Shown: in pieces, positions 1-37,494 of the stretch
How the letters are laid out: each line of letters begins with the position of its first letter
How positions within the stretch are numbered: position 1 is the first letter of the stretch
Source of the DNA: Clostridia bacterium
GTDB lineage: Bacteria > Bacillota > Clostridia > Christensenellales > Aristaeellaceae
Direction of reading: 5' to 3'
Assembly (NCBI GenBank): GCA_017397765.1
Contig: JAFQIB010000115.1
Location: 1-37,494 of the forward strand
DNA length: 37,494 nt
Translations under genes and position numbers: made by a program
The notes under the pieces: model-generated
What the model was told of the DNA's origin: nothing
The model's input: the letters and a program-made list of their open reading frames with translations, nothing else
The model's database searches: none

Positions 1-144
1 AGGCGCTCGCGCCGACTAGCGAGAGCAAATGCTTGCATTTGCCGAGCATAGCCAGCACCGGGCTTGTCCCGGTGATGGCCGAGTGACCAGTGAGTGAGTG
101 CAAAACCTCGACAAAGTGCCTATAGCACTTTGTCGATACGCTGA
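1..144 (+). repeat. Family A intergenic element, copy 1 (left part outside window)
   Basis: This stretch matches almost base for base the right half of the copy at 1670-2009. It contains the palindrome CGACAAAGTGC / GCACTTTGTCG around a 5-base loop and ends in GATACGCTGA, directly against an intrinsic terminator hairpin, as the other two copies do. No coding potential is apparent; the open frames through it have no ribosome binding site. The left end lies outside the window. Confidence 0.85.
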
Positions 145-169
145 GCGCCGGGTATGTCCCGGCGCTTTT
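144..169 (+). terminator. Intrinsic terminator abutting family A copy 1
   Basis: The stem AGCGCCGGG / CCCGGCGCT has nine perfect pairs and a TATGT loop, followed by TTTT. It would end a plus-strand transcript from outside the window. It begins exactly where the family A element ends, the same arrangement as at 2009 and 4445. Confidence 0.8.
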
Positions 170-289
170 GCTGTCACGGGATCATCGGAGCAAATTGTCC
201 TTCTGCTGTTCTGCCAGCCGGAACAACAGGAAAACCGGGGCATTCCGGCGAATATTGATCTTGTAGTACTGTAGAACGGAGGGTTCCCC

Positions 290-1126
290 ATGAATATTGC
301 AATCATCGGCCTGGGCCTGATCGGCGGCTCCCTGGCCCGGACCATCAAGCTCCACACGGAGCATACCGTCTTTGGCTGCGATATCAACGAGCAGACCATT
401 CAGCAGGCCTTCCTTATGGGCGCCATGGACGAGGAGCTGACGGATGAAAAGCTCCGCACCTGTGATCTGGTGCTGATCAGCCTGTATCCCGGTGCGATCA
501 TTGACTGGGTGAAGGCCCATGCGTCTGATTTCAAGCCCGGCTGCATCGTCATCGACTGCGGCGGTGTGAAGCAGCATATCTGTGCGGAGCTGACGCCGCT
601 GGCCCGGGCAGGGGAATGGCACTTCCTCGGCGGTCATCCCATGGCGGGCCGGGAGCATTCCGGCTTCCGCTATGCCAAGGATGATCTGTTTGACAATGCC
701 AGCATGATCCTTTGCACCGATGGCAGTGACGATCCGCAGCTGCTGCAGACAGCCCGGGACTTCTTCCTGGATCTGGGCTTCCGCCGGGTGCAGTTCACCA
801 CCCCAAAAACCCATGATGAAATGATCGCCTACACCAGCCAGCTGGCCCACATCGTGTCCAGCGCCTACGTCAAATGTCCCCTGGCGGACCGGCACCGCGG
901 CTTCTCGGCGGGCTCCTTTGCCGATATGACCCGCGTGGCGAAGCTCAACGAGACCATGTGGACGGAGCTGTTTTTTGAGAACCGGGAGGCGCTGCTGCCC
1001 GTGGTGGAGGATCTGGTGCAGCGGATGACGGAATACCGCGACGCCCTGCGGGACAATGACCGGGACGGCATGCTGCAGCTGCTCCGCGAGGGCCGGGAGA
1101 CCAAGGAGCGGCTGCTGGAAAACTGA
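290..1126 (+). CDS. tyrA: Prephenate dehydrogenase (TyrA type)
   Basis: This cytosolic enzyme of tyrosine synthesis oxidatively decarboxylates prephenate to 4-hydroxyphenylpyruvate with NAD(P)+. The 278-residue protein opens with a Rossmann fingerprint, GLGLIGGS at residues 7-14. It has the family motif GGHPMAG at 114-120 and the segment HDEMIAYTSQLAH at 175-187, where TyrA proteins carry a substrate-site histidine and the SQLPH-like helix. SFADMTRVA follows near 209-217. Its length fits a monofunctional enzyme: there is no chorismate mutase or ACT domain, so feedback by tyrosine through an ACT domain is not expected. The start is supported by GGAGGG about 7 bases upstream. No other aromatic-pathway gene is adjacent; a DUF523 gene follows 52 bases downstream on the same strand. 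Confidence 0.93.
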   Translation: MNIAIIGLGLIGGSLARTIKLHTEHTVFGCDINEQTIQQAFLMGAMDEELTDEKLRTCDLVLISLYPGAIIDWVKAHASDFKPGCIVIDCGGVKQHICAELTPLARAGEWHFLGGHPMAGREHSGFRYAKDDLFDNASMILCTDGSDDPQLLQTARDFFLDLGFRRVQFTTPKTHDEMIAYTSQLAHIVSSAYVKCPLADRHRGFSAGSFADMTRVAKLNETMWTELFFENREALLPVVEDLVQRMTEYRDALRDNDRDGMLQLLREGRETKERLLEN

Positions 1127-1178
1127 GGGCAGGGAAGCGTCGTGTCACCCTGTCCTGATGATTGATCGGGAGGAACCT

Positions 1179-1601
1179 ATGACGATCCTTGTCAGCGCTT
1201 GTCTGTTGGGAGAAAACTGCAAATACAACGGCGGCAACAACCGGAACGAGCGTGTTCTTCGGTTTGTGGCAGGCCATGAGGTGATTCCGGTCTGCCCGGA
1301 AATGCTGGGCGGATTGCCCTGTCCCCGCAAGCCGGTGGAATGGGTCGGCAGCCGCGTGCTGACCAAGGACGGGGACGACTGCACAGAGGCCTTCCGCCTG
1401 GGCGTTCAGCGGGCGATGGCGCTCGTTGAGGGCCGGCAGATCGATCTGGCGATCCTCCAGTCCCGCAGCCCCACCTGCGGCGTGAAGCAGATCTACGACG
1501 GCAGCTTTTCCGGCGTGCGCATCGACGGTCAGGGCGCGTTGGCCAGAGCGCTGAAGGAAAAGGGGATTCCGCTGATGGATGCGGAGGACGTGCCGGAGTA
1601 A
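1179..1601 (+). CDS. DUF523 family protein
   Basis: A 140-residue protein beginning MTILVSACLLGENCKYNGG, the hallmark start of DUF523 proteins, followed by CPEMLGGLPCPRKP and SRSPTCGVKQIYDGSF. These conserved cysteines are typical of the family and suggest metal or cluster binding, but the biochemical role is unknown. The frame stays open upstream to 1056 inside tyrA; the ATG at 1179 is chosen because GGGAGG lies 5 bases before it and homology begins there. It may be co-transcribed with tyrA. The transcript would end at the hairpin at 2009 or, before insertion of the repeat, at the ancestral terminator just downstream. Confidence 0.88.
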   Translation: MTILVSACLLGENCKYNGGNNRNERVLRFVAGHEVIPVCPEMLGGLPCPRKPVEWVGSRVLTKDGDDCTEAFRLGVQRAMALVEGRQIDLAILQSRSPTCGVKQIYDGSFSGVRIDGQGALARALKEKGIPLMDAEDVPE

Positions 1602-1646
1602 GCGACGCGGCTGTAGGCGCTGAGGGGACAAATGATATGGATACAC

Positions 1647-1668
1647 AAAAAAACCGGAGCACGTTCGG
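1647..1668 (-). terminator. Left hairpin flanking family A copy 2 (minus-strand terminator)
   Basis: The hairpin CCGGA-GCACG-TTCGG is preceded on the plus strand by seven A residues, so on the minus strand it reads as a hairpin followed by a T-run. It could terminate the ylmC-like transcript coming from 2319. It is a diverged duplicate (about 17 of 20 positions) of the hairpin at 2009-2027 on the other side of the repeat. Confidence 0.6.
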
Positions 1669-1669
1669 A

Positions 1670-2009
1670 TTCAGACCATCAACAAACCCTGGGAGGTGTC
1701 GGAGGGCTCGCAAGCCCTCCGACTCTACATCGAAAATCGGCGAGCCCCTTCGGGGCGGTTAAACGGGGCGAAGCCCCTGCGCGGCGATTTTCGTGCTTTT
1801 CCGTTAAGAAAAGCTTCCTTACACGAACGAACGGCCGGGAGAACGACTTGTCGTTGCACGAGGGAGGCGCTTGCGCCGACTAGCGAGAGCAAATGCTTGC
1901 ATTTGCCGAGCATAGCCAGCGCCGGGCTTGTCCTGGTGATGGCCGAGTGACCAGTGAGTGAGTGCAAAACCTCGACAAAGTGCCTAAAGCACTTTGTCGA
2001 TACGCTGAA
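1670..2009 (+). repeat. Family A intergenic element, copy 2 (complete, about 340 bp)
   Basis: This non-coding element is bounded by imperfect terminal inverted repeats: left TTCAGACCATCAACAAA, and right, read inward, TTCAGCGTATCGACAAA. Inside are the hairpins GGAGGGCT/AGCCCTCC and a long-range pairing of GAAAATCG with CGATTTTC that encloses a GC-rich sub-hairpin absent from copy 3. A roughly 100-base module shared with copy 1 (about 1862-1950) follows, then the palindrome CGACAAAGTGC/GCACTTTGTCG. It lies between convergent genes and between two copies of the same terminator hairpin. No transposase is encoded, so a MITE-like, trans-mobilised element is inferred. Confidence 0.85.
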
Positions 2010-2031
2010 TCCGGAGCACCTCCGGATTTTT
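2009..2031 (+). terminator. Terminator for the tyrA/DUF523 transcript
   Basis: A perfect 8-bp stem, ATCCGGAG / CTCCGGAT, with loop CAC runs straight into TTTTT. It is the right-hand partner of the duplicated hairpin pair around family A copy 2. Confidence 0.8.
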
Positions 2032-2061
2032 CTATGCCTGAAAGCCAGAGCGGACGCGGCT

Positions 2062-2319
2062 TCAGCACACCTCCACGTCTACCAGGATCACGTCGTCTCC
2101 GATTTTGCAGATCATCTCCCAGGGGATGACGATGCCGGCCCGTTCGCCCCGGAGCATGTGCCCGAAGCGGGCAGTGGAAAAGGGCCGCGCTTCGCCGGGC
2201 ACGATGATGGCGGTGATGCGCCCGTCGCACAGGCAGATCTCCACATCGATCACCCGGCCCAGGCTCCGCCCGTCCCTTGTGTTGATCACGTCCTTTTCGC
2301 GCAGCTCGGCCAGGGTCAT
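2062..2319 (-). CDS. YlmC/YmxH-type PRC-barrel protein
   Basis: An 85-residue single PRC-barrel protein. It has the family pattern LRxKDVINxxDGRxLGRV near the N-terminus and WEMICKIGDDVILVDVE at the C-terminus. Clostridial and Bacillus relatives (YlmC/YmxH) are small proteins linked to sporulation, but their molecular role is not settled. The start is the ATG at 2319, with AAGGAG 8 bases upstream; a GTG at 2328 overlaps the ribosome binding site and is less likely. It is transcribed alone, convergent to the DUF523 gene and divergent from the DUF4097 gene. With spoVM at 31693 it supports a spore-forming host. Confidence 0.82.
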   Translation of the reverse strand: MTLAELREKDVINTRDGRSLGRVIDVEICLCDGRITAIIVPGEARPFSTARFGHMLRGERAGIVIPWEMICKIGDDVILVDVEVC

Positions 2320-2538
2320 AGCAGTCACTCCTTTTGCCGGTGGTTGTTCATCCTATGCCGGCGCGGGGGCGCATATGCAAAGCTGCGGCTGTTCGGCTTT
2401 CAGCATTTTCTAATGAAGCTGTAATCGCTCTCTTGTGGTATTTTCTGCCGGCCTTTGCTATGATAGGAGAGTGGAAAGACAAACAGGCAATGAGCCTCCG
2501 GCGATGGGCCGGAAATCAACGAAAGAAGGAAAACAAAG

Positions 2539-3363
2539 ATGAAGAAATCGACTTGGATTCTGATCCTGATCCTGCTGGCTGTGCTCCTGGTATACGGCTT
2601 TGTCCAAAGGGGCGGTGTGGTCAGCGGCTATACCTACTCGGAGGCGAACCGCTACAACGTCGGCGGCGGCGAAGTCAAGGGGAATGTCAAGCATATCGAT
2701 CTGAGCTGGATCGCCGGCAGCGTGAACATCGAGTATCATAACGGCCGGGAGATCTCTGTCTCTGAAACGGCGGACAAAACCCTGAAGGCCGACGAGCAGC
2801 TGCGCTGGCGTGTGGACGGTGATACCCTGGTCGTGAAGTACATGGCCTCCGGTTTCCGCACCACGCGGGAGCTGAACAAGGAGCTGACCGTGCTGCTGCC
2901 GGAATCGCTGAAGCTGGAAAAGGCGGAGATCTCCGTGGTATCTGCCGATCTGAAGGCAGAAGATCTGGTTTGCGATGAGCTGCACATCAACTCCGTGTCC
3001 GGGTCTGCCGACCTGGAGGTGGATGAGGCGGAGCTCGTCGACGTTGATACGGTGTCCGGTACGGTATGGCTGACGGCAAAGCGGGTCGATAAGCTGGATG
3101 CGGCTGCGGTCAGCGGTGACCTGCGGTTTACCTTTGACCGGATGCTGGAGAAGATCGAAGCGGATGCCATCAGCGGCAGCGTGGAGATCAACCTGCCCAG
3201 GAATGCCGGCGTTACGGTGGATTTCGATACCGTCTCCGGCGACCTGCACGACGCGCTCGGCATGACGATGGTCGAAAAGGGCCGCTATGTCAGCGGCAAC
3301 GGCGAATGCAGGATCGACGTCGACACCACCAGCGGCGATCTGCGGCTGAACGGGGCGAAGTAA
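2539..3363 (+). CDS. DUF4097 family membrane-anchored protein
   Basis: A 274-residue protein with one N-terminal hydrophobic segment (about residues 5-22), followed by repeated beta-strand units in the style of DUF4097/adhesin-like proteins. The recurring core reads roughly D-x-V/I-S-G-D/S-x-x-L/V, for example at about 152-157, 173-178, 194-198, 217-221, 235-239 and 269-273, as expected for a beta-helix stack. The N-terminus suggests a membrane anchor with the repeats outside, which is inference. The function of the family is unknown; it often appears near membrane stress or regulator genes, but here it stands alone. AGAAGGAAA precedes the ATG. A TATGAT box at 2459-2464 may be its -10 element, although no good -35 is spaced correctly. 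A strong terminator follows at 3459. Confidence 0.8.
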   Translation: MKKSTWILILILLAVLLVYGFVQRGGVVSGYTYSEANRYNVGGGEVKGNVKHIDLSWIAGSVNIEYHNGREISVSETADKTLKADEQLRWRVDGDTLVVKYMASGFRTTRELNKELTVLLPESLKLEKAEISVVSADLKAEDLVCDELHINSVSGSADLEVDEAELVDVDTVSGTVWLTAKRVDKLDAAAVSGDLRFTFDRMLEKIEADAISGSVEINLPRNAGVTVDFDTVSGDLHDALGMTMVEKGRYVSGNGECRIDVDTTSGDLRLNGAK

Positions 3364-3403
3364 AACATACAGTACAGTATCACAGCAAAGCAAGTCCCGG
3401 CAG

Positions 3404-3440
3404 TAAGCGTGATGGAAAGGAAGGCGGTATCCTTCTCATT
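3404..3440 (+). repeat. Short dispersed motif, copy 1 (GATGGAAAGGAAGG...TCCTTC)
   Basis: A 37-base segment that matches 15288-15324 at about 31 of 37 positions. Both copies lie just after a stop codon and before a terminator, and can form AAGGA/TCCTT. Its role is unknown. Confidence 0.6.
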
Positions 3441-3458
3441 CCGTTATGCAAAGAACGA

Positions 3459-3488
3459 AACCGCAAGCCTTGAACGGTTTGCGGTTTT
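3459..3488 (+). terminator. Terminator of the DUF4097 gene
   Basis: The stem AACCGCAAGCC / GGTTTGCGGTT (11 pairs, one G-T) has a 6-base loop and is followed by TTTT. Confidence 0.85.
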
Positions 3489-3540
3489 GTATGCTGATTT
3501 GATAGACTGAACGCGACAAATTGGAATTGGGCGCAATAAA

Positions 3541-3668
3541 AGGCTCCCTCTCGAGGCGCGACGCGTTAAGAAAACATGCCAGTGGCATGTTCTTAGCCAA
3601 AGCGGGGAGCAATCTATGATTGCGACTCGGACAGCTGGCAGCCGTTTGCGGCTGACTGAGGGAGTCTT
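3541..3668. repeat. Palindromic intergenic element bounded by GGCTCCCTC / GAGGGAGTC
   Basis: About 128 bases with inverted ends, AGGCTCCCTC and GAGGGAGTCT (9 of 10 paired), and three internal hairpins: AAGAA-CATGCC/GGCATG-TTCTT, GCAATC/GATTGC and GGCAGCCG/CGGCTG. Elements with these ends are common between genes in gut Clostridia; that comparison is from memory. It has no coding capacity. Confidence 0.6.
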
Positions 3669-3820
3669 TCTGCCACACTATCGCCCTATTGCATAATCTT
3701 TAGAGGCAAGACTTCACCGCAGCTTGAGAGCCACTTTCGCGCGTCGATTGGTCATCGACCCGCGTGCGCAAAGCCGCCGGGGGGAAGCTACAAATTGCTT
3801 CCCCCCGATCCCCCTCTGTT

Positions 3821-4078
3821 CTCCTGAGTAGGCGTAGTGGCGGCTGCATTCGGGGCGGCTCGATTGCAGAGGGATTCTCTGAATTTCCGCTTGCAGCGGA
3901 AGAATCCCTCAGCAAAATCGCCGCATCGTTCCTTTTGAGGTCTCGCTGCAGCCGATGCAGCTTGAATATACGGTAGTCTGGAATGAATGGGAATAACCAG
4001 GGCCGCGGGACTTCAAAACCTTCCCCCTCGGGGGAAGGTGGCACGGCGCAAGCCGTGACGGATGAGGCCGTCAGCAGC
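3821..4078 (+). repeat. Family C intergenic repeat, copy 1
   Basis: Roughly 256 bases that reappear in inverted orientation at 37239-37494 with high identity. It includes the hairpin CCTTCCCCC/GGGGGAAGG, the palindromic GGCACGGCGCAAGCCGTG segment and a stem GGGATTC/GAATCCC. In the second copy that stem has changed on both sides to GGGGTTC/GAACCCC. No protein is encoded. Confidence 0.85.
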
Positions 4079-4124
4079 AGGCTCGATTGCCCCGCTAAAT
4101 CCCAATTTGGCGAGCAGCCGAAAC

Positions 4125-4525
4125 TTCACGTCTCACCATATCAGAAGGTGCAATGATACGTATCGTTCCGGTGCACCGCATTTGTACACGTTCATAAGCA
4201 AACGAGCATCCAAACACACCGGATGCTCGTTTCAGACCATCAACAAACCTTGGGAGGTGTCGGAGGGCTCGCAAGCACTCCGACTCTACATCGAAAATCG
4301 GCGACATGCGCGGCGATTTTCGCGCTTTTCCGTCAGGAAAAGCTTCCTTACACGAACGAACGGCCGGGAGAACGACTTGTCGTTCGACCAGTGAGAGAGT
4401 GCAAAACCTCGACAAAGTGCCTAAAGCACTTTGTCGATACGCTGAAACGAGCATCCAAACACACCGGATGCTCGTTTGTTTGTTACTGGAGAAATTGTTC
4501 CTTAAGAATCTTCCCGCCGGAGCGT
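4125..4525 (+). repeat. Family B terminator-bearing repeat, copy 1, interrupted by family A
   Basis: The segments 4125-4232 and 4478-4525 together align with the uninterrupted sequence at 16471-16620, including the shared TAAATTGTTCCTTAAGAAT-like stretch after the hairpin (here GAAATTGTTCCTTAAGAAT). The core is the hairpin CGAGCATCC / GGATGCTCG followed by T-rich sequence. The 33-base hairpin block at 4200-4232 is repeated exactly at 4445-4477, with the family A element between. Confidence 0.8.
4231..4446 (+). repeat. Family A intergenic element, copy 3 (short form, 216 bp)
   Basis: It has the same terminal inverted repeats as copy 2: TTCAGACCATCAACAAA on the left and CGATACGCTGAA on the right. 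It lacks the GC-rich sub-hairpin and the roughly 100-base module present in copy 2. It is inserted in a family B repeat between identical 33-base copies of that repeat's hairpin. Its ends overlap the flanking duplicates by one or two bases, so the exact boundary is uncertain. Confidence 0.85.
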
Positions 4526-4586
4526 CAAGCTCCCGCCGGGATGCTTTTCATGTCCGGTTCTTTTTCTGTATGCTGTGCCGGATGCG

Positions 4587-4616
4587 TTGACAGCAAGGGG
4601 GAAAATCGGGTATAAT
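4587..4616 (+). promoter_or_regulatory. Promoter of the pectin-oligosaccharide operon
   Basis: TTGACA at 4587-4592 and TATAAT at 4611-4616, both full consensus, are separated by 18 bases. It drives the GH105, GH28 and 7316 genes. A LacI-type operator lies just downstream at 4627. Confidence 0.88.
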
Positions 4617-4626
4617 AAGCCTATCG

Positions 4627-4640
4627 TGGTAACGCTTACA
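4627..4640 (+). promoter_or_regulatory. LacI-type operator in the GH105 promoter
   Basis: TGGTAACGCTTACA lies about 4 to 17 bases after the predicted transcription start. It shares 11 of 14 bases with TGTAAACGATTACA at 12582, next to uxaB and the LacI gene. That placement implies repression by blocking initiation or early elongation. A CcpA cre site is an alternative reading, as the consensus overlaps. Confidence 0.65.
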
Positions 4641-4656
4641 TGAGGAGAGCAACATC

Positions 4657-5748
4657 ATGGATATCAAGCTGTGGTTCAAGGAGTATCTGGCCCAATACAC
4701 GCCCTACAAAACCTACTGGAATTATGAGGACGGGTGCGTGCTCAAGGCCGCCGCCGATCTGTACCGGGCCACCGGCGATGCGGACTTCCGTGCCTTTGTG
4801 CTGGACTATGTGTCCGCCTGGGTGGAGGAGGACGGCAGCATCCCCAAATATGAAATACGGCAGTACAATTCCGACTCCATCAACGCGGGCAAGGCGCTGT
4901 TCTTCGCGCTGGACGAAACGGGGGAGGCGCGCTACCGCCAGGCGATTGAGTTCCATATGCAGCGGCTGCGGGAGCATCCCCGGTGCGCCTGCGGGAGCTT
5001 CTGGCACAAGCAGCTCTATCCCAACCAGATCTGGCTGGATGGGCTCTACATGGTGCAGCCCTTATATATGGCCTATGAGATGCGATTTGGCGGGATGGAA
5101 AAGACGGCGGATATCGTCCGCCAGTTCACCAATGTCCGCCGCATGCTGTGGAACAAGGACAAGGGCCTGAACTACCACGCTTGCGACGAATCGAAGACCA
5201 TGTTCTGGGCGGACCGGGAGACCGGCTGCTCGGCCAACTTCTGGCTGCGCTCCACGGGCTGGTACCTGATGGCGCTGGCGGATACCATCGGGCTGTGCCG
5301 GGAGGAGCTGTATGAGCACTACCGGGCGCTGGTGGATATCTTCCGGGAGAGCCTGCGGGGCGTGCTGCAGTATCAGGCGAAGGACGGGCTGTTCTATCAG
5401 GTGATCGACCATCCCGAGGCTGTGGGCAACTATACCGAAACCAGCGGCTCCGCGATGGTGGCCTATGCGCTGCTCAAGGGCGTACGGCTCGGCATTCTTG
5501 ACCCGGAGAAGTATCTGCCCATCGGCAAGCGGGTTTTTGAAGCCATTGTGGATACCAAACTCAGGGCGGAGGAGGACGGCGTGATCCGCCTGACGGATAT
5601 TTGCTGGGTCGCCGGCCTTGGTCCGGAGAAAAATCCCAACCGGGACGGCTCCGTGGCTTACTATCTCTCCGAGCCCCGCAAATCCGACGACGCCAAGGGC
5701 GTCGGTCCCTTCATCATGGCCTTCAGCGAATACCTGCTGGCCCAGTAA
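4657..5748 (+). CDS. GH105 unsaturated rhamnogalacturonyl/galacturonyl hydrolase
   Basis: This 363-residue protein of the GH88/GH105 (YteR/YesR-like) fold hydrolyses the unsaturated uronic acid from the non-reducing end of pectin oligosaccharides made by lyases. It shows YPNQIWLDGLYM at 121-132, whose Asp128 matches the catalytic aspartate of YteR. It also has FWLRSTGWY at 195-203, ETSGSAMVAYALLKG further on and KGVGPFIMAFSEY near the C-terminus, all typical of the (alpha/alpha)6 barrel. There is no signal peptide, so it should act in the cytosol on imported oligosaccharides. GAGGAG precedes the ATG. It is the first gene of an operon, 12 bases before a GH28 gene, under a consensus promoter with a LacI-type operator. 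The exact substrate cannot be fixed from sequence. Confidence 0.92.
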   Translation: MDIKLWFKEYLAQYTPYKTYWNYEDGCVLKAAADLYRATGDADFRAFVLDYVSAWVEEDGSIPKYEIRQYNSDSINAGKALFFALDETGEARYRQAIEFHMQRLREHPRCACGSFWHKQLYPNQIWLDGLYMVQPLYMAYEMRFGGMEKTADIVRQFTNVRRMLWNKDKGLNYHACDESKTMFWADRETGCSANFWLRSTGWYLMALADTIGLCREELYEHYRALVDIFRESLRGVLQYQAKDGLFYQVIDHPEAVGNYTETSGSAMVAYALLKGVRLGILDPEKYLPIGKRVFEAIVDTKLRAEEDGVIRLTDICWVAGLGPEKNPNRDGSVAYYLSEPRKSDDAKGVGPFIMAFSEYLLAQ

Positions 5749-5760
5749 GGAGCATGCGAT

Positions 5761-7314
5761 ATGTTTGAGATCAGGAAGCTGTTTGTTTCTGCCCGCAGCG
5801 CGACCATCGAGCTGCCCGACGGCGGTCTGTACAACACGCAGAAGCCCTACCGGGTGCTGCTCAACGGCCAGGACTGGGGCACGGCGGATACGGTGATCCA
5901 CTCCCTTTACGGTCTGTGGCCGGACACCCGGTATGTGGTGAAGGTGATCGACGGGGAAAAGGAAGTCGGCCGCATCGCCTTCAAGACGGAAAAGGAAAGC
6001 TACACCCTTAACGTCCGCCGCTTCGGCGCGGTGGGTGACGGCGTGCATGACGATACCGCTGCCATTCAGGCGGCCATCAACGTCTGCCCCAAAAAGGGAC
6101 GCGTGCTCATCCCGGCGGGCGACTATCATGTGCTGCCCCTGTTCCTCAAGAGCCATGTGCGCATTGAGCTGCAGAAGGGCGCGACCCTCTGGCTGGACAC
6201 GGACCGCACGAAATTCCCCATTCTGCCCGGCATGACCCTCTCCACCGATGAAAAGAGCGACCTGAACCTGGGCTCCTGGGAGGGAAATCCCCTGGACATG
6301 TTCGCCGCCTTCATTTCCGGCAACGGCGTGAAGGACGCGGTGCTCTACGGCGAGGGCGTTCTGGATGGTCAGGGCGACAAGGCGGACTGGTGGATCGAGC
6401 ATCGCACCCGCCGCGGCGCATGGCGGCCCCGCATGCTCTTTATCAACGACTGCGAGAATGTGACCGTGCAGGGCATTTCCTTCCGCAACAGCCCGGCCTG
6501 GAATCTGCAGCCCTATTTTTCCCGGAACCTGAAGTTCCTCAATATCCATGTGACCGCCCCGGCGGACAGCCCCAACACCGACGGCTTTGATCCGGAGAGC
6601 TGCGAGCATATCCTGCTGGCGGGCGCGCATTTCTCCCTGGGAGACGACAACATCGCCATCAAGGCGGGCAAGCTCTACATGGGCGCGACCTACAAGACGC
6701 CCTGCTCCGATCTGGAGATCAGCCACTGCCTGATGGAAAACGGCCACGGCGGTATGACCTGCGGCAGCGAGATGGCAGGCGGCGTGAACAAGGTCTATCT
6801 GCATGACTGCCTGATGCGCAACACCGACCGGGGATTGCGCATCAAGACCCGCAGAGGCCGCGGCCAGCAGGGCGTGATCGACGATATCGTGTTCGAGAAC
6901 GTGATGATGGAGAAGGTCGGCACGCCCTATGTGGTCAACTGCCTGTATTTCTGCGATCCGGACGGCAAGACGGAATACGTCCAGAGCCGGGAGAAGCAGG
7001 TCGTGGACGAGCGCACGCCCCGCATCGGGCGGATCGCCTTCCGCAATGTGACCGCCACGGAGGTCAGCTGTGCAGGCTATTTCCTGGGTCTGCCGGAACG
7101 GCCCATCGAATGCGTGGAGATGGAGAATGTGACCATCACCTGCGGCGCGGACGCCGTGCCCATGGCCCCTGCGATGGCCTGCGGTGTGGAGAAGGTCAAC
7201 CGCAAGGGCCTGGTGGCGATCAATGTGGACAGGATCGTGATGAAGAACGTGGACATCTCCGGGCAGGACGGCGTCCGGCTGGAGTGCGAGAACGTCAGAG
7301 AGGTCGAGGAATAA
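5761..7314 (+). CDS. GH28 polygalacturonase, probably exo-acting and cytosolic
   Basis: This 517-residue enzyme cleaves alpha-1,4-galacturonide bonds. Residues 1-78 form an N-terminal beta-sandwich-like region resembling the FN3-type domain of PehX-class exo-polygalacturonases. The beta-helix follows from about 82 (LNVRRFGAVGDGVHDDTAAIQAAI). All GH28 signature motifs are present: NTD at 272-274, GDD at 294-296, GHG at 328-330 and RIKT at 360-363, supplying the three catalytic aspartates, the histidine and the substrate-binding Arg/Lys. It lacks a signal peptide, in line with an intracellular role alongside GH105. AAGGAG lies before the ATG and the gap to the previous gene is 12 bases, so the two are co-transcribed. 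Exo action is inferred from the N-terminal domain and location. Confidence 0.93.
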   Translation: MFEIRKLFVSARSATIELPDGGLYNTQKPYRVLLNGQDWGTADTVIHSLYGLWPDTRYVVKVIDGEKEVGRIAFKTEKESYTLNVRRFGAVGDGVHDDTAAIQAAINVCPKKGRVLIPAGDYHVLPLFLKSHVRIELQKGATLWLDTDRTKFPILPGMTLSTDEKSDLNLGSWEGNPLDMFAAFISGNGVKDAVLYGEGVLDGQGDKADWWIEHRTRRGAWRPRMLFINDCENVTVQGISFRNSPAWNLQPYFSRNLKFLNIHVTAPADSPNTDGFDPESCEHILLAGAHFSLGDDNIAIKAGKLYMGATYKTPCSDLEISHCLMENGHGGMTCGSEMAGGVNKVYLHDCLMRNTDRGLRIKTRRGRGQQGVIDDIVFENVMMEKVGTPYVVNCLYFCDPDGKTEYVQSREKQVVDERTPRIGRIAFRNVTATEVSCAGYFLGLPERPIECVEMENVTITCGADAVPMAPAMACGVEKVNRKGLVAINVDRIVMKNVDISGQDGVRLECENVREVEE

Positions 7315-7315
7315 A

Positions 7316-7897
7316 ATGCACTTGTTCGAGAAGCTGTTCAAAGGACAGGCGCAGGAACTGACTGTTTCGGTACATCTGAATGCCAGGTATCAGCCCATTG
7401 ACCGCGGCGCTTATGAGGATTTGACAGAGCGCTTCCTGCAGGAAAGGGGCTGGGGACGCTTGGGTACTGGCGGAGGGACGAGGATGGCCCCTGAGGGATA
7501 CCCGGCAGCCTGTGATTTTGACATAGTGGTCGCCAGGGCGCATCTGGACGATGTTTGTGCTGCGCTGGACAAAGCCTTCTATGTGCCGAAGGGAAGCAGG
7601 CTGATTATCGGAAAGCGCGAGCGGCCCATCGGACAGCAGGAAGGGCTTGCGCTGTACCTCAATGGCACAGAGCTGCCGGAGACGGTTTACCGGACGAGCG
7701 ACGTCAATGCAGTCATCAAAGGACTCGAGGCCCATCTGGGGGAGGCCAGGGGACGTTTCCTGAGCTTTTGGATGGGGCCGAAGGAAACTGCGCTCTACTT
7801 CTATGGGCCGAGCTATGCGGAGATGAAGGCGGCGCTGGAGGAGATCATTCCCCGGTATCCCCTGTGTGATAAATGTCGCATGGAGCAAATTGCATAA
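7316..7897 (+). CDS. Unknown protein in the pectin operon
   Basis: A 193-residue soluble protein whose family I do not recognise. It begins one base after the GH28 stop codon, with GAGGTCGAGGA ahead of the ATG, so co-translation with the glycosidases is likely. There are no transmembrane segments and no signal peptide. Visible features are an N-terminal beta-rich stretch (LTVSVHLNARYQPIDRG), a middle segment rich in acidic and hydrophobic residues, a C-terminal segment (ALYFYGPSYAEMKAALEEII) that looks like a ferredoxin-like strand-helix unit, and a terminal CDKC motif at about 186-189. Codon use resembles its neighbours. A pectin role is suggested only by operon position. A strong bidirectional terminator follows. 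Confidence 0.7.
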   Translation: MHLFEKLFKGQAQELTVSVHLNARYQPIDRGAYEDLTERFLQERGWGRLGTGGGTRMAPEGYPAACDFDIVVARAHLDDVCAALDKAFYVPKGSRLIIGKRERPIGQQEGLALYLNGTELPETVYRTSDVNAVIKGLEAHLGEARGRFLSFWMGPKETALYFYGPSYAEMKAALEEIIPRYPLCDKCRMEQIA

Positions 7898-7898
7898 G

Positions 7899-7932
7899 AA
7901 AGAAGGCAGACGGTCTCGTCTGCCTTCTTTTT
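7899..7932. terminator. Bidirectional terminator between convergent genes
   Basis: A perfect 14-bp stem, AAAGAAGGCAGACG / CGTCTGCCTTCTTT, with loop GTCT. T-runs in both directions end the pectin operon and the permease transcript arriving from 9154. Confidence 0.92.
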
Positions 7933-7939
7933 GTGCAAT

Positions 7940-9154
7940 TCAACAGTCGATCACAGGCTTGCGGGTCTTCACAGTCATGTTCAGCACCGCGAACACCACC
8001 AGCAGCAGCACCGTCACCAGAATGGCGCTCATGCCGCCGTTGAAGCCGAACACCTCCGCCAGAGAGCCGACGACGGTGGGCATCACGATGGCGCCTGCCG
8101 AGCCGATGCCCAGCAGCAGGCTGGTGGCCATGGGATAGGCGTTGGTGAAGAGGGCGGCGTCGGAGTAGATCATCGGGCAGATGCCCGCCATGCAAAGGCC
8201 CAGCCCGGCGACGGAGAAGGTCACCATGCTCATCGTGGTGCTGCGGAGCATGAGGGAATAGAAGATTGCCACGCCGAAGGAGGAAATCATCATCAGCTTC
8301 TTCTGGCTGACCTTGGCGCTCAGGAAGGCGCAGAGGAGCCGCCCGATGAGCATCACCACCCAGAGCAGGGACGCCATGGACTGGGAGTAGCTCACCGCGT
8401 CGGAACCGCTGGACTGCAGCGCAGCCAGCAGGTTCTCCTTGTTCTGGATGTAGGTGACCAGCCAGCCGTTGATGGCGTATTCGGAGCAGAGGTAGCAGAA
8501 CATCATCGCCGCCAGGATCAGGAAGGAGGGATTCTTCAGGAAAACGAGGGTGGAATTCTTCCGGTCAGCCCGGCTGGGGCAGTCGTTCTTCAACTGCATG
8601 CGGCTGAGGAAGCCGGTGCTCAGGCAGCCCAGCAGGAGGATGTAGCCCACGCCGATCTGCCAGGAGAAGGCATTGCGCAGCATCAGGAAGGCCAGGGGCG
8701 TGAGGATCGCGCCCACGGCGAAGCAGGCGTGCAGCAGATTCGACGCCGCCGGGGAACCGCCGGAGAGCTGGTTGACCATGCGGTTGGAGAAATTGGTGAT
8801 GCTGCCGCGGCCAAAGCCGATCAGCAGGAAGGCCAGGAACAGCCATGCCGGCCACCCGGCCAGGGTCGTCATCCCGTAGCCGAGAATGATGGTCAGGCTG
8901 AGGGTGACGATGGAGCGTTTCTGGCCCAGCCACAGGGGGATCAGGCCGCTGATCAGCCCGGCGATCAGGTTGCCGGCGGAATGGGCGGAGATGAACAGGC
9001 CGCTGGTGGTGTCCGACAGGCTGTAGGCCGCCTTCAGATCAGGCATGACGCTGCCCATCATCAGCGACAGCGTGCCATTGGTAAAGAAGCCGAAGAAGCA
9101 GGCGAACAGCGCCCACTTTTCATGCCGGTCCAGCCTTTTGATGAATGAGAACAT
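7940..9154 (-). CDS. MFS permease, possible uronate importer
   Basis: A 404-residue major facilitator protein with about twelve hydrophobic segments, starting MFSFIKRLDRHEKWALFACFFGFFTNG. The first half has LIPLWLGQKRSIVTL in the loop after the second or third helix (the usual MFS signature position), and the mid-protein loop is near 200-215. The frame remains open upstream to 9256, but the ATG at 9154 has GGAGGG 6 bases upstream and begins at the conserved hydrophobic domain. It lies downstream of uxaB and uxaA on the same strand, 253 bases after uxaA, suggesting import of galacturonate or a related acid sugar; this is inferred from context. No other sugar transporter is in the locus, and MFS proteins seldom take up oligosaccharides, which leaves the route for GH105/GH28 substrates open. 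Confidence 0.8.
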   Translation of the reverse strand: MFSFIKRLDRHEKWALFACFFGFFTNGTLSLMMGSVMPDLKAAYSLSDTTSGLFISAHSAGNLIAGLISGLIPLWLGQKRSIVTLSLTIILGYGMTTLAGWPAWLFLAFLLIGFGRGSITNFSNRMVNQLSGGSPAASNLLHACFAVGAILTPLAFLMLRNAFSWQIGVGYILLLGCLSTGFLSRMQLKNDCPSRADRKNSTLVFLKNPSFLILAAMMFCYLCSEYAINGWLVTYIQNKENLLAALQSSGSDAVSYSQSMASLLWVVMLIGRLLCAFLSAKVSQKKLMMISSFGVAIFYSLMLRSTTMSMVTFSVAGLGLCMAGICPMIYSDAALFTNAYPMATSLLLGIGSAGAIVMPTVVGSLAEVFGFNGGMSAILVTVLLLVVFAVLNMTVKTRKPVIDC

Positions 9155-9407
9155 GGTACCCTCCGCAGAAAGGGCGGAACGCCTGCATGCGCTCCGCCTT
9201 GAATATGTGGATGATGTAGTAACGCTCCGAAAACTGCCCCGGGAACACAACGCCATGAAGCCCGCGCGATGAGCGCGCGGAGGACTGCGTTGGGATCATC
9301 CATTGCCGCACGCGCCGACAGCCGGATAAGGGCAGATTGCGCGATCGCGAAACGGGTGTCCAGAGGGCGTAACGCCCTTTGGCGGGGTGCAGGGGCAGAG
9401 CCCCTGT
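9155..9407 (-). other. uxaA-MFS spacer with hairpin repeats
   Basis: 253 bases without a gene. It contains GGGCGTAACGCCC at 9365-9377 and CAGGGGCAGAGCCCCTG at 9390-9406, a pair of GC-rich palindromes of the kind often repeated between genes in gut Clostridia. Nearer the permease, GGCGGA and TCCGCC arms can pair on the minus strand. No convincing promoter for the permease was seen, so transcription may continue from uxaA in part. Confidence 0.5.
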
Positions 9408-10892
9408 TCATAGCGTGACGCCGGTCTTGAAGATGGCCAGATCGTGGAAGCCGTTGCGCTCGGAGCAGACCTTTTCGCCGCCGGCGACGGCCAGCACATA
9501 GTCCATCAGCAGCTGGGAAAGCTCGGGCAGGGACTTGCCGTGGGTCAGCAGCTGACCGGCGTTGAAGTCGATCCAGCCGTGCTTGCGCTCCGCCAGGGGC
9601 GTGTTGGTAGAGATCTTCACCGTGGGCACCGGGCAGGCAAAGGGCGTGCCGCGGCCGGTGGAGAACAGCACGATCTGTGCGCCGGAGGAAGCCAGGGCGG
9701 TAGCAGCCACCAGATCGTTGCCGGGGGCGGAAAGCAGGTTCAGGCCGGGCGTGTGCACCTTCTCGCCGTAGGCCAGCACGTCCTTGACCGGGGCAAAGCC
9801 GCTCTTCTGGGTGCAGCCCAGGGCCTTGTCCTCCAGGGTGGAGATGCCGCCCGCCTTGTTGCCGGGGGAGGGATTCTCGTAGATGGTCTGGTGATGCTCC
9901 TCGAAATAGCGCTTGAAGTCATTGATGAGCTTCACGGTCTTGCCGAAGAGCTCCTCGGTCTCGCAGCGGTCCATCAGGATGGTCTCCGCGCCGAACATTT
10001 CCGGTACCTCGGTCAGGATGGTCGTGCCGCCCTGGGCGACCAGCAGATCGGAGAAGCCGCCGATGACGGGATTGGCGGTGATGCCGGAGAAGCCGTCCGA
10101 GCCGCCGCACTTCAGGCCGATCACGAGCTTGGAAGCGGGGCAGGGGACGCGCTTTTCATGGCGCATGTTGTCCGCCAGCTCGGTCAGCAGCTTCATGGCC
10201 TCGGCAAATTCATCCTCCACCTGCTGGCAGATGAGGAAGCGCACGCGGGACTTGTCATAATCGCCCATGTGCTCCTCGACGATGGCGGCGCTGCTGTTTT
10301 CGCAGCCCAGGCCCAGCACCAGCACGCCGCCCACATTGGGGTGGGTCGCCAGGTCGGCCAGGATGGTGCGGGTGTTTTCCTGGTCATCGCCCATCTGGCT
10401 GCAGCCGTAGGGGTGGGGGAAGGCGTACACCGTCTCCACGCCGCCGCCCAGCAGCTTCTGGCCCTCCTTTTCCAGGGCCTTGGCGATATCGTTCACGCAG
10501 CCCACGGTGGGCAGAATCCACAGCTCGTTGCGCACGCCGACCCGGCCGTCCCGACGGGGATAGCCCATGAAGGTGGCAGGCTCGGCGGTCTGATTGGCGG
10601 GCCAGGTGGGCTTCCAGGTGTACTCCAGCTCGCCGGAGAGGTTGGTGTGCAGGTTGTGCACATGGATGTGCCGCCCGGCAGCGATATCCTCTTTGGCGTG
10701 GCCGATGGGGAAGCCGTACTTGACCACGTTTTCGCCCTTGGCAATGGCGGTGAGGGCGATCTTGTGGCCGGCGGGGATCTCCTCCGCCGCGGTGACGGTG
10801 AGGCCGTCCACGGCGAGAACGGCGCCCTGTTCGATGGCGTTCAGGGCAACGGCAACATTGTCCTTCGGGGTGATGCGGAGCAATTCAGCCAT
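9408..10892 (-). CDS. uxaA: Altronate dehydratase
   Basis: This cytosolic enzyme dehydrates D-altronate to 2-keto-3-deoxy-D-gluconate, the last uronate-specific step of galacturonate breakdown. The 494-residue protein has an N-terminal SAF domain (about 11-82, including KYGFPIGHAKEDIAAGRHIHVHN), then the long D-galactarate dehydratase/altronate hydrolase domain with GYPRRDGRVGVRNELWILPTVGC and GLKCGGSDGFSGITANPVIG. Full-length UxaA proteins are close to this size. The ATG at 10892 is preferred to the open extension to 10967 because AAGGAG lies 9 bases upstream and family homology begins with LRITPKDNVAVAL. A hairpin at 11017-11050 separates it from uxaB, so its level may be set by read-through or a local promoter I could not see. 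Confidence 0.95.
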   Translation of the reverse strand: MAELLRITPKDNVAVALNAIEQGAVLAVDGLTVTAAEEIPAGHKIALTAIAKGENVVKYGFPIGHAKEDIAAGRHIHVHNLHTNLSGELEYTWKPTWPANQTAEPATFMGYPRRDGRVGVRNELWILPTVGCVNDIAKALEKEGQKLLGGGVETVYAFPHPYGCSQMGDDQENTRTILADLATHPNVGGVLVLGLGCENSSAAIVEEHMGDYDKSRVRFLICQQVEDEFAEAMKLLTELADNMRHEKRVPCPASKLVIGLKCGGSDGFSGITANPVIGGFSDLLVAQGGTTILTEVPEMFGAETILMDRCETEELFGKTVKLINDFKRYFEEHHQTIYENPSPGNKAGGISTLEDKALGCTQKSGFAPVKDVLAYGEKVHTPGLNLLSAPGNDLVAATALASSGAQIVLFSTGRGTPFACPVPTVKISTNTPLAERKHGWIDFNAGQLLTHGKSLPELSQLLMDYVLAVAGGEKVCSERNGFHDLAIFKTGVTL

Positions 10893-11016
10893 GGTGATTT
10901 CTCCTTGTTGATTGATCAGGCAGTTTTTTTTGCATCTGCGGATGCGGTCAGGGGCATGAAAACCCACGAAGCGGGCGAGCCCACCGGGCCCTTCGGTTCA
11001 TCTTTTGTGTTTGCAG

Positions 11017-11050
11017 AAAATCGGATTGGGGCCTGCGACTCCAATCCGAT
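11017..11050 (-). terminator. Hairpin between uxaB and uxaA (minus strand)
   Basis: The 10-bp arms ATCGGATTGG / CCAATCCGAT (11020-11029 and 11041-11050) are followed on the minus strand by TTTTC. The short T-run suggests partial termination or mRNA 3'-end protection, which would lower uxaA relative to uxaB. Confidence 0.65.
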
Positions 11051-11060
11051 GTGAAGGCTA

Positions 11061-12527
11061 TCAGCAGCCGAACTTCTCTTCCATCACGGCGCGGACGCCC
11101 TTGTCGATGATGGCCTGGAGGGATTCGGTGACGCTTTCGATCAGGCCGGGCACCTTGCACAGGTCGGGGCCGAAGAATTCCTCGTTGGAGAGGAACGCCT
11201 TGACCTGCTGGCAGGGGCACATGTCGGCGGTGTTGGCGAAGAAGTCCAGCACTGCCGCGTCGTCCTGCAGGGTGTAGGTCTCCTCGCCGCGCTTGCACTG
11301 CAGCTTGCCGTCCACCAGCTTGCCGCCGCGGTACAGGCTCATCAGGCTGGCCAGGGAGAAGGTCAGCCGGGCGGGCAGCTCGCCGGTCTTTTCCACATAG
11401 CCCAGGAGGGAGGGCATGCAGCGGGCGCGCCACTTGCTGACGCTGTTGAGGCAGATGGCCAGGAGCGCATGCTTGATGAAGGGGTTCTTGAAGCGTCCGG
11501 TGACCGCCTCGGCGAAGGCCGTCAGGTCCTCCTTGGGCAGGGCCAGGGTGGGGATGACCTCGTCATACAGTGTCTTCTGCATGAAGTTCAGGATCAGGTC
11601 GTCATTCATGGCGGTCAGCACGATATCATGGCCGCACTGGAAGGCAGCAGGCACGAAGGAGGTGTGCGCGCCGTTGAGGATGCGCACCTTGCGCTGCTTG
11701 TAGGGCTTCTGGTTGTCGGTGTAGATGACGGGCAGGCCGCACTGGGGCAGGGGCAGCTCGGCGGAGATATCCTTGTCGGACTCGATGACCCACAGGCCGA
11801 AGGGCTCGGCGGTCACCAGGATGCGGTCCTCGTAGCCCAGCTTCTCCCAGATCGCCTCCGCCTCGTCCCGGGGATAGCCGGTGACGATGCGGTCCACCAG
11901 GGTGGAGGTGAACACGCAGGCGGTGTCCAGCCAGGCTTCGAACTTCTCGCCCAGGTTCCAGATCTTCGCCATGGCCTTGACGCACTTGCGCAGCATGACG
12001 CCGTTGTCGTCAATCAGCTCCACGGGCAGCATGACCAGGCCCTTGTCCTGGGCATAATCAAAGTGCACGGCACGCTCGTAGAGGAACTTGCACAGCTTGG
12101 CGGGGAAGGAAACGGGCGGGCAGGCGTTGAAGTCGTCATCCTCCTTGAGGACGATGCCGGCCTCGGTGGTGTTGCTGACCACGAAGCGCAGCGTCTCGCA
12201 CTTGGCATAGGCGGCGTACTTGTCGTACTCGCTGTAGGCGTCCACCGCATCGGAAACGGAGGTGATCAGGCGGGACTGCTCCACCGCCTCGCCGTCCACC
12301 AGGCCGCGCAGCATCACCGTGTAGCGGCAGTCCTGCTCATGGAACATGTCCAGGCTGCCGAAGGTGATGGGCTTGACCAGCACCACGGAGCCGTTGAAGT
12401 CCGCCTTTTCGTTGGCGATGTCGATAAAATAGTCCACGAAGGCGCGAAGGAAGTTGCCCTCGCCGAACTGGAGCACCTTCACCGGATGCTGGGCAGCGGG
12501 TACCATGGCAGCGTTCAGACGATCCAT
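11061..12527 (-). CDS. uxaB: Tagaturonate reductase (altronate oxidoreductase)
   Basis: This enzyme reduces D-tagaturonate to D-altronate with NADH. The 488-residue protein belongs to the mannitol dehydrogenase family: an N-terminal Rossmann region with LQFGEGNFLRAFVDYFID (about 19-36) and a C-terminal domain containing KVRILNGAHTSFVPAAF, which carries the conserved Lys/Asn/His catalytic set. Length is normal for UxaB. GGAGGG lies 6 bases upstream of the ATG. A TTGACG-17-TACAAT promoter on the minus strand, with a LacI-type operator just after its start point, controls it. It is divergent from the LacI gene and upstream of uxaA. An UxuB (fructuronate reductase) assignment is less likely: the sequence shows the UxaB-type GEGNFLRAF start. 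Confidence 0.93.
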   Translation of the reverse strand: MDRLNAAMVPAAQHPVKVLQFGEGNFLRAFVDYFIDIANEKADFNGSVVLVKPITFGSLDMFHEQDCRYTVMLRGLVDGEAVEQSRLITSVSDAVDAYSEYDKYAAYAKCETLRFVVSNTTEAGIVLKEDDDFNACPPVSFPAKLCKFLYERAVHFDYAQDKGLVMLPVELIDDNGVMLRKCVKAMAKIWNLGEKFEAWLDTACVFTSTLVDRIVTGYPRDEAEAIWEKLGYEDRILVTAEPFGLWVIESDKDISAELPLPQCGLPVIYTDNQKPYKQRKVRILNGAHTSFVPAAFQCGHDIVLTAMNDDLILNFMQKTLYDEVIPTLALPKEDLTAFAEAVTGRFKNPFIKHALLAICLNSVSKWRARCMPSLLGYVEKTGELPARLTFSLASLMSLYRGGKLVDGKLQCKRGEETYTLQDDAAVLDFFANTADMCPCQQVKAFLSNEEFFGPDLCKVPGLIESVTESLQAIIDKGVRAVMEEKFGC

Positions 12528-12581
12528 TGTGATCCCTCCATATTGTCAGATCATATCATTCACAGCGTTTCGGCATTGGTA

Positions 12582-12595
12582 TGTAAACGATTACA
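12582..12595. promoter_or_regulatory. LacI-family operator between uxaB and the LacI gene
   Basis: TGTAAACGATTACA is a near-perfect 14-bp palindrome (12 of 14 symmetric) with the central CG of LacI-family sites. It lies 15 bases after the uxaB -10 box, placed to block uxaB transcription, and is the best match of three related sites in the window. Confidence 0.8.
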
Positions 12596-12609
12596 CGCCA
12601 ACTGTCATC

Positions 12610-12638
12610 ATTGTACTATCTTTTTGCTTTTCCGTCAA
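12610..12638 (-). promoter_or_regulatory. uxaB promoter
   Basis: On the minus strand, TTGACG (12638-12633), 17 bases and TACAAT (12615-12610) give a strong sigma-A promoter directed at uxaB. Confidence 0.8.
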
Positions 12639-12700
12639 TCCTTTTCGCAAGGAGGAGGAAAGTTTTTGTGGAAAAATACAGGGAAAGGGGACATATCCCC

Positions 12701-12729
12701 TTGCAATCCCCGCGGAATCTGTGTATAAT
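12701..12729 (+). promoter_or_regulatory. Promoter of the LacI regulator
   Basis: TTGCAA at 12701-12706 and TATAAT at 12724-12729 have a 17-base spacer. A weaker operator follows at 12746. Confidence 0.8.
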
Positions 12730-12745
12730 AGAATCGACAGAAATC

Positions 12746-12759
12746 TGAAAACACTTACA
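12746..12759 (+). promoter_or_regulatory. Putative autoregulatory operator of the LacI gene
   Basis: TGAAAACACTTACA matches the 12582 operator at 11 of 14 positions and lies about 11 bases after the predicted transcription start. It lacks the central CG, so it may be a low-affinity autoregulatory site. Confidence 0.5.
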
Positions 12760-12781
12760 ATCCGGAAAGGAAGATACGGCG

Positions 12782-13789
12782 ATGAATATTTATGACATCT
12801 CTCGCCGGGCGGGTGTATCCATCGCAACGGTTTCCCGTGTGCTGAACAACAGTCCGCACGTCTCGGAGAATACGCGCAAGAAGGTGATGGCGGTCATCGA
12901 GGGCACGGGCTATGTGCCCAACGCCTTCGCCCGCGGCCTGGGCCTGAACACGATGAAGACCATCGGCCTGCTCTGCCCGGACGCCTCCGACCCCTATCTG
13001 TCCCAGGCGCTGACCTATCTGGAGCGTGCATTCCGCCAGCAGGGGTATGACTGCCTCCTGTCCTGCACGGACAAGGCGCTCCTGGCCCGTCAGCAGGGCG
13101 TGGAGCTGCTCAAGTCCCGCCATGTGGACGGCATCGTGCTGATGGGCTCCTCCTTTATTGAGGATGATCCGTCGGAGAACGATTACATCCGCGATGCAGC
13201 CAGGTCCGTGCCGGTGATCCTGCTCAACGCTGCCTTCCCCTGCGACAATGTCTACGGTGTGCAGTGCGACGATCAGCGGGCGGTGAATGAAGCCACGCTG
13301 TCGCTGCTGGACAGCGGCTGCAGACGGATTCTGTACCTCTACCATTCCCGTAACTATTCCGGCCGCAAGAAGCTGACCGGCTACCGGGACGCCCACGCCC
13401 AGCGCGGGGTGGAGGTGGACGAAAAGCTGCTGTGCTTCTTCGACCAGGACAAGGGCAGCGTCCATCAGGTGCGCGATACCCTCCTGCAGCTGGAGAAGGA
13501 CGGCCTCTGCTTTGACGCGGTGCTCACTTCGGAGGATATCCTCTCCGTCGGTGCGCTCAAGTACGCAAGGGCGGCTGGCCGGCGGGTGCCGGAGGATCTC
13601 TCCGTCATCGGCTACAACAATTCCAGCCTGTGCGCCTGCACCGAGCCGGAGCTGACCAGCGTGGACAACAAGCTCTTTGCCATCTGCGAGCATATCGTCA
13701 CCACCATGATGGGCGTGCTGGACGGCAAGGAAATGCCCCAGAAGACCGTGTTCACGGGCGAGCTGGTCAAACGGGAAACCACAAAATAA
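12782..13789 (+). CDS. LacI-family regulator of uronate/pectin genes
   Basis: A 335-residue repressor. The N-terminal HTH (MNIYDISRRAGVSIATVSRVLNN, residues 1-23) includes the recognition helix IATVSRVLN and is followed by the hinge helix region GYVPNAFARGL. A periplasmic-binding-protein-like sensor domain from about 60 to 335 ends with the typical DLSVIGYNNS and TSVDNK segments. It should bind a sugar-acid intermediate; KdgR- and UxuR-like members of this family respond to ketodeoxygluconate or uronates, so that is the likely inducer class. It lies between divergent uxaB and downstream uxaC, and three related operator-like sites in the locus fit its family. AAAGGAAG lies upstream of the ATG. 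It is probably co-transcribed with uxaC. Confidence 0.9.
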   Translation: MNIYDISRRAGVSIATVSRVLNNSPHVSENTRKKVMAVIEGTGYVPNAFARGLGLNTMKTIGLLCPDASDPYLSQALTYLERAFRQQGYDCLLSCTDKALLARQQGVELLKSRHVDGIVLMGSSFIEDDPSENDYIRDAARSVPVILLNAAFPCDNVYGVQCDDQRAVNEATLSLLDSGCRRILYLYHSRNYSGRKKLTGYRDAHAQRGVEVDEKLLCFFDQDKGSVHQVRDTLLQLEKDGLCFDAVLTSEDILSVGALKYARAAGRRVPEDLSVIGYNNSSLCACTEPELTSVDNKLFAICEHIVTTMMGVLDGKEMPQKTVFTGELVKRETTK

Positions 13790-13809
13790 TTCGGAATTCG
13801 GAATTCGGA
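13788..13809 (+). repeat. AATTCGG short tandem repeat
   Basis: Three AATTCGG units in tandem begin at the LacI stop codon. A similar tract follows the M18 peptidase stop codon at 19211-19243. Confidence 0.75.
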
Positions 13810-13853
13810 TTGCAAAACTGTGGGATACCATAGATGATTAAGGAGTGTATTGT

Positions 13854-15263
13854 ATGAAGGCTTTCATGGACAAGGATTTCCTGCTCTCCACCGAGACTGC
13901 CCGCGTGCTGTATCATGAGTATGCGGCCAAGTGCCCCATCATCGACTATCACTGCCACCTCAGCCCCGAGCAGATCTATACCGACCTGCGCTATGACAAC
14001 ATCACCCAGGTGTGGCTGGGCGGCGACCATTACAAGTGGCGCCTGATGCGCTGCGCCGGCGTGGAGGAGTACTACATCACCGGCGGCGCTTCCGATTATG
14101 AGAAGTTCTGCAAGTGGGCGGAAGTCGTCGGCAAGGGCATCGGCAATCCCCTGTACCACTGGACCCACCTGGAGCTGCAGCGCTTCTTCGGCTACGACGG
14201 CGTGCTGTGCGCCAAGACGGCGGACGAGGTCTGGAACCTGTGCAACGAGAAGCTCCATCAGCCGGAGTACAGCGCCCGCGGCCTGATCGCCATGAGCAAT
14301 GTCGAGACCATCTGCACCACCGACGACCCCATCGACGATCTGAAGTGGCACAAGCTCATGCTGGCGGATGCGACCCTCAAGACCAATGTTCTGCCTGCCT
14401 GGCGTCCCGACAAGGCCGTCAACATCGAAAAGCCCGATTTCATGGATTATATCGCCAAGCTGGCTGCGGCGGCGGAGATGGAGATCAAGTCCTTCAACGA
14501 CGTGAAGGAAGCGCTGGTGAAGCGCATGGCCTACTTCCATGAGAACAACTGCCGCCTGTCCGACCACGGCCTGAACTATGTGGTCTTTGAGCCTGTCACC
14601 GACGAGGAGGCCGAGGCGATCTTCCAGAAGAAGGCCGCCGGTCAGGAACTCACGGACAAGGAAGTTGCCCAGTACAAGACGGCCTGCATGCTCTTCTTCG
14701 GCGAGCAGTACAAGAAGCTGGACTGGACGATGCAGCTCCATTACGGCTGCCGCCGCGACAACAACCAGCGCCAGTACGCCATCCTCGGCCCCGATACCGG
14801 CTACGACACCATCAACAACTTCGCGCCCGTGGATCAGATGGCGGCTTATCTGGGCGCGGTGGAGGTCAAGTGCGGTCTGCCCCGTACCATCCTCTACAGC
14901 CTCAATCCCGGCGATGACGCTGCCATCGACACCCTCTGCGGCTGCTTCCAGGGCAGCGAAGCGGTCAGCAAGATCCAGCACGGCTCTGCCTGGTGGTTCA
15001 ACGATCACTTCGAGGGTATGACCAACCAGCTCAAGAGCCTGGCCTCCCTGGGCTATCTGGCGGGCTTCGTCGGCATGCTGACCGACAGCCGCTCCTTCCT
15101 GAGCTATCCCCGCCACGAGTACTTCCGCCGCATCCTGTGCCGCCTGCTGGGCGAGTGGGTGGAGGACGGCCGCTTCCCCCAGGATTACGACATCCTCGGC
15201 GAGATCGTCACCGGCATTTCCTGCAACAATGCCCGCAAGTATTTCTCCTTCGCCACGAAGTAA
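13854..15263 (+). CDS. uxaC: Glucuronate/galacturonate isomerase
   Basis: This enzyme converts D-galacturonate to D-tagaturonate, and D-glucuronate to D-fructuronate: the entry step for UxaB. The 469-residue protein of the amidohydrolase-like superfamily has CPIIDYHCHLSPEQIY near residues 27-42, giving the HxH metal-binding pair. HYGCRRDN and the C-terminal segment SFLSYPRHEYFRRILC are typical of UxaC. The ATG at 13854 is chosen over the GTG at 13845 because AAGGAG lies 8 bases before it. It sits 64 bases downstream of the LacI gene with only the AATTCGG tract between, so a lacI-uxaC transcript is likely. A terminator follows at 15361. Confidence 0.95.
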   Translation: MKAFMDKDFLLSTETARVLYHEYAAKCPIIDYHCHLSPEQIYTDLRYDNITQVWLGGDHYKWRLMRCAGVEEYYITGGASDYEKFCKWAEVVGKGIGNPLYHWTHLELQRFFGYDGVLCAKTADEVWNLCNEKLHQPEYSARGLIAMSNVETICTTDDPIDDLKWHKLMLADATLKTNVLPAWRPDKAVNIEKPDFMDYIAKLAAAAEMEIKSFNDVKEALVKRMAYFHENNCRLSDHGLNYVVFEPVTDEEAEAIFQKKAAGQELTDKEVAQYKTACMLFFGEQYKKLDWTMQLHYGCRRDNNQRQYAILGPDTGYDTINNFAPVDQMAAYLGAVEVKCGLPRTILYSLNPGDDAAIDTLCGCFQGSEAVSKIQHGSAWWFNDHFEGMTNQLKSLASLGYLAGFVGMLTDSRSFLSYPRHEYFRRILCRLLGEWVEDGRFPQDYDILGEIVTGISCNNARKYFSFATK

Positions 15264-15287
15264 ACACAAAAAAGGAGCGTCCGCCAA

Positions 15288-15324
15288 TAAGAGGGATGGA
15301 AAGGAAGGAGTTGTCCTTCGCATT
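15288..15324 (+). repeat. Short dispersed motif, copy 2 (GATGGAAAGGAAGG...TCCTTC)
   Basis: It matches 3404-3440 at about 31 of 37 positions and again lies between a stop codon and a terminator of AAxxGCAA type. Confidence 0.6.
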
Positions 15325-15360
15325 ACATCATGATGTGCTACGGCGAATCACTACAAATAA

Positions 15361-15393
15361 AACTGCAAACCCTTTCGGGCTTGCGGTTTTTTT
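15361..15393 (+). terminator. uxaC terminator
   Basis: AACTGCAAACCC / GGGCTTGCGGTT form a 12-position stem with one mismatch and a TTTC loop, followed by a run of T residues. The 3' arm overlaps the -35 box of the next promoter. Confidence 0.85.
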
Positions 15394-15409
15394 ATCGCCA
15401 TGTTAGAAT
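15381..15409 (+). promoter_or_regulatory. Promoter of the APH-fold kinase gene, overlapping a terminator
   Basis: TTGCGG at 15381-15386, 17 bases, and TAGAAT at 15404-15409. The -35 box is part of the uxaC terminator stem, an economical but unusual overlap. Confidence 0.55.
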
Positions 15410-15446
15410 GAAACTAAAAAATCCGAATTTTCAAGGAGGGAACTGT

Positions 15447-16436
15447 TTGAAGAGGATCCTGGAACAGTCAAAGACCCTGTATCAATTGGAATCATACACA
15501 TGCAACATGGTAAGCGGGCACGATGGGGGACGCAATCTGATCTATATTTGCAACAACAAGGAAAACAAGTATGTTCTTCGTATATCCGTACTGAATGACA
15601 GAAAAGGGGAGGACTTCCGGGCAGAGACAGAGTTTGTGCATTACCTTGCGCAGAATGGTGCTCCGGTTGCTGATGTAATCCCATCCATTCATGGCAAATT
15701 TGTGGAATGCTTGGAAACAGAGGGGCGAAGGTATTATGTTTGCCTGTTTGCATATGCGAAAGGAATGCTGATTTCAGATAACGGGTATCGTTATCGTGAG
15801 GGTGCCCCACTTGCAGAATATTTCTATAATACCGGGAAAACACTGGGCAGAATCCATCAACTATCGAAACATTATTCTCCGGCGCATCGCCGGCCTGATT
15901 ATTTTGACAAGTACAATATGGACTACATCAACCGCCTGATTCCGCAGGAATATAGCGAACTGAAAAAAGCCATAGCAGACCGGCTGGATCAATTCCGGGC
16001 ATTGCCGACAGAGCCGGACGTGTATGGTCTGATTCATTTCGATTTCAGCGACGGAAACTACCACATCGACATGGATACAGGTGACATCACTGTATTTGAC
16101 TTCGACAACTGCATAAACTGCTGGTTTATGTTCGACCTGGCAAATCTCTGGATTCATGGCGAAGGTTGGTTCAGAAGCGAGGCAAATCCGACGAAGCGTA
16201 TGGAATACATGCAGCTTTATTTTGACACGATTCTGCAGGGATATAAAACCGAAACGGATGCAGATGAATTCTTGTTGGAAAAATTACCATTGTTCATTGA
16301 TATGGTGCTTATTGAAAACATCGTCGATGAATTTGAAGTTTGCGCCCGGGAGGGTGAAGATGTGGACGCAGAGGATATCGAAGATGCCGCAAGATGTCTG
16401 GTGAACCATATTCCCTACGCAGGCATCGGTAAGTAA
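15447..16436 (+). CDS. APH-family phosphotransferase of unknown substrate
   Basis: A 329-residue kinase-fold protein (aminoglycoside phosphotransferase / homoserine kinase II-like). It shows KYVLRIS at 41-47 as the N-lobe strand, the catalytic loop HFDFSDGN at 197-204 (Brenner-type HxDxxxxN) and FDFD at 217-220 as the metal-binding motif. It should phosphorylate a small molecule; resistance to an antibiotic cannot be claimed. The start is a TTG at 15447 with AAGGAGGG 6 bases upstream; the open frame extends back through the terminator to 15330, and an ATG at 15408 overlaps the -10 box, so both are rejected. Base composition is visibly more AT-rich than the neighbours, with codons such as AAA and ATA, which suggests horizontal acquisition. 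Confidence 0.8.
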   Translation: MKRILEQSKTLYQLESYTCNMVSGHDGGRNLIYICNNKENKYVLRISVLNDRKGEDFRAETEFVHYLAQNGAPVADVIPSIHGKFVECLETEGRRYYVCLFAYAKGMLISDNGYRYREGAPLAEYFYNTGKTLGRIHQLSKHYSPAHRRPDYFDKYNMDYINRLIPQEYSELKKAIADRLDQFRALPTEPDVYGLIHFDFSDGNYHIDMDTGDITVFDFDNCINCWFMFDLANLWIHGEGWFRSEANPTKRMEYMQLYFDTILQGYKTETDADEFLLEKLPLFIDMVLIENIVDEFEVCAREGEDVDAEDIEDAARCLVNHIPYAGIGK

Positions 16437-16470
16437 TATCCGTTTGTTCAGCTTTGGACACAACAGTAGG

Positions 16471-16620
16471 TTCACTACTCATTCTGCACCACGGGAGGGC
16501 GCAATTATACGCACTGTACCAGTGCATTGCGTTTGTATACCTGCATAAGCACACGAGCATCCGAATGCCGGATGCTCGTTTATTTGTTGCCGGATAAATT
16601 GTTCCTTAAGAATCCTCCCG
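16471..16620 (+). repeat. Family B terminator-bearing repeat, copy 2 (uninterrupted)
   Basis: It aligns with 4125-4232 plus 4478-4525 and carries the hairpin CGAGCATCC-GAATGCC-GGATGCTCG-like core with TTTATTTG after it. No family A element is present, so it serves as the related empty-site comparison for copy 3. It may also terminate the kinase gene. The remaining spacer to 16801 shows no gene. Confidence 0.75.
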
Positions 16621-16801
16621 CCACGGATGCTCCTTTTCTGTGCCAATCAGGGCGTTTGACGGCGGACTCCCCGCTGCAGATGTGCCCCAAAGGGCAAAGA
16701 ACGACCAGGCAAATACGAAAGAAAAACTATGCATGAATCATGATCTGTGATATGCTGAATATGTATTCCGGCCATTCCGGCGAGGGAAGGAGACTGTGTT
16801 G

Positions 16802-17671
16802 ATGAAAAAAGGGTTGCTTCTGCTCATCCTGCTTTTGATTCTGACACTTTGCTGCGCTGCAGCGGAAACGCCCGCTCCCATCTGGGAACGGGACGCAAAG
16901 ACCCACTGGTATGTGACGGCGTCCGGCGAAAAAACGGAGGAAGCCCCGCATGCGCTGCAGGATATCCTCTGCACCGTGTGCGGCACGGAGGTCTGGCTGT
17001 ATGAGGACGGCGCGGCCGATCTGTACAACTACAGCGAACAGGGCGAGCTGCTGCGGGCCACCACCGTGGATGCAGACGGACAGATCACGGCGGACAGCGT
17101 CGTCAATTACGGCTACGATGAGCAGGGGCGGAAGCTCTGGGAAAAGCAATATGAAATGGGCCGTCTGGCGGCCTGGACAGCCTATGCGGTCAACGAGGCC
17201 GGGGAAAGCCTGCCCCTCTGGTCGGAGGCCTACGATGCTGACGGCGCCTGGGGCCGCAACGAGTATGACGACGCGGGCAACTGCATCCGCCTGTATGCTT
17301 ATGACGCCCAGGGCCAGGTGACCTCGGAGGAAATCTGCGAATATGCCCAGGACGCCGACGGCTGGTATTACATGACCTGCTCCACCGTGCGGATGGAGGG
17401 GACTGTTTTCATCAACGAATACAATGAGTACGGCGACTGGACCCGCTCCTACATTGAGGAAGCGGACGGTACCGTGGTCAGCGATACGGTGTTCGTCCAT
17501 GAATATGAGGAGGACGTCAAGCGCTGCAGCAGAACCTACGATGCCGGCGTGCTGGTCTGGGAGGAGCAGTATGACGAAAACGGCATGACCGTCCGGGAGA
17601 TCGAGTATCTGGCGGACGGCAGCGTCAACGTCTATGAATATGATGAAACGGGCGAATTGATCGGAGAGTAA
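16802..17671 (+). CDS. Secreted protein with YD-like repeats
   Basis: A 289-residue exported protein with an N-terminal signal peptide (KK then a leucine-rich core, residues about 1-21, ending CCAAAE). A lipobox is not convincing. The mature part holds repeated units of the type YDEQGRKLWEKQYEMG, YDDAGNCIRLYAYDAQGQ, YDENGMTVREIEYLADG and YDETGEL, resembling the YDxxG repeats of RHS/wall-associated proteins but short, and without a toxin or autoprotease domain. Function is unknown; a role at the cell surface is inferred. The ATG at 16802 is chosen with GGAAGGAG 9 bases upstream; GTG and TTG codons at 16796 and 16799 are alternatives. No strong promoter was recognised. A hairpin follows the stop codon. 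Confidence 0.75.
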   Translation: MKKGLLLLILLLILTLCCAAAETPAPIWERDAKTHWYVTASGEKTEEAPHALQDILCTVCGTEVWLYEDGAADLYNYSEQGELLRATTVDADGQITADSVVNYGYDEQGRKLWEKQYEMGRLAAWTAYAVNEAGESLPLWSEAYDADGAWGRNEYDDAGNCIRLYAYDAQGQVTSEEICEYAQDADGWYYMTCSTVRMEGTVFINEYNEYGDWTRSYIEEADGTVVSDTVFVHEYEEDVKRCSRTYDAGVLVWEEQYDENGMTVREIEYLADGSVNVYEYDETGELIGE

Positions 17672-17684
17672 AACAAAACGGGAC

Positions 17685-17723
17685 AGCGCTGCGGCCGGAA
17701 GCATGCCGCAGCGCTTAATCTTT
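17685..17723 (+). terminator. Terminator after the secreted repeat protein
   Basis: A perfect 10-bp stem, AGCGCTGCGG / CCGCAGCGCT, with an 11-base loop and a weak T-rich tail, TTAATCTTT. Confidence 0.65.
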
Positions 17724-17732
17724 GCGCAGACC

Positions 17733-17761
17733 TTGCCTTTTTCGGCTTGACGCGATATAAT
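17733..17761 (+). promoter_or_regulatory. Promoter of the M18 aminopeptidase
   Basis: TTGCCT at 17733-17738 and TATAAT at 17756-17761 are 17 bases apart. Confidence 0.75.
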
Positions 17762-17810
17762 ATCCGCAATGGCATATGCCGCAATTTCACGAACAAAGGA
17801 GAGTCAACCT

Positions 17811-19211
17811 ATGTACCGCAAGAATGCATGGAACGCGCTGGCAGAGGGCGAGAAGGCCAAGCTGGAGGCGTTTTCCCAGAAGTATAAGGCTTATCTGGAC
17901 GCCGGCAAGACCGAGCGCGAGTGTGTGACGGAATCTGTCCGTCAGGCAAAGGAAGCGGGCTTTGAAGACCTGAACGCCGTCCTGAAGGCGGGCCGTCAGC
18001 TGAAGGCGGGCGACCGGATCTACTGCAACTGGATGAACAAGTGCTTCCTGGCCTGGGTCATCGGCGAGAACGACATCGAGCGCGGCATGAACATCCTGGG
18101 CGCCCATATCGACAGCCCCCGCATTGATATCAAGCAGAACCCCCTGTTCGAGAACAGCGGCTTTGCCTATCTGGACACCCATTACTACGGCGGCATCAAG
18201 AAGTACCAGTGGGTCGCTTCTCCGCTGGCTCTGCACGGCGTGGTCTGCAAGAAGGACGGCACCACCCTCACCATCGCCATCGGCGAGGAGGAGAACGATC
18301 CCGTCTTCTATATCTCCGATCTGCTGATCCACCTGGCGGGCGACCAGATGAGCAAGACGGCGGCCAAGGTCATCGAAGGCGACGCGCTGGACATCATCAT
18401 CGGCTCCGAGCCCCTCAACGGCGAGGAGAAGGACCCGGTCAAGGCTCAGGTGCTGTCCATCCTCAAGGACAAGTACGGCATCGAGGAGGAGGACTTTATC
18501 TCCGCCGAGCTGGAGGCTGTGCCTGCCGGCAAGTGCCGCGACGTGGGCTTCGACCGTGCGCTGATCGCCGGCTACGGCCATGACGACCGCGTCTGCGCGT
18601 ATCCCTCCATGGCTGCGGTCATGGATTACGAGGGCACCCCTGCCTACACCGTCTGCGCGGTGCTGACCGACAAGGAAGAAATCGGCTCCGTGGGCGCGAC
18701 GGGCATGAACGCCATGTACTTTGAGAACATCATGGCGGAGATCGTCGCCAACCTCAAGGGCAACGACAGCCCCCTGTCCCTGCGCCGCTGCCTGGCCAAC
18801 AGCCGCATGCTGTCCTCTGACGTGAGCGCGGGCTACGATCCCAACTTTGCCGGTGTGTTTGAGAAGAACAACGCCTCCATCGTGGGCTACGGCGTGACCT
18901 TCAACAAGTTCACCGGCAGCCGTGGCAAGGGCGGCTCCAACGACTGCAACGCCGAGTTCGTTGCCCAGGTGCGCCGCATCTGCGACGAGGCGGACATCGC
19001 CTGGCAGACCGCCGAGCTGGGTAAGGTTGACGTGGGCGGCGGCGGCACCATCGCCTATGTCTGCGCCAAGTACGGCATGAACGTCATTGACTGCGGCGTG
19101 CCGGTGCTCTCCATGCACGCGCCCTGGGAGGCTATCTCCAAGGTCGACCTGTGGAATGAGTACAAGTGCTACTGCGCTTTCATCCGGGAAGCGAAGGAGT
19201 TTGTGTATTAA
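17811..19211 (+). CDS. M18 family zinc aminopeptidase
   Basis: This cytosolic metallopeptidase removes N-terminal, often acidic, residues from peptides. The 466-residue length is usual for the clostridial M18 family. Dizinc motifs are visible: GAHIDSPR with His99 and Asp101, GYGHDDRVCAYPSM in the middle, DKEEIGSVGATG carrying the catalytic Glu-Glu pair, SSDVSAGYDPNF, and SMHAPWE near the C-terminus with the last metal histidine. The ATG at 17811 has AAAGGAG upstream; the open extension to 17769 begins just after the -10 box and is not used. It is a single-gene unit convergent with the DUF3795 gene. The symbol apeA or pepM is possible but not assigned. Confidence 0.92.
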   Translation: MYRKNAWNALAEGEKAKLEAFSQKYKAYLDAGKTERECVTESVRQAKEAGFEDLNAVLKAGRQLKAGDRIYCNWMNKCFLAWVIGENDIERGMNILGAHIDSPRIDIKQNPLFENSGFAYLDTHYYGGIKKYQWVASPLALHGVVCKKDGTTLTIAIGEEENDPVFYISDLLIHLAGDQMSKTAAKVIEGDALDIIIGSEPLNGEEKDPVKAQVLSILKDKYGIEEEDFISAELEAVPAGKCRDVGFDRALIAGYGHDDRVCAYPSMAAVMDYEGTPAYTVCAVLTDKEEIGSVGATGMNAMYFENIMAEIVANLKGNDSPLSLRRCLANSRMLSSDVSAGYDPNFAGVFEKNNASIVGYGVTFNKFTGSRGKGGSNDCNAEFVAQVRRICDEADIAWQTAELGKVDVGGGGTIAYVCAKYGMNVIDCGVPVLSMHAPWEAISKVDLWNEYKCYCAFIREAKEFVY

Positions 19212-19243
19212 TTCAGAATTCGGAATGCGGAATTCGGAATTTG
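19211..19243 (+). repeat. Degenerate AATTCGG tract
   Basis: Four imperfect units (ATTCAG, AATTCGG, AATGCGG, AATTCGG) begin at the aminopeptidase stop codon, echoing 13788-13809. Confidence 0.7.
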
Positions 19244-19256
19244 GTTTGATAGGACA

Positions 19257-19290
19257 AGGCTGCCGGGGGATTGCTTCCTCCGGCGGCTGC
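19257..19290. terminator. Hairpin between convergent M18 and DUF3795 genes
   Basis: GGCTGCCGGGGGA pairs with TCCTCCGGCGGCT-like sequence with a few G-T pairs, followed by GCTTTG. It is probably a shared terminator; the T-run is short. Confidence 0.55.
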
Positions 19291-19296
19291 TTTGTG

Positions 19297-19584
19297 CTAT
19301 GAAGGCAGATGCTGATGGTAGGCCTCTGCCAGGGCGGTAAGCTCCTTGATACAATCGGGCCGCCATTTCAGCATGGGCAGATGATCGCAGGGGAAATCCG
19401 GACACAGCCCGCAGAACAGCACGCCGTGTGCCTTGCAGCAAGCCCAGGCGGGGCAGACGCCGGAGCCAGCCCATTCCTCGCAGTGCCCGTCGGTTTCCCG
19501 GCAGCCCCGGCATAAACCGTCCGCCTTCTTCCGGCAGCCCTCGCAGCATTCGCCGCAGGGGGTGATGTGATGGCAGTCCATCAT
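19297..19584 (-). CDS. DUF3795 cysteine-rich protein
   Basis: A 95-residue protein with a dense cysteine pattern: CGECCEGCRKKADGLCRGC at the start, then HCEEW, VCPAWACC, and FCGLCPDFPC, characteristic of DUF3795 proteins. Zinc or iron binding is likely; function is not known. Its ATG overlaps the NUDIX stop codon as ATGA, indicating translational coupling, and a second in-frame ATG follows immediately. It is the last gene of a two-gene minus-strand unit. Confidence 0.82.
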   Translation of the reverse strand: MMDCHHITPCGECCEGCRKKADGLCRGCRETDGHCEEWAGSGVCPAWACCKAHGVLFCGLCPDFPCDHLPMLKWRPDCIKELTALAEAYHQHLPS

Positions 19585-20084
19585 GCCTGCCCTCCCAGCT
19601 CCGGGTCGTCAAAGAAGTAGCCCAGTGTGTGCACCAGCTCGCCGGCGTCGTACAGGTCGCGGATTTCCGCTATGGGCATCCAGCGCATGTCTGCGACCTC
19701 GTCGGTGGTGGCCTGGGTGAGATCGAGCGGGCCGTCGTAGCAGAAGCACCAGACGTCCCGGATATCCTGATAGTGCTCGCGGACGGTGGCATGCACCAGG
19801 CGGCCTGCTGCCGGATCAAGCCGGACGCCGACCTCCTCCACGGCCTCTCGCAGCGCGCCGGTCAGGCTGTCCTCGCCGGCGGTGACGCTGCCGCCCACGC
19901 ACTCCCATTTCAGCGGGAAGGTCGGACGGCTGGCCGCGCGCTGGCTGATCAGCCATTCGCCCTTGCTGTTCCTGATCCACACATGCACCACCAGATGATA
20001 ACGCGCCGGCGGCAGCTTTTCGCCCCGGATGTGGGTTTCGCCGGTCGGTTGGCGGTCGTGGGTATACAGATCCCAAAGCTCCAT
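19581..20084 (-). CDS. NUDIX hydrolase
   Basis: A 167-residue protein with a complete Nudix box from residue 65, matching GX5EX7REUXEEXGU (GSVTAGE, then REAVEEVGV at 79-87). The N-terminus MELWDLYTHDR and RYHLVVHVWIRN resemble YfcD/IDI-like Nudix hydrolases that cleave nucleoside diphosphate derivatives; the substrate is not predictable. The ATG at 20084 has AGGAGGTG upstream at good spacing, so the open extension to 20108 is dropped. It overlaps the DUF3795 gene by 4 bases and is divergent from the gene at 20195. Confidence 0.88.
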   Translation of the reverse strand: MELWDLYTHDRQPTGETHIRGEKLPPARYHLVVHVWIRNSKGEWLISQRAASRPTFPLKWECVGGSVTAGEDSLTGALREAVEEVGVRLDPAAGRLVHATVREHYQDIRDVWCFCYDGPLDLTQATTDEVADMRWMPIAEIRDLYDAGELVHTLGYFFDDPELGGQA

Positions 20085-20138
20085 GATGATGCACCTCCTG
20101 ATGGTCAATTCGCCGCAGCTTTTGCGCTTTCCTGCTGC

Positions 20139-20167
20139 TTGACAGAACTTGTGCCATCCTGTATCAT
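20139..20167 (+). promoter_or_regulatory. Promoter of the 20195 gene
   Basis: TTGACA at 20139-20144, 17 bases, and TATCAT at 20162-20167. Confidence 0.75.
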
Positions 20168-20194
20168 TTTGCGTAAAGGAAAGGGGAGAAGCCT

Positions 20195-20704
20195 ATGGCG
20201 CTTCGGAAAATGCTGGGCAGCGCGGAGCATCCGTCCGTCGTCCGGCTGATGCGGCTGATCGAGACCCAGAGCAAAACAACCCTTGCAGCCTTTGCAGCGA
20301 CTTACGTTGCGGCACACTATCTGCCCCTGATCGGGGAGGACGGCAGGCTGACGGCGGCGCTGGCGGGCGTGACGGAGCACCTGAGAGGGAATCTTTCCCT
20401 GAAGGAACTCAAGCCGCTGCTCAGAGACGCAAGGACGGCGGCTCAGGAGGAAACCGATCCTGTCCGGCAGGCCGCCAAAAGGGCTGTTGCCACGGCGGCA
20501 GCGGTGATCACCACGCCGACCAATGCGCTGGGCTTCGCCTTCTACGGCGCGGCAGCTTACGCATACGCTGCGGCAGGAACGGCGGCAGCCCGGGAAGTCC
20601 ATGATGCACTGGCGGATGAGGAGCTGGCGCGCATCGTGCTGGCGCTGGAGGCCGCTGCCGTGCCGGACGAGCCTGATCCGGTCAAGATCAGCTGGGGCTG
20701 CTGA
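20195..20704 (+). CDS. Alpha-helical protein, possibly Imm-5-like
   Basis: A 169-residue, alanine-rich, all-helical protein without signal peptide. The pattern FAATYVAAHYLPLIGEDGRLTAALAG followed by AARTAAxEE-type helices and a long AAGTAAAREVHDAL helix resembles the putative immunity proteins grouped as Imm-5-like; this is a weak, memory-based match. GGGGAG precedes the ATG and a strong promoter lies upstream. No toxin gene is adjacent: it stands between the NUDIX gene and tldD. It could equally be an unrelated helical bundle. Confidence 0.6.
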   Translation: MALRKMLGSAEHPSVVRLMRLIETQSKTTLAAFAATYVAAHYLPLIGEDGRLTAALAGVTEHLRGNLSLKELKPLLRDARTAAQEETDPVRQAAKRAVATAAAVITTPTNALGFAFYGAAAYAYAAAGTAAAREVHDALADEELARIVLALEAAAVPDEPDPVKISWGC

Positions 20705-20720
20705 GACGGTCGGAACAGGC

Positions 20721-20749
20721 TGTACAAGCCTGCAAAAATGATGTAGAAT
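20721..20749 (+). promoter_or_regulatory. Possible tldDE promoter
   Basis: TGTACA (4 of 6 to consensus), 17 bases, and TAGAAT. A weak prediction, but correctly placed before tldD. Confidence 0.4.
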
Positions 20750-20788
20750 AAAGGAAACCCAGAAAAACAATCGGCAAGGAGGTTCACT

Positions 20789-22171
20789 ATGCTTGACCAG
20801 AATATCGCCCGGGAGGTGCTGCAGGAGGCAGTCCGTACCGGCGGCGACTTTGCGGAGATCTTCGTGGAAGACCGCATTGACAATACCTTGATGATGCGCT
20901 CCGGGCGCATTGAAACGGCGAATACCGGCCGTCTGCACGGCGCGGGCGTGCGGGTGTTCTCCGGCACCAACGCGGTGTATGTCCACACCAACGACACCTC
21001 CCGGGAAGGCCTGATGGCCTGCGCACGGCAGGCTGCTGCGGCGGTCAAGGGCGGCAGCGGCTGCATCGTCCAGCCCTTCAAGGCCTGGAATGCCGCCCGG
21101 CCCGAGGAAATCCGCCTGCTGCCCACCGACGTGAAGGCGGCTGTCAAGGCGGAGAAGCTCCGCGCTGCAGAGGCTGCGGCCCGGCGCATCTCCCCGGAAA
21201 TCGTGCAGGTGATCGGCAATTATCTGGATCATGTGCAGAATGTGTGCATCTGCAACACCGAGGGCGTGTTCGTCACCGATCAGCGCGTGCGTACCCGCCT
21301 GTCTGTGTCCGCGGTGGCGTCCAACGGCGCGGAGAACCAGACCGGCACGGACAATCCCGGCGCGTCCATGGGCTTTGAGATCTTTGACGAGCGCATCAAT
21401 CCGGAGCTGGTGGGCGAAACGGCGGCCCGTCAGGCCCACACGATGCTCCATGCGCCCCAGTGCCCCGCCGGCGTCATGCCGGTGGTGATCGACAACGGCT
21501 TTGGCGGCGTGATCTTCCACGAGGCCTGCGGTCATTCCCTGGAGGCCACCAGCGTGGCGGTCGGCGTGTCCGAATTCTCCGGCAAGCTGGGCCAGAAGAT
21601 CGCCAGCGACTGCGTCACCGCCATTGACGACGGCACCATTGTCAATTCCTGGGGCATGCTCCATGTGGATGACGAGGGCAGCCCCGCCCAGCGGACCGTG
21701 CTGGTGGAGAACGGCGTGCTGAAGAATTACATGATCGACCGCCTGGGCTCCCGGCGCATGCATATGCCCATCACCGGCTCCTCCCGCCGCCAGTCCTATG
21801 CCTTTGCCCCTACCAGCCGCATGCGCTCCACCTTTATTGCGCCCGGCCAGGACGATCCGGACGAGATGATCGCCACCATGGGCGACGGCCTCTATGCCCG
21901 CAAGATGGGCGGCGGCTCTGTCAACCCGGCGACCGGCGAATTCAACTTCGCGGTCAACGAGGGCTATCTGGTCAGGGACGGTAAGATCGTCCATCCCGTG
22001 CGCGGCGCGAGCCTGATCGGCCGCGGCAGCGAGGTGCTGCTGCGCATTGACCGCGTGGGCAGCAATCTGCTGCTGGCCCAGGGCATGTGCGGCTCCATGT
22101 CCGGCTCGGTGCCCACCGACGTGGGTCAGCCGATGATCCGCGTGGGCAGCATGACCGTCGGCGGCCGTTAA
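20789..22171 (+). CDS. tldD: TldD metalloprotease subunit
   Basis: This is the catalytic half of the TldD/TldE heterodimer, a cytosolic zinc protease that degrades unfolded or leader peptides and in some bacteria matures modified peptides. The 460-residue protein shows the HExxxH zinc motif HEACGH at 244-249 in GFGGVIFHEACGHSLEA, and a C-terminal LLLAQGMCGSMSGSV segment that usually supplies a third metal ligand. AAGGAGG lies 8 bases before the ATG. It is followed 12 bases later by tldE, as in many genomes. No RiPP precursor or maturase is recognisable next to it, so a general proteolytic role is the safer assumption. Confidence 0.95.
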   Translation: MLDQNIAREVLQEAVRTGGDFAEIFVEDRIDNTLMMRSGRIETANTGRLHGAGVRVFSGTNAVYVHTNDTSREGLMACARQAAAAVKGGSGCIVQPFKAWNAARPEEIRLLPTDVKAAVKAEKLRAAEAAARRISPEIVQVIGNYLDHVQNVCICNTEGVFVTDQRVRTRLSVSAVASNGAENQTGTDNPGASMGFEIFDERINPELVGETAARQAHTMLHAPQCPAGVMPVVIDNGFGGVIFHEACGHSLEATSVAVGVSEFSGKLGQKIASDCVTAIDDGTIVNSWGMLHVDDEGSPAQRTVLVENGVLKNYMIDRLGSRRMHMPITGSSRRQSYAFAPTSRMRSTFIAPGQDDPDEMIATMGDGLYARKMGGGSVNPATGEFNFAVNEGYLVRDGKIVHPVRGASLIGRGSEVLLRIDRVGSNLLLAQGMCGSMSGSVPTDVGQPMIRVGSMTVGGR

Positions 22172-22183
22172 GGAGGAATGAAG

Positions 22184-23518
22184 ATGGATATGAATCTGTT
22201 TATCGACCGGGTGCTGGAAGCCGCCAGGGTTGCCGGTATCGACACGGCGGAAGTGTATTGCGAATCCGGCGAGAGCTTCCGTGCAGGCGCTATGGACGGG
22301 GAGATCAACCAGTATCAGGTGTCCGCGAGCCAGCAGCTGTCCCTGCGCGGCACTTACCATGGCAAAATGGGCTATTGCGCCACCCAGGCCTTTGACGACG
22401 CCGCCATCCTGCAGCTGGTGGAGGGCGTGAAGGAATCCGCTGCCCTCATCGAAACGGACGAGCAGGATGAAATCTACGCGGGCGATGCGGAATACCCGGA
22501 GATCCCCGAAACCGAGTCCGACATCAAGGAAACCACCGCCGAAGCCAAGCTGGCCCTGTGCCTGGCGATGGAAAAGGCGGCGAAGGAAGCCGATCCCCGC
22601 GTGTGGAAGGTGCAGCGCGCCATGGTGTTCACCAGCAGCAACACCATCCGCATGAAGAACAGCTTTGGCCTGGACCTGACCGATTCCGGCGCGATGTGCA
22701 TGGCCTATGCCGCGCCCATCGCCAAGGCGGAGGGCAAGACCGCCACCGGCGGCTATGTGGAGGCGGGCAGCCGCTTTGCTGCGCTGGACGCGGAGAAGAT
22801 CGGCAAAAAAGCGGCGGAGGAAACCCTGAGCCATCTGGGCGGCAAGCCCGTGCCCGGCGGCGAATACCGCGTCATCATGCGCCACGATGCGATGCAGAGC
22901 CTGCTGGAGACCTTCGCGGGCATCTTCTCGGCGGAGAATGCGCAGCAGAATCTGAGCCTGCTCAAGGGCAAGGAGGGTGAAATGATCGCCAGCCCCGTCG
23001 TCACCCTGATGGACGACCCGCTGCTGCCCGGCGGCTTCGGCTCCCAGCGCTTTGACGGCGAGGGCAGCGCCAGCCGCACCAAGGCCGTCATCGACGGCGG
23101 CGTGCTGACCACCCTCCTGCATTCCCGCAAGACGGCCCGCAAGCAGGGCGTGCAGACCACCGGCAATGCCAGCCGGGCCAGCGGCGCGATCCGCGTGGCG
23201 CCCACCAACTTCTTCTTCAAGCCCGGCGAGAAGGATCTTGCCGCGCTGATGCAGGAGATGGGCGAGGGCCTGGTCATCACCGATCTGGCGGGCCTGCATG
23301 CCGGCGCCAACCCCACCTCCGGCGATTTCTCCCTCCTGTCCAAGGGCTACACCGTGGAGAACGGTCAGCGCGGACATGCGGTGGAGCAGATTACCGTGGC
23401 GGGCAATTTCTACGAGGTGCTGAAGAATATCCGGGCGGTCGGCAGCGACCTGGAATTCTTCGGCAGCGCCATCGGCAGCCCCTCCGTGGATGTAGGTACG
23501 CTGAAGGTGTCCGGCTGA
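22184..23518 (+). CDS. tldE: TldE/PmbA protease subunit
   Basis: The non-catalytic partner of TldD: 444 residues, same fold family, but lacking an HExxxH motif, as expected of TldE/PmbA. Its N-terminus (MDMNLFIDRVLEAARVAGIDTAEVY) is homologous to that of TldD (AEIFVED). The conserved end (ITVAGNFYEVLKNIRAVGSDLEFFG...GSPSVDVGTLKVSG) is typical. Two nearby ATGs exist; 22184 is preferred because the one at 22178 lies a single base after GGAGG. Co-transcribed with tldD; a terminator follows at 23535. Confidence 0.93.
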   Translation: MDMNLFIDRVLEAARVAGIDTAEVYCESGESFRAGAMDGEINQYQVSASQQLSLRGTYHGKMGYCATQAFDDAAILQLVEGVKESAALIETDEQDEIYAGDAEYPEIPETESDIKETTAEAKLALCLAMEKAAKEADPRVWKVQRAMVFTSSNTIRMKNSFGLDLTDSGAMCMAYAAPIAKAEGKTATGGYVEAGSRFAALDAEKIGKKAAEETLSHLGGKPVPGGEYRVIMRHDAMQSLLETFAGIFSAENAQQNLSLLKGKEGEMIASPVVTLMDDPLLPGGFGSQRFDGEGSASRTKAVIDGGVLTTLLHSRKTARKQGVQTTGNASRASGAIRVAPTNFFFKPGEKDLAALMQEMGEGLVITDLAGLHAGANPTSGDFSLLSKGYTVENGQRGHAVEQITVAGNFYEVLKNIRAVGSDLEFFGSAIGSPSVDVGTLKVSG

Positions 23519-23534
23519 TTGCATTGAATCACAG

Positions 23535-23560
23535 GGCAGGGGAGCGATCCTCTGCCTTTT
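23535..23560 (+). terminator. tldDE terminator
   Basis: GGCAGGGGA / TCCTCTGCC pair over nine positions (one G-T) with loop GCGA, followed by TTTT. Confidence 0.8.
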
Positions 23561-23564
23561 CCGT

Positions 23565-23593
23565 TTGCCAACGCGCCTGATCCATGCTATAAT
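23565..23593 (+). promoter_or_regulatory. Promoter of the metal-sensor gene
   Basis: TTGCCA at 23565-23570 and TATAAT at 23588-23593 have a 17-base spacer. The gene starts 30 bases after the -10 box, leaving a short leader in which an ArsR operator could lie. Confidence 0.82.
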
Positions 23594-23623
23594 GTGGACA
23601 GTTCATCAAAGGAGGACGCCGCC

Positions 23624-23986
23624 ATGTCCGAACGCACCGTCGAAGCCTGCTCCTATCTCTGTGTCCATGAGGACGTGGTGGCGCAGGTGCAAAGGAATAT
23701 GCCGCAGGAGGAAACACTGCTGCAGCTGGCAGACCTGTTCAAGGTCTTTGGCGACGGCACGCGGGTGCGCATCCTCTATGTGCTGCTGGAGGCGGAGGTC
23801 TGCGTGTGCGACCTGGCGATGCTGCTGGGCATGACCCAGAGCGCGGTCAGCCATCAGCTGCGCATCCTCAAGCAGGCCCGGCTGATCAAGGCCCGGCGGG
23901 ACGGCAAGACGGTCTTCTATTCCCTGGCGGACACCCATGTGGCAGCGCTCCTGCGCCAGGGCATGGAGCATGTGACTGAGGATTGA
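23624..23986 (+). CDS. ArsR/SmtB-family metal-responsive repressor (CadC/SmtB type)
   Basis: A 120-residue winged-helix dimeric repressor. The HTH lies around 62-88 (CDLAMLLGMTQSAVSHQLRILKQARLI) with the wing RRDGKTVFYSL. Ligands for both classical sites are present. The N-terminal Cys9 and Cys13 with Cys60 and Cys62 (EVCVCDL) match the alpha3N soft-metal site of CadC. Asp103, His105, His116 and Glu119 reproduce exactly the alpha5 zinc-site spacing of SmtB. Cd, Pb or Zn sensing is therefore likely. The ATG at 23624 has AAAGGAGG upstream; an open extension starts at the -10 box and is rejected. Unusually, no P-type ATPase or other efflux gene is adjacent. Confidence 0.88.
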   Translation: MSERTVEACSYLCVHEDVVAQVQRNMPQEETLLQLADLFKVFGDGTRVRILYVLLEAEVCVCDLAMLLGMTQSAVSHQLRILKQARLIKARRDGKTVFYSLADTHVAALLRQGMEHVTED

Positions 23987-24572
23987 CAGGCGGCAACAAA
24001 CGGGAAGGTGCATGCTTTGGCTGTGATCGTTTCAGACAAAGGCCGGATGATCTGCACTTCTGCGACTGTGATGGTATCTGTTTCGGTTACTCCGGTGATG
24101 GCACGCTGATGGGTGCGTACCCATGAAAATAACTGAATATGAGTCCACAAGGGTGGATGACCTCTTGATCGTTCCTCAAATGATGATATTATGAGCGCCT
24201 TTGCTGCCCGCCTGAAAAGGGTAAGCAGGAGCGCTTATATTCTTTGACCAAGTGATAAATTGTGATTTGCCGGAGTGAATGAACACACAGCATACCATCT
24301 CATGCGACAGGCTTTTCAATGTGCCGCACGTCCTTGAATGGGGAATGCTTTGATCCTGCCATCCCTTGCTTCCCATGGAGACAGGCGCTCAGATGGCAGG
24401 GAAACGCTTTTCTGGACATATGGTTCTGTCCAATTGCGGTAGAGATTTGGCAGTGTCAAGAGAAAACCGTATCCTGCAACTGCTGGTTGCGGCAATTTCC
24501 ACTACATGTTGGCAGACAATCCTGCTGTTTTGTGTTATGATAGAGTCATCCTGTGAAAGGAGTGTTTTGTAT
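23987..24572. other. Low-GC spacer without a supportable gene
   Basis: 586 bases between the metal sensor and the XRE gene. It is more AT-rich than flanking DNA and has only short open frames without ribosome binding sites. A fragment near 24076-24123 reads like the tail of a coding sequence (CFGYSGDGTLMGAYP then stop), so decayed coding DNA is possible. A CAGACA-17-TATGAT promoter for the XRE gene is likely at 24513-24541. Confidence 0.45.
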
Positions 24573-25310
24573 ATGAAACTCAGCGATAAGATTTATTTCT
24601 GCCGCAAGAAGTGTGGAATGAGTCAGGAAGGTCTGGCGGAACGAATTGGCGTGAGCAGGCAGGCCATCTCCAAATGGGAGACCGGCGAGGCCGCTCCGGA
24701 AATCAGCAAGCTGCCCCTGTTGGCGCGAACCTTCACGGTCACAGTGGACTGGCTGCTGAATGATGATGCTGAACCGGAAGTCAACCATCAGCCTGAAGAT
24801 GAACCTGCTCAGGCAGAAGAGGCTGGCGCTGGTGAACGTCCGATTGAGCGGGGATATCCTGCGTGGATTGATCATCTGCCTGGATTTCTTGCCCGGATGC
24901 TGAAGAAATATGGATGGCTTTTCGGCTTGCGCATGGCTGTCAGCGGCGTGATGTTCACCGTGATGGGCTTTGTGGGCAAGGCAATGTTCAGCGCCATGGA
25001 TCAGAGCTTTGATGGGATGGTGAACGGCATGTTCCCGGCGACGCAGAATGCGGGGATCACTTTATTCGATCATGCGGGGAATGTTGTCGATCCCTCCAGC
25101 TTCGGGCTGTCGACAAGCGATCTGAACGGGATGCTTGGAATCGGAGGTTCTGCTGGATATAGTCCCTTTGGCACGCTGGGGGTCTCCACCGGCATGGCTA
25201 ACCCGGGGGACATCCTGTGCAATTTTATTATCGGGATAGGTCTCACACTGCTGATTGGCGGCATGGTGCTGGCCTGGTATATGAAAAAGAAGGGAAACGA
25301 AGCGCTGTGA
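24573..25310 (+). CDS. XRE-family regulator with two membrane segments
   Basis: A 245-residue protein with an N-terminal HTH_3 domain (about 3-60: [36 protein letters not shown]), then an acidic, Ala/Glu-rich linker (64-88). One amphipathic to transmembrane segment lies at about 112-139 ([24 protein letters not shown]) and a clear transmembrane helix at about 214-237, with a Gly/Ser-rich stretch between. Such membrane-tethered XRE proteins may sense envelope signals, which is inference. The ATG at 24573 is used, with GAAAGGAG 10 bases upstream; a TTG at 24567 is an alternative. Codon use is less GC-biased at the 5' end. A terminator follows; no obvious partner gene is adjacent. Confidence 0.8.
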
Positions 25311-25352
25311 AGCCAAACCGCTTCAGCGTCCTTCTGAATATATAGTCCCCTG

Positions 25353-25377
25353 AGGCGGAGGCTACTCCGCCTTTTTT
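25353..25377 (+). terminator. Terminator of the XRE gene
   Basis: AGGCGGAG / CTCCGCCT with loop GCTA, followed by six T residues. Confidence 0.9.
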
Positions 25378-25411
25378 CATGCGCTTCCTTTGGAAAATCC
25401 GGGTGTTCGTA

Positions 25412-25440
25412 TTGCAATTGCGAGCGGGATGGCTTATAAT
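25412..25440 (+). promoter_or_regulatory. Promoter of the five-SH3 protein
   Basis: TTGCAA at 25412-25417, a 17-base spacer and TATAAT at 25435-25440. Confidence 0.8.
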
Positions 25441-25475
25441 CAATATGGATTGTTATAAGTAAGGAGGAATTCCGG

Positions 25476-26639
25476 ATGAAGAGGAGCTGGAAGCTGCTGC
25501 TGGCGCTGGCGGTCATGCTGATGATGATCTTTGCGGTCTCTACAGCATCGGCGGATACGGTGCGCTTCGGCACGGTCAAGGGCGGCACCACCAACCTCCG
25601 TGAGGGAATGTCCACCAGCACCAGAAAGCTGGGCGCGTATCCCACCGGGACATGGATGCGCATCACCGGCGAGAGCAACGGCTGGTACAAGGTGACCGCT
25701 CCGGACGGGATGTCCGGCTATATGAAGAAGGACTTCGTCTACATCTCCGCCTCTGCCAAGGGCATCGTGGGCATCGTGGACGTGCAGGGCGAATTGAACA
25801 TGCGCGCGTCCGCCAGCAGCACTGCCCGGGTGACCGGCACCTACCCCGACGGTGTACCCTGCATCCTGCTCAGTGAGCAGAGCGGCTGGTATCACGTCAC
25901 CGTGGACGGCAAGGCTGGATACTTCGATGCGGACTTTATCGACAAGAAGTACATGACCTATTCCCCGGATGTGGCGACGGTCGTGACGGCCAACGGCGGC
26001 GGGCTGAACCTGCGCAAGGGCCCCGGTACGAGCTACGGCGTGGTCAAGTCCATCAAGAACGGCAGCTATGTGATGATTATCCAGGAGGGCCGCGACTGGT
26101 GGAAGGTCTCCGTGAACGGCTCCGTGGGCTTTGTGGATACCGACTTTATCCGGGACGGCATCGTCCGCAAGACAACCTCGTCCTCCGGCAGCAGCTCCGC
26201 CGGCAGCACGGGCGCCAAGCCCTCCGGCGGCTCCGGCTACGCGGTGGTCAACAACCCCGGCGCCAATGAGCGGCTGAACCTGCGTCAGTCCGCCTCCCGC
26301 TCCTCCCGCAGCCTGGCCAAGTACGGCAACGGCACCTATGTGACCGTGCTGGAGCAGGGCAATGTCTGGTGCAAGGTGCAGGTGGAGGGCAAGACCGGCT
26401 ACATGATGACCGCCTACCTGAAGTTCTATGGGCTGTCCGGCGCGTCCACCGCCTTGGTGGATCATCCCGACCGCACCTTTGTTTATTTCCGCAGCAGCCC
26501 CAGCCAGTCTGCAGGCAACATCCTCATGAAGGTGCCTCACGGCGCGCGGGTGACCATCCTGACGCCCGGCGGCACCTGGTCAAAGATCACCTACAACGGC
26601 AAAACGGGCTACATGATGACCCGCTTCCTGGATAAGTAA
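25476..26639 (+). CDS. Secreted protein with five bacterial SH3 domains
   Basis: A 387-residue exported protein. A signal peptide at 1-26 (KR, hydrophobic core, ending STASA) is followed by five SH3_3 repeats, at about 28-90, 97-155, 166-226, 250-315 and 322-387. Each has the pattern LNxRxxxSxxxxVxxxxxxGxxxxV...WxKVxxxGKxGYM (for example NLREGMSTST, NMRASASSTA, NLRKGPGTSY and NLRQSASRSS). A Ser/Gly linker at about 230-248 separates repeats 3 and 4. No catalytic domain is attached, so it probably binds peptidoglycan at the surface. AAGGAGG precedes the ATG. A second SH3-containing gene follows at 26786 under a separate region. Confidence 0.88.
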   Translation: MKRSWKLLLALAVMLMMIFAVSTASADTVRFGTVKGGTTNLREGMSTSTRKLGAYPTGTWMRITGESNGWYKVTAPDGMSGYMKKDFVYISASAKGIVGIVDVQGELNMRASASSTARVTGTYPDGVPCILLSEQSGWYHVTVDGKAGYFDADFIDKKYMTYSPDVATVVTANGGGLNLRKGPGTSYGVVKSIKNGSYVMIIQEGRDWWKVSVNGSVGFVDTDFIRDGIVRKTTSSSGSSSAGSTGAKPSGGSGYAVVNNPGANERLNLRQSASRSSRSLAKYGNGTYVTVLEQGNVWCKVQVEGKTGYMMTAYLKFYGLSGASTALVDHPDRTFVYFRSSPSQSAGNILMKVPHGARVTILTPGGTWSKITYNGKTGYMMTRFLDK

Positions 26640-26785
26640 ATTCATCGCCGCTTTTCCGAAAGGGGAGGCGGCTTTCCTGTAACAGATGTAAATTGTTTGC
26701 AGACGTTTCCAATGGGGGAAGAAACGCCCAATCCCTCGCGTTGTATAGGCGACAGCTGATCACAAATCAGAAGGGAATGGAAACG

Positions 26786-27931
26786 ATGAAAAAGCTGCTG
26801 ACGATGCTCCTGGCGCTGCTGCTGGCGCTCTGCGTGCTACCTGCCATGGCGGAGACAACGATGGAAAAGGACACCCTCCCTGAGGAAATTGCCGATTTGT
26901 TTGATGCGCCTGCCTGGGCGGGTTATCAGGTGCCCTATACGAGCAAGCGGCCGGAGATGCTGGCCTATATCTGGCTGGAGTATTTTGACTGCGGCCTGGT
27001 GCTGCAGAGCAACGGGCAGCTGAAAGCGCTGTGCCTGATCGAGCGCAGCAGCAAGGGGGAAATGCGGATTACAGCCCGCAACTTCCGGGCAGTCCGCGGC
27101 GAAAGCGTGCCGATCTTTGACAGTACGCCGGTGAACGGCACGAACAATGTGGTGCTGGAAATGTACGGCGAGGACTACATGCTTGCCTTCAGCAAGGTCA
27201 ATGGGCAGTGGCGCGTCGTGCATCTGTACGATTACAGGAACGGCTATGAGGCTGTGGTGACCTCGGAGAAGATCGGCATTGCCAAAGCCCTCCGCGAGGA
27301 ATGGCAGGAGAATGACGTCTTTGCAACCGGTGACATGGAATATGCCTACGGCACATTTGACAACCGCTTTGCTGCGTTCACCTGGGATGCTTTCCCCAAA
27401 ACGATCCGAGAGGCCCGGGAAAAGCTCACCAATCCACCCGTGACGCCCACAGATTTCTTTGCCCCTGCGACTGTTCAGCTCCGCGCCGGAGAGCAGTATG
27501 ACGTGTTCGCTGCACCGGGCCGCGACAGCCATCGGGCGGCCGGCGGCAGGGCGGTCATGTCCACCAACGACTGGGTACAGATTTTCGGCGAGGAGAACGG
27601 CTGGCTGCTGGTTCAGTACGATATTTCCCGCGATCACATGCGCTTTGGCTACATTGACGCCTCCGCCCTCAAACGCGGTGATGAGGTGCAGACCCTGCGC
27701 TGGTACGATCTGCCGGAGCAGACCGTCAAAACCGCCGTTTCCGTCACCGATGATCCGCTCGTATCCTGCGCGACGCTCTGCTGGCTCAGCGCGGGCGAAA
27801 GGGTGCGGGTGCTGTCTTCCTTCGGGGATTGGTACTACATTGAAACGACGGATGATGCCGGCCGACTGCTGCGCGGATTTGTTCCCGGCAGCTGCATTGA
27901 TCTCCTGACAGAAGAGGATATGGTCGGCTGA
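26786..27931 (+). CDS. Secreted protein with C-terminal SH3-like domains
   Basis: A 381-residue exported protein with a signal peptide (MKKLLTMLLALLLALCVLPAMA). An N-terminal domain of about 230 residues that I do not recognise (EMLAYIWLEYFDCGLVLQSNGQ, YEDYMLAFSKVNGQW) is followed by two SH3-like units at about 245-305 (YDVFAAPGRDS...VQIFGEENGWLLVQY) and 325-375 (VSCATLCWLSAGERVRVLSSFGDWYYIET). It is probably extracellular and wall-associated; function is unknown. The ATG at 26786 is preferred to 26777, which lies too close to the purine-rich ribosome binding site. The downstream 247 bases contain a GCCGCCC/GGGCGGC hairpin but no gene. Confidence 0.78.
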   Translation: MKKLLTMLLALLLALCVLPAMAETTMEKDTLPEEIADLFDAPAWAGYQVPYTSKRPEMLAYIWLEYFDCGLVLQSNGQLKALCLIERSSKGEMRITARNFRAVRGESVPIFDSTPVNGTNNVVLEMYGEDYMLAFSKVNGQWRVVHLYDYRNGYEAVVTSEKIGIAKALREEWQENDVFATGDMEYAYGTFDNRFAAFTWDAFPKTIREAREKLTNPPVTPTDFFAPATVQLRAGEQYDVFAAPGRDSHRAAGGRAVMSTNDWVQIFGEENGWLLVQYDISRDHMRFGYIDASALKRGDEVQTLRWYDLPEQTVKTAVSVTDDPLVSCATLCWLSAGERVRVLSSFGDWYYIETTDDAGRLLRGFVPGSCIDLLTEEDMVG

Positions 27932-28135
27932 AGCAAAAGCCGCATGTCCCGAAACAACCGAACAGGAAAGCCGCCCTCTGATGCAGCGGATGACTGCGCC
28001 GGGGGGCGGCTGATATGTTGTGGTGTTACGGGTTTACTCCAGCACGAAAGAACGGGCAAAGGGGATGGCGGCAAGCGTTCGGATGCCGCCGGGCCGGTGC
28101 ATTTCGAAGCAGAGTACATCCCAAAAACAGAAAAT

Positions 28136-28171
28136 GCCTCCTGCTGCACGGCGTTTCCCGCAGCAGGAGGC
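28136..28171. terminator. Terminator of the Zor-like operon
   Basis: A perfect 12-bp stem, GCCTCCTGCTGC / GCAGCAGGAGGC. On the minus strand it is followed by TTTTC, ending the operon; on the plus strand by GTTTGATTT, so it may act both ways. Confidence 0.85.
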
Positions 28172-28178
28172 GTTTGAT

Positions 28179-28661
28179 TTACCGGATGGTGGTCTTCATG
28201 GTGAAGGGCACGCCCCAGATGTAATAGGTCACCGTCACCTCGCGGATGGCATGCATGTTCACGTCGGTGAGGATGGTGGCCGTGACGTCGGTGGTCTGGC
28301 TGGCGGGCAGCTTGACGTCCGCCGAGGAGCCGATCTGCAGGATATCGCCCGCCATGGGCGTCACCTGCAGCTCCACCATGTCCGCCGGGACGGTGCAGTT
28401 GTTCTTCAGCCGGACGGTGTAGGTGTAGAACTGGTAGTTCTCCGCATCTCCCAGCTCCTGGGCAGGCACATAGGGGGTTCCTACCACGGCGCCAAGGCGC
28501 ACCTGCTCCTTCAGCTGCTGGAAGAGGATGATCTGGCTGGGGGCGTCGGCGGCAACCACGCCCACCGCCTCCACGAAGATGTTGGCGGTCATGTAGAGAT
28601 AGCCCACGCCCACCAGGGTGACGATCAGGACGAGGACGGAGATAATGGCGAAATACTTCAT
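28179..28661 (-). CDS. Third gene of the Zor-like operon: anchored ectodomain protein
   Basis: A 160-residue protein of unrecognised family. Residues 4-24 form an N-terminal transmembrane helix (FAIISVLVLIVTLVGVGYLYM). The rest, predicted outside, is beta-rich with alternating hydrophobic strands (YQFYTYTVRLKNNCTVPADMVELQVTP, QTTDVTATILTDV, REVTVTYYIWGVPFTMKTTI), compatible with an Ig-like or FxLYD-like sandwich. It follows the MotB/ZorB-like gene by 27 bases and shares its terminator. It may be a stator accessory or a plug at the cell surface, but that is guesswork from position. AAGGA lies about 12 bases before the ATG. Confidence 0.75.
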   Translation of the reverse strand: MKYFAIISVLVLIVTLVGVGYLYMTANIFVEAVGVVAADAPSQIILFQQLKEQVRLGAVVGTPYVPAQELGDAENYQFYTYTVRLKNNCTVPADMVELQVTPMAGDILQIGSSADVKLPASQTTDVTATILTDVNMHAIREVTVTYYIWGVPFTMKTTIR

Positions 28662-28688
28662 ATAGATCAGTGTTCCTTGCTTGTCAGA

Positions 28689-29732
28689 TTATTTGCCCTG
28701 GAGCAGACGGTTCATTTCCTCGATCATTTCCGCATCGCGGAGGCTGAACTTGAACTCCACGCGGCGGGAGGCGTCCTGGTTGACCACCTGCGTGCCGGGG
28801 TAGTAGATCAGATCCGTTTCGCTGCGGCCGGTGGCGGTGAGCAGCTTCTCCAGCAGCTCCCGCTCGGCGCTGCCGTCCCGGTACATGCCCAGCACATACA
28901 TCATCACCTCATACGCGCGCTCCTGGGAGAGCTTCATGTTGTTTTCCCAGGTGCCCACGTCGTCGGTGTGGCCCTCGATAACGATCTGGCCCAGATAATC
29001 GGCATATTCCGGACGCAGCAGCACCTCAAGGTACACGGGGATGAAGCGGTTGAGCAGATACTGGCCGTCCGCCATGATGCTGGAGGAACCGGTCTTGAAG
29101 AGCACGGCGCTGTCCAGCACGATGTCGCCGGAGTTTTCGTCCACGGCGGCGGTGAGCTTCGCCTTGGACAGGGCGGTGGACAGCTCGGCAATGATCTCCG
29201 CCTTCATGCCCACCATGTCCTCGATCTTGTCGGTCTTGCTGTTCAGGGCCGCCTGCTGCTGATTGAGCACCTGCACGGCGGCGTTCAGCGCGTTTTCCTT
29301 GTTGGCCAGCTCCTGCTGGAGGATGATAAGCTGGGCTTCCTTGCCGGCCAGGGTAGTCTGGGCCTCCTGGAGGGCTGCCTGGTTTTCACCCAGGACGATG
29401 TAGGCCTTCTCCAGGGCGGTCTGCTGCTCGTCCAGCTGAGTCATGATGACGGCGATCTGGGCGTTCTGATGATCCATGGTGACCTGCTGGGCAGCGATTT
29501 GCAGGGTCTGCTCATCCAGCTTGAGCTGCTGATCGGTGATCAGGAGCTTCTGCTGATCCAGCTCGGCGGTCTTGGATTCCAGCATGGTGAAGTACTGGTG
29601 CAGGCTGATGGAGAGGATCAGCACGAACACCAGCAGCAGCGCCGCCATCATGTCCGAATAGCTGATCCAGCTGGCGCCGGAGGTACCGCCGCCGTGGCCT
29701 GCACGGCTGTTATGGATGCGTTGGCGCGCCAT
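28689..29732 (-). CDS. MotB/OmpA-type stator protein, ZorB-like
   Basis: A 347-residue protein. A short cytosolic N-terminus leads to a MotB-type transmembrane helix, SWISYSDMMAALLLVFVLIL (21-40), in which Asp27 is at the position of the proton-binding aspartate. A long Gln/Leu/Ala-rich coiled coil spans about 46-190. An OmpA-like peptidoglycan-binding domain spans about 205-331, with VIEGHTDDVG at 251-260, NMKLSQERA at 265-273 and the Asp320/Arg324 pair that binds diaminopimelate in relatives. With the neighbour at 29737 it should form a proton-driven rotary or push-pull motor anchored in the wall. The coiled coil of about 145 residues is longer than the short linkers of flagellar MotB. AAGGAGG precedes the ATG; the gap from the channel gene is 4 bases. 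Confidence 0.88.
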   Translation of the reverse strand: MARQRIHNSRAGHGGGTSGASWISYSDMMAALLLVFVLILSISLHQYFTMLESKTAELDQQKLLITDQQLKLDEQTLQIAAQQVTMDHQNAQIAVIMTQLDEQQTALEKAYIVLGENQAALQEAQTTLAGKEAQLIILQQELANKENALNAAVQVLNQQQAALNSKTDKIEDMVGMKAEIIAELSTALSKAKLTAAVDENSGDIVLDSAVLFKTGSSSIMADGQYLLNRFIPVYLEVLLRPEYADYLGQIVIEGHTDDVGTWENNMKLSQERAYEVMMYVLGMYRDGSAERELLEKLLTATGRSETDLIYYPGTQVVNQDASRRVEFKFSLRDAEMIEEMNRLLQGK

Positions 29733-29736
29733 GGCG

Positions 29737-31254
29737 TCACACCTCCTTCGCGGGGATCAGCTGCCTGAGTTCGGTGAGGAGCTTCTGCAGCTCGGCGGTG
29801 GCGGCAGCGGTCTGGGCGGAGGAGCCGTCCGCGCTCAGACGGTCGATCTTTTCCGTCAGCGCGGCGACCAGGGTGGTCATGTTCTGGTCGAACATCCCCA
29901 ATGCCTGGCTCAGGCCGCCGACCACATTCTGCACAAAGCTCTGGCAGCTGCCGGAGAGCTCCTGCCCGGCGGTGTTCATGGCAGAGGCCACCTGGGCCAG
30001 CTGCTGGGCGGTCTGATCGGTGTTGCCAGTCAGGGTGTTCAGGGAGCGCTCGTTCTGCGCGGCGAAGGCGGTCATGCTGGCGACCAGCGCGTTGTGATTC
30101 TCGCCGACCTGGCGCAGCACCTTGGACTGCTCTGCGCTCATCTGCTGCATCTGGGCCAGCAGGGAAGCAGCGGACTGCTCAAAATGCTCATCCCGGCGGC
30201 GGGCGTCGCCCAGCTCGCGGACATACTGCTCAAAGTGGCTGATGATATCGGTGCTGACCGCATGGAGCTGCTGCACGTCGGCAACGATGGTGTTGGCGGC
30301 GGCCATGGACTGCTGGATATGCTCCATGGTCAGCTGCTGGTTCTGGTTGATCTCGGTCATCGTGCGGCCCAGCTGGACAAACTGATCGTTGAGGGAGAGG
30401 TTCATCTGCTGCACGAAGGCGCCGGCGATGCGGCCCACGCCGTCCACCTGCGCCCGGGTCGCGCCGACGAGGAAGTTGTCCATGGCCTTGGCCACCGGGG
30501 ACATGGCCCGGGTGACGCTGCTCTCCATCGCTGTGGTCAGCTGGCCTGGCAGCACCTCTGTCAGACTGGACAGCATATGGTTGGAGTCCTGATTCTGGCA
30601 GATCAGCTGCACGTCGTTGTCCAGCGGGCGCTGCATGGCCAGGCTGGTAAAGCACTCCACAAAGTCGTCGATGGCGCGGTAGCTGGAGCCCTGCAGGCTG
30701 CGGTTGAGCATGTTGAACACGATGGAGCAGCTCACGCCGGCCACCGAGGTGCCAAAGGCAAAGCGCATGCCGTCCAGCAGCACCGGGATGCCCTCGATGA
30801 TGGCGTCGGAGTTGGAAAAATCCAATCCGCTCAGGCCGCGCATCATGCCCATGAAGGTACCCAGGATGCCCAGGGAGGTCAGCATGTTCGGGATCAGCTC
30901 TGCCAGGGTCGCGTTGCCGGGACCGTGGGCGACCGTATCGTCGTTGATGTAATCCTCTACATTGCAGGGCAGGCCGCGGCGGTCCAGCTGCTCGGCGTTT
31001 TGCAAAAAGCGCAGCCAGGAGCCCTTCAGACGGTTGCCCATGAAGCGCTTCTCCTGCCAGACAGGGGTGCCCGTCCGCGTGCCGGCGTCCTGCTGCAGCC
31101 GCTTGATGGCCCGGCGCAGCGCGTGGGTCGTGCCGGTCAGGGGCAGCAGACATTTGAACACGCCGATCAGCGTCACCAGCGCAATGGCGGCATACACGAG
31201 GATATCCACCAGGTTGGCCATGAGATTGCTTGCAAGGTTGGTCATCGTGAGCAT
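29737..31254 (-). CDS. MotA/TolQ/ExbB-type channel with long tail, ZorA-like
   Basis: A 505-residue inner-membrane protein. Hydrophobic segments lie at about 15-36, 121-141 (PNMLTSLGILGTFMGMMRGL) and 165-184 (FAFGTSVAGVSCSIVFNML), the pattern of the TolQ/ExbB/MotA core. Residues about 230-505 form a long soluble helical tail rich in Gln, Ala and Asn, probably a coiled coil projecting into the cytoplasm, as in ZorA of Zorya anti-phage systems. It is first in a three-gene minus-strand operon with its own promoter. AGGAGG lies 5 bases before the ATG. No flagellar gene and no ZorC/D/E gene is present in the window, so the effector, if any, is elsewhere or different. Confidence 0.88.
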   Translation of the reverse strand: MLTMTNLASNLMANLVDILVYAAIALVTLIGVFKCLLPLTGTTHALRRAIKRLQQDAGTRTGTPVWQEKRFMGNRLKGSWLRFLQNAEQLDRRGLPCNVEDYINDDTVAHGPGNATLAELIPNMLTSLGILGTFMGMMRGLSGLDFSNSDAIIEGIPVLLDGMRFAFGTSVAGVSCSIVFNMLNRSLQGSSYRAIDDFVECFTSLAMQRPLDNDVQLICQNQDSNHMLSSLTEVLPGQLTTAMESSVTRAMSPVAKAMDNFLVGATRAQVDGVGRIAGAFVQQMNLSLNDQFVQLGRTMTEINQNQQLTMEHIQQSMAAANTIVADVQQLHAVSTDIISHFEQYVRELGDARRRDEHFEQSAASLLAQMQQMSAEQSKVLRQVGENHNALVASMTAFAAQNERSLNTLTGNTDQTAQQLAQVASAMNTAGQELSGSCQSFVQNVVGGLSQALGMFDQNMTTLVAALTEKIDRLSADGSSAQTAAATAELQKLLTELRQLIPAKEV

Positions 31255-31321
31255 AGCGTCCTCCTGTCGGGCAATATCGGATCAAGGCGGAAAAGCCGCC
31301 GGGTATACAAATCCACCCTCT

Positions 31322-31350
31322 ATTTTACACGATTTCATGCAGCTTGTAAA
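31322..31350 (-). promoter_or_regulatory. Promoter of the Zor-like operon
   Basis: On the minus strand: TTTACA, 17 bases, TAAAAT. The surrounding sequence is markedly AT-rich. Confidence 0.65.
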
Positions 31351-31487
31351 TGTCAAATGTAACAGAAATGCCATTAATGGGTGAAAAAAACTACAAATAT
31401 TTAATGAAACGGGGAGAAATGCCCTTCCCGCCGTTCATCATCGGGAACCGAAATGCATAAGCTGGCAGTGAAGCGGGGGAATGAACC

Positions 31488-31688
31488 ATGCGGAAAATCC
31501 GGTATCAGCCCAGTCCGCCCCGCCGGCGGCACCGGGATGACGGGATCTGGCGGCTGCTGGGCTGCGCGTTCATCGGCGCGGGCCTGCTGCTCCTGTTCCT
31601 GTGCATCCCCGGGTGGGCCTGGGCGGCAATGGCGGGATCGGCGCTGATCTGCGCAGGCTGGGCGCTGATCAGCACATGCGGGAGGTGA
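31488..31688 (+). CDS. Small membrane protein preceding spoVM
   Basis: A 66-residue protein with a basic N-terminus (MRKIRYQPSPPRRRHRDDG) and two hydrophobic segments at about 22-42 and 45-62 separated by PGWAW. Its stop codon TGA overlaps the ribosome binding region of spoVM, so the two are likely translated together. The ribosome binding site (GGGGGA) is modest. No family was recognised. Being short, it could be spurious, but tight spacing to spoVM favours a real gene. Confidence 0.5.
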   Translation: MRKIRYQPSPPRRRHRDDGIWRLLGCAFIGAGLLLLFLCIPGWAWAAMAGSALICAGWALISTCGR

Positions 31689-31692
31689 AGAC

Positions 31693-31776
31693 ATGCGCGT
31701 ACGGATGGTGTGCATCCGTCTGCCCAGATTCATGGGCGGCGTGGTGCGGCTGCTGGCAGGCAGGCGGCGGGCATAA
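31693..31776 (+). CDS. spoVM: Stage V sporulation protein SpoVM (27 codons)
   Basis: A 27-residue peptide that aligns with Bacillus SpoVM, the amphipathic peptide that recognises forespore membrane curvature and anchors the SpoIVA coat base. The diagnostic core reads IRLPRFMGGVVRLLAG, against IKLPKFLGGIVRAMLG in B. subtilis from memory. The helix-breaking Pro (Pro11 here, Pro9 there), Phe, Gly-Gly and Arg are all kept. A strong GGAGGTGAAGAC leader precedes the ATG at 31693. It has two extra N-terminal residues and an Arg-rich tail. The gene is too short for most ORF callers. A hairpin overlaps its stop codon. It marks the host as a spore former. Confidence 0.88.
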   Translation: MRVRMVCIRLPRFMGGVVRLLAGRRRA

Positions 31777-31795
31777 GCGCCGCCTGCGTCTGTAT
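31761..31795 (+). terminator. Hairpin overlapping the spoVM stop codon
   Basis: CAGGCGGCG / CGCCGCCTG, nine perfect pairs with an 8-base loop containing the stop codon, followed by the weak T-rich GTCTGTATTTT. Confidence 0.6.
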
Positions 31796-31822
31796 TTTCC
31801 CTGTACTTCCTGTCCCGGTTTG

Positions 31823-31851
31823 TTGACAGGCCCTTTTCTCCATGATAAGAT
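31823..31851 (+). promoter_or_regulatory. Promoter of the asd-dapA-dapB operon
   Basis: TTGACA at 31823-31828, 17 bases, and TAAGAT at 31846-31851, followed about 26 bases later by the lysine riboswitch. Confidence 0.85.
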
Positions 31852-31877
31852 AGCCTTGTATCTGACAACAGAACAGG

Positions 31878-32047
31878 GATCAGAGGCGCGCAGTGCCGGT
31901 ACTGCGGCGGAGGACAGGCTTCCGCTGAGGCCGCGGGAAGGAGCATTGCGCCGAAAGACAGAAGGGGGAGCCGCCGCTTCTGTGCTTGGAGGCAGGCCGC
32001 ACGGGTCTGCATCTGTCATCGGGCTTTTGCCTGGCGGAGCGCTGGTC
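31878..32047 (+). ncRNA. Lysine riboswitch (L-box)
   Basis: The aptamer begins GATCAGAGGCGCGC and closes with GGAGCGCTGGTC, so that GATCAG and CTGGTC pair as P1. Conserved lysine-riboswitch blocks occur in order: AGAGGCGCG, a GGAGGACAGG-like arm, GGGAAGGAG, GCGCCGAAAGAC, a GC-rich arm, GCTTGGAGGCAGGC, CATCTGTCATCGGG and GGAGCGCT. It lies between a consensus promoter and a terminator just upstream of asd, as expected for lysine-repressed transcription attenuation of the diaminopimelate/lysine branch. Confidence 0.93.
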
Positions 32048-32093
32048 ACGGGGGAGTAGGGATGCTGTATGCATCCGCTCTACCCTTTTGCGC

Positions 32094-32122
32094 GCCGCAG
32101 GAACAGCCTTGCGGGCATTTTT
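32094..32122 (+). terminator. Riboswitch-controlled terminator before asd
   Basis: GCCGCAGG / CCTTGCGGGC pair with two bulged bases around AACAG and run into ATTTTT. A further hairpin, GATGC/GCATC, lies at about 32060-32090 (GTAGGGATGC ... GCATCCGCTCTAC), followed by TTTT, and may be an alternative terminator or antiterminator partner. Confidence 0.7.
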
Positions 32123-32158
32123 GTATCCCGGAAGAAGAAGCTTGGAGGAAGAAACATT

Positions 32159-33241
32159 ATGGAAAAGTATCGTGTTGGTATCGTCGGCGCCACCGGCATG
32201 GTGGGTCAGCGTTTCATTTCCCTTCTGAAGGATCATCCCTGGTTCCAGGTGACCTGCGTGGCCGCCTCTGCCCGCTCTGCCGGCAAGAAGTACGCCGAAG
32301 CCGTGGGCGACCGCTGGGCCTTTGACTGGGCCATCCCTGCGGACGTGGCGGATATGGTCGTCATGGATGCCGCTGACATCGATGCGGTGGGCGAGAAGGT
32401 CGATTTCATCTTTTGCGCCGTGGATATGAAGAAGGATGAAATCCGCGCCCTTGAGGAAGCCTATGCAAAGCACGAGATCCCGGTCGTGTCCAACAACTCC
32501 GCCTGCCGCGGCGTGGAGGACGTGCCCATGGTCGTGCCGGAGCTGAATGCGGCGCACCTGGAGGTCATCGAAGCGCAGCGCAAGCGCCTGGGCACCAAGC
32601 AGGGTTTTATTGCCGTCAAGCCCAACTGCTCCATCCAGTCCTATGTGCCTGCCATCACCCCCCTGATGGACTTCGGCCCCGAGAAGATCAGCGTCTGCAC
32701 CTACCAGGCCATTTCCGGCGCGGGCAAGACCTTCAAGACCTGGCCCGAGATGGTGGACAATGTGATCCCCTACATCGGCGGCGAGGACGAGAAGAGCGAG
32801 AACGAGCCCCTCAAGATCTGGGGCCATGTGGAGGGCGGCAAGATCGTCAATGCCACCGAGCCCGTCATCAGCGCCCAGTGCCTGCGCGTGGCGGCCTCCG
32901 ACGGCCATATGGCGGCGGTGTCCGTGTCCTTCAAGAACAAGCCCACCATCGAGCAGATCAAGGAACGCTGGGCGAACTTCGAGACCGAGGCGCAGCGCCT
33001 GAACCTGCCCTCCGCCCCCAAGCCCTTCCTGCAGTACTTTGAAGATCCCGCCCGTCCCCAGACCCGCCTGGACCGCGATTTCCAGAACGGCTTCGGCGTT
33101 TCCATCGGCCGTCTGCGCGACGACAAGCTCTTCGACTACCGCTTCGTCTGCCTGTCCCATAACACCGTGCGCGGTGCTGCCGGCGGCGCAATGCTGACCG
33201 CTGAGCTGCTGTGCGCGAAGGGCTACATCACCAAGAAGTAA
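32159..33241 (+). CDS. asd: Aspartate-semialdehyde dehydrogenase, archaeal/fungal-type clade
   Basis: This enzyme reduces aspartyl phosphate to aspartate semialdehyde with NADPH, the branch point to lysine, threonine and methionine. The 360-residue protein has GATGMVGQ at 10-17 for nucleotide binding and the catalytic Cys157 in KPNCSIQSY. SDGHMAAVSV carries the second active-site histidine region. Sequence style and length match the archaeal/fungal-like ASADH group found in many Clostridia. The ATG at 32159 has TTGGAGG upstream; an open extension to 32069 overlaps the terminator and is not used. It is the first gene of asd-dapA-dapB, 30 bases before dapA, regulated by the lysine riboswitch. 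No lysC or dapL/dapD gene lies nearby. Confidence 0.95.
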   Translation: MEKYRVGIVGATGMVGQRFISLLKDHPWFQVTCVAASARSAGKKYAEAVGDRWAFDWAIPADVADMVVMDAADIDAVGEKVDFIFCAVDMKKDEIRALEEAYAKHEIPVVSNNSACRGVEDVPMVVPELNAAHLEVIEAQRKRLGTKQGFIAVKPNCSIQSYVPAITPLMDFGPEKISVCTYQAISGAGKTFKTWPEMVDNVIPYIGGEDEKSENEPLKIWGHVEGGKIVNATEPVISAQCLRVAASDGHMAAVSVSFKNKPTIEQIKERWANFETEAQRLNLPSAPKPFLQYFEDPARPQTRLDRDFQNGFGVSIGRLRDDKLFDYRFVCLSHNTVRGAAGGAMLTAELLCAKGYITKK

Positions 33242-33271
33242 CTTTTCGACCCAAGTCAGGAGGAATCCGCT

Positions 33272-34159
33272 ATGCGTACCCCTTTGTTCACCGGATGCGG
33301 CACTGCCCTCGTCACCCCCTTCAAAAACGGCGAGGTGGATTATGACGCCCTGGACCGGCTGGTGGAGGATCAGATTGCAAACGGTGTGAATGCGCTCATC
33401 GCTGTGGGCACCACCGGCGAGCCTGCCACGATGGATTGGGATGAGCATCTGGCCGTCATCCGCCGCGTGGTGGAAAAGGCGGATCATCGCGTGCCGGTGA
33501 TCGCCGGCACCGGCTCCAACGCCACCTCCGAGGCGGTCTATGCGGCGAAGCATTCTGCGGAGTTCGGCGCGGATGCCCAGCTGGTCGTCACCCCCTACTA
33601 CAACAAGACCAGCCAGGCCGGTCTGGTGGCGCATTTCAACGCCATCGCCGATGCGGCCACGCTGCCTGTCATCGTGTACAACGTGCCTGCCCGTACCGGG
33701 CTGAACATCGGCCCGGAGGCGATGGCGAAGATCTGCGAGCATGAGAATGTCATCGCCGTCAAGGAGGCCTCTCCCGATGTGGCGCAGGCGATGGAGAAGA
33801 TTCGTCTGTGCGGCGACAAGGTGGATTTCTACTGCGGCAACGACGATCTGATCGTGCCGATGATGTCCGTGGGCTGCAAGGGCGTGATCTCTGTGCTGTC
33901 CAACATCCTGCCGGCGCAGACGAGCGAAATGTGCCGCCTGGCGCTTGCCGGCGATTATGCGGCTGCGGCGGAGATCCAGCTGAAGCTGCTGCCCTTCGTC
34001 AACGCGCTGTTCAGCGAGACCAGCCCCATCCCGATCAAGGCTGCGATGGCCAAGATGGGCCTGCTGGAGGATGAGCTGCGGCTGCCCCTGGTGCCCATGA
34101 CGGAAGGCCCCCGCGAGAAGATGTACGCCATCATGCGCGGCCTGGGCATGATCTCCTGA
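33272..34159 (+). CDS. dapA: 4-hydroxy-tetrahydrodipicolinate synthase
   Basis: This enzyme condenses pyruvate with aspartate semialdehyde in the first step committed to diaminopimelate and lysine. The 295-residue TIM barrel has GTTGE at 46-50 (catalytic threonines), Tyr136 in VIVYNVPARTG, Arg141, and the Schiff-base Lys164 in VIAVKEASPD. AGGAGG precedes the ATG. It is the second gene of the lysine-regulated operon, 13 bases before dapB. Nothing in the sequence is unusual. Confidence 0.96.
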   Translation: MRTPLFTGCGTALVTPFKNGEVDYDALDRLVEDQIANGVNALIAVGTTGEPATMDWDEHLAVIRRVVEKADHRVPVIAGTGSNATSEAVYAAKHSAEFGADAQLVVTPYYNKTSQAGLVAHFNAIADAATLPVIVYNVPARTGLNIGPEAMAKICEHENVIAVKEASPDVAQAMEKIRLCGDKVDFYCGNDDLIVPMMSVGCKGVISVLSNILPAQTSEMCRLALAGDYAAAAEIQLKLLPFVNALFSETSPIPIKAAMAKMGLLEDELRLPLVPMTEGPREKMYAIMRGLGMIS

Positions 34160-34172
34160 GGAGGAATGACCA

Positions 34173-34919
34173 ATGAAGATTCTCATTGCCGGCGCGCTGG
34201 GCTACATGGGCCGCGAGGTGGCTGCCCAGGCAAAGGCGCTGGGCTTTGAAGTGGCCTGCGGCGTGGACGTGGTGCCTGGCACGGCGGATTTCCCCCTGTA
34301 TACCACCTTTGAGGATTGCCCCAGGGTAGATGTGATCGTGGACTTCTCCACCTGGAAGCCTGGCGCGGATCTGCTGACCTATGCGCTGAAGTACCGCATT
34401 CCCGCGGTAATCGCCACCACCGGTCTGTCCGAGGAGCAGCTGGCGGCCATTGACGAGGCGGCGAAGGTCATCCCGATCTTCCGCAGCGGCAACATGAGCC
34501 TGGGCATTGCGCTTTTGCGGGCGCTGGCGAAGAAGGCGGCTGCCGTCCTCGGCGAGACCTTCGATATCGAGATCGTCGAGACCCATCACAACCGCAAGGC
34601 GGACGCGCCCTCCGGAACGGCGCTGATGCTGCTGGATGCGGTCAAGGCGGGCTGCGAGTCCGAGCGCGAGGCGGTCTTTGGCCGCCACGGACGCGACTGC
34701 AAGCGGCAGAAGCAGGAGATCGGCGTGCACGCCCTGCGCGGCGGCACGGTGACCGGCGAGCATGAGGTGAGCTTCTTCGGCACCTCCGAGCGGGTGAAGA
34801 TCAGCCACAGCGCGGAAAACCGCAGCGTATTTGCGGCGGGCGCGCTCAAGGCGGCTGCCTTCCTCGCAGAGCAGAAGCCGGGGCTGTACTCCATGGATGA
34901 CGTGGTCGGACAACTGTAA
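34173..34919 (+). CDS. dapB: 4-hydroxy-tetrahydrodipicolinate reductase
   Basis: This enzyme reduces the DapA product to tetrahydrodipicolinate with NAD(P)H. The 248-residue protein starts with the nucleotide-binding GALGYMG (7-13). It carries the family signature ETHHNRKADAPSGTA at 136-150, with the catalytic His-His-Lys set. Its length is typical. GAGGAATG spacing to the ATG is good and the overlapping operon arrangement is standard. A terminator follows directly. The product feeds peptidoglycan meso-diaminopimelate and, in spore formers, dipicolinate. Confidence 0.96.
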   Translation: MKILIAGALGYMGREVAAQAKALGFEVACGVDVVPGTADFPLYTTFEDCPRVDVIVDFSTWKPGADLLTYALKYRIPAVIATTGLSEEQLAAIDEAAKVIPIFRSGNMSLGIALLRALAKKAAAVLGETFDIEIVETHHNRKADAPSGTALMLLDAVKAGCESEREAVFGRHGRDCKRQKQEIGVHALRGGTVTGEHEVSFFGTSERVKISHSAENRSVFAAGALKAAAFLAEQKPGLYSMDDVVGQL

Positions 34920-34923
34920 ATTG

Positions 34924-34952
34924 AAAGGCAGGCCATTCGGCTTGCCTTTTTT
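34924..34952 (+). terminator. asd-dapA-dapB terminator
   Basis: AAAGGCAGGCC / GGCTTGCCTTT, 11 pairs with one G-T, loop ATTC, then T residues. Confidence 0.9.
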
Positions 34953-35073
34953 GTCTACAAAGCCGTAATATCATCTGCTGTTGAAGTTTTGTTGATCTCA
35001 GGTTCAAAATGCTGCGGTACGATCAATACGGAAGAAGAAAGCTTCCGCGAGTAAATCGGCCAGGGAGGTCAAT

Positions 35074-35607
35074 ATGAATATCAAGGGCTTTTTTCAGGGA
35101 AAGGCAGGAAGTCTGCTGCTCTGCATTCTGGAGATCGTGGTGGGCGTGCTGCTGCTGATCAATCCGGTGGGCTTCACCAGCGGCATCATCATTGGTGCAG
35201 GCGTGCTGCTGATCGCAGGCGGTCTGGTGAGCATCCTGCGGTATCTTGTGGGCAAGCCGGAGACGGCGGCCCAGCAGCAGTGGCTCTTCAAGGGCCTGCT
35301 GGGGCTCATGGCGGGCGCGGCCTGCGTGCTGAAGGTGGACTGGTTTCTGGCGGCGTTTCCGCTGTTGACGGTGCTGTATGCCATTGCGATGCTGATCCTG
35401 GCGGCGGCCAAGCTGCAGCGGATGGCGGATCTGTGCCGGATGAAGGTGAAACGCTGGTATCTGCCGGGAATTTCTGCGGCTATGGCAGCCGTGCTGGCGC
35501 TGATTATTCTGCTCAATCCCTTCAGCGCAGTGACGGCTGTGTGGACCTTCGTGGCTGTGTCCCTGATCGCGGAGGCGATTGTGGAGATTATCACCATCGC
35601 ACTTTGA
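35074..35607 (+). CDS. DUF308/HdeD-like membrane protein
   Basis: A 177-residue polytopic membrane protein with about six hydrophobic helices: approximately 12-30, 36-57, 70-86, 91-112, 126-147 and 152-172. The repeated pattern GVLLLINP and ALIILLNPFSAV, an LxNP turn at the end of the first helix of each half, is characteristic of the HdeD/DUF308 family. Bacterial members are linked to acid or envelope stress in enterics, but in Clostridia the role is unknown. GGGAGG lies upstream of the ATG. It is a single gene between two terminators. Confidence 0.85.
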   Translation: MNIKGFFQGKAGSLLLCILEIVVGVLLLINPVGFTSGIIIGAGVLLIAGGLVSILRYLVGKPETAAQQQWLFKGLLGLMAGAACVLKVDWFLAAFPLLTVLYAIAMLILAAAKLQRMADLCRMKVKRWYLPGISAAMAAVLALIILLNPFSAVTAVWTFVAVSLIAEAIVEIITIAL

Positions 35608-35614
35608 ACGCGCG

Positions 35615-35646
35615 CGGCTGCCGGAGATTGACCGGCGGCTGTTTTT
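35615..35646 (+). terminator. Terminator of the DUF308 gene
   Basis: GGCTGCCGG / CCGGCGGCT form a stem of about eight or nine pairs with one G-T around AGATTGA, then GTTTTTC. Confidence 0.75.
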
Positions 35647-35660
35647 CTTGCGTACTATGC

Positions 35661-35689
35661 TTGCAATTTGGCGCATATGTGGGTACAAT
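35661..35689 (+). promoter_or_regulatory. Promoter of folT-nth
   Basis: TTGCAA at 35661-35666, 17 bases, and TACAAT at 35684-35689, immediately upstream of the riboswitch. Confidence 0.82.
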
Positions 35690-35706
35690 GAGGATGATTC
35701 GTATCA

Positions 35707-35831
35707 GGCAGAGTAGCTGCTGGCGCGTCAAGTGCTTGTGAACGGGGAGTTGTCACAAGACGAAAGGGGGACTTTGTCCGGTTTTTCCGACAGTGGACGG
35801 AAAGAGCCGGCAGATTCCTTCCTGCGGTGCC
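35707..35831 (+). ncRNA. Tetrahydrofolate riboswitch
   Basis: It shows the conserved THF-aptamer core: GAGTAG, then GCGTCAAGTGCTTGTGAACG, then GTTGTCACAAGACGAAAGG, in which TTGTGA and TCACAA pair. The arms CTGCTGG / CCGGCAG form the next helix, and GGCA / TGCC close the outer one. One internal arm is extended (GTCCG...CGGAC-like, 35777-35800) compared with short examples. Its position before folT matches the usual target of this riboswitch class. Confidence 0.9.
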
Positions 35832-35863
35832 AGCGGCGCATCCCGCTGCTTCGGTGCAAACTG

Positions 35864-35909
35864 CCTCCTTACGAGTCGCGGATTTTTCACGACCCGATGT
35901 AAAGGGAGG
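35864..35909 (+). promoter_or_regulatory. Shine-Dalgarno-masking hairpin before folT
   Basis: CCTCC at 35864-35868 can pair with GGAGG at 35905-35909, the folT ribosome binding site. Inside it, CGAGTCG pairs with CGACCCG (one mismatch). This is a plausible translational expression platform for the THF riboswitch; no T-rich terminator precedes the gene. Confidence 0.6.
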
Positions 35910-35917
35910 TTTTTGTA

Positions 35918-36457
35918 TTGCAGAAAAAAAGCTTGTTCTCTGTGGAGCGCATCACCGTAATGGCCATGCTGATCGCCTGTCAGGTGGTGCTGGGGAATCT
36001 TTTGCAGGTGCCGATGCTGGGCAAGCAGTATAACTTCGGCTTTGTGCCCATCGCGCTGGCAGGCGCATTGATGGGCCCGATTCCCGCAGCCATTGTCGGC
36101 GGCCTGGGGGACCTGATCGGCGCCCATCTCTTTCCGGCAGGGGCGTATTTCCCCGGCTTCACGCTGACCAATGTGCTGGTGGGGCTGGTGTGCGGGGGCT
36201 TCCTCCACGGCAGAAAGCCCAGCTGGTGGCGCTGTGCGGCGGCGGTGGTGATCTCCCTGGCGGGGCTGAACCTGTTCCTCAATTCCCTCTGGCTCCACAT
36301 GCTGGCTTATGTGCCCAGCCGGGGCTATATCGGCTGGGTGATTGTCCGTGCACCCAATTACCTGGTGGAGGTGCCGGTCAATATCGTGCTGTGCTATTTG
36401 CTGCTGCAGGCGATGAAGCGGGTGAAGCTGCCCGCCTCCATGCAAATGAAGAACTGA
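35918..36457 (+). CDS. folT: Folate-specific ECF transporter S component
   Basis: This 179-residue membrane protein is the substrate-binding subunit of an energy-coupling factor folate importer and works with a shared EcfAA'T module encoded elsewhere. It has about six helices and FolT-type segments: FSVERITVMAMLIACQVVLGN at the start, FGFVPIALAGALMGPIPAAIVGGLGDLIG, and the C-terminal LVEVPVNIVLCYLLL. The start is a TTG at 35918 with GGGAGG 8 bases upstream; no ATG is better placed. Upstream lie a THF riboswitch and a hairpin able to hide this ribosome binding site. nth follows after 17 bases, so both are probably co-regulated by folate. Confidence 0.92.
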   Translation: MQKKSLFSVERITVMAMLIACQVVLGNLLQVPMLGKQYNFGFVPIALAGALMGPIPAAIVGGLGDLIGAHLFPAGAYFPGFTLTNVLVGLVCGGFLHGRKPSWWRCAAAVVISLAGLNLFLNSLWLHMLAYVPSRGYIGWVIVRAPNYLVEVPVNIVLCYLLLQAMKRVKLPASMQMKN

Positions 36458-36474
36458 CGAAGGGGGAGGAATCC

Positions 36475-37113
36475 ATGCCCCGGTTTTCCAAGAAAGCCAT
36501 TCTGGAGGAGCTGACCCGCCTGTATCCCGATGCAGGGCCGGAGCTCAACTTTACCAATCCCTATGAGACGCTGGTGGCGGTGATGCTCTCCGCCCAGTGC
36601 ACGGATAAGATGGTCAACAAGGTTACCCCGGCAGTTTTCGCCCGTTATCCCGACGCGGCGAGCATGGCGGAAGCTACGGTGGAGGAGCTGCATCCGATGG
36701 TCAAGGCCTGCGGCTTCAAATCCAAGGCGGTGAATATCATCGAGACCTGTAAGCTCCTGATGCTGCGCCATGGCGGCGAGGTGCCGCGCACGATGGAGGA
36801 GCTGACCGCGCTGCCCGGCGTGGGCCGCAAGACAGCCAATGTGGTTATGTCCAATGCCTTTGGTGTGCCTGCCATTGCGGTGGATACCCATGTGTTCCGG
36901 GTGAGCAACCGCCTGGGGCTTGCGGATGCGCCGGATGTGCTCAAAACCGAGCTGCAGCTGCAGAAGGCCATCCCCAAGAAGGAATGGCTGGATATGCATC
37001 ACCGCATCATTTTCCATGGCCGCCGGGTCTGCAAGGCCCAGCGCCCCCTGTGCAGCGAATGCACCCTGCGGGAGCTGTGCATGGCGCAAAGGCAGAAGAA
37101 GCAGGAGCAGTGA
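36475..37113 (+). CDS. nth: Endonuclease III
   Basis: This bifunctional DNA glycosylase/AP lyase removes oxidised pyrimidines in base excision repair. The 212-residue protein shows the helix-hairpin-helix LPGVGRKTANVV at 113-124 with catalytic Lys119, Asp137 in IAVDTHVFR, and a C-terminal [4Fe-4S] cluster site Cys186-x6-Cys193-x2-Cys196-x5-Cys202. GGGGGAGG precedes the ATG at 36475, whereas the frame stays open far upstream inside folT. It is the second gene of the folT operon. A terminator follows at 37151. Confidence 0.96.
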   Translation: MPRFSKKAILEELTRLYPDAGPELNFTNPYETLVAVMLSAQCTDKMVNKVTPAVFARYPDAASMAEATVEELHPMVKACGFKSKAVNIIETCKLLMLRHGGEVPRTMEELTALPGVGRKTANVVMSNAFGVPAIAVDTHVFRVSNRLGLADAPDVLKTELQLQKAIPKKEWLDMHHRIIFHGRRVCKAQRPLCSECTLRELCMAQRQKKQEQ

Positions 37114-37150
37114 CGGCGGAGGCCACGGCCGGCCTTATCAACAAATCAGG

Positions 37151-37186
37151 ACAGCAAGCTGTGCGGTGTGCGGCTTGCTGTTTTTT
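37151..37186 (+). terminator. folT-nth terminator
   Basis: ACAGCAAGC / GCTTGCTGT, nine perfect pairs, a 13-base loop, then TTTTTT. Confidence 0.88.
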
Positions 37187-37238
37187 GTGTGACAGGAGAA
37201 AAGCGACAAACTGGAATTGGCAGGGAGATGGAGGATTG

Positions 37239-37494
37239 CCGCTAACGGCCTCATCCGTCACGGCTTGCGCCGTGCCACCTTCCCCCGAGGGGGAAGGTTT
37301 TGAAGTCCCGCGGCCCTGGCTATTCCCATTCATTCCAGACTACCGTATATTCAAGCCGCATCGGCTGCAGCGAGACCTCAAAAGGAACAATGCGGCGATT
37401 TTGCAGAGGGGTTCCTCCGCTTTGGCGGAAATTCAAAGAACCCCTCTGCAATCGAGCCGCCCCGAATGCAGCCGCCACTACGCCCACTCAGGAG
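37239..37494 (-). repeat. Family C intergenic repeat, copy 2 (inverted, runs off the window)
   Basis: Read on the minus strand this is the same repeat as 3821-4078, with roughly 93 percent identity judged by eye. The motif GCGACAAACTGGAATTGG at 37203-37220 lies just outside it, matching 3513-3530. No gene lies between 37187 and the window end. Confidence 0.85.

Follow-up and report, generated by a model that had tools for sequence, protein, structure and literature searches.

Non-coding elements and paired hairpins in the window

The window analysed here, a 37,494-nt stretch of a Clostridia bacterium genome (contig JAFQIB010000115.1), carries three copies of a repeated element, in forms of 212 and 336 bp that are non-coding and too short to contain a transposase gene. 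These elements are short, lack genes, occur in many copies and are bounded by a target site duplication, as is characteristic of MITEs. The copies and their flanking hairpins are arranged as follows.

1..143, plus strand: right part of MITE copy 1, truncated at the start of the contig; 97% identity to copy 2
144..166, no strand: right target hairpin copy of copy 1; left partner on contig C85, 21 of 23 bases equal to the flank at C85:8951
1651..1671, no strand: left target hairpin copy of copy 2, decayed; 3 mismatches in 21 against the right copy
1672..2007, plus strand: MITE copy 2 (336 bp, CAG...CTG); 98% identity to the copy at C47:2390 and 97% to that at C102:48275
1672..1686, plus strand: left terminal inverted repeat of copy 2, CAGACCATCAACAAA
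1993..2007, minus strand: right terminal inverted repeat of copy 2, CAGCGTATCGACAAA read inwards
2008..2028, no strand: right target hairpin copy of copy 2, followed by a T-run; folds end to end, -12.0 kcal/mol
4200..4232, no strand: left 33-bp target hairpin copy of copy 3, identical to 4445-4477
4233..4444, plus strand: MITE copy 3 (212-bp form)
4445..4477, no strand: right 33-bp target hairpin copy of copy 3, identical to 4200-4232

Copy 2 spans 336 bp (1672-2007), opens with CAGACCATCAACAAA and closes with the inverse of CAGCGTATCGACAAA. Its left flank, AAACCGGAGCACGTTCGGATT (1651-1671), differs from its right flank, AATCCGGAGCACCTCCGGATT (2008-2028), at 3 of 21 positions and folds weakly (-5.0 kcal/mol versus -12.0 kcal/mol on the right; z only -1.6). 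The two 33-bp hairpins beside copy 3 are identical and paired end to end. A first-pass annotation of this DNA had claimed that a hairpin is duplicated on both sides of copies 2 and 3, and this holds for both. The same annotation gave the constant ends as TTCAG...CTGAA; the ends are indeed alike across sites, but the outer TT and AA belong to the duplicated hairpin, so that the element proper runs from CAG to CTG. Its description of the hairpin next to copy 1 as unrelated was mistaken: the window begins inside this element, at the contig end, and the hairpin at 144-166 is the right member of the element's own pair, since the flank of the corresponding left end on C85 is the same hairpin with 2 of 23 bases mismatched.

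Two further features of the window and its elements were observed. A ~70-bp internal module of the 336-bp MITE (window 1876-1946; query 207-277) recurs alone in relatives, and in one of them (G003:C56:20890-21520) forms an array with ~93-bp spacing; possibly it is an independent repeat family that the MITE has acquired. Elsewhere in the window lie a lysine riboswitch (31873-32052, plus strand; Rfam RF00168) and a THF riboswitch (35707-35850, plus strand; RF01831).

Copies, hairpin duplications and a transposase in the same genome

When the genome was searched with the copy 2 sequence, at least 48 matches were obtained (40 of 172 first-look candidates were scored), eight of which were short second pieces or palindrome echoes. 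A loose end motif matched 93 times, versus once for the same pattern read backwards. From the 60 stretches taken, ends were paired at a spacing of 45-2200 bp, giving 50 pairs, 37 of which had a flanking direct repeat above threshold; one of these, a span across both elements of contig C12, was dropped, leaving 36. The remaining 13 pairs were judged to be seven elements and six chance pairings of the loose motif, which sets the denominator at 43. A duplicated hairpin, differing from site to site, therefore flanks 36 of 43 two-ended elements in this genome, including one insertion sequence (IS) and one cargo element. The number of copies, dozens, is far greater than the three first described, and the expectation that genomic copies would lie between duplicated hairpins was borne out for most of those with two ends.

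The duplications are 17-38 bp long and all 36 fold as hairpins, with stems of 5-14 bp, the left copy beside window copy 2 being the weakest; the weakest cases counted are one on C108, with a score at threshold, and window copy 2 itself. When left flanks were compared with the right flanks of other elements, only 2 of 1806 cross-pairs scored above threshold, both within the C12 tandem site. Since true pairs did so in 36 of 43 cases, chance matching of flanks cannot account for the set. A broader comparison, of 65 left-type with 58 right-type flanks, gave matches in 43 of 3770 combinations; 16 of these join different contigs, for the most part at copies that a contig end has interrupted, and one of them pairs window copy 1 with C85. 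At the C12 site (L095), two different adjacent elements are accompanied by three copies of one hairpin, which indicates that a duplicated hairpin can serve as a target again.

The genome yielded one transposase gene of the IS1182 family, which scores 415 bits where 270 is the cut-off, has DDE domains and exceeds the curated cut-offs of the family (NCBIfam NF033551, Pfam DDE_Tnp_1_6). Absent from the window elements, it is present in an IS on contig C117 that measures 1495 bp between its end motifs, has the ends CAGCCTGTCAAAAAAGG and CAGCTTGTCAAAGAAG, and sits inside an exactly duplicated 25-bp hairpin. The left end of this IS is one base off one MITE subfamily (CAGACTGTCAAAAAAGG) over 17 bases, while the subfamily of the window (CAGACCATCAACAAACC) is further away. 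The first-pass annotation had foreseen a longer autonomous version with a recombinase or reverse transcriptase, and what was found is a DDE transposase of the IS1182 family. Its suggestion that copies without a transposase are mobilised in trans holds up by inference: the elements are probably moved in trans by an IS1182-family enzyme. As the assembly is ~89% complete, the helper may be another gene than the C117 transposase.

A 1717-bp element on contig C38 (L093:4039-5756, G000:C38) has similar ends and lies within an exact 27-bp hairpin duplication. It contains genes that resemble a methyltransferase and a GNAT acetyltransferase, whereas no transposase open reading frame was seen within its 1717 bp; it is a cargo-bearing non-autonomous element.

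Relatives, empty sites and exceptions

A collection of species genomes was scanned with the C117 transposase, which yielded 186 relatives; the best 80 loci were kept, 68 of which have at least 60 bp on each side. Among these best 80 of 186, a direct repeat of at least 15 bp across the element was present at 42 of the 68 loci with both flanks. Where both ends of the element could be recognised, the same set of best 80 showed duplication in 42 of 55 relatives, with lengths of 17-64 bp and nearly always of a hairpin. In a control of 400 mismatched flank pairs the 99th percentile of the score was 13 and the maximum 24. The complete genome of Chakrabartyella piscis contains ten loci with IS copies that are 96-100% identical, and all ten have a duplicated flanking sequence; this sequence differs at each site save for two that lie in one duplicated segment, leaving nine independent sites. 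Because this genome is complete, misassembly is not the general cause of the repeats. On plasmids, hairpin duplication was found at four of eight loci (L295, L298, L300, L301). As for the others, L294 is cut by the start of the record, the 16-bp repeat at L297 is part of a hairpin, L296 has by eye different hairpins on its two sides, and the duplication search returned nothing at L299. The IS with duplications come from two phyla, Bacillota and, through one plasmid, Fusobacteriota.

Within the genus, all 18 of 18 genomes match the element somewhere, many only to its internal part. Two-ended copies number five; a duplicated hairpin scored above threshold in three (L233, L250, L259), and L236 and L237 have similar but diverged hairpins. 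No ends were recognised around the IS1182 gene of G005. Taken together, these data confirm that duplication of the hairpin is real and general. They also uphold the earlier claim that a whole terminator hairpin is duplicated and that the target is chosen by its structure (36 of 43 elements in the genome itself, 42 of 55 relatives with both ends).

Sites without the element were examined for a relative on the Enterococcus faecium DO plasmid (NC_017962), where the left flank plus hairpin and the right flank plus hairpin were searched separately. The left flank occurs in 125 records, 60 of them among the matches listed, and only those that also have the right flank were used. The right flank occurs in ten records: the filled plasmid, eight with both flanks and one that could not be judged. 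In all eight plasmids with both flanks the two flank matches overlap by 24-26 bp, which corresponds to a single hairpin with no IS, where NC_017962 reads hairpin-IS-hairpin. At the copy 2 site, six relatives in the genus retain both neighbouring genes and lack the element. By eye, the orthologous gap holds a clear single terminator hairpin in G002 and weaker possible hairpins in G005 and G012; in G003, G011 and G016 there is almost no gap between the genes, and no hairpin. The orthologues of the copy 3 site have no recognisable common upstream context. The first-pass annotation had asked for a comparison with empty loci; sites with one hairpin and no element were recovered directly for the Enterococcus relative, and for copy 2 at species level only.

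A matching hairpin pair is missing from 7 of 43 elements in the genome itself and from 13 of 55 relatives. A second, non-duplicating mode of insertion was considered for the 13 relatives and rejected: many of them have different hairpins on their two sides. Eight (L170, L172, L176, L178, L181, L188, L194, L195) have unlike hairpins on each side, each at -9.9 kcal/mol or below, in a comparison whose control is lenient, 36 of 104 shuffled flanks reaching -8 kcal/mol. L197 is a ninth such case, its 47-nt left hairpin having exceeded the limit of the script. L206 resembles, by eye, a diverged duplicate, L193 ends at a contig edge, and at L190 and L217 just one of the two sides shows a convincing hairpin.

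In the finished genome AP018533, both L197 hairpins recur once each, with one mismatch each and ~2.8 kb apart, where they flank another, interrupted IS copy in swapped order. The swapped pairs (L306, L307) lie near 0.11 and 3.45 Mb of the 3.56-Mb record and in the same orientation. Exchange between two IS copies would leave swapped hairpin pairs of this kind; because the copies share their orientation, one simple inversion is insufficient and further rearrangement must be assumed. Among the other exceptions, those in draft genomes may reflect misjoined contigs.

As for the seven exceptions in the genome itself, the pair at C60 has diverged, the two hairpins of C101 are similar, one of them being identical to a C83 flank, and C16 is cut by the contig end on its right, with a left flank that matches C96. 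C50 (L106:292-348) and C149 (L129:339-401) are palindromic mini-elements of 56 and 62 bp, each made of two like ends and lying between different hairpins. No convincing hairpin was present on the right of C76 and C136.

Target geometry, mechanism and relation to known systems

A stem of at least 7 bp that leaves no more than three bases of the duplication outside it was present in 71 of 78 duplications, versus 501 of 3000 random 27-mers of the window. Pairing stops at the edge of the duplication in 38 of 78; in 40 of 78, between one and six further contiguous pairs are possible outside it, so the last pair does not always mark the cut. This contiguous-stem measure was used in place of a fold in which the empty site was joined up together with outer flanks of 15 nt; there, hairpin and duplication ends agreed poorly and outer bases paired too (length correlation 0.74 for the relatives and 0.16 for sites in the genome itself). 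A run of four A or T adjoins the hairpin at 26 of 36 sites in the genome itself and at 32 of 42 sites in relatives, against a background of 4.7% at random places of the window, which suits the former set only; such runs are what intrinsic terminators would show. The relatives' duplications start with A in 23 of 42 cases and end with T in 28 of 42, and no common sequence was seen among the 42 beyond this tendency.

These results support the earlier interpretation of hairpin duplication, structural targeting and, by inference, mobilisation in trans. The reading we prefer, to which we assign a probability of roughly 0.8, is that the elements are non-autonomous, MITE-type members of the IS1182 group, moved by a DDE transposase in trans, which insert into hairpins and duplicate them at hairpin length by gap repair. 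An IS1182-family DDE transposase of the same cell or lineage would act on the CAG...CTG ends and direct insertion into hairpin-forming sequences, mostly intrinsic terminators. The element ends would be joined to the two strands, one at each of the opposite feet of the fold, and repair of the gaps would copy the intervening hairpin, so that duplication and hairpin would be of roughly equal length (17-64 bp). The target would be folded at the time of insertion, as a cruciform or a single-strand hairpin, with strand transfer at the 5' feet; such sites may be nearly neutral, since the genes on both sides would retain a terminator each.

Of the alternatives, the one that retains some weight, although we regard it as rather unlikely, is that the hairpin is recognised as a fold in single-stranded DNA, for example at a replication fork, rather than as a cruciform of supercoiled duplex DNA. 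The product would look alike in both cases; on the other side, DDE enzymes with inverted-repeat ends are usually thought to act on duplex targets. We consider it improbable that a long staggered cut is made in unfolded DNA, with palindromes preferred through symmetric binding by a dimeric transposase. Palindromes would suit such binding, but the lengths range over 17-64 bp, the ends of the duplication mostly coincide with those of the stem (71 of 78, at most three bases outside), and apart from the frequent initial A (23 of 42) and final T (28 of 42) no sequence common to the targets was seen.

More improbable still is replacement of the target stem-loop, as with IS1272, the flanking hairpins then being of other origin. 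IS1272 and TnSha1 of staphylococci belong to the IS1182 family and have hairpin targets, several of them confirmed terminators, with no sequence consensus (PMC4923244), so that transposase family and kind of target agree (PMC5678879, PMC4923244). IS1272, however, removes the stem-loop wholly or partly and produces no target duplication (PMC5678879, PMC4923244), whereas here two full copies remain (36 of 43 and 42 of 55) and the empty sites of the Enterococcus relative have one; IS1272 itself may differ. The idea that the hairpins belong to the element, or that the element and both hairpins move as a unit, agrees with the presence of a hairpin on each side of most elements, yet is scarcely tenable: the hairpin varies by site while the ends are alike, IS copies 96-100% identical sit in different hairpins, and the one-hairpin empty sites refute it outright for the Enterococcus relative. 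Least credible of all is an RNA-based element that targets terminators in the manner of group IIC introns, which insert at terminator hairpins but are RNA retroelements without terminal inverted repeats; the elements here have such repeats, the full-length relatives seen encode a DDE transposase, with no version carrying a reverse transcriptase seen among them, and a scan of the elements against Rfam at the gathering threshold gave no match and no group II intron RNA.

Palindromic targets are ascribed to some members of the IS1182 family (Siguier et al., as cited in PMC5678879 and PMC4923244), the direct repeats are put at 2-60 bp (ISfinder figures quoted in PMC7335449), and members act with or without target duplication, by recognition of sequence or structure (PMC12056078). 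The window elements resemble the family in their palindromic targets and long, variable repeats, and differ from its IS in carrying no transposase. Non-autonomous MITEs of 160 and 169 bp are described for ISMac2, an IS1182-family element of Methanosarcina acetivorans, with direct repeats that are apparently 4 and 0 bp, the column order being judged from other rows of the table; the relevant parts of that paper contain no hairpin duplication (PMC3852290). Duplication of a whole stem-loop is drawn, in the relevant part of PMC5678879, only as a possible, hypothetical 'pathway b', and the products seen here fit strand transfer to opposite feet followed by repair, as sketched there. The IS1182 family, its use of palindromic targets and the occurrence of long direct repeats in it are known already (PMC5678879, PMC4923244, PMC7335449). 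What is apparently new is the identity of the duplication with the hairpin, seen in MITEs, in a cargo element and in IS of two phyla; no report of whole-hairpin duplication by IS1182 elements was found in the literature searched, which was mainly open-access and without ISfinder or TnPedia.

The paired hairpins have a practical use as labels, by which contigs that break at repeats can be connected and exchanges between IS copies recognised. With most DDE transposases the duplication has a roughly fixed length that is typical of the enzyme; here its length varies with the size of the folded target. This could account for the wide range of direct repeats given for IS1182 (2-60 bp), and contrasts with the deletion mode of IS1272. 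We lean, by a small degree, towards the wider view that this branch of the IS1182 family reads DNA shape, such that the folded target and not the enzyme would set the length of the duplication, doubled terminators would provide safe landing sites, and MITEs and cargo elements alike would be driven in this way. If this is true, hairpin extrusion in living cells would be readable from genome sequence.
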